Assembly: GCF_029338235.1 (NCBI RefSeq)
Contig: NZ_CP119785.1
Coordinates: forward strand, 1,054,001-1,118,000
DNA: 64,000 bases
Source of the DNA: Haloarcula rara
Lineage (GTDB): Archaea; Halobacteriota; Halobacteria; Halobacteriales; Haloarculaceae
Direction of reading: 5' to 3'
In this document: in pieces, positions 1 through 64,000 of the stretch
Layout of the letters: each line of letters opens with the position of its first letter
Position numbering within the stretch: the first letter of the stretch is position 1
The notes under the pieces: generated by a model
The model's input: the letters and a program-made list of their open reading frames with translations, nothing else
What the model was told of the DNA's origin: nothing
Databases searched by the model: none
Position numbers and translations under genes: made by a program

Positions 1-89
1 TCCGGGAGGTGGGCATCGGCGATGTGACTCCCAACGAAGCCAGCACCGCCAGTGACGAGAACCGTCTTGTCGGTCACAGTGGCCGTCAT
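1..89 (-). CDS. NAD-dependent epimerase/dehydratase, N-terminal fragment
   Basis: Only the first 29 codons lie in the window; the gene runs off the left edge. The translation begins MTATVTDKTVLVTGGAGFVG and continues SHIADAHLP. The GGAGFVGSHI stretch is the Rossmann glycine loop typical of extended short-chain dehydrogenases such as UDP-glucose 4-epimerase and dTDP-glucose dehydratase, which act on sugar nucleotides for glycans or surface polysaccharide. The substrate cannot be told from this fragment. Other extended SDR enzymes with the same N-terminus are possible. Confidence 0.8.
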   Translation of the reverse strand, partial: MTATVTDKTVLVTGGAGFVGSHIADAHLP

Positions 90-188
90 ACCCGGGAGTG
101 GGCGGAGCGGAAGTAAATAGGTCAGGTCGGTCCAACATTTAAGTAGTTCGAGTGGTTCGGCCGGTGCGACGGCCGCTCGCGGCTCCCC

Positions 189-1184
189 CTACGCGCTTGC
201 GTTTGAACCGCCCGTCGCGCCGGTGGTGTCGCGGGCGGACTCGGCTTCGAGCAGTTCGCGATAGCGGTCTCGGATAGTGACCGTGCTCACGTCGGTCGCG
301 TCGCTCACCGTCTCCTGGGTGAGTTCCTCGTTGACCAGCAGGCCGGCGGCGTAGATAGCCGCGGCGGCCAGGCCGACGGGGCTCTTGCCGCTGTGGACAT
401 TTGCGGCCTTGCCGGTCTCGAGCAGGTCGCGGGCCCGACGCACAAGCTCGTCGCTGGCGTCGAGCTGAGAGGCGAACTTCGTTAGGTAGTCGGCCGGGTC
501 CGGCGGGCCGATCTCCAGGGCGAGCTCGCGGTTGATGTAGCGGTAGGCCCGCGTGAACTCTTGCTCGTCGACGCGGCTCACGAGCACCATGTCGCCGATG
601 GTCTGTGGGAGGTTCGCCTGCCGGACGGCGGCGTACAGCGCGGCCGTGGCGATACCTTCGATGGAGCGGCCCGGGAGCAGTCCCTCGTCCAGCGCCCGAC
701 GATAGACGACGCTTGCGGTCTCGCGGGCGCTCTCGGGGACGCCGAGCGCGGAGCCCATGCGGTCGATTTCGCCAAGGGCCTGCTTGAGGTTGCGCTCGCT
801 GTGGTCACGGGTGCGAAAGCGCTCGTTCCACGTTCGCAGGCGCTGCATCTTCTCGCGCTGGCTCGAGGACAGCGCGTTGCCGTTGGCGTCTTTGTCCTGC
901 CAGCCGATGTTGGTCGAGAGCCCCTCGTCGTGCATCATCTTGGTCGTGGGGGCGCCGACGCGGGACTTCTGGTCGCGTTCGGCCGAGTCGAAGGCGCGCC
1001 ACTCCGGACCGTGGTCGATTTCGTCCTCTTCGACCACCAGTCCGCAGTCCCCACAGACCGTCTCGCCGCGGGACGCATCGCTGGTGAGCGACCCGCCACA
1101 GTCCGGACAGCGCTGTTCGTCAGCGACCGCTTCCTCCTCGTCGATATCGCGCTCGTGGGCGTCGTAGGTGCTGAGTGTAGTCAT
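189..1184 (-). CDS. tfb: Transcription initiation factor IIB (TFB)
   Basis: 331 aa. It binds the TBP-TATA complex and recruits archaeal RNA polymerase. An N-terminal zinc ribbon is visible with Cys26, Cys29, Cys44 and Cys47 (CPDCGG...CGDCG), followed by a conserved B-finger-like region (GPEWRAFDSAERDQKSRVG) and two cyclin-like repeats at roughly residues 125-205 and 220-305. The start at MTTLSTYDAH was chosen because the longer open frame adds 64 low-complexity residues ahead of the ribbon. Haloarchaea usually carry several tfb paralogues, so this may be one of many. A perfect 16-bp palindrome lies 37-52 nt before the start. The gene lies 106 nt downstream of a Bat-type HTH gene on the same strand. 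Confidence 0.95.
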   Translation of the reverse strand: MTTLSTYDAHERDIDEEEAVADEQRCPDCGGSLTSDASRGETVCGDCGLVVEEDEIDHGPEWRAFDSAERDQKSRVGAPTTKMMHDEGLSTNIGWQDKDANGNALSSSQREKMQRLRTWNERFRTRDHSERNLKQALGEIDRMGSALGVPESARETASVVYRRALDEGLLPGRSIEGIATAALYAAVRQANLPQTIGDMVLVSRVDEQEFTRAYRYINRELALEIGPPDPADYLTKFASQLDASDELVRRARDLLETGKAANVHSGKSPVGLAAAAIYAAGLLVNEELTQETVSDATDVSTVTIRDRYRELLEAESARDTTGATGGSNASA

Positions 1185-1220
1185 AATGGGGGGGATGCGA
1201 GGGAACCGCGACTCGCGTAC

Positions 1221-1236
1221 GTGTTCGTACGAACAC
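1221..1236. promoter_or_regulatory. Perfect 16-bp palindrome upstream of tfb, possible operator
   Basis: GTGTTCGTACGAACAC is a perfect inverted repeat without a loop, in the 106-nt gap between the HTH gene and tfb. A weak TATA-like stretch (GATACAGG on the minus strand, about 1245-1252) would put transcription start near the palindrome, so a dimeric regulator bound here could block tfb. That role is inferred from position only. Confidence 0.4.
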
Positions 1237-1290
1237 ACGCATCCTGTATCAGGACTCGGTTGGCATATGCCGAACTGCCGTGTCAGCGCC

Positions 1291-2076
1291 TCACACGCCC
1301 GAGCGGCCGACCCGGAGCCGGCTCCCCTCCGCGACGGCCTCGTCGGCCTCGACGGGGCCCATCGAGCGGGTGACAAAGGAGCGGACGATCCACGCCTCGG
1401 CGCGCTGGAGGCGGTACTGCAGCGTCGACCGAGAGACGTCGAGCCGGTCGGCGAGTTCGGTCAGCGAGACGTCCCGTGGCGTGCGGTAGTAGCCGTAGTC
1501 GACGGCGGCCTCCACGGCGGCCTGCTGTTCGGGGGGTAACTCGGCGAGCGTGACGGCCTCGTCGGCCCAGTAGGCCGGCTCGCCGAGCTGACGGAACTCG
1601 ACGGTGAGCCCGGGGCGAAGCTCCGCTTCGAGCGCCGAGAAGAGGTCGTCGACGCCGTCGTCCGAGCAAAGCAGGAGCCGCCACTCACAGCGGCTGCCCC
1701 GGCGCTCGGTTTCACAGAGGACGCCCTGACCGACGTGTTCGATGGCGAGTCGAGGGATGGAGTGACAGTCACCGGCTTCCGAGCGGTAGCTGTACACCGT
1801 CCGGCGCCCCGCCTCGCGCGAGATGACCTCGTAGTGCCAGTCGGTCACGCAGTCGCGGGTCCCGATACACTCGGTACACTGGACCGGGCTGTCGAAGACG
1901 TCGTCCAGCCGATCGAGCGCCGCTTCGGGCCCGGCGACCCGTTCGAGGCGCCACATCCCGTCGTCGGTGACGTTGCAGGCGATAGAGCGGGAGTGGGTCT
2001 CGGGGTGGTCGATGAACACGTCCATCAACGGGTCCACGTCCCGGTCGTAATCGATAGTGAAGATGAACTCGCGCAT
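1291..2076 (-). CDS. Bat-type (HTH_10) DNA-binding regulator
   Basis: 261 aa. The C-terminal third (about 165-240, including LAELPPEQQAAVEAAVDYGYYRTPRDVSL split around the helix, then LTELADRLDVSRSTLQYRLQ) matches the bacterio-opsin-activator HTH domain common in haloarchaeal regulators. The N-terminal half (FIFTIDYDRDVDPLMDVFIDH) is a sensor-like region with several Cys residues (CTECIGTRDC) that could bind metal or sense redox state, which is inference. No PAS or GAF domain is seen. A TATA-like TTTATATC lies about 26 nt before the ATG on the plus-strand sequence at 2099-2107, supporting this start as leaderless. The target genes are unknown; tfb follows on the same strand. Confidence 0.85.
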   Translation of the reverse strand: MREFIFTIDYDRDVDPLMDVFIDHPETHSRSIACNVTDDGMWRLERVAGPEAALDRLDDVFDSPVQCTECIGTRDCVTDWHYEVISREAGRRTVYSYRSEAGDCHSIPRLAIEHVGQGVLCETERRGSRCEWRLLLCSDDGVDDLFSALEAELRPGLTVEFRQLGEPAYWADEAVTLAELPPEQQAAVEAAVDYGYYRTPRDVSLTELADRLDVSRSTLQYRLQRAEAWIVRSFVTRSMGPVEADEAVAEGSRLRVGRSGV

Positions 2077-2267
2077 AGCGCAGATACGCAGGCTAGGGGT
2101 TTATATCTCCGGTTGGTTTCGGCACACGCCGAACTCGAGGTGCGAGAGCGGTCACGGTATTCGACGAAAAAGACGGCAGAGAGCGTCAAACGGATTTTTG
2201 CATCACTGTGCGTTCGAGTCGATATCGACGACGCCCCCCGCGATAAATCAGTCAGCGCGATAGCAAA

Positions 2268-3221
2268 CTACAGCCAGTCCGTCTCGGGGTCGATGTAGTT
2301 CGGCGGCGTCTCCCCCGCGAGGCCGGCCCGGACGTTCGCCGCGACGGTGGCGTTCAGGTCCTCGCGGGCCTCCTCGGAGTACCACGCTGCGTGGGGCGTG
2401 ACGACGCAGTTGTCGAGTTCGAGAAGCGGGTTGTCCGGGGCCGGCGGTTCGCGCTGGAGCACGTCGAGACCCGCAGCGGCGATGGTGCCCTCACGCAGGG
2501 CCTCGGCCAGCGCCGCCTCGTCGACGAGCGCCCCGCGGCCGGTGTTGACGAGAACAGTCTCCTCGCCCATCCGTGCCAGCGCGTCGGCGTCGACCATCTC
2601 GCGGGTCTCGTCGGTCACCGGCGCGTGCAGGGAGACGTAGTCGGCACGCGCGTACAGTTCCTCGAGCCAGACCTTCTCGACGTCGGCGTCGGCCATCGCC
2701 TCGGCGTCGACGTAGGGGTCGTAGGCAACCACGTCGACGTCGAACCCGCGCAGCTGCTCGCGGACCCGGCGGGCGATCGGCCCGAAGGAGACCAGACCGA
2801 GGGTCCCACCTCGCAGGCGGTGGACGCGACGGCCCCGCTCCCAGCCCCAGTTTCCGGCGCGAGTGTCACGGTCGTAGGCGGCGACCCCGCGCACGCAGTC
2901 CAGCAACAGCGTCACGGTGTGGGTCGCGACCTCGCGGGTGCAGTAGTCGGGCGCGTTCGTGACGGCGACACCGTGGTCGGCAGCCGCGGCCACGTCGATG
3001 TTGTCAATGCCGACACCGGCCCTGGCGACCACCTGCAGGTCGTCAAGCGCCTCGAAGGCGTCGCGCCCCACCGGGGTGTTCACGTCGACGACAAGCCCGG
3101 CGGCGTCGGCGGCAGAACCCAGCATCTCCTCGCCGTCAGCGACGACGACCTCGGCGTCGAGGCGGTCACGGAGCAGGGCGGCGTCTATCATCGGGTCATC
3201 GCTTGCAACCACACGGTCCAT
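2268..3221 (-). CDS. D-2-hydroxyacid dehydrogenase (C-terminal binding protein/PGDH family)
   Basis: 317 aa. NAD(P)-dependent oxidoreductase of the D-isomer 2-hydroxyacid dehydrogenase family. Visible family signatures are the nucleotide loop GTLGLVSFGPIARRV, the catalytic Arg region VNTGRGALVDE, the Glu region LDVLQREPP and the catalytic His in VVTPHAAWYSEEARE. The open frame runs much further upstream, antisense to the L15e gene, but the MDRVVASDD start is preceded by CTTATC about 27 nt away, consistent with a leaderless transcript. It lacks the ACT domain of full-length SerA, so C-terminal binding protein-like or phosphonate/hydroxypyruvate-type activity is as likely as 3-phosphoglycerate oxidation. 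Confidence 0.88.
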   Translation of the reverse strand: MDRVVASDDPMIDAALLRDRLDAEVVVADGEEMLGSAADAAGLVVDVNTPVGRDAFEALDDLQVVARAGVGIDNIDVAAAADHGVAVTNAPDYCTREVATHTVTLLLDCVRGVAAYDRDTRAGNWGWERGRRVHRLRGGTLGLVSFGPIARRVREQLRGFDVDVVAYDPYVDAEAMADADVEKVWLEELYARADYVSLHAPVTDETREMVDADALARMGEETVLVNTGRGALVDEAALAEALREGTIAAAGLDVLQREPPAPDNPLLELDNCVVTPHAAWYSEEAREDLNATVAANVRAGLAGETPPNYIDPETDWL

Positions 3222-3461
3222 ATGCGAACCGAACAAGTCTGCGAAGATAAGGGCTCCAGTGAGTTCCCAGCGGTCGGGAACGGCGTTTGCGGTACTGTCG
3301 CACGGTCGAGCGGCTTCGAACCGTTTAAGGCCGCGACTGTGGAACTGTCGACAACTCGCTGGACGACGGGCACCAGCGGGCACCTGCGTGTGCAGGTCGG
3401 GATGTGAGTCGCTGACGCTACAGAGGCGACTTGAACCACGCAACGCCCGTGGTGAAACACA

Positions 3462-4052
3462 ATGGCACGAAGTGCATACTCGTACATCCGAGACGCATGG
3501 CAGACCCCCAAGGAGGGGAAACTGGCCGAACTGCAGTGGCAGCGCCAGCAGGAGTGGCGCGACGAGGGGTCGGTCGTTCGTATCGAGCGCCCGACCCGCC
3601 TCGACAAGGCCCGCTCGCAGGGGTACAAGGCAAAGCAGGGTATCGTCGTCGCCCGCGTCTCCGTCCGCAAGGGCAGCGCGCGCAAGCAGCGACACAAAGC
3701 CGGTCGACGCTCGAAGCGACAGGGTGTCACCCGCATCACCCGCCGGAAGAACCTCCAGCGCGTCGCCGAGGAGCGCGCCGCGCGGGTCTATCCGAACCTC
3801 CGGGTGCTGAACAGCTACTCCGTCGGCCAGGACGGCCGACAGAAGTGGCACGAGGTCATCCTCGTGGACCCGGAACACCCCGCCATCCAGAACGACGACG
3901 ACCTCAACTGGATCTGTGAACCGGACCAGGCCGACCGCGTCTTCCGCGGCCTGACCGGCGCCGGCCGCCGCAACCGCGGTCTGAGCGGCAAGGGCAAGGG
4001 CACGGAGAAGACCCGACCCTCGATTCGCTCGAACAGCGGCAAAGGGAAGTAG
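3462..4052 (+). CDS. rpl15e: 50S ribosomal protein L15e
   Basis: 196 aa, the usual length. This archaeal/eukaryotic large-subunit protein is recognisable from MARSAYSYIRDAW at the N-terminus, the basic segment VSVRKGSARKQRHKAGRRSKRQG and the conserved RVLNSYSVGQDG...WHEVILVDP block. It ends in a Gly/Lys-rich tail (GKGKGTEKTRPSIRSNSGKGK). It is one of the few basic proteins in the window, as expected for a ribosomal protein. It is divergent from the dehydrogenase gene. A hairpin-rich block begins two bases after its stop codon. Confidence 0.97.
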   Translation: MARSAYSYIRDAWQTPKEGKLAELQWQRQQEWRDEGSVVRIERPTRLDKARSQGYKAKQGIVVARVSVRKGSARKQRHKAGRRSKRQGVTRITRRKNLQRVAEERAARVYPNLRVLNSYSVGQDGRQKWHEVILVDPEHPAIQNDDDLNWICEPDQADRVFRGLTGAGRRNRGLSGKGKGTEKTRPSIRSNSGKGK

Positions 4053-4053
4053 A

Positions 4054-4201
4054 GCGAGGCGTCGAACGAAGAGGGACCGACGGTCCCTCAGGCAGTCGAG
4101 CGGCCGTGCCGCTCGACGACGGAGCGAGACGCCTCGGAGCGGAACGGTGAGCGGTGTACGGTCGCTCGCGACCGCATGAGACGAACGGTGTGCAACACCG
4201 T
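4054..4201. repeat. Hairpin-rich block directly after rpl15e
   Basis: This block has no gene. An outer stem (CGAGGCGTC at 4055-4063, GACGCCTCG at 4128-4136) encloses two perfect small-loop hairpins: 4071-4089 (GAGGGACC, loop GAC) and 4095-4117 (10-bp stem, loop CGT). Two more follow at 4159-4174 (CGGTCGC, 2-nt loop) and 4185-4201 (ACGGTGT, loop GCA). The first bases closely resemble the sequence after the stop codon of the small gene at 62675-62827. It may terminate or stabilise the rpl15e transcript, or it may be a dispersed repeat. No T-tract follows. Confidence 0.7.
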
Positions 4202-4303
4202 GAGTCAGCGAACCGTGGAGCACACGCCCGATTTTCGCGGTTTCCTCGCAGCTACATAGCACTCCCGTGAGCCACATGGACAAATATGACAAACTAATAG
4301 CAA

Positions 4304-4313
4304 TTTTAATATA
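4304..4313 (+). promoter_or_regulatory. TATA-like element for the 4335 zinc micro-protein
   Basis: TTTTAATATA lies in a locally AT-rich stretch, with its centre about 26 nt before the ATG at 4335. This is the spacing expected for a leaderless archaeal transcript and supports the small gene downstream. Confidence 0.55.
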
Positions 4314-4334
4314 CGCAGCTTCTGAAGTCGATTT

Positions 4335-4466
4335 ATGACGAAAGAAAACCGCGCAGCCAACCGGACCTGCCCGGAGTGTGAGACGAAGCCGATTCTCGAA
4401 GCGGACGGAAACGCCTTCTGCGACATCTGTAATCGCTACATGGAGACGCAGACGCTGGTTATCTGA
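4335..4466 (+). CDS. 43-residue zinc-finger micro-protein
   Basis: 43 aa: MTKENRAANRTCPECETKPI, then LEADGNAFCDICNRYMETQT and LVI. Two CxxC knuckles (CPEC at 12-15 and CDIC at 29-32) spaced 13 residues apart form a likely structural zinc site. Such tiny double-CxxC proteins are abundant in haloarchaea; most are uncharacterised. The call rests on a well-placed TATA element, a clean start and stop, and the paired knuckles. The specific function is unknown. Confidence 0.75.
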   Translation: MTKENRAANRTCPECETKPILEADGNAFCDICNRYMETQTLVI

Positions 4467-4562
4467 GTCGTACACACGAGACGGCCGACCGTGTCTCTCC
4501 GTTGTCTCGGTATAGTTTGCCAGTTACACCCAGACGCCCTGCTCCTGTGCGGTCCGTTCGGA

Positions 4563-5588
4563 CTACGCCCAGATGCGTTGCTCCCCATCCATTATCGTCA
4601 CCACGACCACGTGGGGGAGCGTGACGACGGCGATAAAGACCAGGTAGAGCCCCACCCACTCGGGGACGGTCTCGGGCGGGTTCGGGACCAGGAGTGCGAG
4701 ACCGCCCAGCAAGGCGAGTGAGACGAGCGTCAGGGGAGCCGCGTCGCGAGCGAACCGGGCGAACGCGGCGGTCGAGTCGCCGTCGCCGAGTTCGGCCGTC
4801 GCCGCGTCGTCGACAAGCAGGAGTCGGGCGATGTGTCGCAGCGAGTGCCACAGACAGAAGTAGACGCCGATGGCAAGCACAGGCGGAACGAAGGCGAAAA
4901 ACGCGACGAGCCCGAGCGTCTCGGCGGCGTCGAGCCGCCAGGGCGCGCTGTCGCTCGCCCGGACGTAACCGACGGAAAGCGTCGCGACGACGACGGCGCC
5001 GTAGGCGATAGCCAGCCCCAGGCGAACGTCGGGGCGAAAGGCGGGCGAAAGCGCCGCCACGGCGTCGGGGGCGAACCGGCCCACCAGCGTCACCGCGACC
5101 CGGCGGTACCACTCCGGAAAGGCAAGTAGTGGGACGAGCATCGGCAGGCCGCCGCGGACGACGACAGTCCCGGCGCGCTGGGCGCGCGAGCGGAGGTGGT
5201 CGGCGTCGGCCAGCGCCACGAGCGCGTAGAGGTCGCCCTGCCCCCAGTGGAACCACGTGACGACGATAAAGAGGGCGAAGGCGGCGGCGGGCGCGAGGAA
5301 CCAGGCGACGGCATAGGCCCCGCCGACGACGGCATAGAGGGCGACGACCCGCCCGATAGCCCACAGGTCGGGACGCCGGCCGCGGGTCCGGGCGACCGCG
5401 AGGTGGTCGACAGCGCCGTGGGGGAGTCCCAACAGGAGCGCGCTGGCGACCAGCGGCACGTACTGGAGGACGGGCGAGAGCTCGAGGCCGACCACGAAGG
5501 GCACGACGGCGACGGCGAGCGCGGCCCACCCCGGAACGAACACCAGCGGCCGAAGCGTCTCGCGGGCGGCGCGAGCGGTCGTCGCCAC
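4563..5588 (-). CDS. brp: Brp/Blh-family beta-carotene 15,15'-dioxygenase
   Basis: 341 aa integral membrane protein that cleaves beta-carotene to retinal, the chromophore of rhodopsins. Family hallmarks are the His-containing motifs GLPHGAVDH (about 54-62), WFHWGQGD (about 112), CLWHSLRH (about 245) and LPHVVVVTIMDGE near the C-terminus, embedded in roughly eight hydrophobic segments. The start is a GTG two codons after the lycopene cyclase stop codon, in the same reading frame (TGA CGC GTG). The gene is the last of the apparent operon crtB-crtY-brp, which makes the C40 precursor and then retinal. The product is certain at family level. Confidence 0.93.
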   Translation of the reverse strand: MATTARAARETLRPLVFVPGWAALAVAVVPFVVGLELSPVLQYVPLVASALLLGLPHGAVDHLAVARTRGRRPDLWAIGRVVALYAVVGGAYAVAWFLAPAAAFALFIVVTWFHWGQGDLYALVALADADHLRSRAQRAGTVVVRGGLPMLVPLLAFPEWYRRVAVTLVGRFAPDAVAALSPAFRPDVRLGLAIAYGAVVVATLSVGYVRASDSAPWRLDAAETLGLVAFFAFVPPVLAIGVYFCLWHSLRHIARLLLVDDAATAELGDGDSTAAFARFARDAAPLTLVSLALLGGLALLVPNPPETVPEWVGLYLVFIAVVTLPHVVVVTIMDGEQRIWA

Positions 5589-5591
5589 GCG

Positions 5592-6368
5592 TCATCGCCC
5601 CCCGAACAGCGCCGCAAGCGACTGCCGGTCACGGTCCTCGACCGCCCGCAACTGGTCGACCAGCCAGACGTACAGCACCAGTCCCTGGACGACGAACAGC
5701 GAGGTCAGCAGGAAGAACACGGCCTCCTCTATCGGGAGTCCCAGCAGGGGGACGTCGACCCCGGTAGTGTACCGCGGCGAGATGGTCCAGAGTCCGACAC
5801 CGATGGCGATTCGGTCGACGACCCAGAGATACAGCGTCGGGACGAGCGTCCCGGCCAGGACGGGACGCCACTGCGCAAGCAGGAACGGGCCACCGAAGGC
5901 CCACTGGATGGCCAGGATCGGAGCGCTCCAGACCAGCAAGGAGCCTAGATACAGGCCGCTGTCCGCGCCGAGCAACACGAGTCCCGCGGCGGCGACCGCG
6001 CCGGCGCCGGCCAGCCCGAGGGCCCGCTCGGGCAGGGGTATCGACAGCGGCCGCTCCGTCTCGACCCGAAACCGGGCGGCCCACAGCCCCACCAGCAGCG
6101 GCTGGAGGACGAAGAACAGATACTCGCCCAGCGGGACGGCGCCAAAGCGCACGAAGACCGCGCCGTCGCCGTACCACCAGACGCCGCGGCCGATGAGGTA
6201 GCCGTCCCAGGGCGTCGTGTATACAAGCGCAAGCCCGGCAAGCACCAGCGTCCCCGTGAGCACGTCGCGCCGGCTGGCGAGCCGGTAGCGGGTGACAGAC
6301 GCCAGGGCGGCGATGACCGGCACGATAGCGACGGCGTGGAAGACGAGGTAGCCGACTCCGGCAGTCAT
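5592..6368 (-). CDS. crtY: Lycopene beta-cyclase (CrtYcd-type membrane protein)
   Basis: 258 aa with seven hydrophobic segments. Lycopene cyclase domain repeats are visible: the FHAVAIVPVIAALAS...TPWDGYLIGRGVWWYGD block and a second IQWAFGGPFLL...YLWVVDRIAIGVGLWTISP block, each containing the conserved PWD/W(x)I-type residues, plus the GLPIEEAVFFLLT motif near the C-terminus. This is the fused form of the heterodimeric bacterial CrtYc/CrtYd. It cyclises lycopene to beta-carotene, which the next gene cleaves to retinal. MTAGVGYLVFH was chosen as start because upstream residues overlap crtB. The gap to crtB is 14 nt. Confidence 0.93.
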   Translation of the reverse strand: MTAGVGYLVFHAVAIVPVIAALASVTRYRLASRRDVLTGTLVLAGLALVYTTPWDGYLIGRGVWWYGDGAVFVRFGAVPLGEYLFFVLQPLLVGLWAARFRVETERPLSIPLPERALGLAGAGAVAAAGLVLLGADSGLYLGSLLVWSAPILAIQWAFGGPFLLAQWRPVLAGTLVPTLYLWVVDRIAIGVGLWTISPRYTTGVDVPLLGLPIEEAVFFLLTSLFVVQGLVLYVWLVDQLRAVEDRDRQSLAALFGGR

Positions 6369-6382
6369 CGCCGGTGACTCCG

Positions 6383-7354
6383 TTACCCTCTCCAGGTCGG
6401 CTGGCCGTGGCTGGTCCGCTCTGTCGCGGTCGCACCGGGGCGGCGCTCGGAGACAGCGCTGACGGCGTAGAAGGTCGCCTCCGGGTCGCCGTTGCGCCGC
6501 CAGTGCCACCACGTCCGGGCGAGCAGCCAGAGGCGGCGGCGCCGGGTCAGCTCCGGCGTCTCGGTGAGCACGTCGTACCCCCGAGAGCGGATGAGCCGGT
6601 GGTGTTCGGCGTACAGCACCGCCGACAGTAAGACGCCGAACTGGCAGTCCTCGGGGAGATAGCGGATACCGGCCACGCCCTCCCGATACAGGTCCTCCGT
6701 CCGGGCGAGTTCCTCCTGCATCACCGCGCGAAAGCCCTCGTCGACCTCGGCCCTGGCGAGTTGCTCTTCGGTGACGCCGTGGCGCTCCAGGGTCTCCTGT
6801 GGGAGGTACACCCGACCGTACTCGTGGATGTCCTCGCGGACGTCACGGAGGAAATTCGAGAGCTGGAACGCCTCGGCCAGCGCCTGGGCGTGGGGGAGGG
6901 CAGTGTCGGCCTGTGGGGGGTCCATCACCATCGTCATCATGTTGCCGACGGCGACGGCGGAACCACGCATATACTCGCGGAGGTCCTCGAAGGTCTCGTA
7001 GCGGGCCTGTGCGATGTCCATCTCCATCGCGTCGACGAAGACGTTCACCTCCTCGTCGGGGATGTCGTGGGCCTCACGAAGGTCCTGGAACGCCGCGAGC
7101 ACCTCGCCGTCGGGCATCTCGGCGGGGTCTCGGTTGCCCAGCGCGGCCTCGCGAATCTCCTCTAGCCGCTCGTGCTGGACGGTCGGCGGGGGGCCGTCGG
7201 GCTGGTCGACGACCTCGTCGGCGACCCGGAAGAAGGCGTACATCACGTACGTCGGGTGGCGAATCCGCTCAGGGAGAAGGCGGGTCGCGAGGTGGAACGT
7301 CCGACCGGTCTGCTGCTGAATCGACTTGCTCGTTTTGATATTGTCAGATTGCAT
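6383..7354 (-). CDS. crtB: Phytoene/squalene synthase
   Basis: 323 aa. It condenses two geranylgeranyl diphosphates to phytoene, the first committed step of carotenoid synthesis. Two Asp-rich Mg-diphosphate binding motifs are visible, ADEVVDQ (about 46-52) and LSNFLRDVREDIHEYGRVYLP (about 168-188), as is the second conserved block MRGSAVAVGNMM. It is first in the cluster crtB-crtY-brp. Its ATG shares one base with the stop codon of a 62-codon upstream open frame (TAATG). The Bat-type regulator gene lies immediately upstream, the same neighbourhood as bat/brp/crtB1 in Halobacterium. Confidence 0.95.
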   Translation of the reverse strand: MQSDNIKTSKSIQQQTGRTFHLATRLLPERIRHPTYVMYAFFRVADEVVDQPDGPPPTVQHERLEEIREAALGNRDPAEMPDGEVLAAFQDLREAHDIPDEEVNVFVDAMEMDIAQARYETFEDLREYMRGSAVAVGNMMTMVMDPPQADTALPHAQALAEAFQLSNFLRDVREDIHEYGRVYLPQETLERHGVTEEQLARAEVDEGFRAVMQEELARTEDLYREGVAGIRYLPEDCQFGVLLSAVLYAEHHRLIRSRGYDVLTETPELTRRRRLWLLARTWWHWRRNGDPEATFYAVSAVSERRPGATATERTSHGQPTWRG

Positions 7355-7482
7355 TATCTCGACGTGGTGGGCTTGTTGTTCGGCGCGCCGTGACTGTCAC
7401 GCCGCTCCGAGGTGTGGACGGAGTGCGGAGACGAGCGAACGTGGGCCGGCGGCGGAGAGGGTGACCGCGGTTCGCTCGTGGG

Positions 7483-7548
7483 ACCCAGTTGGCGCATCGT
7501 ATGTCCAATATTAGGGCAGGAGAGGTTTAAATCACCTGCCAAACTGGT
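7483..7548 (-). promoter_or_regulatory. Putative crtB promoter with flanking Bat-type elements
   Basis: This lies between crtB and bat. Two related 10-mers are inverted about 46 bp apart: ACCCAGTTGG at 7483-7492 and CCAAACTGGT at 7539-7548 (ACCAGTTTGG on the minus strand). Two AT-rich TATA candidates lie between them: TTTAAAT at 7526-7532 and CAATATTAG at 7506-7514. The Halobacterium Bat upstream activator site has an ACC...TTnGG form, which these resemble. Transcription from here would give a leader of about 140 nt before crtB. The assignment is inferred. Confidence 0.4.
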
Positions 7549-7593
7549 CGGATGGCGTTGCGGTAGCCGGCTCGCGGGTTCCCGACGACGGCG

Positions 7594-9171
7594 TCACCAC
7601 GTCTCGAAGATGGCTTCGAGCAGTTTCCGCTCGCCGGCCCGGAGATGCTGGTGGAACGTAGAGGGGCAGATACCCATCGACTCGGCCAGTTCCTCGCCGG
7701 AGACGTCCCGCGGCCAGTCGAAAAACCCCCCGAGATACCCCTTCCGCAGCGCCGTGAGCTGTCGGTTCGTCAGCCGGTCCTCGAGGTCGCCCAGGAACGC
7801 CTGCCGGGAGACCGGCGGCTCGTCGCGCTCCCGGACAGAGAGCAGGTCGGTCCCGGGGTAGTGGTCCCTGACCTGTTCGACGATGCTTCTGGTTTCGGTC
7901 GTCGACGGGAGCGTGACGGTAAATCGGGCGTGTTCGGGCGTGACGACGATGTCGCGCGTCTCGGCGCCGCGGTCGGCCAGCACCGAGACGACCGGTGGGT
8001 CGGCAACGGTGAACTCGAACAGCGCCGTCGACTCGGCGGTCGAAACGTGGGTGACGGCGCTGACCTGCGGGTGGTCGCCGGCCACGGCACACACCGTCGA
8101 CGGGTCGTCGCTCTCGACCAGGAAGAACATCACCGTCTCCTCGCCGCCGGCGACGCTGCCGCCGTACTCCAGCCGACAGCCCAGTTCGCGGGCCAGTGCG
8201 ACGAAGAAGATGTCGTCGTCCCGAATCTGGAGTTCGAGTTCGGTGACGTTGTCCGCCGTGAGCAGCCGGCTCGTCTCGGTGGCGTCGATGGCGGTGGCGA
8301 CGGCCTGGCCCACCGCCCCGAGGACGGCCCGCTCGCGGGGGTCGAAGACGTCCGCACTGTCGGCGTACACCGTCAGCACGCCGTACAGGGACTCGCCGGC
8401 GACCAGCGGCACCGCCGCGAGGCTCGCGATATCGGCGTCGGCCAGCTCGGCGTGGGCCGGCCCGATGTCGTCCGTGAACTGTATCTCCTCGGTCCGGGCC
8501 GCCAGCGCGGCGGGGTCCTCGGCGGACAGCGAGATAGCCAAGTCCGTCTCGCGGTCGGCCGAAAGCGCCGCCGGTCGCAGCGTCTCGTCCCGCAGGTCGA
8601 ACTTCCCGACCCAGGCAAAGCGATAGGAGTCGACGGTCGCGAGCCGGTCGACGACCGTCTGCTGGATCGCGGCCCGCGAGTCCGCGCTCATCACGTCGTC
8701 CATGACGGCGGTGATGAGCCCCTCGACGCGGTCGACGAGATGCTGGAGGTTCGAGCGTTCCGCTTTGAGCTGTTCGCTGCGCCGTTCGGCGGCCAACTCG
8801 GCCAGTTTCCGTTGTGTGATATCGATGTGCGCGACGACGGCGCTGCCGTCGTCTTCGGGGGGAAGCGGCGCGACCCGCATCAGGAACCACTGCTTCTCGT
8901 CCGGGGAGTGACAGGGGTATTCGAGCGTAAAGAGCTCCTGCTCGCCGGCGATGACCGCCTCGATACCCTCGACGGCCTGTCCGGCGTACTCGTCAGCGTC
9001 GACATCGGTGGTCCCGAAGTAGTTCATCCCCTGCATCTCCCCCTCGTCGGCGCTGGCGAACTCCTGCCAGGCGCGGTTCGTAAAAAGAATCGTCCCCTCG
9101 TCGTCGAGGACAGCGATGTTGATGGGAAGCGTATCGAGCGTCGAGTGGACGAGCGTCTGGGGTGGTTGCAT
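7594..9171 (-). CDS. bat: Bat-type PAS-GAF-HTH regulator (bacterio-opsin activator)
   Basis: 525 aa, cytosolic. Domain order: PAS about 10-120 (NIAVLDDEGTILFTNRAWQEFA...FTLEYPCHSPDEKQWF), short coiled coil 125-160, GAF about 165-305 (ending VFDPRERAVLGAVGQAVATAI), a Bat-specific region about 315-450, and a C-terminal HTH_10 (DRLTNRQLTALRKGYLGGFF...SGEELAESMGICPSTFHQHLRAGERKLL). In Halobacterium the homologue activates bop, brp and crtB1 at low oxygen or in light. The location just upstream of crtB-crtY-brp supports the same job here. Domain architecture is certain; target genes are inferred. No bop gene is in the window. Confidence 0.9.
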   Translation of the reverse strand: MQPPQTLVHSTLDTLPINIAVLDDEGTILFTNRAWQEFASADEGEMQGMNYFGTTDVDADEYAGQAVEGIEAVIAGEQELFTLEYPCHSPDEKQWFLMRVAPLPPEDDGSAVVAHIDITQRKLAELAAERRSEQLKAERSNLQHLVDRVEGLITAVMDDVMSADSRAAIQQTVVDRLATVDSYRFAWVGKFDLRDETLRPAALSADRETDLAISLSAEDPAALAARTEEIQFTDDIGPAHAELADADIASLAAVPLVAGESLYGVLTVYADSADVFDPRERAVLGAVGQAVATAIDATETSRLLTADNVTELELQIRDDDIFFVALARELGCRLEYGGSVAGGEETVMFFLVESDDPSTVCAVAGDHPQVSAVTHVSTAESTALFEFTVADPPVVSVLADRGAETRDIVVTPEHARFTVTLPSTTETRSIVEQVRDHYPGTDLLSVRERDEPPVSRQAFLGDLEDRLTNRQLTALRKGYLGGFFDWPRDVSGEELAESMGICPSTFHQHLRAGERKLLEAIFETW

Positions 9172-9299
9172 GGTCGGGCCAGCGGCCTCACAGCCGATGT
9201 ATAGACTACTCGTGGCAGTTTGATAAACGTATGGCTGACCACCACGAACCGCTTGCCCGCTCGGAAAACAATTTATCCTGCCAGCCGCTACTCTCCCGT

Positions 9300-9572
9300 A
9301 TGTTCGGGTCCCGGCGCGACGGGGAGACGGTGACCTGCATCGCCTGTGGGGAGGAGTGCGCCCGGACGGACGCCCGCGAGTACGACAAGCACGGCGACCG
9401 CTGGGACCGACAGGACAAGTCCTTCGAGTATCTCTGTAAGACGTGTTTCACCGAGACCTGCCGCCAGCCACGCGACGGGCTGGAGGCGACGCTCGCGGCG
9501 GCCGAGGCGGGTGAAACCGACCGCGAGACCTTCCTGCGGCAGTACCACGAGCTGGCGGACGACCGGACGTAG
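9300..9572 (+). CDS. Small zinc-ribbon-like protein, uncharacterised haloarchaeal family
   Basis: 90 aa. CIACGEEC near residue 13 and CKTC plus a later Cys (FEYLCKTCFTETC) give two Cys clusters that probably bind zinc, joined by the conserved-looking DAREYDKHGDRWDRQDKSFEY. The C-terminal 30 residues are acidic and helical. The open frame extends further upstream, but a TATA-like AATTTATC about 27 nt before this ATG supports the short start. The sequence resembles a haloarchaea-only DUF family (DUF7562 from memory, not verified). Function unknown. Divergent from bat. Confidence 0.75.
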   Translation: MFGSRRDGETVTCIACGEECARTDAREYDKHGDRWDRQDKSFEYLCKTCFTETCRQPRDGLEATLAAAEAGETDRETFLRQYHELADDRT

Positions 9573-9752
9573 CGCAAATCAGGTCTCGCGACAGCTGTAA
9601 ACCGCCAGCCACGGCGCAGGAAAGCAAGTAGATGTCGAGGATGGACCGTTCGAACTCGCAGCTACAGCTAGGGTGGCGTTTTGGCGGATTCTACAGGCTG
9701 TAAGCGGCGAATGCTGTGTCAGCCAGTAGCAGCGGCGTAAATTCCATAGCGC

Positions 9753-9762
9753 GATATAAAAT
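9753..9762. promoter_or_regulatory. TATA-like element in a gene-free gap
   Basis: GATATAAAAT stands out in the 212-nt gap between the zinc protein (ends 9572) and the convergent membrane-protein gene (9785). No convincing reading frame follows in either direction, so it may promote a non-coding or antisense transcript, or be a chance match. Nothing else is recognised in the gap. Confidence 0.25.
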
Positions 9763-9784
9763 ACCGTCAGGGCCGCAGACCGCG

Positions 9785-10363
9785 TCACTCCGACTCCCGC
9801 CGCTGCTTTGCCGTGTCCGGCCGCGTCCGTCTGCTCTCGCGGTAGACGTCGCCGGCGGCCTCGCTGGTAGCGACGAACGTCCCGAGAGTGACCCCGTAGA
9901 CGGCGTGGCCGACGTGAAACACGAGCGCGTCCTCGGACTGAAGTTCGCGCCCGAGCAGTCGCACGAAGACGACCCGGGAACCGAACGCGGAGAGACCGAG
10001 CCCGTAGGCGACCCCGCTCAGCACGCTCAGGCGTTCCCGCGCGACGGGGTCGTCCACGTCGACGAAACTCGCCAGTATCCCGTAGACCGCACCGCCGATG
10101 ACGCCATAGAGGAGATGCAAGAGCAGCCCCGGCACGAAGTACTCTTCCACGTCGCCACCGCCGACGAACCGCGCCCAGAACTCCGCCGTCGGCGGGAGCG
10201 CCTTGAAGACGGGAATGCGGTAGACGGTCATCACGACCGTCGCGACGAGGCCCCCGACACAGCCTCGCGCGAGCGAGCGGAGGAGTCGTGCCCGTGATGG
10301 CACGCGGAGAGTCCGTTCCTCGGCCTGTCGACGCTCGGACGCTGTCTGGTGACCGGTAGACAT
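9785..10363 (-). CDS. Integral membrane protein, DUF6789-like
   Basis: 192 aa. A basic N-terminus of about 28 residues is followed by four hydrophobic segments: GGLVATVVMTVYRIPVF, YFVPGLLLHLLYGVIGGAVYGILASF, LSGVAYGLGLSAFGSRVVF and FHVGHAVYGVTLGTFVA. The VGHAVYGVTLG and LLYGVIGGAVYG glycine-rich helices, with His, occur in small haloarchaeal membrane proteins such as the one at 33873-34334. Function unknown. It is divergent from the RNB nuclease gene. Confidence 0.75.
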   Translation of the reverse strand: MSTGHQTASERRQAEERTLRVPSRARLLRSLARGCVGGLVATVVMTVYRIPVFKALPPTAEFWARFVGGGDVEEYFVPGLLLHLLYGVIGGAVYGILASFVDVDDPVARERLSVLSGVAYGLGLSAFGSRVVFVRLLGRELQSEDALVFHVGHAVYGVTLGTFVATSEAAGDVYRESRRTRPDTAKQRRESE

Positions 10364-10508
10364 TATTCTAATCTGACAGATGTGGCGAGACCATTTCTAT
10401 CTGGGGGTGGTCGGCGGCGCTCGCTCGGGCCGGCGCTCTCGGACACACCGACCGGCGGCTGTCGGGCGCCCCGACAGCCCTAACTACACCGTGGGCGTAG
10501 CCGGGGGC

Positions 10509-11825
10509 ATGAATACCGAAGACGCCCAGTCGGCGGCCGGCACCGCCGAGGGGCAAGGCCCCGTCGAAATCGACGAGGAGATGGCCCGCCACCTCGCGAA
10601 CAAGCGCGAGGAGCTGTTCGAGAAGTTCGGCATCCGCGACGAGTTCCCGCCCGAGGTCCTCGAAGAGGCCGAGGCCCGAACCGAGGACGTCTACGCCGAA
10701 ATCCAGTCCGAAATCGACGAGCGCGATGACCTCCGAGAGATGACGACGTGGACCACCGACCCCATCGACGCCCAGGACTTCGACGACGCCATCTCCGTCG
10801 AAGAGCGAGAGGAGGAGTACGTCCTCTGGGTCCATATCGCCGACGTGACCCACTACGTCAACCCCGAGACAGCGATGTGGGAGGAGGCCGTCGAACGGGG
10901 CAACACGGTCTATCTACCGGACTACACCATCCACATGCTCCCGCCGGTGCTCGCCGAGACCGTCTGCTCGCTCGTGCCCAACGAGGAGCGGCTCGCCCAC
11001 ACCGTCGAGATGCACCTAGACAAGGAGAACCTCGGCTACGAGGAGATTGACATCTACAAGTCCGTCATCGAGAGCGACGCCCGCCTCACCTACACCGAAG
11101 CCGAGAACATTCTCGACGACCCTGACAGCGCCGACGACCTGCTGGAAGATACCAGCGTGGACCTCGCTGAGAAGACGGAACTGGTCTGGGAGCTGGCCGA
11201 CCGGATGCACGAACAGCGCAAGGAGGAGGGGTCGCTCGTCCTGAACCCGGCCCGTGACCGCGCCCACACCATCATCGAGGAGTGTATGCTGAAGGCGAAC
11301 AAGGCCGTCACCCACGAGCTGATGTGGAATCGCGGCGTCGAGGCGATGTACCGGGTCCACCCACAGCCCAGCCCCGACGAGTGGGACGAGGCCTTAGTCG
11401 AGATACAGGAACTCGACGGCGTCTCCATCCCGGGGTCGGCGTGGGACGACCCGCGGAAGGCTGTCAACGCCACGCTCGAGGAAGCGCCGGGGCGCCAGCT
11501 CGATAAGATTCAGTGGGCCGTGATGAAAGTGATGCCCCGCGCGAAGTACATGAACGACCCCTTCGGGGGCCACCACGCGCTGAACTTCGAGATATACGGT
11601 CACTTCACCTCGCCGATTCGACGGCTCTCGGATCTCATCAACCACTGGATCGTCTACAGCAACGACGTGCCCGAGGACCTCGTTGCCCTGTGTGACCGCG
11701 CCAGCGACCGCCAGAAGGACGCCGAGCAGTGCGAACGCGAGTACAAGCAGTTCCTCGAGGAGGTCGGGCTGGACGCGTCGGCGGTGAACAACCGCGGGCT
11801 AGAAGTCGTCGACGACGAGGAGTAG
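10509..11825 (+). CDS. RNB-domain ribonuclease (short RNase II/R family)
   Basis: 438 aa. It is a 3'-5' exoribonuclease by family. The RNB catalytic signature DPIDAQDFDDA is at about 84-94, with Asp84, Asp90, Asp92 and Asp93 as likely metal ligands. Further RNB blocks are LPDYTIHMLPPVLAETVCSLVPNEER split around 135-160, ECMLKANKAV and HFTSPIRRLSDLINH. Neither a cold-shock domain at the N-terminus nor an S1 domain at the C-terminus is present, so it is shorter than bacterial RNase R (about 800 aa), as in other haloarchaea. The start MNTEDAQSA was chosen over an upstream extension lacking coding character. Confidence 0.9.
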   Translation: MNTEDAQSAAGTAEGQGPVEIDEEMARHLANKREELFEKFGIRDEFPPEVLEEAEARTEDVYAEIQSEIDERDDLREMTTWTTDPIDAQDFDDAISVEEREEEYVLWVHIADVTHYVNPETAMWEEAVERGNTVYLPDYTIHMLPPVLAETVCSLVPNEERLAHTVEMHLDKENLGYEEIDIYKSVIESDARLTYTEAENILDDPDSADDLLEDTSVDLAEKTELVWELADRMHEQRKEEGSLVLNPARDRAHTIIEECMLKANKAVTHELMWNRGVEAMYRVHPQPSPDEWDEALVEIQELDGVSIPGSAWDDPRKAVNATLEEAPGRQLDKIQWAVMKVMPRAKYMNDPFGGHHALNFEIYGHFTSPIRRLSDLINHWIVYSNDVPEDLVALCDRASDRQKDAEQCEREYKQFLEEVGLDASAVNNRGLEVVDDEE

Positions 11826-11842
11826 ATGGTTCTATTCGCCGG

Positions 11843-12187
11843 CTAGCGACTCTCGACGAGGTGCTCGTGGCTCCACTCGAGCAGCTCCTCGATAGTGGGC
11901 TCGAGGTCCTGTCCAGCGGGAGTCAGCGAGTAGTTCACCCGGACGGGTTTGTCCTCGACCACGTCGCGGACGACCAGCCCGGCCTCCTGTAAGTCGTCCA
12001 GTGCCTCCGACAGCACCTTATCTGAGATGCCGTCGATTCGGCCCTTCATGTCGTTAAAACCCAGCGGTCCGTCGGTGAGAAGCGTGTACAGCAATACCGG
12101 GTGCCATTTTTTGCCCAGTATGGCGGTCGCTCGGCGGAGGGGCTCGCTCCCTGCGTGGGTACCTGTCGGGCCCCCATGCCCAGTCAT
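11843..12187 (-). CDS. HxlR-family winged-helix transcriptional regulator
   Basis: 114 aa. The HxlR fold is clear: LGKKWHPVLLYTLLTDGPLGFNDMKGRIDGISDKVLSEALDDLQEAGLV followed by a wing (VNYSLTPAGQDLEPTIEELLEW). It binds DNA as a dimer. It is divergently transcribed from the ABC transporter pair with only 41 nt between the starts, which contain GGATAATATAG, so it probably controls that transporter and itself. The ligand is unknown. Confidence 0.9.
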   Translation of the reverse strand: MTGHGGPTGTHAGSEPLRRATAILGKKWHPVLLYTLLTDGPLGFNDMKGRIDGISDKVLSEALDDLQEAGLVVRDVVEDKPVRVNYSLTPAGQDLEPTIEELLEWSHEHLVESR

Positions 12188-12228
12188 GTTCTCGCGTTCC
12201 CACCGGTGGATAATATAGCTACGGGCCG

Positions 12229-13008
12229 ATGGGCAAACGATTTGACGCTTCGACCGCCAGTCGGGACGTGAGCTCGCCGACGCTTGCGATTCGAACAGAC
12301 GGCCTGCGGAAACGGTACGGTGACGCTGTCGCCGTCGACGACCTCGACCTCACTGTCGAGTCGGGGAGCGTCTTCGGCTTTCTCGGTCCCAACGGGGCCG
12401 GGAAGACCTCCACCATCCGCATCCTGACGACGCTGACCGAACCGACCGCGGGCAGTGCGCACGTCGCCGGCCACCCCGTCAGCGACCGGCCGACCGTGGT
12501 CGAACACATCGGCTTTCTCCCCGAGGAGCCGCCGCTGTACGACGAACTCACCGGCCGCGAGCAACTGGAGTACATCGCCGGGCTGCGCGGCCACGAGGAC
12601 TGGGACCGAGTGGAGGCGCTGCTTTCCCGGTTCGACCTCGCCGCGGACGCCGACCGCCGGGTCGGGACCTACTCGAAGGGGATGAAACAGAAGCTCGGCC
12701 TGGTGCAGGCGCTCCTCCACGACCCCGACGTGCTCTTTCTGGACGAGCCGACGAGCGGGCTCGATCCCAGAGCGGCCCGCACCGTGCGAAACACCATCGA
12801 CGAGGTCGCCGCCGCGGAGACGACCGTGTTCCTCTCGACGCACATCCTCCCGGTCGTCGAGGAGCTTGCCGACACCGTCGGCGTGCTCTACGACGGCGAG
12901 CTCGTGGCCGAGGGAGCGCCGGCGGAACTGACCGCCCGGGCCGAAACCGGGACCACGCTGGAAGACGTGTTCCTCGACGTCACCAGCGACGACCACGCGG
13001 AGCGATGA
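12229..13008 (+). CDS. ABC transporter ATP-binding protein
   Basis: 259 aa. Walker A GPNGAGKTS (53-61), signature YSKGMKQKLGLVQAL and Walker B VLFLDEPTSGLDP, with an H-loop STHILP. The DrrA/CcmA-type sequence suggests an exporter or ABC-2 type system. It overlaps the permease gene by four bases (ATGA), so the two are translationally coupled. An alternative GTG start 13 codons downstream (VSSPTLAIRTDGL) would remove the poorly conserved N-terminus. The substrate is unknown. Confidence 0.93.
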   Translation: MGKRFDASTASRDVSSPTLAIRTDGLRKRYGDAVAVDDLDLTVESGSVFGFLGPNGAGKTSTIRILTTLTEPTAGSAHVAGHPVSDRPTVVEHIGFLPEEPPLYDELTGREQLEYIAGLRGHEDWDRVEALLSRFDLAADADRRVGTYSKGMKQKLGLVQALLHDPDVLFLDEPTSGLDPRAARTVRNTIDEVAAAETTVFLSTHILPVVEELADTVGVLYDGELVAEGAPAELTARAETGTTLEDVFLDVTSDDHAER

Positions 13009-14609
13009 CCCGCCCGGACCCCGGGCGAAGTGCCCGCATCGCACGGCTGGAACTTCGCCGCACGTGGCGCGCGGTCACCGACAGCACCCGTGGCCTTCTC
13101 CTGCTGGCCGGCGGGCTGGCGCTCCTCGCGCTGTACAGTCTCGCCATCGGTATCGCGGCGTTCGCCGGTGGGACCGAACTGGAACGGACCAGTCCCGAGG
13201 CGGTCCGGTTCGTGACAACGGTGGTACTTGGCGGTCTCGGCGGAACGGTCGCGTTCGTCGTGGTCCAGCGGACGGTCAAGACAAACGGCGACCCCGACGC
13301 GGCCGACGGGCTGTTGACGACTGTTCCCTACGAGGACGTGCTGGTCGGACTGGTCGGTGCCGAGGTCGGTCGCGTCCTCGCGCTGCTTGCGCTCCCGCTG
13401 AGCGCGCTCGTCGTCGGCGTGACCCTCGGGAGCGGGCTCGCCCTGCTCGGTGTCGCGGTGGCCGTGACGACAGTCGTCGTGGCGACGGTCGCGACGGTCG
13501 GGAGCTACGCGGCCGGGCTCGCGGTGAAGCTGCTCGTCGCCCGCTCGGCGTTCGTGGCACGCCACCGGACCGCACTCGGCGCGGTGGTGTCGCTGCTCGT
13601 CCTCACAGGCTGGGTCGTGGCCACAGATGAAAACAGCGCCCGGCTGGTACTCCTGCGGGAAGCGGCCCGGTCGCCGCTGGCCTGGACCGGCGATATCCTG
13701 CTCCTTTCGGTCCCGTCCCTGAGTGGTGACCCAGTCGCCGCGGGTGTCGCAGCTGCCGGGCTGCTCGGCGTGCTGGCAGTCGCCGGGGTCGCCTGTGGCT
13801 GGCTGGCCGAGCGGGTCTGGTACGGCGACCCCGTCCGGCCCGACCACGTCTTCGACGCCACCGGACGGACGCTGTCGGACCGCCTGCTCGGGGACCGGGT
13901 CTCGACCGCGACCCGCGTGGTCGCACAGAAGTCGTGGCTCCGTGCGAAGCGAGCGCCCTTTACTGTCCAGTTCGCCTTCGCGCCGTTCTTTCTGATAGCG
14001 TTCAGGCTCGAGAGCGTCATCCTCGAGGGGACCGTCCCGCCGAATCTCCCGCTGCTCGTCGGGCTGGCGGGCGCGACGGGGACCGGCGCGGCGTTCACGC
14101 TCAATCCGCTCGGCAGCGAAGAACGGGTCCTCCCGCTGACGCTGACCGCGACGCTCTCGGGCCGGGCGTTCGTCACCGGCCTGGTCCTCGCCGGCGCGCT
14201 CCCGGGAGTGGCTGCGACGGCGCTGCTCGTCGCCGGTGTCGGTCTCGCCGGCGGGCTGGCACCGGTCACGCTCGCCGCGGCGCTCGTGACAGCGCTGTCG
14301 GCGGCAGCCGCGGCCCCAGCTATCGCCGCCGCGGCGGGCGTCGTGTTCCCCAAGTTCGGCCGAACGACTGTCGGGGACAGAACGGTCGTTATCCCGAGTG
14401 CGCTGGCTTTCGGGAGCTATCTCGCCGTCCTCGGCGTCGTCGCAGCCCCCGGGACCGTCGCCACACTGTCGCTGCTCGGCACCGCACCGGTCAGCGCGCC
14501 GCGCCCGCTCGCGAGCGGGGTCGCGGCGACCGTCCTGCTCGCGGCCGTCGCTGGGACGAGCGGGTTTCTGTACGCGGCCACCCGCGTCGGGACCTACCGA
14601 CTCGACTGA
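13005..14609 (+). CDS. ABC transporter permease, polytopic membrane protein
   Basis: 534 aa with about twelve hydrophobic, Ala/Gly/Val-rich segments and short loops. It overlaps the upstream ATPase gene by ATGA and is the obvious membrane partner. The N-terminus (ARIARLELRRTWRAVTDSTRG) is a cytosolic amphipathic segment typical of ABC-2 permeases. The length of about 530 aa fits haloarchaeal two-gene exporters where one large permease replaces two half permeases. No substrate can be predicted. Confidence 0.88.
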   Translation: MTRPDPGRSARIARLELRRTWRAVTDSTRGLLLLAGGLALLALYSLAIGIAAFAGGTELERTSPEAVRFVTTVVLGGLGGTVAFVVVQRTVKTNGDPDAADGLLTTVPYEDVLVGLVGAEVGRVLALLALPLSALVVGVTLGSGLALLGVAVAVTTVVVATVATVGSYAAGLAVKLLVARSAFVARHRTALGAVVSLLVLTGWVVATDENSARLVLLREAARSPLAWTGDILLLSVPSLSGDPVAAGVAAAGLLGVLAVAGVACGWLAERVWYGDPVRPDHVFDATGRTLSDRLLGDRVSTATRVVAQKSWLRAKRAPFTVQFAFAPFFLIAFRLESVILEGTVPPNLPLLVGLAGATGTGAAFTLNPLGSEERVLPLTLTATLSGRAFVTGLVLAGALPGVAATALLVAGVGLAGGLAPVTLAAALVTALSAAAAAPAIAAAAGVVFPKFGRTTVGDRTVVIPSALAFGSYLAVLGVVAAPGTVATLSLLGTAPVSAPRPLASGVAATVLLAAVAGTSGFLYAATRVGTYRLD

Positions 14610-14612
14610 CGG

Positions 14613-15221
14613 TCAACAGACCGGCTTCGGGTCCAGCCCCATTGACTCGAGCGCCGACGCGTACTCCTCGTAGGCGACCCCGACCGCCTCGACGGCCGCG
14701 TCTCGCGCCTGCTCACGTCCTGACGCATCGAGCGCCTCGAGGGCCTCGCGGGCCAGGTCGAGGTCGCTCGCGTCGCTTCGGAGCTCCCGGACCACGTCGG
14801 CGCTGCTCTCGTCGGCCTCGTTGACGAAGAAGCTCACCACCTGCAGGTAGAACCGGTCGAGCACGAGCGGAACCGCGACGAGCCCCGCTCCGACCCGCTT
14901 AGGAGTGCCTTCGAGGGTATCGAGGTGCGACGAGAGCGCGTCGGGCTCGCCCGGCGCCGGGTCGATTCGCTCTGCCCGCTCGCTCGCCGCCCGCCCGGCC
15001 CGGTCGAAGGCGTCGGCGATAGCGTCACCGCCCGCAGTGTCGCCCGCCCAGCTCTCGAGCGCGTCGGCGACACCGGCCTCCCGAGTCGCCGCGGCCGTCC
15101 AGATAGCCTCGGCCGAGAGGTCCGCACCAGTCGCCGCGATGAGCGCCTTGTCCGAGCCGATGCGGCTTCGCTCGGTCGTCGTCGCCTCTTCGACAGCCGC
15201 GATAGTGTCGGCGGCGTCCAT
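14613..15221 (-). CDS. Helical, acidic protein of unknown function
   Basis: 202 aa, Ala/Glu/Asp-rich, predicted almost entirely helical (MDAADTIAAVEEATTTERSR..., then KALIAATGADLSAEAIWTAAATREAG). The repeated helix pattern and internal hydrophobic helix LVAVPLVLDRFYLQVVSFFV suggest a four-helix-bundle or ferritin-like fold, but the ExxH metal ligands of ferritins are not evident. Haloarchaeal homologues have been named 'transcription antitermination protein' in databases, for which I see no sequence support. The start MDAADT was preferred over MYVRSGPVWG, 10 codons earlier. Confidence 0.7.
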   Translation of the reverse strand: MDAADTIAAVEEATTTERSRIGSDKALIAATGADLSAEAIWTAAATREAGVADALESWAGDTAGGDAIADAFDRAGRAASERAERIDPAPGEPDALSSHLDTLEGTPKRVGAGLVAVPLVLDRFYLQVVSFFVNEADESSADVVRELRSDASDLDLAREALEALDASGREQARDAAVEAVGVAYEEYASALESMGLDPKPVC

Positions 15222-15291
15222 ACCCCACACAGGACCGCTCCGGACATACATCCTCCGCCCGATTTATCGGCGCCCGTCACCTTACCCCGGT

Positions 15292-16464
15292 ATGGCCGAG
15301 AACCCACCAGACCCGCCGGCCGAGCACCCCTCGCTCTCGGCGGCGACGCTGAAAGAACGGCTCGACGCGGGCGACTCCGTCCGACTGCTCGACGTCCGCG
15401 ACCGCGACGAGTTCGAGAGCTGGCACATCGACGGCCCGACCGTCACGGCGACCCAGCTTCCCTTCGCGAAGTTCCTGCAGGCGAAAGTGACCGGCGACGT
15501 CGACGGGCTGCTCGACGACGTCGCGGGCGAAGGCCCTATCACCGCCGTCTGTGCCCGCGGCGAGGCCAGCGCCTTCGTCGCCGGTCTGCTGGTCGACCAC
15601 GGCGTCGACGCCCGGAACCTCGCCGACGGCATGGAGGGGTGGGCACGGCTCTACGACGCCCACGAACTGCCCACCGACGCGGCGACCGTCCTGCAGTACG
15701 AGCGCCCCGCGTCGGGCTGTCTCTCCTACCTGGTCGTCAGCGACGGCGAGGCCGCCGTCGTCGACCCCCTGCGAGCCTTTAGCGACCGCTACGTCGCCGA
15801 CGCCGCCGCCCGCGACGCGACGCTGCGCTACGCTGTCGACACCCACGTCCACGCCGACCACCTCAGCGGCATCCGCCAGCTCGCCAGCGGCCACGGCGCC
15901 GAACCAGTCGTCCCCGCCCCCGCCGTCGACCGCGGGATCACGTTCGACGTGACTGTGCTCCCCGGCGACGGCTCGCTCGCGGTCGGCTCGGCCACCCTCG
16001 AGGCGATTCCGTTGCCGGGCCACACCACCGGGATGACCGGCTTCCGCGTCGGCGACACGCTGCTTTCCGGCGACAGTATCTTCCTGGAGAGCGTCGCCCG
16101 CCCGGACCTCGAAGCCGGGGATGACGGCGCCCCCGACCTCGCACGCACGCTCTACGAGACCCTGACCGAGCGGCTGGCGAAACTACCAGACGAGACGGTC
16201 GTCGCGCCGGGCCACCGCAGCGAGACGACCGACCCCGCCGAGGACGATACCTACACCGCTCGGCTCGGCGAGCTACGGGACCGGCTCCCAGCGCTCGCGC
16301 TCGACCGCGAGAGCTTCGTCGAGCGCCTCTGTGGCGACATCCCCCCACGGCCCGCCAACTTCGAGCGCATCGTCGCCATCAATCTTGGCACCGACGCGGC
16401 CGACGACGACACCGCGTTCGAACTGGAGCTAGGCCCAAACAACTGCGCGGCGGCGCCGCTCTAG
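15292..16464 (+). CDS. Rhodanese-metallo-beta-lactamase fusion protein
   Basis: 390 aa. N-terminal rhodanese domain (about 12-125) with active-site Cys87 in VCARGEAS, then a glyoxalase II-like metallo-beta-lactamase domain with HVHADH at 185-190 and further ligand motifs PLPGHTTGMTG, LSGDSIF and VAPGHRS. This combination matches sulfur-transfer/persulfide dioxygenase-type enzymes that oxidise glutathione or low-molecular-weight persulfides, though here the rhodanese is N-terminal. A TATA-like TTTATC about 27 nt before the ATG supports the start. Its stop codon overlaps the convergent gene's stop in a shared CTAG. Confidence 0.9.
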   Translation: MAENPPDPPAEHPSLSAATLKERLDAGDSVRLLDVRDRDEFESWHIDGPTVTATQLPFAKFLQAKVTGDVDGLLDDVAGEGPITAVCARGEASAFVAGLLVDHGVDARNLADGMEGWARLYDAHELPTDAATVLQYERPASGCLSYLVVSDGEAAVVDPLRAFSDRYVADAAARDATLRYAVDTHVHADHLSGIRQLASGHGAEPVVPAPAVDRGITFDVTVLPGDGSLAVGSATLEAIPLPGHTTGMTGFRVGDTLLSGDSIFLESVARPDLEAGDDGAPDLARTLYETLTERLAKLPDETVVAPGHRSETTDPAEDDTYTARLGELRDRLPALALDRESFVERLCGDIPPRPANFERIVAINLGTDAADDDTAFELELGPNNCAAAPL

Positions 16465-16754
16465 AACGGCAACTTGCTGCGGAGTTTGTCGAGTAGCGAC
16501 ACGTCCTCGTCGTTCGTCTCCGGCCCCACCACGTCCTCGTCGGGCAGGATGAGCGTCCGCTCCTCGTCCTTCTCGACGACGATGAGGTCGTCGTCTTTCA
16601 GCGCAGCCAACGCGTCCTCGATCTGGTCGATGGTCACGTCGGCTCGCGAGCGAATCTCGAACACCGTCATCCCCTCCTGGTGGCGGTCCGCGAGCGCGTC
16701 GAGTACCACAACCTCCGTCTCGTCCCGATTGCGGTACTCCGGCTTCGCTCTCAT
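16461..16754 (-). CDS. Small winged-helix-like protein (DUF6432-like)
   Basis: 97 aa. The sequence MRAKPEYRNRDETEVVVLDALADRHQEGMTVFEIRSRADVTIDQIEDALAALKDDDLIVVEKD (written in pieces of the chain) reads as a winged helix: three helices then a beta wing, with LDALADR as helix 1 and IDQIEDALAALKDDDL as recognition helix. The start MRAKPEYRN is preferred over a 14-residue upstream extension. It resembles a haloarchaeal DUF family (number recalled, not verified). A DNA-binding role is inferred. It is convergent with the rhodanese-MBL gene. Confidence 0.75.
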   Translation of the reverse strand: MRAKPEYRNRDETEVVVLDALADRHQEGMTVFEIRSRADVTIDQIEDALAALKDDDLIVVEKDEERTLILPDEDVVGPETNDEDVSLLDKLRSKLPF

Positions 16755-16893
16755 ACCCCCCTCTAAATCCGGCTGGCTCTTGGCTTTGTCCCTCATTTGG
16801 CCGGCGTTCGCTCACCAGTGCAGCGTCACGGCTGGGTGTAGAACGGTGTGAGTGTGTCGGTTGTCGAAGAACACAACCGATGTGAAAAAACGA

Positions 16894-18027
16894 CTACGAC
16901 AGCCCGTATCGCTCCGCCAGCGTCGTGTTGCCCGGCAATCTGTCCGTGTAGTTCCAGTACGTCTGCGGGAACTCGTCGGCTGTTACCGTCTCGTATCCGC
17001 TCACATCGTAGAGCGAACTCGCCGGCCCCCACTTTTCCGTGGAGTAGTAATTACCGCTGGATTCAGTACCACTAATTTCGTCGGCGAGTGCCTGTGCTGC
17101 CCACTCTTTCGTGAAGAACGTGGTCCTCACGAGCTCACCAGTCTCGTTATCGACTCCTCTGAAGAAGATGATCTCGGGCAACCACGACTCATCTGTAACT
17201 GAATTGTCCCCCTGCTGAGACTGGTTGAGTAAAGCCTCGTAAGACAGCTGAAACGCCACATCCAATTCATTTCGCTGGGTGAAATTGTAGTCAGCTGGTA
17301 TTTCATAGGTGATGATAGCGTAGTTCTCTGCCGCGTTCGCGGCTATGTTTCCTTTGGTCACATTATAAGGAACATCCCCTTTATCGGTGTACTGATTCAC
17401 TACTATGCCATAACTCTGGGCAGCAAAGAGGTACTGCTCCGTCTCGTTCCACGTGCGGGCATCACCTTCGAGCAGACCCTCCTCATCCTCTATTTTAACT
17501 CGCTCGATATTTATCGTGTAGTTGAACGTCGCATTTTGGTCAACGGAAGTAACCTCAAACGTGTATCCCCCGGTCTGAGTGATATATGCACGGAACAATC
17601 CAGTCTTGTTTCCCGTTTCGTTGCTAACAACTTCAGTGGTGTTGCCATCAGGATTGACGACTCGAATAGCCGGATTCCCGCTTTCGGCTTCCACCGTGAC
17701 GTTCACTGTTTGCCCCTGTACGGCAGCGACCTGCACCGGCTCGTAGTATTTATTCCCGTCGCTGGGGTCGCCGTGGTCGAGCTCCCCAGCGGTGCTGACA
17801 CTACCGTTCTCGGGGACAGACATATTACGGAGGTCAGTACCGTTAGTCCGCTTCTCCTCCGCGTCTGCCTGAACAGGTTCCGGTGTGCTTGTACCTGTCT
17901 CGGTTTCTGTCTCCTTAGTGTTGCCCTCGCCCGAAAGGAGTCCGGTACACCCTGACGTGACGATGAGAGTTGCCAGGAGAACGCTGAGTAGCGCCTGTCG
18001 AGTCGTAATATCAGTGGGTATTTTCAT
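16894..18027 (-). CDS. Secreted lipoprotein, uncharacterised
   Basis: 377 aa. Signal peptide about 1-26 ends in a lipobox (VTSGC) with Cys27 as the probable lipidated residue. A Thr/Glu/Pro-rich linker follows (to about 60), then a beta-rich domain resembling pre-peptidase C-terminal type folds (NVTVEAESGNPAIRVV...GGYTFEVTS) and a second domain. At least ten N-glycosylation sequons (N-x-S/T) are present. The DNA is noticeably more AT-rich than its neighbours, and the promoter area (18030-18080) is very AT-rich with TTTATATAAT, suggesting acquisition by transfer. Function not recognised. Confidence 0.8.
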   Translation of the reverse strand: MKIPTDITTRQALLSVLLATLIVTSGCTGLLSGEGNTKETETETGTSTPEPVQADAEEKRTNGTDLRNMSVPENGSVSTAGELDHGDPSDGNKYYEPVQVAAVQGQTVNVTVEAESGNPAIRVVNPDGNTTEVVSNETGNKTGLFRAYITQTGGYTFEVTSVDQNATFNYTINIERVKIEDEEGLLEGDARTWNETEQYLFAAQSYGIVVNQYTDKGDVPYNVTKGNIAANAAENYAIITYEIPADYNFTQRNELDVAFQLSYEALLNQSQQGDNSVTDESWLPEIIFFRGVDNETGELVRTTFFTKEWAAQALADEISGTESSGNYYSTEKWGPASSLYDVSGYETVTADEFPQTYWNYTDRLPGNTTLAERYGLS

Positions 18028-18124
18028 TGCTTGCTTTGTTTTATTACTGCCTATTTTTGCCTTATTATATAAATGTCGAGAAAATTGTCAGTGTGAAACG
18101 GACACCTGAGAACTTCGATTCAGG

Positions 18125-19516
18125 TTAGACCAGTGGGTCGAAAATACCGCCGTCACCGAAGCCACCACCATCGTCACTGTTGCCGTCGTCACTGCTATCC
18201 GATTTTCCGCCGTCGTCACTGCTATCCGATTTTCCGCCGTCGTCACTGCTATCCGATTTTCCGCCGTCGTCACTGCTATCCGATTTTCCGCTGTCGTCAC
18301 TGCTATCCGATTTTCCGCTGTCGTCACTGCTATCCGATTTTCCGCTGTCGTCACTGCTATCCGATTTTCCGCTGTCGTCACTGCTATCCGATTTTCCGCT
18401 GTCGTCACTGCTATCCGATTTTCCGTCGCCAAGGCCGGGGAGAGCCGAGTCTCCACCAAGGCCGGGGAGAGCCGAGTCTCCGCCAAATCCGGGGAGATCC
18501 GAGTCTCCACCAAGGCCGGGGAGAGCCGAGTCTCCGCCAAATCCGGGGAGATCCGAGTCTCCACCAAATCCGGGGGCGTCCGGCTCCTCCACTGCGTTCC
18601 CCTCATCGTTAATAAACATATCCGTCCGATGTTTCTCGTCAACGTTGTCGGCCCCATCTTCAATTGTATATCCGCTGCCCGGTCTCTCTTTCACGCTCGG
18701 CGCGTCGGTGTCGATAGCAGTGAGCTGACCGTCGATATAGGTCTTGACCTTGCCGTCGTTGTCTCCATCGGCGATTATCTTCTCCCCGTTCTCGAGAGTG
18801 TATCGCATATCAGCACCGCACCCTTGGTTGGGACATTCGGGGTCGTAGCTGCCAGTGCCAATGACGCCATCACCACCACCAACACTCCCAACCGAAACCC
18901 GATGCGTCGCGCTGCCGCGATTTCCGAGCGTGTCGTAGGCCACGGCGCGGACGGACGGTGTCCCGGTCTCGTCGAAGGAGTGCGTGAACGAGCGGTTCGC
19001 CGCCGAGCCGTTCAACGAGTCCCGCTCGACGACGCTGCCGTTGACCAACCACGTCAGCGTCTGGAGTGACGCTTCCTCGGCCGAGACGTTCGCGGTGAAC
19101 GTCGCATTGCTACCCGACGCCGTCGCGGTCGGACCGGAAACCGAAACGTCGGGCCCGCTCTCGTTAGTCGTGGTGACATAGAGCGTATCCGAGCGGGTCG
19201 CGCCGTCGTCGTCGGTGACGGTTAGTGTCACCGTGTACTGGCCCAGCGCAGTGGCGTCGAACTCCGTCCGGTTGCAGTTTTCACAGTCCGGCGATATCGT
19301 CCCGCCACTGGGTGTCTCGATAGTCCAGGAGACGTTCGTAATCTCACCGTCGGGGTCCCGCGAGGCGGTCCCGTCCAGGTACACCGTCGAGTTGACCGGG
19401 ACCGTCTGGTCGACGCCCGCTTCGGGCATCGGTGCGGTGTTGTCCGCCGCAGCGGCGATACCACTCGTCGAGAACAGTACGACAGCCGCGAGCAGCAGGA
19501 GGGCTCCGACGCGCAT
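18125..19516 (-). CDS. PKD-domain surface protein with 9-residue repeat tail
   Basis: 463 aa. Signal peptide 1-24 (MRVGALLLLAAVVLFSTSGI AAAA). Residues about 28-118 are a PKD domain (AGVDQTVPVNSTVYLDGTAS, ITNVSWTIETPSGG, YTVTLTVTDDDGA), 122-210 a second Ig-like domain, 211-310 a linker, 315-364 five and a half PG(F/L)GGDS(A/D)L repeats, 366-446 nine KSDSSDD(S/G)G repeats, and an end GGGFGDGGIFDPLV. No transmembrane anchor or PGF-CTERM tail follows, so it may be released or held by another protein. A TATA (TTTATAAAAT, 19541-19550) lies about 29 nt before the ATG. An extracellular adhesive or matrix role is inferred. Confidence 0.85.
   Translation of the reverse strand: MRVGALLLLAAVVLFSTSGIAAAADNTAPMPEAGVDQTVPVNSTVYLDGTASRDPDGEITNVSWTIETPSGGTISPDCENCNRTEFDATALGQYTVTLTVTDDDGATRSDTLYVTTTNESGPDVSVSGPTATASGSNATFTANVSAEEASLQTLTWLVNGSVVERDSLNGSAANRSFTHSFDETGTPSVRAVAYDTLGNRGSATHRVSVGSVGGGDGVIGTGSYDPECPNQGCGADMRYTLENGEKIIADGDNDGKVKTYIDGQLTAIDTDAPSVKERPGSGYTIEDGADNVDEKHRTDMFINDEGNAVEEPDAPGFGGDSDLPGFGGDSALPGLGGDSDLPGFGGDSALPGLGGDSALPGLGDGKSDSSDDSGKSDSSDDSGKSDSSDDSGKSDSSDDSGKSDSSDDSGKSDSSDDGGKSDSSDDGGKSDSSDDGGKSDSSDDGNSDDGGGFGDGGIFDPLV
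18179..18421. repeat. 27-bp tandem repeats, nine units (KSDSSDD repeats)
   Basis: Nine in-frame 27-bp units encode KSDSSDD(S/G)G. Adjacent units are nearly identical at DNA level, differing mainly at one base that changes Ser to Gly, so the array has expanded recently and copy number is likely to vary between strains. Confidence 0.95.
18425..18574. repeat. 27-bp tandem repeats, about 5.5 units (PGxGGDS repeats)
   Basis: A second in-frame 27-bp array just upstream in the coding sense encodes PGFGGDSDL or PGLGGDSAL. Its period is the same as the adjacent array, but the sequence is unrelated. Higher-order alternation of the F/D and L/A versions suggests duplication of two-unit blocks. Confidence 0.92.
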
Positions 19517-19660
19517 TGCCGGTAACTGGCCGTCGAATCCTTTATAAAATTACGGACAGCATCGATGAAACGAATATGGCGGATTCGACGGAAGCGGCGG
19601 TATCACCCCCCGGCAACCGACGGGCAGGGTTTAAGTATGCCACGGCAACATTGACTGACA

Positions 19661-20509
19661 ATGGGTCTCAAATGCTCCGTCATCGGGCACAAGTACGGTG
19701 AGGCGGAAGTCGAACGCGAACGGGAGGAACAGGGCAGCGAGGTCGTCATCACGATTCAGGAACGTGAGACCTGCAAGCGCTGCGGGAAGACGCGTATCGT
19801 CTCGGAGAACAAGGAAGTGACCGCTATCGAGACACCGTCGGACATCGCCGGGGACATGATCGACGACGCGGAGCCGACGGCCGACGAGACGGCGGACGGT
19901 GACGGGGCGTCGGTCGAGGAAGATCCGTCCGACGACGCGACGCCGGAGGACGAAACAGCCCCGGAGGCGGACGAACAGGAGCCAGCGGTGTCGGGCGAGC
20001 GTGACGATATCGACGATAGCACCGTCGATGCCGTGGACCCCGACGCCGACGATGCGGAGATACTCGACGACGATGACGAGGAGGCGCCCGCTGGTGGGGA
20101 CAGCGAACTCGAGAACCCGTCGACCGAGGTGTCGGTGGCCGACGGTGAGGAGCTGGACGCCGAGGAACCAGCGGTCGCGAGCGACCCGGAGTCCGACGAC
20201 GGCGTGATAATCGACGGCGACGACGAGGGCGACTCCGTGGTCGACGACCGGGAGCCGGGCGAGTGGCCCGACGAACCCGACAACGACGGCGACGACTGGA
20301 CGCCCGAGACGGTGGCCACCGGGGCGGACGAAGATGACGAGGAGTCGTCAGAGGTCGAGCCGTTCGGCGGAACGGGCATGACGGTCCCGAACGGGCAGTT
20401 CATCTGTCCCGAGTGTGACTTCACCACCGACGTGGCCTCGAGCTCGCTGCGGGCGGGCGATTTCTGTCCCGAGTGTCACAAAGGGGCACTCGAAACCACC
20501 GCGGAGTGA
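19661..20509 (+). CDS. Acidic protein with terminal zinc fingers (DUF7093-like)
   Basis: 282 aa. The N-terminal 60 residues (MGLKCSVIGHKYGEAEVERE...ETCKRCGKTRIVSENKEVT) contain a CKRC knuckle; the C-terminus (QFICPECDFTTDVASSSL...DFCPECHKGAL) contains two CPEC knuckles. Between them lie about 170 residues that are nearly half Asp/Glu and probably disordered. The architecture, zinc domains joined by an acidic linker, suggests a nucleic-acid or protein adaptor. A TATA-like GTTTAAGT is about 30 nt before the ATG. It resembles a haloarchaeal DUF family (number from memory). Function unknown. Confidence 0.78.
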   Translation: MGLKCSVIGHKYGEAEVEREREEQGSEVVITIQERETCKRCGKTRIVSENKEVTAIETPSDIAGDMIDDAEPTADETADGDGASVEEDPSDDATPEDETAPEADEQEPAVSGERDDIDDSTVDAVDPDADDAEILDDDDEEAPAGGDSELENPSTEVSVADGEELDAEEPAVASDPESDDGVIIDGDDEGDSVVDDREPGEWPDEPDNDGDDWTPETVATGADEDDEESSEVEPFGGTGMTVPNGQFICPECDFTTDVASSSLRAGDFCPECHKGALETTAE

Positions 20510-20547
20510 ACGCAAAGGGTAAGACGGCGCCTTGCAAAACGACGCCC

Positions 20548-20940
20548 ATGCGAGAGTACAAGATGCGACGCGGCGAGCACCTCGAAGACCGCGTCCCGGA
20601 CATGGAAGCGTTCGTCGAGGAGTACTTCGGTCCAGTAACCGATACGGAGGAACACAACGGTAGTGACCTCCTGGTCGTCGACGAACCCGACAATCCGGTC
20701 TTCGAGCGCGTCGTCGCCGGCACCGTCTCCTACGGGAGCAAGAAGGACAAGCTGGCGCTGCACATCGACGAGCGCCCGGCCGAGGAGGTCATCGCCGAGG
20801 GCCACGTCGACGCCGCCGAAGACGCCGTCAGCAAGAAGAACAACTTCCTCGAAGAGGCGACCGGTCGCGACGCCAAGGCCCGGCGGGACTCGCTAAAGCG
20901 CGACGTCGAGGACGACGCCGACGCGCCCGACAACGTCTGA
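20548..20940 (+). CDS. Conserved haloarchaeal protein (DUF5611-like)
   Basis: 130 aa. MREYKMRRGEHLEDRVPDME starts the conserved N-terminus; the centre (NPVFERVVAGTVSYGSKKDKLALHIDERPAEEVIAEG) alternates strands and helices; and the C-terminal 40 residues are helical and charged (DAVSKKNNFLEEATGRDAKARRDSLKRDVED). No membrane segment or known catalytic motif is seen. It follows the zinc/acidic gene by 38 nt on the same strand and may be co-transcribed. Function unknown. Confidence 0.75.
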   Translation: MREYKMRRGEHLEDRVPDMEAFVEEYFGPVTDTEEHNGSDLLVVDEPDNPVFERVVAGTVSYGSKKDKLALHIDERPAEEVIAEGHVDAAEDAVSKKNNFLEEATGRDAKARRDSLKRDVEDDADAPDNV

Positions 20941-21309
20941 TTGGTCAGTTTACCCGTTTGTCGGTGACCGTTCCGGGGACCGAGCATACTGGGACCTGAT
21001 GACACCACGCTGTACAGACGCCGCTTGTCGCTATCGGCAATGAGACACTGCCGATATGCCTAAATATCTCCGTGACATACGTTCACATACGCCCCGCCGG
21101 AGGCGAACTGAAGTATCCGGACCACCGACGGACCCGCGGTCCTGCGGGTGCGTTCCCCCTGTCATAGTTTGTCCGCTCCGCCGGAAGCGGCCCCAATCCG
21201 GCCACTTTGGCACGTCCGTTTTTCCGCTCTCTCGACCGTCGGCAGTCGACACGGCGTGAACGTCGTATGAGCGATAGCGACGGTCGGCCGGGCTGGTGCC
21301 GTGCGCGCC
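20941..21309. other. 369-nt gap between convergent genes, one hairpin
   Basis: This is the gap between the DUF5611-like gene and the convergent ABC permease. The only clear structure is an 8-bp inverted repeat (TATCGGCA at 21032-21039, TGCCGATA at 21049-21056, 9-nt loop), followed by TAAATATC. A 67-codon plus-strand frame from 21056 lacks the acidic composition of real genes here. No RNA gene was recognised. Confidence 0.5.
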
Positions 21310-22077
21310 CTACTCGGCGAGCCCGTAGCCCCGTTTGAACAGCAGGAGGTCGATCGCCAGCACGACCACGGTCACGCCGGTCAGGACGACCAGCGAGGTG
21401 TTCGGGTCGATTTCCGTGACCCCGATCATCCCGTAGCGGACGCCGTTGACCATGTAGACCATCGGGTTGAGCAAGGAGACGTTCCGCCAGAGCGGCGGCA
21501 GGACGTCGAGCGAGTAGAACACCGCCCCGAAGAACACCAGCGGCCGGAGGATGAACTGGTTCATCACGGTGAGGTAGTCGAAGTCGCTCGCCCAGAGCCC
21601 GCCAATGACGCCGAGGCCGCCAAATAGCGTGGTGATAATCAGCAGGAAGGCGACCAGATACAGTGGATTGGCGACGGGGACGGACGTGAACACCAGTCCC
21701 ACACCGACAATCAGCAGGGAGGTGACGATCCCTCTGAGCGCGCTCGCCGAGACGTAGGCCGTCACCATACTGCGATTCGACATCGGCGAGGTCAGCACCG
21801 CCTGAATGTAGTCGTTCCACCGCCCGTGGAAGATAGTAAAGGAGGCGTTCTCGAAGCTATCCGAGATAGCCCCAAGAACCACCAGCCCCGGCAGGACGAA
21901 CTGGAGGTAGCTCACGCCCGCAATCTCCCCGATTCGGTTGCCGAGTATCACACCGAACACGGCGAAATACAGCGTGTTCGTGATAATCGGTGGCAGGAAC
22001 GTGTTGTACGGGCGTCGCACGAACCGGAGGATTTCACGACGTACCAGCGTCGCGAACTGGATCGTGTTCGTGTTCAC
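21310..22077 (-). CDS. ABC-2 type transporter permease
   Basis: 255 aa with six hydrophobic segments typical of ABC-2 permeases (FLPPIITNTLYFAVFGVILGNRIG, YLQFVLPGLVVLGAISDSFENASFTIFHGRWNDYIQAVLTSPMS read along the chain, ILRPLVFFGAVFYSLDVLPPLWR). The RWNDYIQAVLTSPMSN segment is the conserved cytosolic coupling helix. The start is GTG, overlapping the ATPase stop in GTGA, so the two genes are coupled. It is similar to daunorubicin/NodJ-type exporters. The substrate is unknown. Confidence 0.92.
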   Translation of the reverse strand: MNTNTIQFATLVRREILRFVRRPYNTFLPPIITNTLYFAVFGVILGNRIGEIAGVSYLQFVLPGLVVLGAISDSFENASFTIFHGRWNDYIQAVLTSPMSNRSMVTAYVSASALRGIVTSLLIVGVGLVFTSVPVANPLYLVAFLLIITTLFGGLGVIGGLWASDFDYLTVMNQFILRPLVFFGAVFYSLDVLPPLWRNVSLLNPMVYMVNGVRYGMIGVTEIDPNTSLVVLTGVTVVVLAIDLLLFKRGYGLAE

Positions 22078-23018
22078 GCCGACACCTCCGCGAACTCGCG
22101 GTCGTCACGGGTCAGGTTCACGAACACCTCTTCGAGGGAGGCCCGGCGGATGTCAAGCGAGATGACGGTGTGGCCCTGGCGTTCGAGTTCGCGCATGAGG
22201 CCGGGGGCGGTCTGACTCCCGCCGGCAGCGGTGACGCTGAGGCCGTCGTCGGTGACGGCCACCTCGGAGACACCCTCGACGTCGAGTCGCGGCGCGGTGC
22301 GTGGCGGGTCGGCCAGCCCGATGTCGATGGTGTCGGTGCCCCGGGCCATCAGTTCGTCCGGGGCGGCGACCTCGACTTTCCGGCCCGAATCCATGATGGC
22401 GACGCGGTCACAGAGCCGCTCGGCCTCCTCGATGTAGTGGGTCGTCAGCAGGATGGTGGTCCCCTCGTCGTTCATCCGGTTGATGATGTCCCAGAGGTCG
22501 TGGCGTAGCTGAACGTCGACGCCGGCCGTGGGCTCGTCCAGAATCAGCAGGTCGGGGTTCGAGACCAGTGCGCGTGCGAGGACGAAGCGGCGTTTCATCC
22601 CGCCCGAGAGCCAGTCGAAGCGGGTGTCGCGTTTCTCCCAGATGCCCACGGTTTTCAGGGCCTCCTCGGCCCGGCGACTGGCCTCCTCGCTACCGATACC
22701 GTGATAGCCGGCCTTGTGCTCTAGAACTTCGATGATAGGGAAGAAGCGGTCGACATTGAACTCCTGGGGCGCCAGGCCGATGCGGTCGCGTGCCTCGCGG
22801 TAGTCGTCCTCGACGTCGTAGCCGAAGACCTCGGCGGTGCCGCTGTTCTTTTTCACGAGGCCGACGAGCGTGTTGATGAACGTCGTCTTGCCAGCGCCGT
22901 TGGGACCGAGTAATCCGAAGAACTCGCCGCGGTCGACAGTCAGGTCCAGCCCGTCTAACGCCTGCACGTCGCCGTAGTTCTTGCGTAACTCCCGTGTTCG
23001 AATAGCCAGTTCCGTCAT
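22074..23018 (-). CDS. ABC-2 type transporter ATP-binding protein
   Basis: 314 aa. Walker A GPNGAGKTT (38-46), Q-loop APQEF, signature LSGGMKRR, Walker B LLILDEPTAGVD, H-loop TTHYIEEAE. The C-terminal region of about 70 residues beyond the ATPase core is the regulatory extension seen in DrrA/NodI-type proteins. The start MTELAIRTREL was chosen over a 17-residue extension. It forms an exporter with the overlapping permease gene. Confidence 0.93.
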   Translation of the reverse strand: MTELAIRTRELRKNYGDVQALDGLDLTVDRGEFFGLLGPNGAGKTTFINTLVGLVKKNSGTAEVFGYDVEDDYREARDRIGLAPQEFNVDRFFPIIEVLEHKAGYHGIGSEEASRRAEEALKTVGIWEKRDTRFDWLSGGMKRRFVLARALVSNPDLLILDEPTAGVDVQLRHDLWDIINRMNDEGTTILLTTHYIEEAERLCDRVAIMDSGRKVEVAAPDELMARGTDTIDIGLADPPRTAPRLDVEGVSEVAVTDDGLSVTAAGGSQTAPGLMRELERQGHTVISLDIRRASLEEVFVNLTRDDREFAEVSA

Positions 23019-23099
23019 TGCCGTCCCTATCGGCCCAGCACCGAAAAGCACATTGGACCGCTCCGCCAATGACAGCCGTGTCAGCCGGTGACGCGGGTG

Positions 23100-23459
23100 T
23101 TACTGACCCAGCCGCTCGCGGGAGACGGTGACTCCGGCGGGCGTGATGATGAGCTGGTCGTCGTCCTTCTGGACGATGTCGCCGCCGACCTCGTCGGCGA
23201 CCTGCTTGAGCTCGTCGCTGATGCGTTCCATCGTGGTGTCCTGCGTGGAGTGGCGCGTGATGTCGGCCACAACGATGTCGCCGTCGTAGACGGCGTCTTT
23301 GATGTCGATGACGTCTTTCGACCCGCTGATTCGGGCGATGCGTACCTGTCGCTCGGACTCGACGGCCCCGGTGTCGAAGTTGTCGGCGTTCAGTTCGACG
23401 TAGTCGTCCGTCTTCCGGGACGGCCCCGACTCGCCGAGAATCTTGCTCATTAGTCCCAT
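23100..23459 (-). CDS. sepF: Archaeal cell-division protein SepF
   Basis: 119 aa. Archaeal SepF anchors FtsZ to the membrane at the division site. The N-terminus MGLMSKILGESG is a short amphipathic membrane-targeting helix, followed by the linker DDYVELNADNFD and the SepF core (VRIARISGSKDVIDIKDAVYDGDIVVADI...ISDELKQVADEVGGDIVQKDDDQLIITPAGVTV, read in segments). The open frame extends 15 residues upstream, but MGLMSKIL matches known archaeal SepF starts. It is about 90 nt from the PUA gene on the same strand. Confidence 0.92.
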   Translation of the reverse strand: MGLMSKILGESGPSRKTDDYVELNADNFDTGAVESERQVRIARISGSKDVIDIKDAVYDGDIVVADITRHSTQDTTMERISDELKQVADEVGGDIVQKDDDQLIITPAGVTVSRERLGQ

Positions 23460-23548
23460 ATCACGGAGAGCGGGCGCTACCCGTTTCAACTTTACGTCAG
23501 ACATGATGGTCGAGCTGGATATATGCCCTGAACAGCGGGCAGGTCCGC

Positions 23549-24073
23549 CTACACCGAGAACTCGAAGAGGTCGTCCCCGACGTGGTGGATGGACTCGACG
23601 ACCTTCCCCGACTCGCCGACCATATCCGACCCGTCGGTCCTCGCACGGCCGATAGCGAGGAACTTCCCGTGGGCCTCCTCGTTGATGGCGACCAGGTCAC
23701 CGTCGCTGATGTCGTCGTCGGCCTCGGTGATGCCGGGGCGCATGATGTCGGCACCGTCGGAGACAAAGGAGATAGCGCCGGTGTCGACGGTGACGACGTG
23801 TTTCTCGGGCGGGTGGACGTTGGCGCCCTGGACCGTGAGAAACGGTTCGGCTCCGGCGGCGTTGCCGCCTCCGTCCGAGGCCCCCTGGGCCTCGCTCTCG
23901 ACGTAGAGCACGAACGGCTCGCCGTCGACGAGGACAACGTCCCAGTCGCTGTCCTCGAACTCGACTTTCTCGAAGCTGTCGGCGTCCAGTTCGACGCCGA
24001 GGTTGTCCGCGAGCGCGTCGGCGATGTCGTCGACCGCGTCCGAGCGGAGGTGGTGGCGAGATTTGACGTTCAT
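23549..24073 (-). CDS. PUA-domain RNA-binding protein
   Basis: 174 aa. The C-terminal half is a PUA domain (VTVDTGAISFVSDGADIMRPGITEADDDISDGDLVAINEE read in segments, then GKFLAIGRA), and the N-terminal half is a pre-PUA domain (MNVKSRHHLRSDAVDDIADALADNLG). This matches the archaeal MCT-1/Tma20-like proteins linked to translation. An Ala/Gly/Ser-rich insertion (EAQGASDGGGNAAGAEP, about 82-98) separates the domains. It is divergent from the cobalamin-binding protein gene. Confidence 0.9.
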   Translation of the reverse strand: MNVKSRHHLRSDAVDDIADALADNLGVELDADSFEKVEFEDSDWDVVLVDGEPFVLYVESEAQGASDGGGNAAGAEPFLTVQGANVHPPEKHVVTVDTGAISFVSDGADIMRPGITEADDDISDGDLVAINEEAHGKFLAIGRARTDGSDMVGESGKVVESIHHVGDDLFEFSV

Positions 24074-24161
24074 ACGAGCGACTGCGCGGTCAGGGGGCGT
24101 AAGCGTAACGAAGGCACGGGAGCGACGCGAGTCTTTAGACCCACCCGCCCGTAGGACCCCC

Positions 24162-25073
24162 ATGCGCGTCGTCACCCTGCTGCCGTCCGCCACGGAGATC
24201 GTCTACGCGCTCGGGGTCGAGCCGGTCGGGGTCTCACACGAGTGTGACTACCCGCCGGCGGCCCGCGAGCAGCCTTCGGTCAACCGCTCCCGGGTAGACC
24301 CGGAGGCCTCGAGCAGCGAGATAAACGAGCAGGTCGCCGAGGCTGAAGACGGCGACGGCGTCTACGCCGTCGACCGTGAGGCGCTCGCGGCAGTCGACCC
24401 CGACGTCGTCATTACGCAGGGAGTCTGTGACGTCTGTGCCGTCGACCACGTGCTGGTCGAAGCTGCCGTCGCGGAGCTCGGCCTGGAGGCCGAGGTACTG
24501 ACGCTGGACATCCACAGCCTCGACGGCCTCTTCGAGAGCATCCACCGCGTCGGCGCAGCAATCGACCGCGACGAGCGGGCGACAGAGCTCGTGGCGAACC
24601 TCCGGGAACGGGTGGCCGCCGTCGAGACGACCGCCGCGCAGGCGAGCGAGACGCCCAGCGTCGCCGTGCTGGACTGGCTGGACCCGGTGATGGTCGCGGG
24701 CCACTGGGTTCCCGAGATGGTCGAGCTGGCGGGTGGCGAGTACGGCATGGCCGAGCGCGGGGCGCACTCTCGCCCCCGCGAATGGGACGAGGTCAGGGCG
24801 TACGACCCCGACGTGCTGGTGGCCGCGCCCTGCGGGTTCGACATCGACCAGACCCACGAGAACCTCACTGACGTTACCGAGCGACCCGGCTTCGACGACC
24901 TCCGGGCGGTGCGCGAGGGGCGAGCCTACGTCGTGGACGGGCACCACTACGTGAACCGGTCGGGCCCCCGGCTGGTCGACACGCTGGAGTTTCTGGCGGC
25001 GCTGTGTCACCCCGACCTGTTCGACTCGCCACCGCGGGACGCCGTGGCCGAGCTGGCGCCGCTGCGCGCCTGA
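24162..25073 (+). CDS. Cobalamin-binding protein (BtuF-like, no signal peptide)
   Basis: 303 aa. The MRVVTLLPSATEIVYALG start and the VGVSHECDYPP, VITQGVCDVCAVDH and DIHSLDGLFESI blocks are those of the BtuF/FepB periplasmic-binding fold, in the subgroup annotated as cobalamin-binding. There is no signal peptide or lipobox, so the protein is cytosolic, as in other archaeal versions, and may sense or store corrinoid rather than import it. The Cys pair in VCDVC is a possible ligand site. A TATA-like CTTTAGA lies near 24132. No cobalamin genes flank it. Confidence 0.85.
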   Translation: MRVVTLLPSATEIVYALGVEPVGVSHECDYPPAAREQPSVNRSRVDPEASSSEINEQVAEAEDGDGVYAVDREALAAVDPDVVITQGVCDVCAVDHVLVEAAVAELGLEAEVLTLDIHSLDGLFESIHRVGAAIDRDERATELVANLRERVAAVETTAAQASETPSVAVLDWLDPVMVAGHWVPEMVELAGGEYGMAERGAHSRPREWDEVRAYDPDVLVAAPCGFDIDQTHENLTDVTERPGFDDLRAVREGRAYVVDGHHYVNRSGPRLVDTLEFLAALCHPDLFDSPPRDAVAELAPLRA

Positions 25074-25082
25074 AAACAGCGT

Positions 25083-25448
25083 TCAGAGGGGTGCAGCCGA
25101 GAGCGCAACGTAGAGGTTTATCGCGACGACGCCGGAGCCCACGCCGAGGAGCCCGCCGAGCAGGAACCGCCACCGCGGCAGTTGTTCGACGTCCTCCTGG
25201 TATCTGAAGAGGACGAGCCCCACGACCAGCATGACGGCGCCTTTCAGCGCGACGACCAGAAGTGGGTCGCGGGCCAGCAGCGTCCGCACCAGCGGGTTCG
25301 CCTCGGCCCAGAGGCCGGTAAAGTGCAGCGCGGCGAACGTCGAAAGTAGGTCGCCAGTCCCCCAGACGAACACGATGCCGAAGACGAGTTCGACGTAGTC
25401 GGGGCGTTGCAGCCGGCCGGCGAGGGTTCGAGGCGACGAGGTGGACAT
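25083..25448 (-). CDS. Small four-helix membrane protein (DUF5658-like)
   Basis: 121 aa with hydrophobic segments YVELVFGIVFVWGTGDLLSTF, LLVVALKGAVMLVVGLVLF and FLLGGLLGVGSGVVAINLYVAL. The GTGDLLSTF...AEANP motif (helix end, Asp, then Glu-Ala-Asn-Pro) is typical of small DUF5658-type proteins; the family number is from memory. The start MSTSSPRT was preferred over MQRSRRAF, nine codons earlier. Function unknown. Confidence 0.75.
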   Translation of the reverse strand: MSTSSPRTLAGRLQRPDYVELVFGIVFVWGTGDLLSTFAALHFTGLWAEANPLVRTLLARDPLLVVALKGAVMLVVGLVLFRYQEDVEQLPRWRFLLGGLLGVGSGVVAINLYVALSAAPL

Positions 25449-25523
25449 TGAGAACGCTCTACGACTACGTTGCAAATTCCGAACTGTAAAGCTCCGCTCC
25501 CAGTTATCGGCCGTGAGAACTGG

Positions 25524-26330
25524 CTACAGCTCACAGCGGCCGTCGTAGCTCGCCTCGGAGATGTCGTCGATGGCGGGGTCGTCGCCACACACCGGGCAGT
25601 CCGGGTTCGGCGCGATAGGCACCTCGTCTACCGACATCGAGCCGGCGTCGAACGCCAACAGGCGGCCGTCGAGGGTCTCGCCGTAGGCCATCGCGAGTTT
25701 GCAGACTTCAGTGGCCTGTAGACAGCCGATGGTCCCCGGGAGGACCCCCAGCACGCCGGCCGTCGAGCAGTCGGGGACGGTACCCGCGGGCGGGGCTTTC
25801 GGGAACAGACATCGGTAGCAGGGGCCCTCGCCGGTGAACGTGGTCACCTGGCCCTCGAAGCGGAAGACGGCGCCGTGAGAGAAGGGGACCCCGGCGAGCG
25901 TGCAGGCGTCGTTGACCAGAAAGCGGGTCGCGAAGTTGTCGGAGGCGTCGACGACGATGTCGTAGTCGGCGACGAGGTCAGCGACGGTGTCGGCCGACAG
26001 CCGAAGCTCGTGGGCGTCGACGGTCACGTCGGGGTTCAAATCGGCGACGAACTCGCGGGCGCTGTCGACCTTCGGCCGGCCCACGTCGCCGTCGGCGTGG
26101 ATAATCTGGCGCTGGAGGTTCGACCGCTCGACGCGGTCGTCGTCGACGATACCGAGGCGGCACACACCGGCGGCGGCGAGATACTGCAGGACCGGCGACC
26201 CGAGCCCGCCCGCGCCGACTACCAGCACGGCGGTGTCGAGCAGCGCCGCCTGCCCCGCCGGCCCCACGTCGTCCATGATGATGTGGCGGGAGTAACGGTC
26301 GAGCTGTTCGGGGTCGAGGTCCGGTCGCAT
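25524..26330 (-). CDS. ubaA: E1-like SAMP-activating enzyme UbaA (MoeB/ThiF family)
   Basis: 268 aa. It adenylates the C-terminal Gly of SAMP ubiquitin-like proteins for protein conjugation, tRNA thiolation and molybdopterin synthesis. Visible features are the ATP loop GAGGLG (39-44), RSNLQRQ (69-75), Asp-containing DASDNFATR, the active-site Cys188 (DCSTAGVLG), and zinc ligands Cys171, Cys174, Cys245 and Cys248. There is no C-terminal rhodanese domain, as expected for haloarchaea. A TATA-like GCTTATATCC lies about 26 nt before the ATG. The gene is monocistronic. Confidence 0.93.
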   Translation of the reverse strand: MRPDLDPEQLDRYSRHIIMDDVGPAGQAALLDTAVLVVGAGGLGSPVLQYLAAAGVCRLGIVDDDRVERSNLQRQIIHADGDVGRPKVDSAREFVADLNPDVTVDAHELRLSADTVADLVADYDIVVDASDNFATRFLVNDACTLAGVPFSHGAVFRFEGQVTTFTGEGPCYRCLFPKAPPAGTVPDCSTAGVLGVLPGTIGCLQATEVCKLAMAYGETLDGRLLAFDAGSMSVDEVPIAPNPDCPVCGDDPAIDDISEASYDGRCEL

Positions 26331-26477
26331 AGCGGCGTGTTGGCTACCGTCGGATATAAGCGACGGGATGCAGATGGCCACAGCGTCGCCGTCTCGGGTG
26401 GCGGTTGTCGCCGCCGTCGTCCTGAGCGCACCTATCGGGGACCTGAGACTTATTCCCCTGGGCTGCCAAGGCGATAT

Positions 26478-27026
26478 ATGAGTGATGGGGAGGAGCCGGA
26501 CAGCGGACGACGGGCTGGCATGGGCTTGCCCGTCCAGCCGCCCAAGCCGGGGACGGCGATGAGCATCTTCGTCCTGCTTGTCGGTCTCGGTATCGTCGGG
26601 GTCGGCGCTTACTCGTACGTGTCCGATTCCGCGGCGCTGGAAAACAGCGTCGAGGTGTCGGCCGAAATCACGGACACCAGCATCGAAGCGGTCGAATCGT
26701 CGCGAGGACGGACAGCGTACGTCCCGGTCGTGACGTTCCAGTACCGGTTTCAGGGGACCGACTACACGTCGGACGGAATCTATCCGGGGGATACACAGCC
26801 CCAGTACGGGGAGAGAGCGGTCGCAGCGTCACGTCTGTCGGACTACACCGTCGGCGAGCGCGTCACGGCCTACGTCGACCCCGACGCACCGGGGCAGGCG
26901 TTCCTCGAACCATCCCGGTCCGGACTGCCGATAGGGGCCATCATCGTCGGCGTCCTCGTCTGTCTCGTCGCTGGCATAGGACTGTATCAGGCGCGCCGGC
27001 AAGCACGCGCACGCGAACTCCGCTGA
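26478..27026 (+). CDS. DUF3592-type membrane protein
   Basis: 182 aa. Transmembrane helices at about 28-47 (MSIFVLLVGLGIVGVGAYSY) and about 152-172 flank an extracellular beta-rich domain (YVPVVTFQYRFQGTDYTSDGIYPG...YTVGERVTAYVDPDAPGQAFLEP), the DUF3592 pattern. The function of this domain is unknown in any organism I know of. It is divergent from ubaA and convergent with the transducer gene, ending 4 nt from it. Confidence 0.82.
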   Translation: MSDGEEPDSGRRAGMGLPVQPPKPGTAMSIFVLLVGLGIVGVGAYSYVSDSAALENSVEVSAEITDTSIEAVESSRGRTAYVPVVTFQYRFQGTDYTSDGIYPGDTQPQYGERAVAASRLSDYTVGERVTAYVDPDAPGQAFLEPSRSGLPIGAIIVGVLVCLVAGIGLYQARRQARARELR

Positions 27027-27030
27027 GGGC

Positions 27031-28017
27031 CTAATTGTTCCGCTGGAGGTCTTCGACGAGGTCGTCCATCTTCCGGTTGATACCGGCTATCTGGTCGGTC
27101 TGGCCCTCGGCCTCGTCGGCGATGTCGGCCGTCGCGTCGGCGATGACCTCGGCGGCGTCGGTCGCCTGGTCGACCATACTCGCCACTTCCTCGGTGGAAG
27201 CGGCCTGTTGGTCCGTGGCGGTCGCGACCTCTTCGATGCCGTGGTTGACCTCACGGACGGCGTCGTCGATATCCGAGAGAATCTTCGTCGATTCCTCGAC
27301 GGTGTCGATACCGTCGTCTATCTGTTGGTTGCTCGTTTCGAGACTCTCGACGGCGTTCTCGGTGTCGTCCTGAATGCCGTCTATCATCTGCTCGATGGCG
27401 GTCGCCTGTTGCTGGGACTCCTCGGCGAGTGATTTAACCTCGTCGGCGACGACAGCGAATCCCTCGCCGGCCTCGCCGGCGCGAGCAGCCTCGATGGAGG
27501 CGTTCAGCGCCAGCATATTCGTCTGGTCGGCGATGTCGTTGATGACCTCGACGATTTCGTCTATCTCCTGGACGCCCTGTTGAATCGTGCGAACGTCCTG
27601 GGCGACGCTGTCGGCGGCCTGCTGGATAGCCTCCATCGCCTCGTGGACGTCTTCGGCGTTGTCCTGGCCCCGTTCAGCGAGCTGGGTGGCCTCGCGAGAG
27701 GCCGCCGAGACCTCCTCCGAGGATGAGGCAATCTCCTCGACGGACGCCGAGAGGTTCGACACCTCGCTGGCGATTTCGGCCATCCCCTCGTACTGCTCTG
27801 CGGTCCGCTCGCGGATGTCGGCCGTCTCCCGGGCGATGTCGACCGACGAGTTCTCCAGTTCGGCAAGCAGCGTCTGTATCTCGCTTGCGACCTCGTGGTC
27901 GTAGCCGGCCTGCCGGTCGATGTTCTCGGCGATATCGTCCTCGATATCGGCGTCGATATCGTCGTCGATGTCGGCGCTTGCTGAGACGTCGGGACTCCCG
28001 AGCTCTGATTCGGCCAT
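27031..28017 (-). CDS. Soluble methyl-accepting chemotaxis-type transducer
   Basis: 328 aa without transmembrane segments. Residues 1-60 are acidic; the rest is a long coiled coil containing the conserved hairpin tip ([20 protein letters not shown], then [23 protein letters not shown]) that contacts CheA/CheW. No PAS, HAMP or globin domain precedes it, so the sensed signal must come through another protein or the acidic N-terminus. Glu/Gln-rich heptads flank the tip as likely methylation sites. A TATA-like GCTTTTTGT lies about 30 nt upstream. The start MAESELGS was chosen over a 14-residue extension. Confidence 0.88.
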
Positions 28018-28099
28018 AACACGACTGGCAAGGGAACTGCGCACAAAAAGCGCCATGCCTAATGGAATCAAATCTGAAAACCGAACCGTCGAGAGAGTG

Positions 28100-29599
28100 T
28101 CAGCAGTCGTAGAGGTCGCGGTACTTCTCGTCGGCGTAGGCGAGGAAGTGGTCGGCACTAACGGACTCGCCGGTCGCCTCGCGCACCAGGTCGTCGGTCT
28201 CGTAGCGGGCGCCGTGGCGGTGGACGTTCTCGGTGAGCCAGTCGTGGATGTCATCGAAGTCGCCGTCACGAACGAGCGTGTCCACGTCGCCCACGTCGGC
28301 CCGGAGGTGGTGGTCAAGCTGGGCGGCAAGCACCGAGCCGAGCGTGTACGTCGGGAAGTAGCCGATAGCGCCGTTGGTCCAGTGGATGTCCTGCAGACAG
28401 CCCTCGGCGTCGGTCTCGGGTCGCACACCGAGGTACTCCTCCATCTTCTCGTTCCAGACCTGTGGCACGTCCTCGACGGCCAGGTCGCCCCGAATCAGGT
28501 CCCGCTCGATTTCGAAGCGGAGGACGATGTGCATGTGGTAGGTGAGTTCGTCGGCCTCCACGCGAATCAGGTTGTCCGGGTGGACCGTGTTTGCGGCCTC
28601 GTAGAACTCGCGGGGCGAGGCGTCGATGCCGAGGTGGTCGTTGGCCGTCTCGGCAAAGTGGTCCCAGAACGGCCGGGAGCGGCCGACGTGGTTCTCCCAG
28701 AATCGCGACTGTGACTCGTGGACCGAGAGGTCCCGGTTGTCGCCCAGCGGTGTGCCGTACTGCTCCCGTGGGAGTCCGAGCGTGTAGGTGGCGTGGCCGA
28801 ACTCGTGGATGGTCGAACCGACGGCGTCCATCGGGTCGTCGGGCTTGAAGCGGGTGGTGACGCGGGCGTCGAACTGCGTCCCCGTGGAGAACGGGTGGGG
28901 CGCAGTGTCAAGGCGGCCGTGGTCCCAGTCGTATCCCAGCGTGGCGAGGGCGTCCTCGACGAGCGCGTGCTGGGTGTCGTCGTCGTAGGTTCCCGAGAAG
29001 GGATCCGCGAGGGTGACGTCGCTGTCGGCGATGTCGTCGATGAGGGGAACCAGTTCGTCCCGCAGCGTCGTGAGGACGTCCTCAGCGGTGTCGATACCCA
29101 GGTACGGCTCGTACTCCTCAAAGAGAACCTCGTAGGGGTCCCGGTCGGGGTCGATGGCGGCGGCGTACTCCCGTCGGAGCTGTACCATCTCTTCGAGCGT
29201 GTCGGCGTACATCTCGAAGTCGTCCTCGGCCTTGGCCTCCTCCCAGACCGGCAGGGCGTTCGAGGACGCTTCCGAGATGCGCTCGACGAGATCCGAGGAG
29301 ACCCGCACCGCGCGTTCGTGGTCCCGTCGGACCTCCCGGACGACGGCCGCCTCCTCGGCGTCGAGGTCCGCCGCCTCGAGTTCGTCCAGCCACTCGCCCA
29401 GCTGGTCGTCGGTCAGCAGGTCGTGGTGCAGCGTCGAGAGGGCGGAAGACTGCTTGGCGCGGGCGGGCGTGCCGCCCTCGGGCATCATCACCTGCTGGTC
29501 CCACTGGAGGACGCTCCCCGCATCGGAGACGTAGTGGAGCTGCCGGACGTGCTCTATGAACTGCTCGTAGGTCTCGCTCGTCTCGGTCGTCGTTGCCAT
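28100..29599 (-). CDS. Carboxypeptidase M32 (Taq family metallopeptidase)
   Basis: 499 aa, the usual length. It removes C-terminal residues from peptides. The metal site HEFGH is at 265-269, with the downstream conserved Glu region [14 protein letters not shown] as third ligand and active-site context. N-terminal [20 protein letters not shown] and [20 protein letters not shown]-type blocks match M32. It is a cytosolic monocistronic gene. The tnpB element lies directly upstream of its start, about 40 nt away, and could have displaced its promoter. Confidence 0.95.
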
Positions 29600-29776
29600 G
29601 GCAGGGGGTTAGACTGGCTGGCCTATCTTGGTTCCGCTAGAGAATCCCGCCGTTTACGGCGGGAGTGAATCGCGTGAGCTCCGTGCCACAATAGCCACAC
29701 TGTTGCCTAACTGAATAGCCAACATAAGTATTTATTGGAGTGAAAAGTATAAATTATTGTGTAAACAGATACTGAT

Positions 29777-29903
29777 ATGAAGTGCGGTGGTGACCTGCAC
29801 GAGCGGGTCAAAGTGTACGCTCACAAGAATGGTACTCCGCCATCCGCGTGCCTACCGCGAGCTAATTGAACAAGGATTAGAGATAGATGGAAACGGCGAC
29901 TAA
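29777..29903 (+). pseudogene. Broken ribbon-helix-helix-like ORF ahead of tnpB
   Basis: Frame one from ATG 29777 reads MKCGGDLHERVKVYAHKNGT before a stop at 29867. A second frame, stopping at 29901-29903, reads HPRAYRELIEQGLEIDGNGD. Joined, LHERVKVYAHKNG...RAYRELIEQGLE looks like a CopG-type ribbon-helix-helix chain with a frameshift in the turn. The second half overlaps the start of tnpB. Intact relatives upstream of other tnpB genes would be the test; this is an inference from pattern. Confidence 0.45.
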
Positions 29904-31218
29904 GACGCTCGAAGCCACACTCGCCCCGCCGACAGCCCACAAGGAGGGGAAACTGTGTGATCTGCTCGAAACCTACCGTGAGGGGCTACACGAGGCGTTT
30001 GACGCCGGGTGCGACACGATGAGCGCAACTAGCGAAGTGGTGACGCCTTACGACCTGCCGTATCAGGCAAAAGCGGCCCTCTGCAACTACGTTCCACAAC
30101 TGCACGGCGCCTACGGCGCTCAAGAGTTAGACGACGACCACCCGGTTCGGCTCACCAATCAAGCCGCCGAGTTTGATCACTCTCCGGCGCGAGAATACGA
30201 GTTTACATGGTGGGCACCCCAGCCCGGTCGCGGAACGAATTTCTGGATACCGCTTCGTATCAACCCCGAACAAGAGGGACTGTGGCACGACCTCGTGGAC
30301 GGGGACGCTTCGGCGGGCCAACTCCGCCTGCAACGCAATCGCACATCGTGGACGCTACACGTCACTGTCGAATTTCCGGTCGAAGAACCCGACTACGCGA
30401 TAGACGGCGACGACGTGACACACATCGGTCTGGATATTGGTGAAACTGCCCTGATAACGGGCTGTGCCCTCAAGGACGGTTCACCAACTGGCCCGTTCGT
30501 GTGTGACGGGAGCCGTGCGAAGCATCTCCGCAAAGAGATGCACACGACCCTGAAAAGACTCCAAGAGCGTGACGCCGCCGAGTGGCGGATTAACGAGCGA
30601 TTCGACCACTACCAGAACGCACTCACGGATATTGTCGAGAAAGCGTCTCGACAGGCCGTTGAGTACGCCCGTGGTTTCGAGAAGCCGGTAATCGTGATGG
30701 AGAATCTGACCTACATCCGTGAGGAGATGGACTACGGTTCTTACATGAACCGGCGGCTCCATGCGTGGGCGTTTGCTCGGTTACAGAACCGCGTCAAGGA
30801 CAAAGCACGGGAGGCTGGTATCCCCGTTGAGTACGTCCGACCGGAGTACACCAGTCAGACGTGCCACGCCTGCGGCTACATCGGAAACAGGGCCACACAA
30901 GGCACATTTCGGTGTACCAATGACGAGTGCCGCGTCACGGAGTTTCAGGGCGACATAAACGGCGCAATTAACGTTGCACGACGGGCTGACCCGTGGGGAG
31001 AGAGCGTGCCGCTGAAACCGGCAGGCAGTGACTCGCCGCGGGGTGGGAGTGCCTGTGACAGCACCACGACCTCGTTCGAGACGGCGAAGCCGTCTCGTGA
31101 TCACGAAAGACGCAACGCGTCTTTCAAACGACACCGTGAGATGAGCGAGAAACACTCGCAAATGACTCTCTCGGCGTTCCACGGGTCGGAACCCTCTACC
31201 AGCGATAATCGCACTTAG
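29887..31218 (+). CDS. tnpB: TnpB, RNA-guided nuclease of the IS200/IS605 family
   Basis: 443 aa. RuvC-like catalytic residues are all present: Asp183 (GLDIGE), Glu272 (VMENLTY) and Asp356 (GDINGA), with a zinc finger of Cys326, Cys329, Cys343 and Cys348 between the last two. TnpB proteins are programmable DNA nucleases guided by an omega RNA from the element's right end, and they keep the element in place after excision by TnpA. The protein appears intact. The coding DNA near its end (31078-31125) contains two perfect 3-nt-loop hairpins. The tail beyond residue 370 is low-complexity and not part of the fold. Confidence 0.92.
   Translation: METATKTLEATLAPPTAHKEGKLCDLLETYREGLHEAFDAGCDTMSATSEVVTPYDLPYQAKAALCNYVPQLHGAYGAQELDDDHPVRLTNQAAEFDHSPAREYEFTWWAPQPGRGTNFWIPLRINPEQEGLWHDLVDGDASAGQLRLQRNRTSWTLHVTVEFPVEEPDYAIDGDDVTHIGLDIGETALITGCALKDGSPTGPFVCDGSRAKHLRKEMHTTLKRLQERDAAEWRINERFDHYQNALTDIVEKASRQAVEYARGFEKPVIVMENLTYIREEMDYGSYMNRRLHAWAFARLQNRVKDKAREAGIPVEYVRPEYTSQTCHACGYIGNRATQGTFRCTNDECRVTEFQGDINGAINVARRADPWGESVPLKPAGSDSPRGGSACDSTTTSFETAKPSRDHERRNASFKRHREMSEKHSQMTLSAFHGSEPSTSDNRT
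31078..31125. repeat. Two perfect small-loop hairpins inside the tnpB 3' end
   Basis: 31078-31096 is GAGACGGC, loop GAA, GCCGTCTC; 31105-31125 is GAAAGACGC, loop AAC, GCGTCTTTC, with the palindrome CGTGATCACG between them. They encode the low-complexity tail ETAKPSRDHERRNASF. They share their architecture with the intergenic hairpin blocks elsewhere in the window. Confidence 0.8.
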
Positions 31219-31224
31219 CTGGTA

Positions 31225-31272
31225 TTCCACATGCGTGGGAAGCCGCGCCGTTTACGGCGCGGAGGATGTCAC
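31225..31272 (+). ncRNA. Likely omega RNA 3' scaffold / right end of the tnpB element
   Basis: The sequence after tnpB holds a 6-bp hairpin (TTCCAC/GTGGGA, 31225-31240) and the 8-bp TTTA-loop hairpin (31243-31262), then GGAGGATGTCAC. In characterised IS200/IS605 systems the right end is transcribed as the guide scaffold and the guide is the sequence just outside. By analogy the guide here would begin near 31273. The RNA's 5' end is unknown and probably lies within tnpB. Confidence 0.5.
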
Positions 31273-31301
31273 AGACGCGTTGCCGGCGGAAAGCCTGGAC
31301 G

Positions 31302-32582
31302 TCACTGGGTCCGCCGGCACAGCCACGCCCCGGCGCCAAGCACCAGCCCGAGGAGCGCCGAAGAAGCGCCGAACCCGGGACCCGACGCACCCGTGGTAGG
31401 CGAGCCCGACGCTGTCGTGGCAGTGGGCGGCGTCCCAGTGGGAGAGGACTGCGCCCGGGACGGTGTCGCCGTGGCCGACTCCGAAGAGAGCTCGAACGTC
31501 CCGACGACGCCCGCGTGGTCCGAGGGCCAGACGCGGACCGTCTCGCCATCGACCTCGACCGCGGTTCGGTCCTCCGGCTGGTCGCCGACGCGGTCGATAG
31601 CTGTCGGGCGGACCGAGCCGCGGTACAGCACCGTGTCGATGCGTCGGGAAAGCAGTGACTCGTCGTTGCGCAGGTCCTTGGCCTGACAGCAGGTGGCACC
31701 GTTCGCGTCGGGCCGGAGCTCGGGGTAGGGGTCGGTCAGCGAGCGCGTCAGCAGGTCGTAGGCGTCCTCGCCCGGAGCGCTGTTGAGGTCGCCACAGACG
31801 ACCACCGGCCCCGTCGCGGGGAGCGCGTCGAGCAGTTCCTGTGCCTGCCGGCGTCTGTATCGGGGCGAGGCCGACGCCAGATGGGTCGAGACGGCCCGGA
31901 CGTCGACGCCGCCGACGGTCACGTCGGCCGCGCTGTAGCCGCGAGTGATGGGTAAGGTCCGGTCGCTCTCGGGTATCGGGAGTTCCAGCGCGGCGTCGTA
32001 GGTCGCCGTCACCGGGTCGGCGGTGTCGAGGTCGCTCCGGACGAGGAGCACGTCACGGTCGGTGATACGGAGGTCGACCGGGTCGTCGTCGGTCTCGGCG
32101 GGCAGTTCGAAGTCGTTGGCCACCGACTCGGCGGCGACGGTGTAGTCGAGCCCCCGCTCGGCCAGCGCCGTCCGAATCCGGTCGAGCAGGTCGACCACCA
32201 CCTCGCCGGCCGCCGCCCTCGAATCTGTGCCGTACGCACCCGTGTCCTGCCGTCGGAGCAACACCGCTTCCTGCAGGGCCAGCACGTCCACGTCGGCGGT
32301 CTCGACAGCCGCGGCGATGCTGTCGGCGCGGGCCGCGTACAGCTCGGGCTCGATATCCGCGAGGAACCCGCCGGTAACGTCGCGTACCTCGGCCAGTGAG
32401 TCCGCCCGCAACAGCTCGGCGACGTCGAAGCCGAGATACGCGTTCTGGGTCATGACCGTCGCGGCGGGCGACGCTCCGGCGGCTGTCCCGGTCGCCCCGG
32501 CGAGTCCGGCGGCGACAGCGGCCGTGCTCCCGAGGACGGCCCGGCGAGTGACTGGCGAGCGTGTGGTGTCCGGCGAACGCAT
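31302..32582 (-). CDS. Secreted endonuclease/exonuclease/phosphatase-family protein, Tat-exported, membrane-anchored
   Basis: 426 aa. A twin-arginine signal (TRRAVLGSTAAVAAGLAGAT) exports the folded protein. The catalytic fold is visible in VMTQNAYLG, LALQEAV (Glu ligand), VSTHLAS, VVCGDLNSAPGED (Asp/Asn) and WPSDHAGVVG (Asp-His), the EEP phosphohydrolase pattern. A Ser/Thr-rich stalk (about 370-400) precedes GPGFGASSALLGLVLGAGAW, resembling a PGF-CTERM sorting signal. The substrate could be extracellular DNA, phospholipid or a sugar phosphate. The start MRSPDTTRS was chosen because it places the RR motif at residues 13-14. Confidence 0.88.
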   Translation of the reverse strand: MRSPDTTRSPVTRRAVLGSTAAVAAGLAGATGTAAGASPAATVMTQNAYLGFDVAELLRADSLAEVRDVTGGFLADIEPELYAARADSIAAAVETADVDVLALQEAVLLRRQDTGAYGTDSRAAAGEVVVDLLDRIRTALAERGLDYTVAAESVANDFELPAETDDDPVDLRITDRDVLLVRSDLDTADPVTATYDAALELPIPESDRTLPITRGYSAADVTVGGVDVRAVSTHLASASPRYRRRQAQELLDALPATGPVVVCGDLNSAPGEDAYDLLTRSLTDPYPELRPDANGATCCQAKDLRNDESLLSRRIDTVLYRGSVRPTAIDRVGDQPEDRTAVEVDGETVRVWPSDHAGVVGTFELSSESATATPSRAQSSPTGTPPTATTASGSPTTGASGPGFGASSALLGLVLGAGAWLCRRTQ

Positions 32583-32657
32583 ACACGGGAGACTGCGTAG
32601 AGCCGACAGAAATAATGTCGTCTCCCGTACCATTTATATCGAGTGTCGGCGGGGCGG

Positions 32658-33836
32658 TCATCCCAGCCACGACGCGACCACACCGTCGTAGATTCGCCGG
32701 CACCGTTCCAGCACGTCGATTGAGACGCTTTCGGTCGCGGTGTGGGCCTCGCCGGGTTCGGCGGCCCCGACCACGACGCAGTCGGTGCCAGCGGCGGCGA
32801 GCCAGCCGGCGTCGGTCGCGTGTGGCTTGACGACGTGTTCGGGGTCAGCGTCCTGGGCCGCGGTCGCTGCGTCCAGTACGGCGTCGGCGAAGTCGGCGTC
32901 GCCACAGGCCATCGGCGGGAGGTCCTGGTCGACCCGCAAGGAGACGCCCGCGATATCCTCGATACGCTCCAGGGGAGCGCGCTCGCCCGGCACCGTCCGC
33001 TCGTCGACGGTCGCCTCGCAGCGTTCGGGGACGACGTTCCAGGCCGAGCCGCCGTCGATTTCGGTGACCGCGACGCTCCCCTGGAGCTCGTGACCCAGCA
33101 CCTCAGCGGTCGGAGAGTCGAGGTCCCTGACCACGTCGACCGCGTCGGTCGCCCGATAGATGGCGTTCTCGCCGGCGTCGACTTCGCTGGCGTGGGCCGC
33201 CTCGCCCTCGGCGGCGATTGTCGACCCCCGCCGGCCCTTGTGCGCGACGGCCACGTCGGTCACCCCCGGCCCGGAGTAGCCCGTCGACCCCTCCACGACG
33301 ACGGCGTAGTCGGTCTCGAACCCGTCTTCGACGGCGGCCCGACACCCCTCGCCGCCCTGTTCCTCGCCGGCGAATGAGGCGACGACGAGTTCACCGTCGG
33401 TGGGGTCGGCGGTAGCGAAGGTCAGCATCGCCGCCGCGAGCGAACCCTTCATGTCGGCGGTACCGCGGCCGTAGAGGCGCTCGCGTGTCGTTTCACTCCC
33501 GCTCGCGCTGTTCGAGGCCTCACTCCGTTCGGCCTCGCGGCCCTCGCGTGTCGTTTCACTCCCGCTCGCACCGTCCGTGGTCTCGCGGCGCTCGACCACG
33601 TACTCACCGTCCTCGTCGACCTGCGACTCGTCCGGCGGCACGACGTCGTGGTGGCCGACCAGCGCGAGCGAGGGCTCGCCCGTCCCCTTGCGCGCGATGA
33701 CGTTGCCGTGTACGTCGTGAGTGACAGCGGCCTCAGTGTGTTCGCGGAGCCAGTCGGCGACGAAGGCGCCGGCAGCGGCCTCGTCGGCGTGGCTCGGAAT
33801 CGCGACGAGTTCCTCGGTCAGTGAGACGACGTCCAT
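32658..33836 (-). CDS. M20-family metallopeptidase (ArgE/DapE/LysK-like) with a repeat insertion
   Basis: 392 aa. Zinc-site motifs are visible: GHHDVVP (61-67), YGRGTADMKG (122-131, Asp128 bridging) and FAGEEQGGEG. It probably hydrolyses an N-acyl amino acid or dipeptide. Residues about 81-119 (VERRETTDGASGSETTREGR, then EAERSEASNSASGSETTRER) form a hydrophilic insert at the tip of a loop just before the metal Asp and contain a 21-residue direct repeat. The insert looks like a dispersed repeat captured in frame; the fold may tolerate it. DapE, ArgE and LysK cannot be separated from sequence alone. Confidence 0.88.
   Translation of the reverse strand: MDVVSLTEELVAIPSHADEAAAGAFVADWLREHTEAAVTHDVHGNVIARKGTGEPSLALVGHHDVVPPDESQVDEDGEYVVERRETTDGASGSETTREGREAERSEASNSASGSETTRERLYGRGTADMKGSLAAAMLTFATADPTDGELVVASFAGEEQGGEGCRAAVEDGFETDYAVVVEGSTGYSGPGVTDVAVAHKGRRGSTIAAEGEAAHASEVDAGENAIYRATDAVDVVRDLDSPTAEVLGHELQGSVAVTEIDGGSAWNVVPERCEATVDERTVPGERAPLERIEDIAGVSLRVDQDLPPMACGDADFADAVLDAATAAQDADPEHVVKPHATDAGWLAAAGTDCVVVGAAEPGEAHTATESVSIDVLERCRRIYDGVVASWLG
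33481..33569. repeat. 26-bp direct repeat inside the M20 peptidase gene
   Basis: TCGCGTGTCGTTTCACTCCC plus GCTCGC occurs at 33481-33506 and again at 33544-33569, 63 bp apart (21 codons), in the same frame, encoding SGSETTRE on the minus strand. Between them is an imperfect palindrome around GAGGCCTCACTCCGTTCGGCCTC-like sequence (33513-33536). Confidence 0.9.
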
Positions 33837-33872
33837 ACCCGGGCGACGGCCGCGACGGGTTTGGCTCTTTTT

Positions 33873-34334
33873 CTACCGCAGCCCGGCGTACGCCACGCCC
33901 AGGACGCCACCGTAGGCGGCGTGCCACAGCAGGCTCGGCGGGGCGAAGTTCGGGAACGGCGGGGCCATCGGGAAGCCGACGGCCGAGAGCCAGATGGGCA
34001 TCACGAGCGCCGCGAGGCCGACCCACGCGAGGACCCCCCAGAAGAGGCCCAGCCCGACGACGGTGCCGGTTGAGTGGTCGCCGGGGTAGCCCCGTTCGAG
34101 AAGCGCCGCGAAGACGACTCCCAGGACGGCGCCGTGCGAGAGGTGGACGGCCCAGCCGGCGACGCCGCCCGAGAGGCCGTACAGGGCGGGAATCGCACCC
34201 GCCAGCACTGCTGCGTTCATGAGCGATACGAGGACGCCCATCACGGCGGCCCCTGCGATACCACCGACGACGCCCGCCTGCCAGTCTGCGAGGCGGACGC
34301 CGGTGTCGGCCGAGGTAGAAGTGTCGGTTGCCAT
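33873..34334 (-). CDS. Four-helix integral membrane protein
   Basis: 153 aa. Hydrophobic segments are VVGGIAGAAVMGVLVSLMNAAVLAG, LSHGAVLGVVFAAL, GLGLFWGVLAWVGLAALVMPIW and LLWHAAYGGVLGVAYAGL. The HLSHGAVLG and LLWHAAYGGVLG helices share the His-containing small-residue pattern with the 9785-10363 protein, suggesting the same broad DUF6789-like family. A TATA-like TTTGATAC lies about 30 nt upstream of the ATG. The start MATDTSTS was chosen over a 10-residue extension. Function unknown. Confidence 0.75.
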   Translation of the reverse strand: MATDTSTSADTGVRLADWQAGVVGGIAGAAVMGVLVSLMNAAVLAGAIPALYGLSGGVAGWAVHLSHGAVLGVVFAALLERGYPGDHSTGTVVGLGLFWGVLAWVGLAALVMPIWLSAVGFPMAPPFPNFAPPSLLWHAAYGGVLGVAYAGLR

Positions 34335-34539
34335 TGCACGCTGAGATGCGACAGATAGTATCAAATAGCCGACCTGAAACCGCGGCGGGCCCGCACGAGC
34401 ACGATAGCTTCAAGTACAGAACCGCACGACACCTGCTCATTCATGCGCCCTCGGTTCGGATGGCAGGTATTGTCGCACACGTGCTGTGTCGCTGATAGCT
34501 ATCCGACCTCAGTCGGGCCCGCTGAACGGAAAGCTTCAG

Positions 34540-34552
34540 GGCGGTCACCGCC
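34540..34552. promoter_or_regulatory. Small palindrome before the NicO-type transporter gene
   Basis: GGCGGTCACCGCC (6-bp arms around one base) sits 12-24 nt before the ATG at 34565, where transcription or repressor binding would occur. It could be an operator for a metal-responsive repressor, but it is short and GC-rich enough to arise by chance. Confidence 0.25.
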
Positions 34553-34564
34553 GACCTGTGGGTA

Positions 34565-35281
34565 ATGACTGCCACCGTCGTCGCCGCGGTAACCACCGCG
34601 GGGTTGCTCGGCGTGACCCACGCCGTCGAACCCGACCACGTCGCCGGTATCGCGTCCCTGACCGGCGAGTACGGCGACTCCCGGCTCTCGGCGCTGGCGG
34701 GCGCGTGTTTCAGTCTCGGCCACGTCGCCCTGGTGGTCGCGTGGCTCGGGCTGGCCTGGCTCGCGCTCGGGCAGACGTCGTTCCCGCCGGTCTTCGACGC
34801 CGTGGGGACCGTCGGGGTCGGCGTCGTCCTCGGTCTGCTCGGGGTCGCGATGGCGGTCGGGGGCCTGCGAGCGGTGATTCGGACCGACGAGCACGACCAC
34901 GGCGACCGACGCCACAGCCACCCGCACCTCGGGGTGACCCTCCCCGGGGGCGACGCCGACCACGGCCACAGCACCGTCGCCTATCTCAAGACCGGTCTCG
35001 TCGGCGCACTGTTTACCCTCTCGCCGCCGGTGTCGATGATGGTCTTCGCGGCGACGCTCTTTCCCGACTACGGGGGCGGCGTCGTCGCGCTGGCCGTCCT
35101 CACCTACGGCGTGGCCATCACCGCGACGATGAGCGCCATCGGGGCCGGAGCTGGGACCGTTTTCGGCGCCACGAAGACGTGGAACGGGCGGGTCCACGCC
35201 GGGGCGAGACTCGTCGCCGGCGTCGCCATCGCCGCGCTGGCCGGGTCCTTGCTGCTCGACGGGGCCACCGTGCTCGTCTAG
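34565..35281 (+). CDS. NicO-family nickel/cobalt transporter
   Basis: 238 aa with six hydrophobic segments. The first helix carries the H-x4-DH nickel/cobalt signature (HAVEPDH, His19, Asp24, His25). A His/Asp-rich cytosolic or external loop at about 105-137 (DEHDHGDRRHSHPHLG...DADHGHS) is typical of RcnA/NicO-type carriers. The family includes importers and exporters; the His-rich loop favours RcnA-like efflux, but direction cannot be decided. No urease or cobalamin gene is adjacent. Confidence 0.85.
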   Translation: MTATVVAAVTTAGLLGVTHAVEPDHVAGIASLTGEYGDSRLSALAGACFSLGHVALVVAWLGLAWLALGQTSFPPVFDAVGTVGVGVVLGLLGVAMAVGGLRAVIRTDEHDHGDRRHSHPHLGVTLPGGDADHGHSTVAYLKTGLVGALFTLSPPVSMMVFAATLFPDYGGGVVALAVLTYGVAITATMSAIGAGAGTVFGATKTWNGRVHAGARLVAGVAIAALAGSLLLDGATVLV

Positions 35282-35349
35282 GTCACGGGCCGGCTAGCGC
35301 TGCCGTACCGACTCCACACCCTTTTCAACGCCTGCGACAAACCCCAGGT

Positions 35350-37227
35350 ATGGAAATCGTCCCGGACACGAGCGTGGTCATCGACGGCCGCGTGTCCACA
35401 CAGGTTGCCGCAGATGCCGACGCCGACAGCGAGGTCGACGGGCTGGGCTTTGCGGGCGCGACGGTCGTCGTCCCCGAGGCGGTCGTCGGCGAGCTCGAAG
35501 CACAGGCCAACGACGGCCGGGAAACCGGCTGGGAGGGACTCGAAGAGCTGCAGGCGCTGGTCGAACTGGCCGACGACGGCACCATCGACGTGGAGTACGT
35601 CGGCCGGCGGCCCGACGCCGTCGAGAAGCGCGACGCCGGCGAGGGCGAAATCGACGCGCTCATTCGCGACATCGCCGGTGACCGCGGGGCCACGCTGGTC
35701 ACCAGCGACGACGTGCAGGCGGAGGTCGCCCGCGCGAAGGGGCTCGACGTGGAGTACATCGAGCCGCGAGGTCGGACCGTCGACCGACTGAAGATAGAGA
35801 ACTTCTTCGACGAGGGGACGATGAGCGTCCACCTCAAAGTGGGCGTCAAACCCTACGCAAAGAAGGGGTCCATCGGGGATATGCACTACCAGCCTATCCG
35901 CGATACAACCGCCACCGAGGACGAACTCCGCGAGTACGCCGAGGACGTCCTCGACGCGGCCCGGGACTCCGCCGATGGCTTCCTCGAACTCGACGAGCCG
36001 GGGATGAGCATCGTCCAGTTCCGCGATATGCGTATCGCCATCGCCCGGCCGCCTTTTTCCGACGCCCGGGAGATTACCGCCGTCCGACCCATCGTCAAGA
36101 CCGACCTCGACGACTACGAACACGCCGACGAGCTCCGGAATCGGTTCACCGAGCACCAGCGCGGCGTCCTCATCGCCGGCTCGCCCGGTGCCGGCAAGTC
36201 CACCTTCGCCCAGGCCGTCGGGGAGTTCCTCGTCGATTCGGACTACTCCGTCAAGACGATGGAGAAACCGCGGGACCTCCAGGTCGGTCCGGATATCACC
36301 CAGTATACGGCGCTGGGGGGCTCAATGGAGAAGACCGCCGACTCGCTGCTGATGGTCCGGCCCGACTACACCATCTACGACGAGGTCAGGAAGACCGACG
36401 ACTTCGAGGTCTTTGCCGACATGCGACTCGCCGGCGTCGGGATGGTCGGGGTCGTCCACGCCACCCGGGCCGTCGACGCCCTCCAGCGGCTCATCGGCCG
36501 CGTGGAACTGGGACTCATCCCCCAGATAGTCGACACCGTCGTCTACATCGAGGCCGGGCAGGTCCACACCGTCTACGACGTCAAGACCGAGGTCAAGGTC
36601 CCCCACGGCCTGATGGAGGAGGACCTCGCGCGCCCGGTCATCGTCGTCCGTGACTTCGAGACCGGCCAGCCCGAGTACGAGATATACACCTTCAACCGCC
36701 AGGTCGTCACCGTCCCGCTCAACGAGGACGAGGACGAACAGGATTCGGGCGTCGACCGCCTCGCGAAACAGGAGGTCGAACGCGAGATCCGCTCCATCGC
36801 CCGCGGGCACGTGGACGTGGAACTCCGCGGTCCCAACAACGCCGTCGTCTGGGTCGAAGAGGACGACATCCCGCAGGTCATCGGGAAGGGCGGGGGCCGC
36901 ATCACCGACGTGGAGAATCGCCTGGGTATCGACATCGACGTGCGCACGTTAGACGAGAAGCCGACGGGTCCCTCCGGCGGGCCCCAGAAAGACAGCGGCG
37001 GCCAGCAGGGCGAAATCGTCCAGCCAGAGGTCACCTCCCGGCACGTGATGATTCCGCTCAACGGCCACGCCGGCGACACCGTCGAGGTGCAGGCCGACGG
37101 GGAGTACCTCTTTACGGCGACAGTGAGTCGCGGTGGCGAAATTCAGGTCTCCCGTGGCTCCGGCATCGCCGAGGAACTGGAGCGAGCTATCGACCGCGGC
37201 AGTACCATTACCGTCGTTCCGTCGTAG
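35350..37227 (+). CDS. PIN-domain/PilT-like ATPase with KH domain (PINA-type)
   Basis: 625 aa. Residues 1-140 form a PIN nuclease-like domain (VPDTSVVIDGR, Asp6; ...EGEIDALI..., TSDDVQ), followed by a RecA/PilT-type ATPase with Walker A GSPGAGKST (277-285), DEVRKTDDFEVFADMRLAGVGMVGVVHAT (Walker B and His box), and a KH RNA-binding domain (about 490-545, VWVEEDDIPQVIGKGGGRI) before a TRAM-like C-terminus. This is the archaeal PINA architecture; the crenarchaeal homologue is a hexameric helicase linked to Holliday-junction processing. The gene follows the NicO gene by 68 nt. Confidence 0.92.
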   Translation: MEIVPDTSVVIDGRVSTQVAADADADSEVDGLGFAGATVVVPEAVVGELEAQANDGRETGWEGLEELQALVELADDGTIDVEYVGRRPDAVEKRDAGEGEIDALIRDIAGDRGATLVTSDDVQAEVARAKGLDVEYIEPRGRTVDRLKIENFFDEGTMSVHLKVGVKPYAKKGSIGDMHYQPIRDTTATEDELREYAEDVLDAARDSADGFLELDEPGMSIVQFRDMRIAIARPPFSDAREITAVRPIVKTDLDDYEHADELRNRFTEHQRGVLIAGSPGAGKSTFAQAVGEFLVDSDYSVKTMEKPRDLQVGPDITQYTALGGSMEKTADSLLMVRPDYTIYDEVRKTDDFEVFADMRLAGVGMVGVVHATRAVDALQRLIGRVELGLIPQIVDTVVYIEAGQVHTVYDVKTEVKVPHGLMEEDLARPVIVVRDFETGQPEYEIYTFNRQVVTVPLNEDEDEQDSGVDRLAKQEVEREIRSIARGHVDVELRGPNNAVVWVEEDDIPQVIGKGGGRITDVENRLGIDIDVRTLDEKPTGPSGGPQKDSGGQQGEIVQPEVTSRHVMIPLNGHAGDTVEVQADGEYLFTATVSRGGEIQVSRGSGIAEELERAIDRGSTITVVPS

Positions 37228-37496
37228 CGCCGGGAATTCCTTCGTCCCGTCGCAGCGTCGGGCATCAACCATTGGTTCGTCGAACCACCGAGTGGCCGCT
37301 GTCTCGCTGCCCGTCAGACTCCGTCACGACCAGGGAGTAATCCCTGTTTTTTACTCGAAGTTTTTTCACAAACACGTATATAAGTAGCCGAATCTAGCGA
37401 TAAATTGCGCTATACCCATAGATAGCAATAGAATATAAGGACATTCCCAGACGTATGTCCACAGCACTTTTGTACTACTCCGTGGTTGTTGTTGAC
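37228..37496. other. AT-rich gap with TATA-like elements
   Basis: Gene-free. From about 37340 the sequence becomes AT-rich and contains two TATA-like elements, TATATAAG near 37375-37382 and AATATAAG near 37432-37439. The second lies about 60 nt before the zinc micro-protein ATG. A start codon at 37455 is possible but would add MSTALLYYSVVVVD. Transcription starting from the first element would leave a leader or small RNA of about 90 nt. Confidence 0.4.
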
Positions 37497-37664
37497 ATGG
37501 CAGTCAACGAATCACGTACCGTCGAATCGACCGTTCCCTCGGCTGGGCCGGACACCTCGGCGATGACGAGCGACCGCTACTGTCGCCACTGTACCGAAAT
37601 CGCGCTGGCGTACGACCCGGCCGCCAACCGAGCCCGCTGTCGGTCCTGCGGTGAGCTGGCATGA
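37497..37664 (+). CDS. Zinc-ribbon micro-protein, 55 residues
   Basis: 55 aa. MAVNESRTVESTVPSAGPDT leads a Ser/Thr-rich tail to a C-terminal zinc ribbon with CRHC (about 35-38) and CRSC (about 49-52). Its stop codon overlaps the ATG of a second zinc micro-gene (ATGA), so the two form a tiny operon. An upstream ATG at 37455 is an alternative start. Function unknown; the pair may act as a two-subunit zinc module. Confidence 0.65.
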   Translation: MAVNESRTVESTVPSAGPDTSAMTSDRYCRHCTEIALAYDPAANRARCRSCGELA

Positions 37665-37783
37665 GCGTCCGCCGGGCAATTCGGGCGTCGCTCAGGAACC
37701 GCTCGGGCCGTGGCTGTGGGTTCTGTGGGCAACGGTACGGCGACCGGCGAAGCTGTCCGGCCTGTTCGGACGGAAAGCGATAG
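37661..37783 (+). CDS. Second zinc micro-protein, 40 residues, overlapping the first
   Basis: 40 aa: MSVRRAIRASLRNRSGRGCG, then FCGQRYGDRRSCPACSDGKR. Cys19, Cys22, Cys32 and Cys35 (CGFC...CPAC) make a second zinc site after a strongly basic N-terminus, unusual in this acidic proteome and suggestive of nucleic-acid binding. It starts within the previous stop (ATGA) and ends 5 nt before the convergent winged-helix gene. Support is the overlap, the paired knuckles and the clean stop. Confidence 0.6.
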   Translation: MSVRRAIRASLRNRSGRGCGFCGQRYGDRRSCPACSDGKR

Positions 37784-37788
37784 GAGAG

Positions 37789-38055
37789 TCAGTCCGAGAT
37801 GGCGGGGTCGGCCTGTTCGGCCGGCGACTCGTTCAGTTCGTAGAGGTTCTGTCGGGCGTCCGCGAAGTAGACGTCTTCCTCGATAACGCCGACCTCGTCG
37901 AGTCGTTCGAGCGCATACCGGACCGTGCGTGCCGAGAGCATCGACTCCTCGACGATGCCTTTCTGTGTCAGCGGCCCGTCGTACTCCAGTACCTTGTAGA
38001 CGAGCTTCGCGCTGGGTGGGAGATCCGAGATACCCTCGCCATCGGTTTCCGTCAT
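37789..38055 (-). CDS. Small winged-helix transcriptional regulator
   Basis: 88 aa. LPPSAKLVYKVLEYDGPLTQKGIVEESMLSARTVRYALERLDEVGVIEEDVYFADARQNLYELNE, read as chain segments, is a MarR/TrmB-type winged helix: LTQKGIVEESMLSARTVRYALERL is the helix-turn-helix and the following strands form the wing. There is no ligand domain. A TATA-like TCTTTAT lies about 30 nt before the ATG. Convergent with the zinc micro-operon; divergent from the EMC6-like gene. Confidence 0.85.
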   Translation of the reverse strand: MTETDGEGISDLPPSAKLVYKVLEYDGPLTQKGIVEESMLSARTVRYALERLDEVGVIEEDVYFADARQNLYELNESPAEQADPAISD

Positions 38056-38176
38056 TAGCTCCAACGAATGTCGCCGGATGCATAAAGATTGAGGAGTGGC
38101 TGCGCCAGACGCACGCTCACGCAGGTTCTGGCCCGGAACCGCGCCCCTTTTGGTGGCGGGTCGTCGAACTGTGGGT

Positions 38177-38473
38177 ATGGCTACGGAATCGGCGGACGGA
38201 ATGAGTTCCCACATGCGGGGGCTCACTGTCACGACGATAACGGCGATCGCCGGCATCGCCGCGGCGTTCGTATCGAACGCCGTGGCGAGCGGTGCGACCG
38301 ACACGCTCGCGCTGGTCGTCGTCCTCGCCGCCATCTTCGTGCAGCTCCCGCTGTTGCGGGGTATCGGTATCCTTGACGACGACTTCTCGGGGAAAGACTA
38401 CCTCTACATCTCCTTCATGACCTTCGCGCTGTGGTTCGTGTCGTGGGGAATCCTGCTGACTGCGGGGGCCTGA
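38177..38473 (+). CDS. EMC6-like three-helix membrane protein
   Basis: 98 aa. Three hydrophobic helices: LTVTTITAIAGIAAAFVSNAVASG, LALVVVLAAIFVQLPLLRGIGI and YLYISFMTFALWFVSWGILLTAG. The DDDFSGKDYLYISFMTFALWF block is conserved in haloarchaeal proteins named EMC6-like, relatives of a subunit of the eukaryotic ER membrane insertase. A later ATG (MSSHMRGLTV) is an alternative start. It lies one base before abce1 and is surely co-transcribed with it. Confidence 0.75.
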   Translation: MATESADGMSSHMRGLTVTTITAIAGIAAAFVSNAVASGATDTLALVVVLAAIFVQLPLLRGIGILDDDFSGKDYLYISFMTFALWFVSWGILLTAGA

Positions 38474-38474
38474 G

Positions 38475-40313
38475 ATGGCCGACGACAGCATCGCAGTGGT
38501 CGACCTGGAGCGGTGCCAACCCGACCGCTGTAACTACGAGTGTATGAACTACTGCCCGCCCAACCGGAGCGGGAAAGAGTGTATCGTCAAACGGGGCGAC
38601 ACCTACGAAGAGGACGAGGAGTTCGAGGGCAAGCCCGACCAGGTCCGAATCTCCGAGGAGATCTGTCTGGGCGAGAGCTGTGGTATCTGTGTCAACAAGT
38701 GCCCGTTCGACGCCATCGAGATTATCAACCTCCCACAGGAACTGGACGACGACCCCGTCCACCGCTACGGCGAGAACGCCTTCGCGCTGTACGGGCTCCC
38801 GTCGCCGGCGGAGGGACAGGTCACCGGCATCCTCGGGCCGAACGGTATCGGGAAGACCACCGCCGTCCGCATCCTCGCCGACGAGATGGCGCCCAATCTG
38901 GGCCAGTACGGCACCGAGCCAAGCTGGGACGAGGTTCTCGAGGAGTATCGGGGCACCGCCTTGCAGGACTACCTCGAACAGATGCGCGACGGCGACGTGA
39001 CCGTCGCCCGGAAACCCCAGTACGTCGACCGCATCCCCGACCAGTTCGACGGGCCGGCGATGCAGTTGCTCGAACAGACCGACGAGCGGGGCGCCCTGGA
39101 CGAGCTCATCGACCGGACCGGTATCCGCCCGGTCGTCGACAACCACATCGACGACCTCTCCGGCGGGGAGCTCCAGCGGGTCGCGCTGGTCGCGACCCTC
39201 GCGAGAGACGCGGATTTCTACTTCCTCGACGAGATTACGCCCTATCTGGACATCGGCCAGCGGATGACCGCCGCTCGCCTGATTCGGGAGCTCGCCGAGG
39301 AGGGCGACCGGTCGATGCTCGTCGTCGAGCACGACCTCGCCATCCTGGACCTGCTTGCGGACAACATCAACGTCGCCTACGGGTCGCCCGGGGCGTTCGG
39401 TATCATCACGCCGCCCAAATCGACCAAGAAGGGCATCAACCAGTACCTCTCTGGCTTCCTCGAGAACGAGAACATGCGCATCCGCCAGACGGAGATTCAG
39501 TTCGAGGAACACGCCCCCCGGCCCGGGTCGACGGGCGACGTGGTCATCGAGTACCCCGACCTCACCAAGTCCTACGGCGACGGGGAGTTCAGCCTCGACG
39601 TCGAGGCCGGCACCATCCGCGAGAGCGAAGTGCTCGGTGTGGTTGGGCCCAACGGTATCGGGAAGTCCACGTTCGCGAAGATGCTGGCCGGCCGGCTCGA
39701 ACCCACCAGCGGCGACGTCGACAGCCGGCTCGACATCGCCTACAAGCCGCAGTACATCGAGATAGACCAGCCGATGCGGGTCGACGCCTTCCTCTCCTCG
39801 ATCACCGACGACTTCGGCAGCTCCTACTGGACCACCGAGATCGCCGACCCACTCCAGCTGGACGCGGTGATGGAACAGCAGCTCACCGACCTCTCGGGCG
39901 GGGAACGCCAGCGCGTGGCCATCGCGGCTTGCCTCTCGAAGGACGCCGACCTCTACCTGCTCGACGAGCCCTCGGCCCACCTGGACGTCGAACAGCGGGT
40001 GCTGGCCACCTCGGCCATCCGCAGGTACGCCGAGAACCACGACGCGACGGCGCTGGTCATCGACCACGACATCTACATGATAGACCTGCTTGCCGACCGA
40101 CTGCTCGTCTTCGACGGCGAGCCCGCCAAATCCGGCCACGCGGCCCCGCCACAGGGGATGCGCGAGGGGATGAACGAGTTCCTCGCCAACCTCGATATCA
40201 CCTTCCGCCGGGACGAGCGCACCTCCCGACCCCGCATCAACAAGCCCGACTCACAGCTCGACCGGAAACAGAAGAAGGCCGGCGAGTACTACTACGCGCC
40301 CGACGAGAACTGA
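38475..40313 (+). CDS. abce1: Ribosome-recycling ATPase ABCE1 (RNase L inhibitor homologue)
   Basis: 612 aa, the usual length. It splits terminated ribosomes into subunits. The N-terminal iron-sulfur domain has two four-Cys sets within residues 14-76 (CQPDRCNYECMNYCPP and CLGESCGICVNKCP). Two ABC ATPases follow: Walker A GPNGIGKTT at 121-129 and a second GPNGIGKST, signatures LSGGELQR and LSGGERQR, with Walker B FLDE and LLDEPSAHLD. The C-terminus is basic. It is downstream of the EMC6-like gene and followed by a run of hairpins. Confidence 0.97.
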   Translation: MADDSIAVVDLERCQPDRCNYECMNYCPPNRSGKECIVKRGDTYEEDEEFEGKPDQVRISEEICLGESCGICVNKCPFDAIEIINLPQELDDDPVHRYGENAFALYGLPSPAEGQVTGILGPNGIGKTTAVRILADEMAPNLGQYGTEPSWDEVLEEYRGTALQDYLEQMRDGDVTVARKPQYVDRIPDQFDGPAMQLLEQTDERGALDELIDRTGIRPVVDNHIDDLSGGELQRVALVATLARDADFYFLDEITPYLDIGQRMTAARLIRELAEEGDRSMLVVEHDLAILDLLADNINVAYGSPGAFGIITPPKSTKKGINQYLSGFLENENMRIRQTEIQFEEHAPRPGSTGDVVIEYPDLTKSYGDGEFSLDVEAGTIRESEVLGVVGPNGIGKSTFAKMLAGRLEPTSGDVDSRLDIAYKPQYIEIDQPMRVDAFLSSITDDFGSSYWTTEIADPLQLDAVMEQQLTDLSGGERQRVAIAACLSKDADLYLLDEPSAHLDVEQRVLATSAIRRYAENHDATALVIDHDIYMIDLLADRLLVFDGEPAKSGHAAPPQGMREGMNEFLANLDITFRRDERTSRPRINKPDSQLDRKQKKAGEYYYAPDEN

Positions 40314-40410
40314 GACGGCTTGATGTAGTCTCTCACCGCATCGGCACCCCAGTTTGGATGGGGACCGGTAAACAGCGACACCAATTCGTATGAGCTACAG
40401 GGTCGAACGT

Positions 40411-40515
40411 ACCGCTCGCCGAAGGCGAGCGGTTTCACGCGAATCGCCAATGGCGATTCGCGCCTTTTTCGCCCACGTTTTTCGAGGCGTGGTGCGCGAA
40501 CGGGGTGAGCGCACC
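40411..40515. repeat. Three consecutive hairpins after abce1
   Basis: 40412-40432 is CCGCTCGCC, loop GAA, GGCGAGCGG; 40438-40462 is CGCGAATCGCC, loop AAT, GGCGATTCGCG; 40491-40515 is GGTGCGC/GCGCACC around 11 nt. CCTTTTTC and CGTTTTTCG follow the second. Any of these could terminate the abce1 transcript (T-tracts on the sense strand), and the first two have the 3-nt-loop form of the dispersed hairpin family. The remainder of the gap to 40562 holds nothing recognisable. Confidence 0.65.
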
Positions 40516-40562
40516 AAACGACGAAAAAGGTGGTGGAGAACACATGGAGGCGCCGGTGCGGC

Positions 40563-40778
40563 CTAGGCAGCCGGGTCACTCGTATCGCCGGTCTCGGAAC
40601 CGGCGACGGCATCGTCGAGTCCGTCAGCGACCTCGTCGGGGTCGAACTCCTCGTCGGGCCGGAGCTCCCTGTCAGGGGAGTCCCCCGACTGTGTTTCGGT
40701 GACCGATTCGTCGCCAGTGACTGCGACGAAGATGTCACCGAGCTCTGCAATTCGGTCGCGTGACTGACTCGTGCTCAT
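40563..40778 (-). CDS. Small acidic protein, haloarchaeal, unknown function
   Basis: 71 aa, very acidic. MSTSQSRDRIAELGDIFVAV (1-20) forms the one ordered-looking segment; the remainder (TGDESVTETQSGDSPDRELR, PDEEFDPDEVADGLDDAVAG...) is Asp/Glu/Ser-rich and likely disordered. The composition and start pattern argue for a real gene rather than chance. It is convergent with abce1. Function unknown. Confidence 0.6.
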   Translation of the reverse strand: MSTSQSRDRIAELGDIFVAVTGDESVTETQSGDSPDRELRPDEEFDPDEVADGLDDAVAGSETGDTSDPAA

Positions 40779-40852
40779 CGCAATAGGTACTACAGACTAC
40801 GGGCCCATAGCAACACCACCTAACTCGTTAGGACAGTCGACGTCGGGCGGTT

Positions 40853-41374
40853 CTACAGGACGGTTCGCTGGCAGGAGCCACACAGCGAGGGCTCTTTGAC
40901 GTCGACCTGTCGCACCGTCGGGGAGAAGTTCATCACACAGCGCTTGTTGTCACAGTGTTCGAGCCCGAGCGTGTGGCCGATCTCGTGGACGACCTCCTTT
41001 CGCACACGGGCAGAGAAGATGTCGCTTGCCGACTGGTTCGAGAAGCCGCCGTCAGAGGAGGTCTGGAGCCGGTACGTCGAGATAACGCTGCCGGAGCCGC
41101 TGAGGTATGCGAGACCAAAGACGTAGTTCCGACGACGGTAGAAGAGGTCTTTCGGGGTGATAGCGATGTTCTTATCGCCCGAGCCGACCCGTCGCGCGAG
41201 GTCGATGAACTCCTCGGCCCGGTACTGGTCGCGGTCGCTGTGGTACGCACCGGCGGGGACTGACTGCGGTTCGTGCATGGAGACCTCGCAGTCGTATGTC
41301 TCACGGAGGCCCTCCGAGGCCTCCCGCTTTACGAGGCTGGAGACCTCGCCCACCGGTACGATGTCGACGTGCAT
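40853..41374 (-). CDS. amzA: Archaemetzincin (AmzA-type zinc metalloprotease)
   Basis: 173 aa. The full archaemetzincin signature is visible: HEIGHTLGLEHC (130-141) with His130, His134 and His140 as zinc ligands, Glu131 as base, and the Cys set Cys141, Cys146, Cys165 and Cys168 for a structural zinc. Met148 fits the Met-turn. Cytosolic; physiological substrates are unknown. The promoter region (41375-41413) is shared with the divergent UPF0146 gene, with CTTATGG on this strand about 28 nt from the ATG. Confidence 0.95.
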   Translation of the reverse strand: MHVDIVPVGEVSSLVKREASEGLRETYDCEVSMHEPQSVPAGAYHSDRDQYRAEEFIDLARRVGSGDKNIAITPKDLFYRRRNYVFGLAYLSGSGSVISTYRLQTSSDGGFSNQSASDIFSARVRKEVVHEIGHTLGLEHCDNKRCVMNFSPTVRQVDVKEPSLCGSCQRTVL

Positions 41375-41413
41375 GGGAACCCATAAACGCCACCGGGCCA
41401 TAAGTTTCCCGCC
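41375..41413. promoter_or_regulatory. Compact divergent promoter for amzA and the UPF0146 gene
   Basis: Only 39 nt separate the two start codons. CATAAAC (41381-41388) is spaced about 29 nt before the rightward GTG at 41414, and the sequence giving AACTTATG (41399-41406) on the minus strand is about 28 nt before the leftward ATG. Two leaderless transcripts with interleaved TATA elements would compete for TBP/TFB. The positions are seen; competition is inferred. Confidence 0.5.
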
Positions 41414-41812
41414 GTGACAGCGCCCGTGACCGCGCTCGTTACCCGACTCTCCGAGGCCGATTCCGTCGTCGAGGTCGGCGTCGGCAACCGGTCCGACGTC
41501 GCCGCCGGGCTGGCCGAGCGAGGCGTCGACGTGACCGCGACCGATATCCGCGAGCGGTCGGTCCCCGAACTCGTTTCCTTCGTCCGCGACGACGTGACCG
41601 AGCCGACGCTGTCGGTCTACGAGGGGGCAGACGTCGTCTTCGCTCGCAACCTGCCGCCCGAACTCCAGCGGCCCGTCCGGGACGTGGCGCGGCGGGCCGA
41701 CGCCGCCTGCTGGTTCACCACGCTGGGCGGCGACCCGGTCGTCGTGCCGGCCGAGCCCGAGCAACTGCCCGGCGGCGTGGTGCTGTACCGAGCGACGGCC
41801 GAGCCCGGATAG
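41414..41812 (+). CDS. UPF0146 family protein
   Basis: 132 aa. The sequence [28 protein letters not shown] is a Rossmann, SAM-methyltransferase-like first half with the conserved [10 protein letters not shown] motif of UPF0146 later on. It is a truncated methyltransferase fold found in archaea; its activity is unknown. Starts with GTG. The HAD gene follows 34 nt downstream. Confidence 0.85.
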
Positions 41813-41846
41813 CAAGCGGCTTGAACGAGCGCGCGGAGGTCCGGGT

Positions 41847-42707
41847 ATGCAAGTCGACGCTGTCGTGCTGGATATCGACGGGGTGCTGGTGGACGTGGCC
41901 GATTCGTACCGACGGGCCATCGTCGAGTCCGTCGAGCGGGTGTACGGCGACACCATCGCGAAAGAGGATATCCAGCGGTTCAAGAACGCCGGCGGGTTCA
42001 ACAACGACTGGGAACTGACCGACGCGGCGGCGCTGTTCGTGCTGGCCTCGCGAGAGACCGACGTGGACGTGGCGGGCTTTACCGACGCCATCGCCGAGGC
42101 CGGCGGCGGCCTCGACGCGGCGAAATCTGTCGTCCGGGAGCTGCTGGAAGAGAACGCAGAGGCGGTCCTCGACGCGTGGGACCCCAGGGGCCTCCGCGAG
42201 GTGTTCCAGACGCTGTATCTCGGGAGCGAGCTGTATCGGGACCTGGAGGGCGGCGAACCCGCCTTCGACGCGCCGGGCTACATCAACGACGAGCCGAAAC
42301 TGGTCAGCGAGGCGACGCTCGATGCCCTCAAGCGAGGCTACCAGGTCGGCGTCGTCACCGGCCGCCCCGCCGCGGAGGCCGACATCGCGATGGAGCGGGT
42401 GGGACTGGATATCCCTGACGAGCACCGCTTTACCATGGACGACTGGGAGCAGGGGAAACCCCACCCCCACGCCCTGCTGACGCTGGCCGAACGATTCGAC
42501 GCACAACGGGTCGCCTTCGTTGGCGACACGCTGGACGACATCCAGACCGCCGTCAACGCCGACGACGAGGACCCGGACCGAGTGTACTACGGCGTCGGCG
42601 TCCTCACTGGTGGACTCACCGGCGAGGACGGCCGAGCGACCTACGCGAGCGCCGGGGCCAGCGCAGTCGTCGAGAGCGTCGAGGACCTGCCCGAACTGCT
42701 GGAGTGA
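41847..42707 (+). CDS. HAD-superfamily hydrolase (TIGR01548-like)
   Basis: 286 aa. HAD motif I is DIDGVLVD (about 8-15), motif II VVTGRPA, motif III the Lys in [11 protein letters not shown], and motif [14 protein letters not shown]. Insert length and sequence ([30 protein letters not shown]) match the haloarchaeal TIGR01548 group, distantly related to imidazoleglycerol-phosphate dehydratase-linked phosphatases. Substrate unknown. Its end is 83 nt from the F420-dependent reductase gene. Confidence 0.88.
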
Positions 42708-42790
42708 GGAGCGGGCTGCCACCATCGAAAGGGGACGGCAAGCACGTCCGGTCGCACAACGCTTATTCGCAGTTCGCCCTACGCCTGCAT

Positions 42791-43456
42791 ATGGACATCG
42801 CGTTACTCGGCGGCACCGGCGATATCGGCGAAGGACTCGCCCTGCGGTGGGCGGACGATACGAACCATACGGTCATCGTCGGCTCGCGAGAGGCCGACAA
42901 GGCCGCGGCGAAAGCCGAGGAGTACGAAGCCGAACTCGACAGCCGCGGTCGCGAGGCCGATATCGCGGGGCTAGAAAACGTCGAAGCCGCCGCGCAGGCG
43001 GACGTCGTCGTGACAGCGGTGCCGGCCTACCACCTCACGGACACCGTCGAGGCCGTCGCCGACGAGCTCGGCGACGCCATCCTCGTCTCGCCCGCCGTCG
43101 GCATGAAACGCGACGAGGACGGCTTCCACTACAACCGCCCCGGCGTCGGCAGCGTCACCCAGCTCGCCGCCAAAGCGGCCCCCGAGGACACGCCGGTCGT
43201 CGGTGCGTTCCACAACCTCGCGGCCGGCCGACTGGCCGACCTCGAAGCCGACCTGGACTGGGACACCATCGTCGTCGGCGACGACAGAGACGCGAAAGCC
43301 ACAGTGTCGGAACTCGCCGAGGGCATCGAGGGCCTGCGAGCGCTGGACGGCGGTCCGCTCGCCAACGCCGCCGAGGTGGAGGGACTCACGCCGCTGCTCA
43401 TCAACGTCGCCCGCCACAACGACGGCCTGCATGATTTAGGCGTTCAGTTTCGGTAG
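42791..43456 (+). CDS. npdG: F420H2:NADP oxidoreductase
   Basis: 221 aa, the usual size. It transfers hydride between coenzyme F420 and NADP(H). The N-terminus ALLGGTGDIGEGLALRWA is the NADP-binding loop with VGSREADKA for the 2'-phosphate, and VPAYHLTDTVEAVADELGDAILVSPAVGMKRDEDGFHY (read in segments) plus VVGAFHNLAAGRLADLE are the family's F420-site blocks. The start ATG at 42791 was chosen over an upstream extension overlapping the HAD stop. Confidence 0.9.
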   Translation: MDIALLGGTGDIGEGLALRWADDTNHTVIVGSREADKAAAKAEEYEAELDSRGREADIAGLENVEAAAQADVVVTAVPAYHLTDTVEAVADELGDAILVSPAVGMKRDEDGFHYNRPGVGSVTQLAAKAAPEDTPVVGAFHNLAAGRLADLEADLDWDTIVVGDDRDAKATVSELAEGIEGLRALDGGPLANAAEVEGLTPLLINVARHNDGLHDLGVQFR

Positions 43457-43495
43457 CAATAGCTGGAGTGTCTTTTGCGGTGGTATCGGTTGCTA

Positions 43496-43691
43496 ACAGC
43501 CAGAAAGCCCCGTGAGCGATTGCTGCATAGTAGACCGCAAACAGCCAGAAAGCCCCGTGAGCGATTGCTGCATAGTAGACCGCAAACAGCCAGAAAGCCC
43601 CGTGAGCGATTGCTGCATAGTAGACCGCAAACAGCCAGAAAGCCCCGTGAGCGATTGCTGCATAGTAGACCGCAAACAGCCAGAAAGCCCC
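43496..43691. repeat. 45-bp tandem repeat array
   Basis: Four complete 45-bp units start at 43496, 43541, 43586 and 43631, followed by the first 16 bases at 43676-43691. The units appear identical. Each begins ACAGCCAGAAAGCCCCG, containing the 14-bp terminal repeat of the adjoining element A, followed by about 28 bp (GTGAGCGATTGCTGCATAGT...) of other sequence. The array is therefore built from a terminal repeat plus flank duplicated head to tail. Confidence 0.95.
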
Positions 43692-43996
43692 GACTGGCTC
43701 CGGTCGGGGGCCTCGCTGCGCTCCTCAGTCGCTTCGCTCCTTGCGGTGCTTGCGTCGTCCACCTTCCCGGAGCCAGTCGCCCCTTTCAGTCCCGCCCGTA
43801 GCCGGTTGACCAGCCGACTTGGGTGGGACTGAAAGGGGCCGCGCTCTCGACGAAGCACGGCGTTCGCAAGAGCGAAGCTCTTGCGCAGCCCATCAGAAAT
43901 CTTCGATTTCTGAGGACGAAGTAAGCACTGGAGCGAACGAAGTGAGCGAAGCGCGCAACGAGCCGCGCGAGTCGAGAGCGCGGGGGCTTTCTGGCT
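43678..43996. repeat. Inverted-repeat element copy A (MITE-like, 319 bp)
   Basis: Perfect 14-bp terminal inverted repeats (AGCCAGAAAGCCCC at 43678-43691; its complement at 43983-43996). The arms are imperfectly palindromic: CCCCTTTCAGTCCCGCC near 43780 pairs with GGTGGGACTGAAAGGGG near 43822-43838. The right arm holds two more hairpins with AAGAGC-GAA-GCTCTT and CAGAAATC/GATTTCTG. No coding frame. A second, longer copy is 1.8 kb away. A core of about 32 bp starting GTGGGACTGAAAGGGGCCGC is almost identical in both. Confidence 0.85.
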
Positions 43997-44102
43997 CTCC
44001 CGCACCGCTGCAGTAGCGTTCACAAAAGCAGGTCCATCGTTTCCTAGCCGCAATTTGGGTCGATTGCACACTGCTTTTGACGACCCAACCCTACGTGCGA
44101 CT

Positions 44103-44789
44103 GTGGCGTCCCCATACGAGATACTCGGCGTCGACCCCGACGCGGACGAGGCCGAGATAGTCGATGCCTATCGGGAGCGCGTCAAGGAGACCCACCCCGA
44201 CCAGGGCGGGTCGACGGAGGCGTTTCTGGCGGTGAAGACCGCCTTCGAACGCATCGAGAACGGCTGGGAGCCCGGGGACGCAGTTCCGGAGGACGACATC
44301 GCCGGCGACCCGGACGCGGGGACCGACGCTGCCGATGGGACGACTGAGCCCGAACAGCCCCCGGAGCCGGAGGGCGTCAAGGTGGAGTACCTGAACTACG
44401 AGGTGATGGCCGACCGGCTGTGGGAGCTGACCGACGACGACCTCTTCGAGAAGGCGGCCGATGGCGGCCTCGCGCCCGAGGATTACGGCGAGTTCTACGT
44501 CAGAGACAGCGAGTCGCTGCTTGAGGCCGCCGAACGCCAGGGGTACGCCTGGCCCTTCGCCTGTCGCGGGGGCGCCTGTACGAACTGCGCCGTCGCCGTC
44601 GTCGAGGGGGAGATGCCATCGCCGTCGAGTCACATTCTGCCGAAGGAACTCCACGACCGCGGGATTCGTCTCTCCTGTATCGTCGCGCCCGAGACGGACG
44701 CGAAAATCGTCTACAACGTGAAGCATCTGCCCGCGGTGCAGGACCTCCTGCTGCCGGCGAGCCGGTTCGAGGCGTCGTCGACGGACTGA
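44103..44789 (+). CDS. J-domain/[2Fe-2S] ferredoxin fusion protein
   Basis: 228 aa. Residues 2-52 are a DnaJ J domain (SPYEILGVDPDADEAEIVDAYRERVKETHPDQGG, read in segments, HPD at 31-33). An acidic linker runs 55-90, and residues 92-220 are the haloarchaeal plant-type ferredoxin with Cys154, Cys159, Cys162 and Cys192 (CRGGACTNC...LSC). The usual haloarchaeal acidic insertion (about 100-130, MADRLWELTDDDLFEKAADG) precedes the cluster loop. The start is a GTG with a TTTTGA about 27 nt upstream. The J domain could recruit DnaK to cluster assembly, which is inferred. Confidence 0.9.
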   Translation: MASPYEILGVDPDADEAEIVDAYRERVKETHPDQGGSTEAFLAVKTAFERIENGWEPGDAVPEDDIAGDPDAGTDAADGTTEPEQPPEPEGVKVEYLNYEVMADRLWELTDDDLFEKAADGGLAPEDYGEFYVRDSESLLEAAERQGYAWPFACRGGACTNCAVAVVEGEMPSPSSHILPKELHDRGIRLSCIVAPETDAKIVYNVKHLPAVQDLLLPASRFEASSTD

Positions 44790-44831
44790 GCGGCCGCTGT
44801 CGGGGACAGCGCCGATAAAATCCTAAGACGG

Positions 44832-45098
44832 CTACGCCGAGGCCTGCGTCAGCGCGTCCTCGATGTCGTCGGCCTGCGTGACGCCGACGAAGCGCTCGAC
44901 GATGCCGTCGTCGTTCTCGACGACGAGCGTCGGGAGCGAGCGGACCTGGTACTCGTTGGCCACGTCCTGTTCCTCGTCGACGTTGATCTTCTCGAACTCG
45001 ACGTCGCCCCACTCTTCCTCGAGATCTTCGAGGATGGGGTCTTGCGTCTTGCAGGGGCCGCACCAATCGGCGTAGAAGTCCTTGAGCGTGACAGCCAT
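44832..45098 (-). CDS. Thioredoxin-family protein
   Basis: 88 aa. Thioredoxin fold with the redox-active WCGPC (Cys13 and Cys16) and cis-Pro in RSLPTLVV. The N-terminal helix-strand of classical thioredoxin is missing: the protein starts almost at the beta strand before the active site, typical of short archaeal glutaredoxin-like thioredoxins. A TATA-like CCTTATCTG lies about 33 nt upstream. It is divergent from the Sec61-beta gene. Confidence 0.92.
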   Translation of the reverse strand: MAVTLKDFYADWCGPCKTQDPILEDLEEEWGDVEFEKINVDEEQDVANEYQVRSLPTLVVENDDGIVERFVGVTQADDIEDALTQASA

Positions 45099-45202
45099 GG
45101 TTCTTCTCAGCCTAGACTGTGGTATCAGATAAGGATTGTCCATACGGGTACGGCGCGAGCGAAGCCGAAAGGCTTACTCGGGATGGGTGATGAGAAGCGC
45201 CC

Positions 45203-45373
45203 ATGAGCAGCGACAGCGGCGGACTGATGTCCAGTGCCGGCCTCGTCCGGTACTTCGACGCCGAAGACCAGAACACCATCCGCATCGACCCGCGAACCAT
45301 CGTCGCCTTCGGCGTCCTCTTTGGCGCGCTCGTGCTGATTCTGAACGCGATGCTTCAGACTGGCGGGCTGTAG
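45203..45373 (+). CDS. Preprotein translocase Sec61-beta subunit
   Basis: 56 aa. [20 protein letters not shown] leads to a conserved cytosolic segment ([20 protein letters not shown]) and a single C-terminal helix ([16 protein letters not shown]) anchoring it beside SecYE. It is the archaeal SecG-equivalent. The gene is very short but has the family's complete length and order of features. The promoter would be near AGGCTTACT at 45170. Element B lies just downstream. Confidence 0.92.
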
Positions 45374-45435
45374 AAGGAGACGCTTTTTTCGCCGATACGA
45401 GCTGTTTTACTGGTGACTCAGTGAGGACTGCCGAG

Positions 45436-45815
45436 AGCCAGAAAGCCCCGGTTCGCTTCGGTCGAGGGCTTCGCTGCGCGTGGTTCGAGAGAGCAAATCT
45501 CTCTCGTCATCTGCTCACGGGTCGGAGGCCCGTTCGCAGGTTCGTGGGACTCTGCGAGTCCCACGCTCATCACGAAAGGCGCCACGCGCCTTTCGAACGA
45601 CTTCGCTCACTCCGTTCGGTCCAGTGCTTGTGTCAGCCGTCTTCCCGGAGCGAACCGCCTCTTTCGGTCCCACCCCGGCGCTGTTTAACCAACCGGCACG
45701 GGTGGGACTGAAAGGGGCCGCACTCTCGACGAAGCCCGGCGACGCAAGCACCGCAAGCCAGCGGCTGAGGAGCGCAGCGAGCCGCGCGAGTCGAGAGCGT
45801 GGGGGCTTTCTGGCT
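45436..45815. repeat. Inverted-repeat element copy B (MITE-like, 380 bp)
   Basis: Same 14-bp terminal repeats as copy A (45436-45449 and complement at 45802-45815) and the same core (GTGGGACTGAAAGGGGCCGC at 45702-45721, then ACTCTCGACGAAGC). The left arm is longer and holds extra hairpins: GAGAGA/TCTCTC near 45488, GTGGGACT-CTGCG-AGTCCCAC near 45543-45563, and CGAAAGGCGC-CAC-GCGCCTTTCG near 45575-45597. No coding frame. It fills most of the 532-nt gap between Sec61-beta and the next gene. Confidence 0.85.
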
Positions 45816-45905
45816 GTTTACAACCGGTCGAACGCCAGCGGTAACGACCCCGACTGACCACACGAACTCCACGTGGCTTAATTTATCACACGACAATTGG
45901 CAGGT

Positions 45906-46280
45906 ATGCACTTCACACAGCGCGAACAGGCCGCGCTTCGGGACGTGGGACTCGACCAGGAGACCATCGAGGCCGCCTCGGCGGCCGTGGTCGGAGCCAC
46001 GAAACAGGCCGCCGACGACCTCGAAGCGTTCTTTGCGGATATGGACACCGTCTACTCGGATATGGATATCGCCCACAGCAGTAGCGAGATCCAGGAACAC
46101 AGTCTCGACTACGTGGACCTGTACACCCACGCCGACGACATCCGGGGGTACGTCCGCTTCGACACGTGGGGCGTCCCCGTCGAGGGCGGGCGCGTACTCA
46201 CCGACGAGAAAGTCGAGCTGACGCTCGGGCCCACCGTAGACGGCCGGGTCCGCTTTGCCGCCGACGAGGACGCCCTATGA
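45906..46280 (+). CDS. Conserved haloarchaeal protein (DUF7532-like)
   Basis: 124 aa. MHFTQREQAALRDVGLDQET and the blocks EAFFADMDTVYSDMDIAHSS and VDLYTHADDIRGYVRFDTWG look conserved rather than chance, with a helical N-terminus and a beta-rich C-terminus (VELTLGPTVDGRVRFAAD). The family number is recalled, not verified. The stop overlaps the FAU-1 gene start (ATGA), so the two are coupled; a role near RNA metabolism is possible. A TATA-like TTTATC lies about 22 nt upstream. Confidence 0.72.
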   Translation: MHFTQREQAALRDVGLDQETIEAASAAVVGATKQAADDLEAFFADMDTVYSDMDIAHSSSEIQEHSLDYVDLYTHADDIRGYVRFDTWGVPVEGGRVLTDEKVELTLGPTVDGRVRFAADEDAL

Positions 46281-47676
46281 GCGTCCGGGTCAGGGGCATC
46301 TACGCGACGGCGCTGACCCGGCTACTCTCCGACGCTGGCGTCGACGTGGTGCAGGCCTCCGGCCCTATCGAGGAGCGCTTCGACACCGAGTTCCCGGTCG
46401 AACGGGCCGGCGCTGCCGTCACGACGACCGACGACCGACAGGGCGTGGGCGTCAGCGGCGACCGCGAGACAGTCAAGCGGGTCGTTACGGAACTCCGAGG
46501 GCTGGGCCGGGACACGCTGTCGTGGGCCGACCCGCTCCCGGTCCGAGCGGTCTACGCCGGCGAAGTCACGGAGACACTTTCTAGCGGCGCCGTCGTCGAC
46601 TGCGGCGACGGCGAGGGGTTCCTGCCGTACTCGAACAGCGACGAGCGCGTCGAGACCGGCGACCGCCTGCGGGTGCAGGTCATCGAAGGGGGCGCACCCT
46701 GGACCGACGGCCGCGCGGTGCTCGATACGACCGCCGCCGTTCGGGGCGAGCTTCTGACCCTGGTTCGGGGCGGGTCGACGAGTGCGACGGCATCGGGCCC
46801 GGCGATGCTCGACGTGATTTCGGCCGACCCGCGCGAGGGGTGGGGCGTCTCGTGGGGACGAGCAAGCGACGAGGCGGGCTTTGACGCCATCGCCGATGCG
46901 CTCGAGGTGGCCAACGAACGGGCGGCGGCCATCGACGACGCGCTGGCGGGCGCCGACGACCCCGAAGACGCCGCCCCTGCTCGACAGTTCGACGGCGGCG
47001 CGACGACGTGGGTGTGGTTCGGTCGGGAGAGCCGCTTCGCGCTCGACGAGCGACGCCGCGACGTGACGACGACGATGGCGGGCCACCACCGCGTGAAGGC
47101 GGGCTCGAACAGCGCAGCGCGGCGGTCGACTACGTCGAGGCGCTGTGTGCGGAGCCCGGCGCCGGCGCCGAGACCGACTTCCCCTTCGCCGTCACCGCGC
47201 GGCAGTTCGGCCCGCAGGCCGGTGACACGCTACGGCTGGGCCACGGGAAACCGGACGGGCGGCTCATCACGCTGGGCCGGGCGGACGTCCAGCAGGTCGA
47301 CGCCGACGGCACCGTCACCGTCGAGCGCGAGATGCGTGCCGGCGGCGAGTACGACGGTCTGGGCGTCCCGAAGGAGGCCGGCGACGTGGCCGAAACCAAA
47401 CTGAAGGAAGGGCGGTGGTGGTATCCGACGGTGTACCGCGACAGCGAGGGCGAGAAGAAGGGCACCTACGTCAACGTCTGCACGCCCGTCGAGATATTCC
47501 CGGACACCGCCCGCTACGTCGACCTCCACGTCGACGTGCTGAAACACGCCGACGGCCGGGTCGAACGCGTCGACGACGACGAACTCGACGCCGCCGTCGA
47601 GGCGGGTGACGTCCCCGATGAACTGGCCGAGCGCGCCCGGAGCGTGGCCGCGGCAGTCGCGAGCGCACTGTCGTAG
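46277..47676 (+). pseudogene. FAU-1/RNase E-G-like RNA-binding protein, one frameshift
   Basis: The first frame (MSVRVRGIYATALTRLLSDA...HHRVKAGS) runs to about 47104 and the coding continues in another frame (LEQRSAAVDYVEALCAEPGA...). One missing base in CTCGAACAG (about 47105-47108) explains it: adding a G restores SEQRSAAVDYVE. The whole span is two bases above a multiple of three. The family, FAU-1, is an AU-rich RNA-binding putative ribonuclease with an S1-like N-terminus and RNase E/G-like core. Whether this is a real mutation or a sequencing error cannot be told; both halves look otherwise intact. Confidence 0.85.
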
Positions 47677-47679
47677 CTG

Positions 47680-49056
47680 CTATCTGCGCCGCCGGCCCAG
47701 CCGCCACGCTCCAAGTCCGATTGCGGCCAGCGCCCCGGCGATACCGAACCCGTCGCCGGTCACGCCGAGGAGCCCGCCGTCGGTCGGTGTGGGCGTCCGG
47801 GCCGGCGCGTCCGCGGCGGGGTCGGGGAAGGTGTAGACGCCGGGCGTGACGCTGTCGTCCAGGGCGGCCGTACTCGTGGCCACGAAGCAACCGGCGGCCC
47901 GCTGGGCCGTCCAGAACGACGTCGTCTCGGAGTCGCGCCACCGGAATATCTGTCGGGGTTCGCTCGGCTCTCGCAGGTCGTGGACACGGACGCCGCCCTG
48001 ATACCACGCCGAGTAGAGCCGGCCGCCCGTGAGTTCGAAGTTGTGTGCGGTCGTCAATACGCCGCCCCGCGTGGGGTCATTCGTCGGTGGGGGGTCAATG
48101 GTGGAAAGCGACTCGGGTGACTGGGGGTCACTGATGTCGAACAGCTCGATACCGCTGGGCCCGCCGTCGCTGTCCTCGCTCGCGGCCCAGGACTCCCCGC
48201 CGACAGCGAGCAGCGTCGCGCCCTCGTCGACCGTGACGAAGTGGTCGTTACCCGGCGGTTCGGTGCGCTCGGTCCCCGGATCGGACACGGCCGCGAGCGT
48301 CTCGCGGTCCCGGCCCCGAACGCGGGAGACCAGCGAGATATCGGCGGGGTCGCTCACGTCGAGAATCCACGTCCCGGCGTCCCAGTAGGCCAGATAGGCG
48401 CGGTCGCCCCGAACGGTGACGTCGTGGAGCGGCCGGAGCGCGGGGTGGACCGCTGCCCACCCCTCGTCGGCGTCGAGCAGGGACCACGAGCCGACCTCGT
48501 CGTCGGTTTCGGTGTCGACGACGACGAGCGGACTGTCAGTGCGGCCGTTGGCGGTGACGTAGGCGTAGCGGCCGTCGAAATCGCAGTTGTGGACCCGCGT
48601 GTCAAGTTCGACGGCGGCGACCTGCGCTGGGTGCTCCCGGTCGCTGACGTCGAAGACGACGACGCCGTGGGCGCCGCTGTCGACGGGATTGGCGGGACCG
48701 GCCACGAGCAGGCGGTCGTCCACGACGGCGGCGTCCTGGACGACCTGCATCGGCCCGTTGGGGCTGTCGGCCAGCAGGTCGGTTCGCTCCGCGAGCAGCC
48801 GGGGAGCACTGGGCGAGACGAGGTCAACGACGGCGATGCCGTCGCCAGTGGCGACGTAGGCGGTGTGGCCGTCCGGGCTGGTGACGAGTTCACGGGCCCC
48901 CGAGAGGTCAAGCGTGCCCAGCGGCTCGCCGCCAGTGGGGGTGCTCGCAGGGGTCGAATCGCCGTCGTCGGTGGGGAGCGGGTGGGCGGCGGCCGAGCCG
49001 ACAGCCCCGGCGGCGCCAGCGACACCGAGCGAGCGCAGGAGGGTACGGCGGCGCAT
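47680..49056 (-). CDS. LVIVD-repeat protein, Tat-exported and membrane-anchored
   Basis: 458 aa. A Tat-type signal ([22 protein letters not shown]) precedes repeats of the LVIVD/beta-propeller type: [57 protein letters not shown] and [14 protein letters not shown]. These build a seven-bladed propeller on the cell surface. The tail has a Thr/Pro stalk and a hydrophobic helix ([23 protein letters not shown]). A ligand is not suggested. The start at MRRRT was chosen over a 47-residue upstream extension. Confidence 0.87.
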
Positions 49057-49199
49057 ACCGGCCGGTGGGCAGCGACGGCAAGAAGGGTTGCGGTGACGGG
49101 GAGTTGCCTGAAACGGTTTGGGTTCGAATCGGGTCCGGACTGCTGGTCGCGCGAGCAACCGACAGGGTTTCACGCCTCCATTCCCTGAAGACGGCATAG

Positions 49200-52166
49200 A
49201 TGAGCAAAGACGTCATCGAGGTCACCGGCGCAGAGGAACACAACCTCAAAGACGTCGACGTGGAGATTCCCCGGGAGGAACTCACCGTCGTCACGGGGCT
49301 GTCGGGGTCGGGAAAGTCGTCGCTGGCCTTCGAGACGATTTACGCCGAGGGGCAACGGCGCTACATCGAGTCGCTGTCGGCGTACGCCCGGAACTTCCTC
49401 GGGCAGATGGACAAACCGCAGGTCGAGAACGTCGAGGGGCTCTCACCCGCAATCAGTATCGACCAGAAGAACGCCGCCAACAACCCCCGCTCGACGGTTG
49501 GCACCGTCACCGAGCTACACGACTACCTCCGCTTGCTGTACGCTCGGGTCGGCGTCCCGCACTGTCCGGAGTGTGGCCGCGAGGTAGGCGAGCAGTCGGC
49601 CCAGAACATGGTCACGCGGCTGCTGGAACTGCCCGAGGGCACCCGCGCGAAGCTGTGTGCCCCCGTCGTCCGGGACCAGAAAGGCGCCTTCGAGGACCTC
49701 TTCGACGACCTCGTCGGCGAGGGGTACTCCCGGGTCGAGGTCGACGGCGAACCGTACGACCTCGCGATGGAGAAGCCCGACCTGGACGAGAACTACGACC
49801 ACACTGTCGACGTGGTGGTCGACCGCGTGAAGATTAGCACGGAGGCCCGCTCCCGAATCAACGACTCCGTCGAGACCGCTCTCACCGAGGCCGACGGCAC
49901 CCTGAAAGTCGTCCTGCCGGACCCGCCCGAGGGCGCCGCCGAGGCGCTGGGCGGCGCGACGGCCCGCGCGACCGGGGACCTCGCCGAGAGCGACGAATCC
50001 ACCGCCGACCGCCTCGTCGTCGAACTCTCCGAGGAGCTGGCCTGCACGCACTGTGGCATCGACATCTCCGAGGTCGAGACCCGCTCCTTTTCGTTTAACT
50101 CACCGCACGGCGCCTGTCCGGAGTGTGAGGGGCTGGGCGAGACAAAGGAGGTCAGCGAGGACCTGGTGATTCGGGACCTCTCAAAGCCACTGAAACACGT
50201 CTTCGAGCCCTGGAGCTACGACCGGACCTACTACTCCCGGCAGCTGGACAACGTCGCCGACCACTTCGGCGTCTCGCTGTCGACACCGTTCGAGGACCTG
50301 GACGAATCCATCCAGCGGCAGTTCCTCTATGGCACCGACGACCTGGTCCACTTCGAGTGGCGCACCAAGAACGGCACCCGCGAGAAGACCGAGCGCTTCG
50401 AGGGCGTCATCCCGAATCTGGAACGCCGCCACGTCGAGACGGACTCCGACCGCGCCCGCGAGCACATCGAGGACTTCATGGCCACCACGGAGTGTCCGGC
50501 CTGTGAGGGCACCCGGCTGAAAGCCGAGTCCCGCGCGGTGCTGGTCGACGGCACCGCCATCACCGAGGTCAACGAGCTGTCCATCGGCGACGCCCTGGCA
50601 CACTTCGAGGGGCTGGAGAGCGAGCTCTCGGCCCGCGATAAGAAAATCGCCGAGGAGATCCTCAAAGAGATTCGCGCCCGACTCGGGTTCATGGAGGAAG
50701 TGGGCCTGGAGTATCTGACCCTCGACAGGGAGGCCGCCACGCTCTCCGGCGGAGAGAGCCAGCGAATCCGCCTGGCCACCCAGATAGGGTCGGGGCTGGT
50801 CGGGGTGCTGTACGTGCTGGACGAGCCCTCCATCGGGCTCCACCAGCGGGACAACGACAAGCTACTGAACACCTTAGAGGAACTCCGGGACCTCGGGAAC
50901 ACGCTCATCGTCGTCGAGCACGACACCGAGACGATGCGGCGGGCCGACCAGGTCATCGACATGGGCCCCGGCCCCGGCAAACGCGGCGGCGAGGTCGTCG
51001 TCAACGGCCCACAGGAGGCGCTGATGGAGACAGAGGCGTCCGTGACGGGCAAGTACCTCTCCGGCGAGCGCTCGATTCCGGTCCCCGACGACCGGCGCGA
51101 CGGCGACGGCGACCACCTCACCGTGCGGGGCGCCCGCCAGCACAACCTCCGTGACGTCGACGTCAAGTTCCCACTCGGCACCTTCACCGCCATCACCGGC
51201 GTCTCGGGCTCCGGGAAGTCCACGCTGATGCACGATATCCTGTATAAGGGCCTCGTGCGACGGATGAACGACACCGACGTCAATCCCGGCGAGCACGACG
51301 ACATCGACGGTATCGAGAACATCGAGACGGTGCGACTCATCGACCAGTCGCCGATCGGCCGCACGCCCCGCTCGAACCCGGCGACGTACACCAACGTCTT
51401 CGACCACATCCGCGAGCTGTTCGCCGAGACCAGCCTCTCGAAGCAACGGGGCTACGAGAAGGGGCGGTTCTCGTTCAACGTCAAGGGCGGCCGGTGTGAG
51501 GCCTGTGGCGGGCAGGGAACGGTGACCATCGACATGAACTTCCTCTCGGACGTGCAGGTCCCCTGCGAGGAGTGTGACGGCGCCCGGTACAACGACGAGA
51601 CCCTCGATGTGACCTACAGGGGCAAGACCATCGCCGACGTCCTTTCGATGAGCGTCGAGGAGGCCTACGACTTCTTCGAGAGCCACAGCGGCATCCGGCG
51701 GCGCCTCCAGTTGCTGAAAGACGTCGGGCTGGACTACATGCGCCTGGGCCAGCCCTCGACCACCCTCTCCGGTGGCGAGGCCCAGCGCGTGAAACTCGCC
51801 GAGGAGCTGGGCAAGAAAGACTCCGGCGAGACGCTGTATCTGCTGGACGAGCCCACGACCGGGCTCCACCCGGAAGACGAGCGCAAGCTCATCGACGTGT
51901 TGCATCGGCTGACCGACGACGGCAACACCGTGGTCGTCATCGAGCACGAACTCGACCTCGTGAAAAACGCCGACCACGTCATCGACCTCGGGCCGGAGGG
52001 CGGCGAGGGCGGTGGCGACCTCGTCGCCGAGGGCACGCCGGAGGACGTGGCCCGCACCGACGAGTCCTACACCGGGCGATACCTGCGTGACCACCTGCCC
52101 GACGTGGAGCTTGAGGGGCCACGTTCCGAGCGGGACGTGGCGACGCCGGCGGCCGACGACGACTAA
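49200..52166 (+). CDS. uvrA: UvrA, excinuclease ABC subunit A
   Basis: 988 aa. It recognises bulky DNA damage and loads UvrB. Two ABC ATPases: Walker [10 protein letters not shown] near residue 34 and GVSGSGKST in the second half, signatures LSGGESQR and LSGGEAQR. Zinc modules are [19 protein letters not shown]...CPECEG and CEACGG...CEECDG. The ALEEP-type insertion domain is present. The tail is acidic, as usual for haloarchaea. UvrB and UvrC are not in the window. The gene is monocistronic. Confidence 0.97.
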
Positions 52167-52206
52167 TCGGCGGCGTCACACCGTCGCGATACCCTGTTTC
52201 CGTCGC

Positions 52207-52398
52207 TCATCGAAGCGCGTCGACATCATCGCTCAGCTCGTCCTCGTCGAAGTTCGAAACGATGCCGCGCTCGTCTGCTGTTGCCATCATCTCCGAGATA
52301 GTAAGTCCAGCCAGTCTAGCCGCGCCGCGCATCCCGACCTCTCGGTCCTGATATCGCTGGAGTGCAGTCTCGACAGGCGCTGCTTCCTCGTCGCTCAT
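52207..52398 (-). CDS. UPF0175-type small protein (possible antitoxin)
   Basis: 63 aa. ETALQRYQDREVGMRGAARLAGLTISEMMATADERGI matches UPF0175: a helix-turn-helix-like chain in which the AARLAGLTISEM helix binds DNA. In other archaea this family pairs with PIN-domain VapC-like toxins. No toxin gene is adjacent here, so it may be a solitary regulator. The start MSDEEAAP was chosen over a 29-residue extension that reads through low-complexity sequence. Confidence 0.75.
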   Translation of the reverse strand: MSDEEAAPVETALQRYQDREVGMRGAARLAGLTISEMMATADERGIVSNFDEDELSDDVDALR

Positions 52399-52477
52399 CT
52401 GTGTGTAGTCATGTGTCCGACAGAAGATAAAATTCGGCGACGACACACTTCTTTCGAGGGCGCCCCAACAGTGAGCC

Positions 52478-53499
52478 ATGCCCACGTACTACGCGGCGCT
52501 CTCGGACCGTCTGCTCGTCGGTGACGGCGAGTGGACCGAGCGACTCCGCGGGCACGACATCGAGTGCGTCGCGGCCGACAGACACGCCCCGTCCCGCGTC
52601 CTCGTCGGCACCGCCGAGCGGGGCTCCAGCGCAGCATCGACGGCGGCGAGAGCTGGCAACGCGTCCTCGACCCGAGCGCGAACGGCGGGCAAAGTGCCGA
52701 CCGCGTCACCAGCGTCACCGTCAGCCCACACGACCCCGACGTCGTGTGGGCCGGCACCGAACCGAGCGCCGTCTACCGCTCGACCGACGGCGGGTCCAGC
52801 TGGACCGAACGCGAGGGGCTCACCGACCTCGACTCGGCCCCGGGATGGTCGTTCCCGCCGCGGCCCCACACGCATCACGTCCGGTGGATAGCCGTCGCAC
52901 CCGACGACCCCGACCAGCTGTACGTCGCCATCGAGGCCGGCGCCTTCGTCCGGAGCGAAGACGGCGGCGAGAGCTGGAGAGACCACCCCGAGGGCGGCCG
53001 CTACGACACCCACACCATCGCCACGCACCCTGACGCCCCCGACCGCGTCTACGCCGCCGCGGGCGACGGCTACGCGCTGTCGACGGACCGCGGCGAGACG
53101 TGGAATAGCGTCGAGCCCCGCTCGACGAACGACGCGAGCGGCGGCCAGCCGCGAGCCCCGCAGGACGGCCTCGACCACCGGTACGTCTGGAGCGTGGCGG
53201 TCCACCCCGAGGACCCCGACACCGTCGTGGTCTCGGCGGCCCGGGGCGCGCGGTCGGCCCACTCGACGACCGGCGAGAGCTACGTCTACCGGACGACGGG
53301 CGAGGGGTGGGAGTCCGCGATGGACGGGCTGCCCGAGCCGGACGGACTCGCGCGTGCCGTACTCGCGACCGACGGCGACGGGTTCGCGGCGCTTTCGAAC
53401 CACGGGCTCTTTCGCTCAGTGGACGGAGTGACGTGGCAGCAGGTCGGTAGGTGGACCGACGCTTTCGACCAGGTGCCCCGCGGGCTGGCGGTCGTCTAG
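52478..53499 (+). pseudogene. BNR/Asp-box (sialidase-like) propeller protein, one frameshift
   Basis: The N-terminal 49 residues (MPTYYAALSDRLLVGDGEWT...) are in one frame and the rest in another (LQRSIDGGESWQRVL...). The switch is at the GCGGGGCTCC run near 52617-52623; adding one G restores ERGLQRSIDGG. Four Asp boxes are visible (SIDGGESW, STDGGSSW, SEDGGESW, STDRGETW). This is a six-bladed-propeller photosystem-stability/sortilin-like protein of unknown ligand, common in haloarchaea. The remaining chain looks fully conserved, so the shift may be a sequence error. Confidence 0.8.
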
Positions 53500-53881
53500 A
53501 CCGCCCCGCCGAGCAGGACGATAGGGGCGGTGGTCACGACCGCCAGGCCCGCCGCTACGACCAGAATCTGTAGCGCCCGCTTGCGGTCCGCGGCGACGGC
53601 CTCGGTCTCGGCGACCGCCCCCGTCGACCCGCCCGACCCCGAGAGGTCGTAGCGGGCAGCGCGCCGAATGCCACACAGAAGCCGTAGTAGTCCTGGACGA
53701 GCCCGACCCAGCCGCCGAAGACGAACGGTGCACTCGCCCACAGCGCACTCGCCGGGAGCACGTCGAGCGCGACCGCGAGCACGATTGCGGCGGCGAGACC
53801 GAACGACCCGATGCCCGACAGCCGCCGGGCGCGGCGCTGCTCGGCGCCGATGTTGCAGACGCCGGGCTGGTACTCTGCCAT
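53496..53881 (-). pseudogene. Small membrane protein, one frameshift
   Basis: MAEYQPGVCNIGAEQRRARR...YYGFCVAFGAL is in one frame and ARYDLSGSGGSTGAVAETEA...RALQILVVAAGLAVVTTAPI in another; the split is near 53668. One additional G before CCCGCTACGAC restores GALARYDL. Two hydrophobic segments plus a C-terminal helix make a three-helix membrane protein with the pattern seen in other haloarchaea, family unnamed. Its stop codon overlaps the convergent BNR gene end by 4 nt. Confidence 0.7.
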
Positions 53882-53994
53882 ACCGCCTCGTTTGGCGTGG
53901 CCCGTTATATCTAATCCGGCCACTCGGTCGGGGCCGTACGAACGGCTCGTGTCAGAGAAAAGTTATGCGCTGCCAGGTCCCAGTCACTTCAACG

Positions 53995-54432
53995 GTGCCC
54001 TCCATCAGGTCGATTCCACCGGCCGGCTCCCCGGAACGGCAGTACGCACTGCTGGGCGGGCTCGCCGCGGTACCGTTTACCGCCACGAGCTACTCACAGG
54101 CCGACGTGGGCGTGTCGCTGTGGCCGGTGTTCTGGGGCGGGCTGCTGGCCGGCTATCTCGTCAAGCGCCGCGAGGGTGACGGCACACCCGTCGGTTTCGA
54201 TGCCGGCGTACTCGGTGTGCTACCGGGGCTCCAGTGGTTCTACGATGAGTTCGGGCACGTGCTCGGTCAACCTGTCGACCCCGGCGTCGTCGCGGAGATA
54301 GCACTGCTCGTCGCCATGTTGTTCCCTATCTTCCTGGCCCTGGGTGGCCTGGCCGGTGCCGTCGGTGGTCGGCTCGGTGGCTGGCTGGCCGAAGTGAATG
54401 GACACCCGGAACAACCCGTCGAGGTGAGCTAA
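53995..54432 (+). CDS. DUF5518-type four-helix membrane protein, paralogue 1
   Basis: 145 aa from a GTG (ATG at 53965 is an alternative). Segments QYALLGGLAAVPFTATSYSQ, WPVFWGGLLAGYLVKRR, a central soluble loop and AEIALLVAMLFPIFLALGGL AGAVGGRLGGWLAE. The pattern GGLxAGYL...(A/V)GxRLGGWLAE recurs in the next gene, so the two are tandem duplicates. The DUF5518 assignment rests on memory of that pattern. Function unknown. Confidence 0.68.
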   Translation: MPSIRSIPPAGSPERQYALLGGLAAVPFTATSYSQADVGVSLWPVFWGGLLAGYLVKRREGDGTPVGFDAGVLGVLPGLQWFYDEFGHVLGQPVDPGVVAEIALLVAMLFPIFLALGGLAGAVGGRLGGWLAEVNGHPEQPVEVS

Positions 54433-54434
54433 CC

Positions 54435-54854
54435 ATGGCCCGGGCTGTCACCATCCTGCGACCGGACCCCGAAACGGGACCGTACAGCCTTCTCGGCGGG
54501 GTCTGTGCGCTGGGCGTCGCCGCCGTCAGCGCCTGGCTATCGAGGGGTTTGCTCTCGGTCACGGGCGCCGCCGTCGGCGGGCTGGTGGCCGGCTACCTCG
54601 CCGGACGCATCGGCTCGCCGAGCGGTCCCGTGGGGTTCCGTGCCGGGCTCATCGGCTGGCTCCCGGTGCTGCTGCTGGTCGCGACCGAACCGCTCCGAAC
54701 CGCCGACGGAGCGGACGCCGAGGGACAGGTGATTGCGCTGGGCGTCACAGCGGTGATGACAGCGGTGCTGCTGGTCGTCGGCGGACTCATCGGCGCCTTC
54801 GGCGCGCGACTCGGCGGCTGGCTGGCCGAGCGCCGGGGCCACGCCGCGGACTGA
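54435..54854 (+). CDS. DUF5518-type four-helix membrane protein, paralogue 2
   Basis: 139 aa. Segments YSLLGGVCALGVAAVSAWLS, VTGAAVGGLVAGYLAGRIG, FRAGLIGWLPVLLLVA and VTAVMTAVLLVVGGLIGAFGARLGGWLAERRG. Starts 2 nt after the previous stop. Shared motifs with the first paralogue are GYLxxR, PVGF and RLGGWLAE. The pair probably arose by duplication and may form a heteromer. Function unknown. Confidence 0.78.
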   Translation: MARAVTILRPDPETGPYSLLGGVCALGVAAVSAWLSRGLLSVTGAAVGGLVAGYLAGRIGSPSGPVGFRAGLIGWLPVLLLVATEPLRTADGADAEGQVIALGVTAVMTAVLLVVGGLIGAFGARLGGWLAERRGHAAD

Positions 54855-54904
54855 ACCCGTCCGAATCGAGAAGGTATTTGGCCTCTGACACCCACGCACC
54901 GGGT

Positions 54905-55990
54905 ATGCACGATGTCGTCGTCGTCGGGGCCGGCCCCGCCGGCTCGCGGTACGCCCGCCGGGCCGCCGAGTCCGGACTGGACGTGCTCGTCTTCGAGCAG
55001 GGCGAGGTGGGCGAGCCACTGGCGTGTTCGGGCCACGTCAGCACCGACCTCTGGGAGTACACCGAGGACGCCCGCGAGGAGCTGTTCCAGAACGAAATCA
55101 GCGGGGCGCGCTTCCACACCGGCGGCCCCGGGAGCGACGACCACCCCTTCTACAAGGACGAGGTCATCTCGAACGTCATCGACCGCGTGGGGCTGGACAG
55201 ACACCTCGCGGAGCTGGCCCGCGACGCCGGCGCCGACCTGCGCGAGCACCACACCGTCGTCGCCGTCGCGGAACACCGGGACCACGTCACCGTCGACGCC
55301 CGCGGCCCCGACGGCGAGGTCGAGACCCACCGCGCGAAACTCGTGGCCGGCTGTGACGGCCCCAAGAGCCGCGTCCGCCGGGAACTCGGGCTCCCCGAAC
55401 CCGGTGAGTTGCTCCACGGGGTGCTGGGCTTCGACGAGACGCCCGACCACCAGGACTTCGTCGACGTCCACCTCACCGTCCCGACCTTTTTCGCCTGGCG
55501 CATCCCGCGCGGCGAGGCCGGCGTCGAGTACGGGCTGGCGGTGCCGCCGGGCGACGACGCCCGCGAGCGCTTCGAGGCCTTCGTCGCCGGCTACGACGCC
55601 GACGTGACCCGGCGCTGTTCGGGCCTCATCCCCATCGGTCCGCCGAAACGTGTCACTGGCTCCCGGGCCTTCCTCATCGGCGACGCCGCCGCCCAGACCA
55701 AGCCGTTCACCGGCGGCGGTATCCTCTATGGCATGACCGCCGCGGACCACGCCGCTCGCGAGATCGACCCCGAGGACCCCGCGACGCTGGGCGACTACGA
55801 GCGGGCATGGCGCGACGACCTGCGCGGCGACATCCGCCTGGGCCACGCCGTGCGGGCGGGCTATTCCGTGCCGAAAACAGTCCAGAAAGTCGGTATGAAA
55901 GCGTTCGAGGGGGAAATCGGCGTCCACATGGACCGCCCGTCGACGCTCTTTTCGCGTGAACAGTTGAAGGCGCTGCTGTCGCGGTCGTAG
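54905..55990 (+). CDS. Geranylgeranyl reductase-family flavoprotein
   Basis: 361 aa. FAD-dependent reductase that saturates isoprenoid chains of archaeal lipids (or related polyprenols). FAD loop GAGPAGSRYARRAAESG (8-24), the Glu ligand FEQ, the GDAAAQTKPFTGGGILYGM block and the C-terminal LGHAVRAGYS are family features. The Cys in ACSGH matches digeranylgeranylglycerophospholipid reductases. A TATA-like TATTTG is about 30 nt upstream. Whether its substrate is a lipid or another prenyl compound is open. Confidence 0.88.
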   Translation: MHDVVVVGAGPAGSRYARRAAESGLDVLVFEQGEVGEPLACSGHVSTDLWEYTEDAREELFQNEISGARFHTGGPGSDDHPFYKDEVISNVIDRVGLDRHLAELARDAGADLREHHTVVAVAEHRDHVTVDARGPDGEVETHRAKLVAGCDGPKSRVRRELGLPEPGELLHGVLGFDETPDHQDFVDVHLTVPTFFAWRIPRGEAGVEYGLAVPPGDDARERFEAFVAGYDADVTRRCSGLIPIGPPKRVTGSRAFLIGDAAAQTKPFTGGGILYGMTAADHAAREIDPEDPATLGDYERAWRDDLRGDIRLGHAVRAGYSVPKTVQKVGMKAFEGEIGVHMDRPSTLFSREQLKALLSRS

Positions 55991-55991
55991 C

Positions 55992-56231
55992 TCAGCTCGC
56001 GAGCCGCGCCTGAATCTCGAGCCACACCTCTCTGTACCCGAGCATGTAGATGCCGGTGTACAGCAGGAGGAGTCCCATCCCGAGTTCCCAGAGCGCAAAG
56101 ACCGACGGCTCCGCCAGCAGGTCCGCGATGCCGGCGTTCTCCGTGAGCGCGCCGACGACCGTCAGCACGCCGGCCGCCGCAGCGGTCAACAGGAGCGATA
56201 GCAGTTCCGTCAGCGAGCCAAGGCCGTTCAT
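55992..56231 (-). CDS. Small two-helix membrane protein
   Basis: 79 aa. SLTELLSLLLTAAAAGVLTV and ALWELGMGLLLLYTGIYMLG are hydrophobic helices around a short loop; the C-terminus REVWLEIQARLAS is amphipathic. It ends one base after the geranylgeranyl reductase stop, on the opposite strand. No family recognised. The start MNGLGSLTE was chosen; the longer open frame is antisense to the next gene. Confidence 0.6.
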   Translation of the reverse strand: MNGLGSLTELLSLLLTAAAAGVLTVVGALTENAGIADLLAEPSVFALWELGMGLLLLYTGIYMLGYREVWLEIQARLAS

Positions 56232-56313
56232 CGGCGGCTTTAGACCAACGGCCGATATAGGCCTTCCGGCCGAAGCGTAACTGGTTTCATGGACCGTCGT
56301 CTGGAGACGGAGT

Positions 56314-56541
56314 ATGAGCCAGTACCGCGGTATGGACCACGCAACGCTCGCGAAACGCGGCTTCCTGCTCGGCGTCGCGCTCTTTGCGGTCGGCGTCGTC
56401 GGCGAGGTCGGCGGCCACGCGCTCCTCGGGACACTCCCCGCGCTGGTGAACACACTGCTTGTCGATATGGAGGCCATCGGCATTCTGCTGGCGCTGTTCT
56501 CGCCGCTCGTGTTCGGCATCGTCCTCCCCCTTATCGAGTGA
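56314..56541 (+). CDS. Small two-helix membrane protein (DUF7860-like)
   Basis: 75 aa. MSQYRGMDHATLAKRGFLLG leads into a first hydrophobic segment (LLGVALFAVGVVGEVGGHAL), followed by a second (MEAIGILLALFSPLVFGIVLPL). The His/Asp at the start and the Gly-Glu-Val-Gly-Gly-His turn look conserved; the DUF number is from memory. Function unknown. It is followed by another small membrane gene on the same strand. Confidence 0.68.
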   Translation: MSQYRGMDHATLAKRGFLLGVALFAVGVVGEVGGHALLGTLPALVNTLLVDMEAIGILLALFSPLVFGIVLPLIE

Positions 56542-56585
56542 GCGACCGCCGAACGTGTTTAGCCTGTGCAGTGCTACCAAAGCAT

Positions 56586-56993
56586 ATGGACGCGAGTCGT
56601 TTCACCGTCGCCTCGGGTGTCGTCGCACTGGTTGGCTGTCTGATCGCCTTCGTCGCGCCGCTGGCCCTGGACGCCCAGCCGGGTATCCGCGGGAGCGTGA
56701 CGCTCTCGGCCGTCGTCGGGGCCGTCTTCGCCGGTAAGAACTTCCTGACCATCCGCGAGCACGGCCGCCCGAGCTTCGCAGCGGGGATGATGGCCACCGT
56801 GCTTGGCCTGTGGCTCATCGTCGCGCCGCTGCAGTACGACATCGTCGGCGCCCCGCTGACCGCGCTCACGCAGTTCGGTGGGATGTGTCTCGCGGCGTTC
56901 TCGGCGTACACCGCACTCGTTGCCGTCGAGGGGTTCTTCAGTTCAGGAGAGACGACGGACGGTGAAGAGGGCGACTCTATCGGCTACTCGTAA
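56586..56993 (+). CDS. Four-helix membrane protein, unknown
   Basis: 135 aa. Segments FTVASGVVALVGCLIAFVAP, VTLSAVVGAVFAGKNFLTI, ASFAAGMMATVLGLWLIVAPLQ-type and LTQFGGMCLAAFSAYTALVAV, then an acidic tail (SGETTDGEEGDSIGYS). The GMMATVLGLWLIVAPLQYD motif resembles the SPW-repeat/CcmA family membrane halves but lacks the SPW signature. Overlaps the convergent YgfZ-type gene by ten bases at the 3' end. Confidence 0.7.
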   Translation: MDASRFTVASGVVALVGCLIAFVAPLALDAQPGIRGSVTLSAVVGAVFAGKNFLTIREHGRPSFAAGMMATVLGLWLIVAPLQYDIVGAPLTALTQFGGMCLAAFSAYTALVAVEGFFSSGETTDGEEGDSIGYS

Positions 56994-58069
56994 CGGGGCA
57001 GGCGCGCCGAGACGGCAGAGCCGTCCACGAAGGGGAGCTCGTGGCGCTCGGCCGGGACGTCCGCGCCGTCGACACTGACCGTGAGGTCGCCGTCGGGGTA
57101 GTCCCAATCGAGGGTCGCCATCGCGATGGGAGCCTCGACGGTGGGGCTCTCGACGGCGCGGGTCACCTCGCCGACGTGCTCGTCGCCCACGGAGACGGCC
57201 GCTCCGGGGTCGGGCAGGGCGTCGACGGTCAGCCCGACGACGCGCGAGTTGGGATAGCCCTGGTTCTCGACCCGGGAGACGACCTCCTGGCCGACGTAAC
57301 AGCCTTTCTCGAAGTCAAGCGCCGTCCGCAGGCCGAGGTCGTTCGGGAGCGCGCCGTCGATTTCCGTATCGAACAGCGGCGAACCAGCTTCCAGCGTGAG
57401 CGTCTCCCACGTGCGATAGCCGAAGGGGACGGCGTTGAGCCCGCGGTTGACGAGCGTATCGAAGACGCGTTCGGCGTCGTCGGCGCCACACACCACGTCG
57501 TAGCTCTCCTCGCCGGCGAGGTTGTCGGTCCGGATGACCGAGACGCCGGCGTCGCCGAGCTCGCCGCGATTAAACGAGAGGGCGGGCTCGGGCGAGGACG
57601 CCTGGTGGAGCACGCTCGCTATCTTCTCGGTCGCTTTCGGGCCGTGCACGCCGAAGACCGCGAAGTCGTCCGTGGCGACGCGAATCTCGACGTCCTGGAT
57701 GAACGTCTTTGCCTGCCAGTCCTCGGCCAGCGCCGTGGCTTCCTGTGGCGGGGTGAAGACGAGCAGCCGTTCGCCGGCGTTGTAAACGTACATATCCGTC
57801 TCGACGCGGCCCTGCGGGTCGAGCAAGAGTGCATACGTCCCCTCACCGTCTTCCGCAGGCACGCGGTTCGAGACGGCGTTGTCGACGTAGTCGACGCGGT
57901 CCTCGCCGGTGACGACGAGGACGCCGTAGCCGAACTCACAGACGCCGACGACGTTGCGGACCGCCCGGTGGGTCCGCTCGGGCCGGCCGTAGTGGGCGAC
58001 GACGCGGCGACCGCCGACCTCGCGGAAGGTCGCACCGTGGTCGGCGTGGACGCCCTCGATAACAGTCAT
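56984..58069 (-). CDS. YgfZ/GcvT-domain folate-binding protein
   Basis: 361 aa. The diagnostic YgfZ motif KGCYVGQE is at 255-262. The GcvT-like N-terminal fold (THRAVRNVVGVCEFGYGVLVVTGEDRVDYVDNAVSNRVP in segments) resembles aminomethyltransferase but lacks the glycine-cleavage context; no gcvH or gcvP is nearby. In bacteria and mitochondria such proteins aid iron-sulfur cluster maturation with folate. The start MTVIEGVH was chosen; TTTTTTG about 30 nt upstream could be the TATA. Iron-sulfur role is by family. Confidence 0.9.
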   Translation of the reverse strand: MTVIEGVHADHGATFREVGGRRVVAHYGRPERTHRAVRNVVGVCEFGYGVLVVTGEDRVDYVDNAVSNRVPAEDGEGTYALLLDPQGRVETDMYVYNAGERLLVFTPPQEATALAEDWQAKTFIQDVEIRVATDDFAVFGVHGPKATEKIASVLHQASSPEPALSFNRGELGDAGVSVIRTDNLAGEESYDVVCGADDAERVFDTLVNRGLNAVPFGYRTWETLTLEAGSPLFDTEIDGALPNDLGLRTALDFEKGCYVGQEVVSRVENQGYPNSRVVGLTVDALPDPGAAVSVGDEHVGEVTRAVESPTVEAPIAMATLDWDYPDGDLTVSVDGADVPAERHELPFVDGSAVSARLPRYE

Positions 58070-58115
58070 GCGAACGGATGGGAGCCTCGCGGCAAAAAAC
58101 GTCCCGCTCTCGCAG

Positions 58116-59345
58116 TTAGCGGCGCCGGTAGGCGACCAGCGAGAGCAAGGCGAGCGCGGCGACAAGCGTCACGGGCGTGAAGCCGGGCCCGAGACCGCCG
58201 GAGGTCTCGGTCGGTTCAGTGTCGGTGGCAGTCGGGGTGGACGTGGCCACCGGCGTTCCGGTCAGTTCCGCCGCTTCCTCGACGACCGTGACAGTGACCT
58301 CCTGCTGGACCTCGCCGTCGTCGACGGTGAAGGTCACCGGTCCGGCCGACTCGGTGTCAATCTCGAGCTCGCCGTCGTCGTCAGTCGTGCCGACCTGCTG
58401 CCCGTTCTGGGATACCGTCGCACCGGAGACGGGGTCGTCGTACTCGTCGGTGACCTCCAGGGTTATCGAATTACCCAGGAGCACCCGGTCCTGGGCCGAG
58501 ATAGTGAGATTGTCTGTGCGGTCGATGGAGATAGTCTCGGTGACGTCGCTCTGCTTGACCTTGACTGTCTGTGTGGTCCGGTCGTAGCTGTCCTTGGTCA
58601 CGACGATGTCGTAGTTGGTGTTGACCGGTACCGAGGTGGTCGCATCGCCGTCCGAGCCAGTCTGGAGGGTCCCTGCGCTCGGAATCTCGACGGCTGCATC
58701 GAGCGGTCGGGGCTGTTCGAAGTAGTCGTCGGCCACCTTGACGGTGAGCAACACTTCACCCTGTTCGATGGTGCGGTCGATGTCGGTCTGGTCTCCGACA
58801 GTGACGCGGGTTCGGTTGTCGAAGTACCCGTTCTTGTAGATGTCGAGGCGGTACTCGCCGTGCTCGACGGCCGGCGTCGTGACAGTTCCGTCGGCACCGG
58901 TCCGCTGGTCGGTGACAAAGCCGTCCCCGCCACGATATAGCAGGACGCGGGCGTCTTCGACGGTCTCGTTGTCCGTGTTACGCACCGTCACCGTCGCGGT
59001 GCCCGACTCGGAAACGGGCACCTCGACCGACTGCTCGGTCGCGTCGCGGATGTCGTAGGCGTTGTTCCGGATGTACTGCTCGTCGTCGACACGTATCGAA
59101 ACGTTCGCACCGCGGGGGGCTTCGAATCGAACCCGCCCGTCGGACAGCGTGGTCTCGTTCGTCGAGCCGCCGTCCCAGGTTGCCGTCACGTCGACGCCAC
59201 CGCCGACTGACTGGCCGTCCTGATTGACGATGGTCGCGGTGATGACCACCGGGTCCTGTTGTGCAGTGACGGCCGCCGGGAGGACAGCAACCACCCCGGC
59301 GAGCATCACGATACAGAGACCGACTGAAACTCGTGTCGAACCCAT
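58116..59345 (-). CDS. Surface protein with Ig-like repeats and PGF-CTERM tail
   Basis: 409 aa. Signal peptide about 1-28 (GLCIVMLAGVVAVLPAAVTAQ). Three or four carboxypeptidase-regulatory/PEGA-type Ig domains follow (TATIVNQDGQSVGGGVDVTA, VTVRNTDNETVEDARVLLYRGG, ITLEVTDEYDDPVSGATV), then a Thr-rich stalk (about 365-385) and GPGFTPVTLVAALALLSLVAYRRR, a PGF-CTERM signal for archaeosortase-dependent lipid anchoring. Several N-glycosylation sequons are present. A TATA-like ACTTTAAGTC lies about 29 nt upstream. Its ligand is unknown. Confidence 0.88.
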   Translation of the reverse strand: MGSTRVSVGLCIVMLAGVVAVLPAAVTAQQDPVVITATIVNQDGQSVGGGVDVTATWDGGSTNETTLSDGRVRFEAPRGANVSIRVDDEQYIRNNAYDIRDATEQSVEVPVSESGTATVTVRNTDNETVEDARVLLYRGGDGFVTDQRTGADGTVTTPAVEHGEYRLDIYKNGYFDNRTRVTVGDQTDIDRTIEQGEVLLTVKVADDYFEQPRPLDAAVEIPSAGTLQTGSDGDATTSVPVNTNYDIVVTKDSYDRTTQTVKVKQSDVTETISIDRTDNLTISAQDRVLLGNSITLEVTDEYDDPVSGATVSQNGQQVGTTDDDGELEIDTESAGPVTFTVDDGEVQQEVTVTVVEEAAELTGTPVATSTPTATDTEPTETSGGLGPGFTPVTLVAALALLSLVAYRRR

Positions 59346-59401
59346 ATCTGGGTGGTAACAACGTACGGACTTAAAGTATGGCCCAGCTACGCCGACAGTT
59401 A

Positions 59402-60340
59402 TCACCGGTTCGATGCCGACTGGACGAGTGCCTCGACGTCGGCCGGTTCGATGGGGGGGAGCGGCCCAGTCATCGTCCGTGCCAGCGCCGCGGCCGCCGC
59501 GCCGTGAGACAGGGCAGTGTCGGTCGACGCCCCGTCGGTGAGCTGCTGGAGGACGGCGCCGACCAGCGCGGCGTGCTGGCCGGCGCTGTCGGTCGCCTCG
59601 GTCTCGAAGGCGTCCTGTTCGTGGAGGACGCCGTCGTGGTAGCCGACGACCCCGTACTCGTTCCGGGTGAGGACGACGTGAGAGAAATCGTAGTCGCTGG
59701 CGATGGTGTGGACCAGCTCGCGGGGCGACCCCGTCCGGTCGAAGACGGCCTGGGCCCCGTCCTCGCTGGCAAACAGCAGTTCGACCGGGTCGAAGAGGTC
59801 TTCGAGGGTGTCGTGGGCCGTCTGTCCGCTCCAGATGCCAGGGTAGAAATCCAGGTCCATCGCCCGCAGCCCGGGGGCCGAACGAAGCAGGGCACCGGCG
59901 GTCTCGGCGGCGTTCTCGGACAGCGCCGCCATCGATCCCGTCGTGAAGACCGCGTCGGCCTCCTGGACGCGACCGACCGGGAAGTCGCCCGGTGACACGG
60001 TCGCCAGCGCCGTGTCGGCCCGGTCCTGAAAGAGGCGCGACTCGCGGGGCGGGGTCCCACTCTCGTGGAACTTCAGCCCGTGTCGACCGGCCTCGGGGGC
60101 GGCCCAGGTCACCTCGGTCTCGAGTCCGTGTTCGTGGAGCTCGGCGACAGCTCGCCGCCCCAGCGGCGTGTCGGCGAGCTTCGAGAGCCAGACGGCCTCG
60201 GCGCCCAGCCGGCTGGCGATAGCGGCCGCGTTGCTGGATACCCCGTCGACGTGCAACCTCACCTCGCGGGCAGTCTCGAACCGTTCGCCCTCCTGCGTTG
60301 CGAAGCGAAGCGCCGTATCACCGAACGAAACGATAGACAT
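59402..60340 (-). CDS. PfkB-family kinase-like protein with an altered active site
   Basis: 312 aa. The ribokinase/PfkB fold is recognised by GDTALRFATQEGERFETARE, the GVSSNAAAIASRLGAEAVWLSKLADTPLGRRAVAELHEHG block and DLDFYPGIWS. The usual C-terminal catalytic block D-(T/S)-T-G-A-G-D-A is here DSAGQHAAL: Gly is kept, but the catalytic base Asp appears replaced by Ala. It may be inactive, use another base, or belong to a divergent haloarchaeal subgroup. Substrate unknown. It lies between the surface-protein gene and mutL. Confidence 0.82.
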   Translation of the reverse strand: MSIVSFGDTALRFATQEGERFETAREVRLHVDGVSSNAAAIASRLGAEAVWLSKLADTPLGRRAVAELHEHGLETEVTWAAPEAGRHGLKFHESGTPPRESRLFQDRADTALATVSPGDFPVGRVQEADAVFTTGSMAALSENAAETAGALLRSAPGLRAMDLDFYPGIWSGQTAHDTLEDLFDPVELLFASEDGAQAVFDRTGSPRELVHTIASDYDFSHVVLTRNEYGVVGYHDGVLHEQDAFETEATDSAGQHAALVGAVLQQLTDGASTDTALSHGAAAAALARTMTGPLPPIEPADVEALVQSASNR

Positions 60341-60479
60341 GTCCCACCCATGGACAGACAGGGGTTTAGTTCATCCGGCTGTGTGGGACTCGTTTACCAC
60401 ACCTTGCCGGTGACGCGAAACTGAATCGCGCGACGGCTCGCACCGGCCACAGTCTCCCGTCAGCAGCGTGGCTGCGCTC

Positions 60480-62567
60480 TCACTTTCGCCGACCAGTGTG
60501 CCCCGGGTAATCCCGCTCGAACCGGTCCTCCAGTTCGTCGAAGTCGACCTCGATGACCGTCGGCCGGCCGTGGGGACAGGCGTAGGGGTTGTCACAGTCG
60601 TCAAGCGCCGCGAGCAAGTCCCGGACCGACCCCTCGGTCAGCGAGGTGTTACCGGTGACCGACGGGTAACAGGCGAGGTCGCCCAGCAGTTCGTCGGCGG
60701 CCGCCTCGACGGTGGTCGCGGCCTCGCTCTCCCCGCCGACAAAGGCACTCAGGACGTCGCGGACGATGTCGGGACCGGCGGCGTCGGCGATGACGCCCGG
60801 CAGCGTCCGCACCTCGACGGTTCGCTCGCCGGTGCGGGCGGTGTGGAAGCCCAGACTCGCCAGCGCGTCGCTGCGGTCGGCGAAGACGGCGGCCTCGCGG
60901 GCCGTGAGCTCCAGTTCGACCGGCTCGGCCAGGGCCTGCGTCGTCGTCTCGCCCTCGAAATCCCGCTTGAGCCGCTCGTAGTTGACCCGCTCGTCGGCAG
61001 CGTGCTGGTCTATCAGCACGAGCCCGTCGTCGGTCTCGGCGACGACGTAAGTGTCGTGCAACTGGCCGAGTATCCGCATCGCTGGCAGCGTGTCGTGGGC
61101 TGTCTCGGGTGCCTCACCCAGATGTGTCTGGTCGTGGCCGCCAGAGAACTTCCGGTCCGGGTCCGCCGACGCGGTAGCATCGCTCGCGGGCGACGTGTCG
61201 GTCGCCGACAGCTCACTCTCCGATGCCGACTGCGACCCGCTGGGAGACGACTCCCACGCCGACGATTCCGTCGTTCGACCCGAAGCGGTGGTGTCCGGGG
61301 TCGACGCTGCGTCGGCTGGTTCCGGTGTGGTCGACGCTGCGTCGGCCGCAGGGCGCTCGTCGTCCGAGGACATCGACTCGTTGTGTCGCGTGGTAGATGA
61401 ACCGCCGTCTACGTCGCTCGTCGTCGAATCTCCGGTCGCCGAATCGCCCGTCGTCGACTCACTCACACTCGAATCGGTCCCAGCCCGTTCGGGCGTTATC
61501 TCGGTCTGTTCGGGCTGGGACCGGCCCCGTGGCGCGGTCGAGCGCAACAGTCCCTCCTCCATGAGGGCGTCCGCGACGGCAGTTCGGACCTGCTCGTGGA
61601 CGCCCTCGTCGTCGACGAATCGCACTTCCATCTTGCGCGGATGGACGTTCACGTCCACGTCACCTGCTGGCACGTCCATGAACAGGACGGCGAAGGGGTA
61701 GCGGTCCGGCGCAATCTGGGTGCCGTAGGCGTCGACGACGGCATCGTGGGCGGTCTTGGCCCGGACGTAGCGGCCGTTGACGTACGTCGAGAGGTACTCC
61801 CGGCCCGCGCGGGTGGTCTCGGGATGGGACACCAGCCCGGTGACGCCGGAAAGCGGGCCGTCCGGTAAGTCCTCACCATCGACTGCTATCATAGATTCGG
61901 CCACTTCACGGCCGTAGACGGACATCACCGTCTCTCGCAGGTCACCCTGCCCCGTAGTAGCGAACGTCTCGCGACCGTCGTGTTCGAGTGAGACGGCCAC
62001 GTCGGGGTTGGCAAGCGCGTAGCTCGTGACGATAGTGTTGACGTGGGCGAACTCCGTCGAGGCCTGTTTGAGGTACTTCCGCCGGGCGGGGACGTTATAA
62101 AAGAGGTCCTCGATTTCGATGGTCGTCCCCTCGGGACAGCCGGCCGGACTCACAGCGGTGACCTCGCCGCCCTCGACGACGAGTTCGGTGCCTGCCTCGC
62201 CGCCACGCGGGCGCGTGGTGATTGTCAGCCTCGACACCGCGCCGATGGCGTGCAGCGCCTCACCGCGAAAGCCAAGCGTTCCGACGCCGCCCTCCAGGTC
62301 CTCGATGTTCCGAATCTTGGAGGTGGTGTGTTGCTCGACGGCGCGCTGGACGGCGTCCCGTCCCATCCCGACGCCGTCGTCGGTGACGCGGATGCCCTCG
62401 CGGCCGCCGTCCGCGACGCTGACCGTGACCCGCGAGGCGTCGGCGTCGATGGCGTTTTCGACCAGTTCCTTCACGACCGAGGCCGGCCGCTCGACGACCT
62501 CGCCGGCGGCGATGCGCTCGACGGTCCGCTCGTCGAGTTGCTGGATATCTCCTGGCGTCTCCCCCAT
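60480..62567 (-). CDS. mutL: DNA mismatch repair protein MutL
   Basis: 695 aa. GHKL ATPase N-terminus: ELVENAIDADASRVTV (catalytic Glu), TDDGVGM and GFRGEAL; then the transducer domain to about 335, a long Ser/Thr/Asp-rich disordered linker (about 335-500), and the C-terminal dimerisation/endonuclease domain with DQHAADERVNYERL (DQHA-x2-E-x4-E metal motif) and ACPHGRP near the end. These two motifs mark an endonuclease-type MutL, as in bacteria lacking MutH. mutS is not in the window. Confidence 0.96.
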   Translation of the reverse strand: MGETPGDIQQLDERTVERIAAGEVVERPASVVKELVENAIDADASRVTVSVADGGREGIRVTDDGVGMGRDAVQRAVEQHTTSKIRNIEDLEGGVGTLGFRGEALHAIGAVSRLTITTRPRGGEAGTELVVEGGEVTAVSPAGCPEGTTIEIEDLFYNVPARRKYLKQASTEFAHVNTIVTSYALANPDVAVSLEHDGRETFATTGQGDLRETVMSVYGREVAESMIAVDGEDLPDGPLSGVTGLVSHPETTRAGREYLSTYVNGRYVRAKTAHDAVVDAYGTQIAPDRYPFAVLFMDVPAGDVDVNVHPRKMEVRFVDDEGVHEQVRTAVADALMEEGLLRSTAPRGRSQPEQTEITPERAGTDSSVSESTTGDSATGDSTTSDVDGGSSTTRHNESMSSDDERPAADAASTTPEPADAASTPDTTASGRTTESSAWESSPSGSQSASESELSATDTSPASDATASADPDRKFSGGHDQTHLGEAPETAHDTLPAMRILGQLHDTYVVAETDDGLVLIDQHAADERVNYERLKRDFEGETTTQALAEPVELELTAREAAVFADRSDALASLGFHTARTGERTVEVRTLPGVIADAAGPDIVRDVLSAFVGGESEAATTVEAAADELLGDLACYPSVTGNTSLTEGSVRDLLAALDDCDNPYACPHGRPTVIEVDFDELEDRFERDYPGHTGRRK

Positions 62568-62674
62568 GCTCTTGTGACCGGTAGCGGGCCGGCCGACTTG
62601 AGACTGTCCCAGCGCGGCCCGTTAGTGTCAATAATTAACACACTGTAGTCCCTAGGGGAAAACGGTGAGCCAAT

Positions 62675-62827
62675 ATGTGTCACCACAGAGGCGATATCCC
62701 CGAGGAAATGCCCGAATGGACGATGGAGCGCGAGGAGACAGCCGACGAGGCTGACGGGGAGGAACTGCCGGAGTTCCTCAACGAAGCGGACGAGGAGGTT
62801 TCGGTGTTGACCGACGGTGGGGAGTAG
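62675..62827 (+). CDS. Small acidic protein, 50 residues
   Basis: 50 aa: MCHHRGDIPEEMPEWTMERE, then ETADEADGEELPEFLNEADE and EVSVLTDGGE. The Cys-His-His near the start could bind metal; the remainder is very acidic and helical. The composition matches this proteome and a conserved-looking start supports a real gene. A hairpin-rich block begins one base after the stop codon. Function unknown. Confidence 0.62.
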   Translation: MCHHRGDIPEEMPEWTMEREETADEADGEELPEFLNEADEEVSVLTDGGE

Positions 62828-63114
62828 CGAGGCGTCGAACGGAGAGACGCCTCGAAGCGACGCGGTGAACGTAGTGAGCCGCGGAGCAGTAGCGAGGACG
62901 CGAACGGAGCGAGTGTCCTCGAAACAGTGAGCCAGAAAACGGCCGATTTTTCGCGGCGGGTTCGGCCTCGAAACCGGCCCCTCGGACGGGCCGGAATCCA
63001 GGCCGTGTTTCGCACCGGCTTTTCCGCCCGATTTTTGGCCCAAAACTGCCATTATTTCATATAATTCGGCTATTTTGTGGAAATATACATATAATGGTGG
63101 GGCGTAGGGGTGGT
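62828..63114. repeat. Hairpin-rich block then AT-rich promoter gap
   Basis: 62828-62854 forms a 9-bp stem (CGAGGCGTC/GACGCCTCG) starting immediately after the previous stop codon; a second stem pairs CGAGGAC (62893-62899) with GTCCTCG (62915-62921). The bases closely match the start of the rpl15e 3' block. From about 63040 the sequence is AT-rich, with CATATAATG at 63086-63094 about 25 nt before the zinc-ribbon ATG. No gene is seen. Confidence 0.7.
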
Positions 63115-63333
63115 ATGCAACCAGACGATAGTTGCGGCGAGTGCGGCGGCGAACTGACCCAGGTTCGGGCGGTCCGGCAGCTCTTCGAGCCGGACCCGAC
63201 GACGATGACGGACGGCCAGCTGGCCGACCAGCTGGCTGCCGGGATGGGCGGCTTCTACGAGGAGGGCGTCCACGGGACTACCGTCCGTGTGTTCCGGTGT
63301 GAGGACTGCGGCCACCGACTGGAGCGCCACTGA
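63115..63333 (+). CDS. Zinc-ribbon protein, 72 residues
   Basis: 72 aa. CGECGG at 7-12 and CEDCGH at 62-67 form a split four-Cys zinc ribbon separated by about 50 residues of mixed sequence (LTQVRAVRQLFEPDPTTMTD, GQLADQLAAGMGGFYEEGVH). A TATA element about 25 nt upstream supports this start as leaderless. Its stop overlaps the next gene's ATG by one base. Function unknown. Confidence 0.75.
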   Translation: MQPDDSCGECGGELTQVRAVRQLFEPDPTTMTDGQLADQLAAGMGGFYEEGVHGTTVRVFRCEDCGHRLERH

Positions 63334-63635
63334 TGAGCGACCGGTCGCTGCGGGAGATACGCGCGTTTCTGGGACAGCTCGAACTCGGGGACCAGATATG
63401 GTGGGCGACGACCAGTAAACGGCGCCAGGACGCGCCGTCGAGGGTCACCGGTATCAGCCGGGACGACGAGGACTGGCGAGTGAAGATACGGGGGCCGGGC
63501 GGTGGCAGATACTGGCTCGTCGTCGAGAGCGACAGCGCCCGGGTGTTCCACGGCGGGTCGCCGGACGGCGCTGGAACCTCGGCGGGTCCGCTCACCGAGT
63601 TCGGCCGGCTCGTCGTCCGCCCGGTCGAGAACTGA
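63333..63635 (+). CDS. Small beta-rich protein, coupled to the zinc ribbon
   Basis: 100 aa. MSDRSLREIRAFLGQLELGD is helical, followed by beta-rich sequence (QIWWATTSKRRQDAPSRVTGI, WRVKIRGPGGGRYWLVVESD). It may be a small RNA- or protein-binding SH3/OB-like domain, but no family is recognised. It shares one base with the preceding stop codon, so it is translationally coupled to the zinc-ribbon protein. Confidence 0.65.
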   Translation: MSDRSLREIRAFLGQLELGDQIWWATTSKRRQDAPSRVTGISRDDEDWRVKIRGPGGGRYWLVVESDSARVFHGGSPDGAGTSAGPLTEFGRLVVRPVEN

Positions 63636-63693
63636 CCGAGTGGGGCCGTGCCCCGAGGTATCAAGTACGCTCGCGGAGACCGGGCCAGTATCC

Positions 63694-64000
63694 ATGGAAC
63701 AGCACGACCGCCTCTACCGGCTGTACGAGACGGTGGACACGGAGACGGTGCGAGCCTATCAGGAACTCGTCGACCTCTTTCCGGCCCTGCGGTCGACCGT
63801 CGCACTGGAGCAGTGGGAAGACGCGAAGACGGAACTGGACGAGCGGAAGACGACCATCGCCGAACAGTTCCCCGACCCCTACGCCGAACTCGCCTCGCAC
63901 CTGACGCGTGAGGAGGCCTTCACCGCGCTCGACCTGTACTCGAAGTACGACCGGACGGTGAACGTCCTCGTGCTGGACGTCGACGAGACGCTCCGGTCGG
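63694..64000 (+). CDS. HAD-like protein, N-terminal part
   Basis: The gene continues past the right edge; 102 codons are visible. An N-terminal helical region (MEQHDRLYRLYETVDTETVR, AYQELVDLFPALRSTVALEQ, ...) of about 85 residues precedes the HAD catalytic motif VLVLDVDETLRS. The DxDET nucleophile motif suggests a phosphatase or related hydrolase. The N-terminal helical part looks like a family-specific cap domain. Function cannot be given. Confidence 0.78.
   Translation, partial: MEQHDRLYRLYETVDTETVRAYQELVDLFPALRSTVALEQWEDAKTELDERKTTIAEQFPDPYAELASHLTREEAFTALDLYSKYDRTVNVLVLDVDETLRS

Follow-up and report, generated by a model that had tools for sequence, protein, structure and literature searches.

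A probable REP-like family of hairpin repeats, often placed at stop codons, in the haloarchaeon Haloarcula rara

Bacterial REPs of the GTAG and CGTC types are short intergenic palindromes that form arrays near stop codons, and the GTAG REPs lend their TAG to neighboring genes as a stop codon (PMC3733652). Among the haloarchaea, the SMRs of Haloquadratum walsbyi have been described as transposase-free mobile repeats, whose mobilization is called enigmatic in the cited part of that account; the same part relates the PATEs of this organism to IS605-type ends, notes that SMR-A types insert into other elements, and describes no placement at stop codons (PMC3119063). In Haloferax, the intergenic terminator motif is a T-stretch ending at C, and RNA hairpins have been located upstream of the RNA 3' ends of Haloferax volcanii. 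The one hairpin tested there did terminate transcription, but it lies in a coding region and is not presented as a repeat family, and the motif GAACG is absent from the main text of that study (PMC7237163).

The repeats described here come from a window of 64,000 nucleotides of the H. rara genome (positions 1,054,001 to 1,118,000 of contig NZ_CP119785.1) and have something in common with each of these systems. As in bacterial REPs, they are short, repeated intergenic palindromes that occur in arrays near stop codons and carry a TAG used as a stop. However, no RAYT was found for this archaeal family, it lacks the GTAG end, its tip and mismatches are conserved while the stem varies with compensation, and the members of an array are co-oriented. 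To the SMRs and PATEs they can be likened by description only, as transposase-free mobile haloarchaeal repeats, and to the Haloferax hairpins as RNA hairpins near transcript ends. The family is best placed as a variant of the REP kind, one that works like a REP but departs from it in its end, its stem, and the lack of a RAYT. It is apparently undescribed: searches by sequence motif and by topic, in literature mainly outside subscription journals, found no published description of the motif. The reading that we favor, and regard as fairly probable, is that of a REP-like haloarchaeal repeat that inserts, gains and loses units, is probably transcribed in the form of 3'-UTR hairpins, and has a TAG that can serve as the stop codon of a gene, with a function that we infer below.

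The initial annotation held that two unrelated genes, rpl15e and a 50-codon open reading frame (ORF), carry the same hairpin at their stop codons. This was borne out, as a 9-bp stem with the arms CGAGGCGTC and GACGCCTCG follows both TAG codons (Table 1). The surrounding blocks, referred to here as A (rpl15e) and B (50-codon ORF), are not identical: the outer stem is common to both, and the inner and downstream hairpins differ. In block B, hairpin 1 has a simple 9-bp stem and the loop GAACGGAGA, and two similarly built hairpins lie downstream; the last of these retains its TAG, even though it is not the stop of the gene. In block A, ∼47 nt of the outer loop consist of two perfect inner hairpins. 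The predicted RNA folds are strong, at −52.5 kcal/mol for positions 4050 to 4140 (z score of −5.2) and −52.2 kcal/mol for 62825 to 62930 (z score of −5.7), with 0 shuffled sequences folding as well in either case; the remainder of block A (4139 to 4211) folds weakly in comparison with shuffles (z score of −1.7).

Table 1. Genes, hairpins, and T-tracts of the two blocks (window coordinates)
Feature	Position	Strand	Details
rpl15e (eL15) gene	3462..4052	+	ORF; stop TAG 4050-4052; orthologues in genus and family 72-98% identical
Block A outer hairpin	4055..4136	+	Arms CGAGGCGTC (4055-4063) and GACGCCTCG (4128-4136); loop starts GAACG, ends CGGAGCGA
Block A nested hairpins (two, perfect)	4070..4118	+	GAGGGACC/GGTCCCTC and GTCGAGCGGC/GCCGCTCGAC, within outer loop
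Block A further hairpins	4139..4211	+	Include GAC-GA-ACGGTGT-GCA-ACACCGT-GA-GTC, about 4180-4206
Probable T-tract terminator, CCGATTTTC	4227..4235	+	Downstream of block A
50-aa ORF (MCHHRGD...LTDGGE)	62675..62827	+	Stop TAG 62825-62827; kept in related species
Block B hairpin 1 (type HP1)	62828..62854	+	CGAGGCGTC-GAACGGAGA-GACGCCTCG; arms 62828-62836 and 62846-62854; abuts stop codon
Block B hairpin 2 (type HP2)	62857..62887	+	GC-GA-CGCGGT-GA-AC-GTA-GT-GA-GCCGCG-GA-GC; tandem GA mismatches twice
Block B second HP1 unit	62890..62921	+	TAG-CGAGGACGC-GA-AC-GGA-GC-GA-GTGTCCTCG
Probable T-tract terminator, CCGATTTTTC	62945..62954	+	Downstream of block B

The expectation that the shared word itself would be enriched did not hold. 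There are exactly two copies of the 14-mer CGAGGCGTCGAACG in the window and three in the 3.28-Mb genome (G000; G and L numbers denote genomes and loci), and the third copy (L001) lies in an apparent coding sequence, without the second arm or a hairpin. Judged by this word alone, the likeness could even be taken for a chance resemblance between stems that, like the genome, are rich in GC, given that with 2 mismatches allowed the window yields 5 matches to the bare 14-mer where 4.95 are expected; this explanation has next to no probability, being refuted by the reversed-pattern controls and the strict covariation described below and by the restriction of the family to one order. What is kept, as far as sequences can tell, is the architecture, namely the tandem GA mismatches, the GNA-type triloop, and the TAG at the left edge, with arms that are free to vary with compensation. 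The matching arms of blocks A and B are one choice among many.

The family follows the pattern TAG, then CGAGG-N4-GA-XY-GNA-Y'X'-GA-N4'-CCTCG, where N4 and XY vary and covary and the tandem G·A mismatches and the triloop, mostly GNA, are fixed. The predicted repeat unit of ∼65 nt consists of TAG, HP1, AA, and HP2 (GCGGAACGGC-GA-AC-GNA-GT-GA-GCCGTGGAGC) and reads TAG-HP1-AA-HP2-(GAGCAG); the apical motif is the same in HP1 and HP2. The generalized loop GAACGNAGYGAG has 82 copies in G000, compared with 3 matches to reversed controls, and variant loops, such as GACCGAAGGGAG and GAGCGCAGCGAG, conform to GA-XY-GNA-Y'X'-GA. The pattern GAGGN4GAN7GAN4CCTC, in which N4 and N7 are unconstrained so that pairing is not presupposed, was matched 51 times in G000 (3 in reversed controls) and 47 times in G009 (1 in reversed controls). 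Among the 47 distinct G000 matches, all six variable pairs are Watson-Crick in 35, 44 close the GA mismatch with a C-G or T-A pair, and 32 have a GNA triloop. Paired cells account for 96% of the total, versus 73% after shuffling and at most 48% after sliding, and the covariation score is 0.572, versus 0.136 and at most 0.105, respectively. In a motif-blind sample of 424 kb, hairpins of this shape had GA/GA as their commonest 2x2 mismatch (10 instances versus 0 in reversed sequence); TC/TC, its complement, marks the same sites. These pattern counts, pairing and covariation values, and mismatch frequencies show the element to be a hairpin whose tip is constant and whose stem changes freely. With four outer and two inner pairs varying with compensation, it is not a conserved palindrome in the REP sense.

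Two other assignments of the hairpin were considered and rejected. A k-turn or k-loop (an L7Ae site) formed by GA-ACGNAGU-GA is at odds with the covariation of the inner two positions as base pairs, which makes the mismatch a symmetric 2x2 one with no bulge. Likewise, the hairpin does not belong to a known Rfam family, as no covariance model matched it above its gathering score: at the eight loci searched, the models recognized only tRNA and the eL15 leader, with nothing above threshold in the window at 62600 to 63100. The leader itself (eL15-Euryarchaeota ribosomal protein leader) lies upstream of rpl15e at 3383 to 3442 of the window (L094, 1422 to 1481; 38.8 bits).

The sampled pieces of G000 contain 149 hairpins, 133 of them outside coding sequences, which group into 69 clusters of one to six hairpins each. 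Of 56 neighboring pairs within 80 nt, 55 are on the same strand and 1 is on the opposite strands, with a spacing of mostly 32 or 35 nt. Relative to the upstream gene, 57 of the 69 clusters are in the sense and 11 in the antisense orientation. The loci were chosen by motif and not by strand, so this bias stands; the gene calls, made with an in-house script, miss some genes, and some of the antisense clusters may follow such genes. Clusters that start at an ORF stop (−4 to +6 nt, with a peak at 0 nt) number 27 in the sense orientation versus 1 in the antisense. In 24 of these 27 the stop codon is TAG, which ends only 124 of 399 genes (31%) in a motif-blind sample (P = 3e-9). Of the 20 copies at stops, 15 have a TAG before the hairpin, as do 11 of the 23 copies elsewhere; because it accompanies about half of the copies that are not at stops, the TAG appears to belong to the repeat.

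The same genes in related species are often devoid of the blocks. Orthologous rpl15e genes of the genus and family end with TAA in most of the flanks examined, and block A is missing from every other rpl15e 3' flank compared. In G009, the closest species compared (98% protein identity), the flank reads TAA-CGCCGGCCGTTTTTCC, with the T-tract CCGTTTTTCC near the stop, versus TAG, ∼170 nt of hairpins, and then CCCGATTTTCGCGG in G000; the flank in G025 has a smaller palindrome unlike block A. The 50-codon ORF (MCHHRGDIPEEMPEW...LPEFLNEADEEVSVLTDGGE) is conserved in G009, G025, G007, G006, and G014. Block B is missing at this gene in G009, G025, G007, and G014, and the G006 sequence is interrupted by Ns at the respective position; in G009, G007, and G014, a T6 tract is found within ∼15 nt past the stop. 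Homology of the flank ends at the stop codon, while block B matches dozens of other sites across the genus, mostly at 75 to 90%. The proposal that the block is a mobile or convergently maintained 3'-end module therefore holds in part: it is a repeated hairpin at stops, separate from the genes and mobile on the evolutionary time scale, absent at the corresponding sites of relatives and with 27 of 69 clusters starting at an ORF stop in the sense orientation, but the shared word is not its unit.

The sense orientation, the adjacency to stops, and the strong computed RNA folding would all suit a transcription terminator or 3'-processing signal that was selected and repeatedly recruited at gene ends, and a hairpin in a Haloferax reporter terminated 59% of transcripts (PMC7237163). 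Against this, T4+ tracts are about equally frequent in 3' regions with and without hairpins, orthologous genes manage without hairpins and have a T-tract soon past the stop, and most gene ends are bare, with such hairpins at only 4 of 168 in a motif-blind sample. A T4+ tract occurs within 120 nt past the last hairpin in 22 of the 69 clusters, at a median distance of 60 nt; the family does not show the T-run directly after the hairpin that characterizes intrinsic terminators. The T-tract statistics do not support a termination role, and we consider this explanation unlikely. The peak at 0 nt could alternatively point to an element acting in translation, where the abutting hairpin slows termination or ribosome release and thereby tunes the upstream gene; in E. 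coli, ribosomes reportedly stall at REPs that lie no more than 15 nt from a stop (PMC12306157). Such a role is quite improbable here, as the presence of the hairpins at rpl15e and the 50-codon ORF is species-specific and many hairpins are array members situated farther downstream.

Several loci are informative on turnover between close species. A 62-nt HP1-HP2 unit present at G009 L175 is missing at G000 L077. The pair G009 L182 and G000 L156 differs by the loss or gain of a unit between TAGCGAGG repeats: in L182, additional sequence separates two CGAGG repeats, and the identical downstream hairpin sits on the stop in L156, which can be read as a route to differing arms at shared sites. At G000 L155, TAG and the hairpin come 15 nt earlier than at G009 L180, and the protein is five residues shorter, consistent with the repeat having supplied the stop codon of the gene. 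In six pairs of sites shared by G000 and G009, picked by eye from alignments, the arms are identical at only 8 of 50 positions, but 74 of 74 pairs are Watson-Crick; the coding flanks of four of these pairs, those that could be aligned without gaps, are identical at 54 to 58 of 60 positions. These comparisons support turnover of the units as cassettes; no clean duplication of the target was established. The sequences show that the hairpin is the conserved entity, that the presence of a block differs between close species, that arrays gain and lose units, and that the TAG is often the stop of the upstream gene. It is possible, if somewhat doubtful, that the fixed tip (the tandem G·A, two pairs, and the GNA triloop) is recognized by the ribosome or by some protein while the stem is exchanged between species through cassette turnover and the cassette supplies the stop, which would make it a mobile 3'-end regulatory module.

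Another type of insertion is suggested by the two-hairpin piece GAGGGACC..GGTCCCTCA.GCAGTCG.GCGGC..GCCGC.CGACGACGG, which is found at 4070 to 4118 of the window. Related pieces are present at L047 and in G009 (L173 and L182), within other array hairpins and beside ACGG, as if inserted into them.

The short palindromes with fixed internal mismatches, the intergenic arrays, and the terminal TAG that often serves as a stop, as in GTAG REPs (PMC3733652), raise the question of whether these are bacterial-type GTAG REPs moved by a RAYT (REP-associated tyrosine transposase) on single-stranded DNA. We give this very little credence: G000 has only one Y1_Tnp protein, an ordinary TnpA beside TnpB, the motif-rich genomes G007, G001, G025, and G039 have no Y1_Tnp match, and the stem differs between copies. 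In addition, among the copies with a TAG, only 8 of the 15 at stops have a G directly in front of it (8 of 11 elsewhere). Mobilization of the RAYT/IS200 kind was rejected, as the abundance of the motif is not linked to the presence of Y1_Tnp, and no transposase or insertion enzyme for the repeat was identified. The one Y1 transposase that G000 yielded, a TnpA of 137 aa, is directly followed by a TnpB-like ORF of 413 aa (L201, G000:C1:2258001-2262500, positions 1886 to 3545).

The motif GAACGNAGTGAG is present in 57 of the 60 sampled genomes of the order to which the window belongs, mostly far above controls, and in the rest of the phylum it mostly stays close to background. Base composition, the eL15-Euryarchaeota leader, and the Haloferax-like T-tracts point to Halobacteriales as this order. 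The same tip is carried on other stems, with no TAG-stop anchoring, in another family and in a second genus of the same family as the window, and the array anchored at stops therefore appears to be a local specialization.

Two further repeat classes share this tip. The second class, found at 43785 to 44076 and 45467 to 45767 of the window and at L008, L010, L039, L058, and other loci, is MITE-like, located in the middle of intergenic regions in both orientations; it consists of CCCCTTTCAGTCCCACC...GGGTGGGACTGAAAGGGG, followed by AAGCACTGGAGC-GAACGNAGTGAG-CGAAG, and is closed by GGGGCTTTCTGGCTG, some copies having CAGCCAGAAAGCCCC at the opposite end. In the third class, located 3' of tRNA-like ends (L004, L029, L030:2560-2700, L034, L036, L046, L069, and L070), the tip lies in a hairpin both sides of which repeat the tRNA T-arm sequence (GGATTCGAACC...GGTTCGAATCC).

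GNA triloops with flanking tandem G·A mismatches are unusually stable in single-stranded DNA, as they are in RNA. Units of the REP-like repeat may arrive by recombination or by copying via single-stranded DNA. They would then persist mainly in the sense orientation after stop codons, where they may be harmless or somewhat useful when transcribed into hairpins of the 3' UTR, ahead of the terminator; any benefit would most plausibly come from slowing 3' exonucleases or from an effect on ribosomes at the stop. Alternatively, the sense bias could stem from the insertion mechanism rather than from selection at the RNA level.

Bacterial REPs of the GTAG type are tied to RAYT transposases. The family described here resembles REPs with conservation reversed, having a constant tip and a variable but nearly always paired stem, and appears to thrive without a RAYT in an archaeal order, strongly oriented and anchored at stops. 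The pairs of occupied and empty sites provide a natural set for asking whether 3'-UTR hairpins alter archaeal mRNA ends, stability, and translation termination, and they also bear on how repeats with no known transposase move.

What the first reader, a model, noticed from the sequence alone, without database searches (positions are those of the whole stretch)
43678..45815. Two copies of an inverted-repeat element with identical 14-bp ends
Copies A (43678-43996) and B (45436-45815) both begin AGCCAGAAAGCCCC and end in its exact complement. Inside, both carry an almost identical 32-bp core around GTGGGACTGAAAGGGG and complementary arms that make each a large imperfect cruciform, but the outer arms differ by inserted hairpins. 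They are non-coding, intergenic, and bracket three unrelated genes. No target duplication is obvious. They look like a MITE or a structured repeat moved in trans, but no matching transposase is visible.
Basis: seen in the sequence. Interest (0 to 1): 0.75.

Follow-up and report, generated by a model that had tools for sequence, protein, structure and literature searches.

The report
IS6-driven cloverleaf palindrome family in Haloarcula
The two repeats belong to a large family of short jumping DNA pieces in salt-loving archaea that fold like a clover leaf, are probably moved by the enzyme of a known transposon family (IS6) that they do not encode, and seem to rewrite their hairpin arms while keeping them self-complementary.

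Summary
The 14-bp end (T = AGCCAGAAAGCCCC) occurs 155 times (<=1 mismatch; reversed control 3) in this 3.28-Mb Haloarcula-type genome; I listed 61 convergent T...T' elements, the commonest size class 255-273 bp. The canonical element is an outer stem (T/T'), two side arms of inverted layout and a conserved core hairpin. Copy A also has four 45-bp tandem units on its left.

The family is mobile. In a relative (G384 = MAG QS_6_64_34) 32 of 40 copies have IS6-type tips on both sides, 34 nt from T at 63 of 64 ends, and 24 of 32 show 8-bp target duplications (shuffled 3%). Other genomes hold an autonomous ~697-bp element with the same tips and a 211-aa IS6-family transposase (192 bits, cut-off 125). 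So this is a MITE-like family, probably moved in trans by IS6.

The window copies have no recognisable IS6 tips. Site A is occupied in four relatives and site B in two to three, but stems at site A share only 1-8 of 11 bases.

Side-arm base stems covary heavily with almost no G-T pairs (423 Watson-Crick, 2 G-T, 5 mismatches), suggesting maintenance as DNA.

Unexplained: triplet-phased flanking tails ending in CTAG.

The parts
43498..43677 (+). Tandem array: four identical 45-bp units, each the 14-bp terminus T plus a 31-nt spacer, ending at copy A
43678..43691 (+). Copy A, left terminus T (outer stem, 5' side)
43692..43778 (+). Copy A, left side arm (hairpin with variable base stem)
43779..43839 (+). 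Copy A, core hairpin GCCCCTTTCAGTCCC...GGGACTGAAAGGGGC
43840..43982 (+). Copy A, right side arm with inserted hairpins
43983..43996 (-). Copy A, right terminus T'
43997..44047 (+). Copy A, right 'tail', ending in phase-locked CTAG (44044-44047)
45436..45449 (+). Copy B, left terminus T
45450..45656 (+). Copy B, left side arm with inserted hairpins
45657..45718 (+). Copy B, core hairpin
45719..45801 (+). Copy B, right side arm
45802..45815 (-). Copy B, right terminus T'
45816..45857 (+). Copy B, right tail up to the first in-frame stop (TGA); no CTAG within 80 nt

Best explanation
The two elements are old members of a family of non-autonomous, palindromic (fold-back) transposable elements of Haloarcula and relatives. 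Shown for the family: IS6-type tips, 8-bp target duplications, an autonomous ~697-bp IS6-family element with the same tips in other genomes, and a conserved three-armed fold. Inferred: IS6 transposase moves the elements in trans; the T stem, side arms and core are kept as DNA inverted repeats and their stems are rewritten in place by replication template switching and exchange between copies; the tandem arrays outside T arise by slippage or unequal recombination. The window copies were inserted before the split of several related species and have since lost, or never had, recognisable IS6 tips.
For: 155 T hits against 3 in the reversed control; core 66 against 0; 61 convergent pairs. G384: tips 34 nt outside T at 63 of 64 ends, 24 of 32 two-tipped copies with >=6/8 target duplication, 17 perfect, shuffled 3.2%. 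G000: element 1966846 absent at the orthologous place in G301, G363 and G395; target duplications 8/8 at 2044325 and 7/8 at 2769071. Autonomous IS: eight copies of 695-698 bp, tips such as GGTAGTGTTTAGTTTGG and GGCGGTGTTTAGTTAAGC, perfect 8-bp duplications in L586, L591 and L593; the 211-aa ORF of L591 scores 192 bits for NCBIfam IS6, cut-off 125; 8 of the 12 plasmid rows shown are annotated IS6. Structure on 18 elements: 97.2% of 1488 cells paired, 239 cells with double changes against 70 in shuffles, slid controls 36-46% paired. Base stems 423 WC, 2 GT, 5 mismatches. Without alignment, on every element of >=150 bp without N: 88 of 102 arm ends here and 72 of 100 elsewhere have a partner pairing at >=10 of 12 bases, with 1023 + 825 WC, 6 + 9 GT, 27 + 30 mismatches (the partner is chosen as the best-scoring window). 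Site A: stems share 1-8 of 11 bases between five genomes whose neighbouring genes are about 85-94% identical.
Against: Only 3 of 61 G000 elements have both IS6 tips and 3 have one; the window copies have none. The tip pattern is barely above its control in G000 (5 + 3 against 3 + 1) and G301 (8 + 6 against 3 + 4). No IS6 transposase domain was found in G000 or G301 and only one with a stop in G384, although that Pfam model scores a good copy at only 27.6 bits. Five of the eight ~697-bp IS copies lack a perfect duplication, as do 15 of 32 two-tipped G384 elements, 8 of them below 6/8. Most G000 ends have tails that IS6 does not explain. One of five covariation measures, further pair types, does not clearly exceed shuffles (80 against 74.9; 53 of 500 reach it). 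Inner arm stems do hold G-T pairs: 30 cells, 17 of them one constant pair. Arm inversion, also expected from template switching, was seen in only 2 right arms of 50 elements scored. T occurs in bacteria too, as chance hits.
Confidence: 0.72

Rival explanations
1. A structured non-coding RNA or RNA regulatory family: the cloverleaf is selected as a transcript and the copies are dispersed RNA genes or leaders.
For: Very strong covariation and folding energy; some G-U in the inner arm stems.
Against: No Rfam match at these places at gathering score. Base stems change among all four Watson-Crick pairs with almost no G-U (2 of 430 cells; 15 of 1920 cells), unlike the usual course of RNA evolution (recalled). 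The layout is palindromic, so both strands look alike. Arms are lost or enlarged and stem sequences are not conserved at site A.
Confidence: 0.1
2. Two mobilities: IS6 moves only the recent tipped copies, while the older CTAG-bounded copies, including those in the window, were placed by another system that targets CTAG or stop codons.
For: CTAG 72 in 9394 positions within 80 nt of T against 16 in 24034 positions further out; 21 elements have CTAG on both sides; 61 of 67 first CTAGs in one phase.
Against: No autonomous CTAG-ended element was found in the loci scanned; no longer duplication next to CTAG (best 8-mer score within the shuffled range); some elements have one IS6 end and one other end. 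Copy B has no CTAG within 80 nt on either side.
Confidence: 0.2
3. REP/BIME-like palindromes mobilised by a Y1 (HUH) transposase, or IS605-derived palindrome elements (PATEs).
For: Palindromic, largely intergenic, high copy; frames that look like an IS200/IS605 element lie next to one site in G301 (by eye).
Against: Terminal inverted repeats and 8-bp target duplications, neither expected of HUH elements; PATEs lack both (PMC3119063, passages).
Confidence: 0.05
4. Local duplication of an intergenic sequence.
For: Two copies 1.4 kb apart.
Against: Genome-wide family and presence of T in 56 of 392 genomes.
Confidence: 0.01

Closest known systems
MITEs of haloarchaea (e.g. those of Haloquadratum walsbyi, PMC3119063, passages seen)
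   Same: Short, non-coding, terminal inverted repeats matching a separate transposon only at the tips, target duplications, moved in trans.
   Different: Three-armed palindrome with covarying variable stems, a 14-bp T stem 34 nt inside the tips, external tandem arrays and triplet-phased tails; parent family is IS6.
IS6-family insertion sequences of Halobacteria (PMC7986276, passages seen)
   Same: GG tips and short inverted repeats; archaeal members given as 700-750 long for two clades; 8-bp duplication (measured here; recalled for the family).
   Different: The element encodes no transposase and, compared by eye, resembles the IS only at about 17 tip bases.
REP/BIME and REPIN elements (search listings and abstract starts only; otherwise recalled)
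   Same: Dispersed palindromes of high copy number.
   Different: About ten times longer, target duplications, DDE rather than HUH partner.
Fold-back transposons such as Galileo of Drosophila (PMC3573991, search listing and start of abstract only)
   Same: Long, internally structured inverted repeats; variable internal length.
   Different: Prokaryotic, about 260 bp, IS6 partner, base-pair covariation between arms.
Inverted-repeat arm homogenisation by template switching (PMC8604942, abstract read)
   Same: A known process that makes the arms of inverted repeats match and can invert spacers.
   Different: Here proposed as the ongoing editor of a transposon family; not tested directly.

Membership tests
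MITE | Terminal inverted repeats related to a known transposon | tested here: met
   IS6-type tips GGYRGTGTTTAGTT at both ends of 32 of 40 G384 copies but only 3 of 61 G000 copies; autonomous IS with same tips. Not met for the two window copies themselves.
MITE | Target-site duplication of the parent's length | tested here: met
   24 of 32 G384 copies >=6/8, 17 perfect; parent IS 8 bp, perfect in 3 of 8 copies. Window copies: none seen.
MITE | Too short to encode a transposase | tested here: met
   61 elements, 28-697 bp; no conserved frame across the arms
MITE | Polymorphic insertion between relatives | tested here: met
   Element 1966846 absent in G301, G363, G395; element 1640257 absent in G395 and G295, remnant in G363
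IS6-dependent element | Partner transposase belongs to IS6 | tested here: met
   NF033587 192.4 bits, cut-off 125
IS6-dependent element | Transposase present in this genome | tested here: inconclusive
   No PF13610 match in G000, but the model is weak for this subfamily
IS6-dependent element | Transposase actually mobilises the element | not testable with these tools
   needs an experiment
REP/BIME | Short palindrome with GTAG/CGTC-type tag and linked RAYT | tested here: not met
   Element length and ends; duplications. RAYT linkage not searched.
PATE (IS605-derived) | No terminal inverted repeat, no target duplication | tested here: not met
   Both present in recent copies
Rfam structured RNA | Match to a curated family | tested here: not met
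   At gathering score the window has only an eL15 leader elsewhere; weaker matches not searched
CRISPR array (for the 45-bp tandem array) | Identical repeats with different spacers | tested here: not met
   Spacers within an array are identical or nearly so

The most novel reading that the evidence does not exclude
A transposon family whose cloverleaf DNA is continuously re-templated in the cell, so that each copy has its own private, almost perfectly paired stems, and whose flanks are held in a triplet register (every third base mostly a pyrimidine, in-frame stops avoided up to a final TAG in CTAG, tandem unit lengths multiples of three). This would mean that the ends are read by a triplet-stepping machine, most simply a ribosome translating out of a start-less structured transcript, or another process not yet described.
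Probability: 0.15. Interest if true: 0.85.

Novelty: new variant of a known kind. Interest (0 to 1): 0.58.

Why it matters
It gives a repeat that occupies dozens of intergenic places in some Haloarcula genomes an identity, a likely mobiliser (IS6) and a testable anatomy. Near absence of G-T pairs in base stems beside heavy covariation may be a natural record of DNA hairpin re-templating in archaea. It also warns that strong covariation need not mean an RNA. The triplet-phased tails are a replicated oddity that asks for an experiment.

Tried and rejected
CRISPR-like array: spacers inside an array do not differ. Local duplication: rejected. Known RNA family: none at gathering score. Protein family in the flanks: translations share no conserved sequence or start codon that I could see and orthologous tails differ freely by eye, so a conserved peptide is rejected although the phase signal is real. 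Idea that the tails are the end of the IS6 transposase gene: compared by eye, the frame does not agree when tips are aligned; not adopted. Autonomous carrier of the CTAG-type ends: long frames through T' scanned in the fetched loci L084-L430, nothing consistent by eye. IS5-like frames next to an IS6-like tip in G301 (L376): unrelated. Phages: no match to copy A. Plasmids: parts of copy A in 22 records, none covering 80%; tip-plus-T queries of 60 and 49 nt: none. Alignment of all 25 candidates was spread out to 496 columns by inserted hairpins in three off-type elements, so I used the alignment-free check instead of folding it. Literature: sequence strings of T and core not found in the held papers (9 papers, hits only to the 11-mer GGGACTGAAAG and unrelated by title); topic searches listed no description of this family that I recognised from titles and abstract starts; many subscription papers are not held, so priority is not proven. 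A third paper was searched for passages only and not used (PMC12306157).

Full report
Observation. Copy A is also preceded by four identical 45-bp units (T plus a 31-nt spacer). T occurs 80 + 75 times (<=1 mismatch) in the 3,282,213-bp genome against 0 + 3 for the reversed pattern; the core GGGACTGAAAGGGG 37 + 29 times against 0. In 69 merged stretches around these hits, paired termini face each other; I listed 61 innermost convergent pairs (termini with up to 2 mismatches), 28-697 bp, the commonest class 255-273 bp. Single termini without a partner also occur.

Anatomy. A canonical element is T (14), left arm (about 88), core hairpin (about 60), right arm (about 88, the inverted layout of the left), T' (14). 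Consensus folding of 18 elements (of 25 candidates) gives 83 pairs; 97.2% of 1488 cells pair, 42 pairs have double changes (31 in shuffles), and 239 cells with double changes compare with 70 in shuffles; a fifth measure, further pair types, is reached by 53 of 500 shuffles; sliding the partners by 1-3 columns drops pairing to 36-46%. T and core hardly vary; the base stems of both arms vary at nearly every pair, often among all four Watson-Crick types. In these two stems I count 423 Watson-Crick, 2 G-T and 5 mismatched cells; inner arm stems hold 30 G-T cells, 17 of them one constant pair. An alignment-free check on 51 of 61 elements here and 50 of 75 elsewhere found a partner pairing at >=10 of 12 bases for 88 of 102 and 72 of 100 arm ends, with 1848 Watson-Crick, 15 G-T and 57 mismatched positions. 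RNA evolution normally passes through G-U (recalled), so I infer maintenance at the DNA level; template switching between inverted-repeat arms is known to homogenise them (PMC8604942, abstract). Among 108 arm ends there are 86 different 11-mers, and none of 45 elements of >=200 bp has the same stem on both sides.

Mobility. Just outside T, 94 of 122 ends here begin with G (mostly GTN) and 23 with C (mostly CTC). Some ends read, by eye, CTCAGNNNCAATCGCTGCTAAACTAAACACYRCC and stop there. The inward form GTGTTTAGTTTAGC (<=2 mismatches) occurs 66 + 63 times in G384 (control 3 + 0), but only 5 + 3 in G000 (control 3 + 1) and 8 + 6 in G301 (control 3 + 4). There 32 of 40 elements have such tips on both sides, 34 nt from T at 63 of 64 ends, with target duplications of >=6/8 in 24 (17 perfect) against 3.2% in shuffled pairs. 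A 17-nt tip pattern (<=1 mismatch) was found in 36 of 372 genomes; of 32 tip hits in the 30 loci taken, 8 have T within 80 nt and 24 do not. Eight of these bound a 695-698-bp element, most with a 211-aa frame and three with perfect 8-bp duplications. The frame of L591 is an IS6-family transposase by NCBIfam (192 bits, cut-off 125) and barely by Pfam (27.6 bits); 179 plasmid records hold relatives and 8 of the 12 rows shown are annotated IS6. In this genome three elements have both tips (duplications 8/8, 7/8, and one that matches only after a shift of one base) and three have one. Element 1966846 is absent from the orthologous place in G301, G363 and G395, and 1640257 from G395 and G295.

The window copies. 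Site A is occupied in G301, G363, G395 and G396; site B in G396, reduced in G363, a remnant in G301, and empty in G395. Five more distant relatives have 44-92 bp at site A and a sixth (G397) holds a different insert. While neighbouring genes are about 85-94% identical, the base stems at site A share 1 to 8 of 11 bases, arms are missing (G363, G396) or inverted (G395). So place is stable and content is rewritten. Neither window copy shows an IS6 tip.

Distribution and context. Exact T occurs in 56 of 392 genomes of the order, 19 of 95 genera; highest in G384 (73 + 74), G000 (61 + 57) and G301 (60 + 56), then G322 (20 + 18) and G041 (16 + 20). Of 60 elements with a gene called on both sides by a simple frame finder, 20 lie between divergent genes, 33 between co-directional and 7 between convergent genes; no genome-wide baseline was computed.

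Unexplained. The tails from T' outward are phase-locked. CTAG is enriched within 80 nt (72 in 9394 against 16 in 24034 positions); the first CTAG is in one phase in 61 of 67 ends here and 27 of 38 in other genomes (binomial p 7e-23 and 2e-6, which ignores relatedness). In 63 segments here every third base is a pyrimidine in 77%, against 50% after CTAG; stops in that frame are 4 of 893 codons, against 17 expected from phase composition and 36 from shuffling. In other genomes the same frame has 14 stops in 555 codons, the other two frames 23 and 45, so the stop avoidance is weaker there. Array intervals run from 33 to 67 bp, 39 of 40 multiples of three. No conserved peptide or start codon was seen. 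In 9 of 29 ends that have CTAG and face a converging gene the CTAG is that gene's stop codon, so part of the enrichment may come from host genes. I have no satisfying explanation; decay from coding 3' ends, a second mobility targeting CTAG, and translation of a start-less structured transcript all remain open.

Verdict. A MITE-like family of an unusual fold-back kind with IS6 as the likely mobiliser: a new variant of a known kind.

Noticed in passing
window 18185-18575: Two adjacent tandem arrays of 27-bp (and 54-bp) units, 8.9 and 5.4 copies.
   Followed up: no
window 3383-3442: Rfam eL15-Euryarchaeota ribosomal protein leader, 38.8 bits.
   Followed up: no
L115 1609-1877 (G397, site A): The orthologous site holds a different inverted-repeat insert with ends GAGCCTGTCCGAAAAA, suggesting a hot spot for small mobile elements.
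   Followed up: no
L118, L122, L123 between the DnaJ-ferredoxin and thioredoxin genes: Relatives carry about 210-320 bp of other palindrome-rich sequence where the window has 42 bp; it shares the motif GTGAGCGCGTTTYATCGCGCGAA.
   Followed up: no
window 43857-43918 and related plasmid places: Small hairpin modules nested in copy A's right arm match places on plasmids of many haloarchaeal genera (22 plasmid records for all of copy A), as if hairpins were separate modules.
   Followed up: partly
L376 (G301:C7): A broken IS5-like element beside what reads by eye like the end of an orc1/cdc6 gene (not searched), whose end abuts an IS6-like tip.
   Followed up: partly
L343 (G301:C2:384300-388500): Frames that look by eye like IS200/IS605 TnpA and TnpB, and a 451-aa repeat protein, stand near the place where G000 has element 1640257.
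   Followed up: no
L390-L429 (G384): Several contigs of this MAG begin or end near T and some elements contain runs of N, so the family seems to break short-read assemblies.
   Followed up: no
L587 (G143:C1, another genus of the family): A 416-bp element with T, IS6-type tips and a perfect 8-bp duplication (TCCTCGAT), i.e. the tipped form also moved outside Haloarcula.
   Followed up: partly
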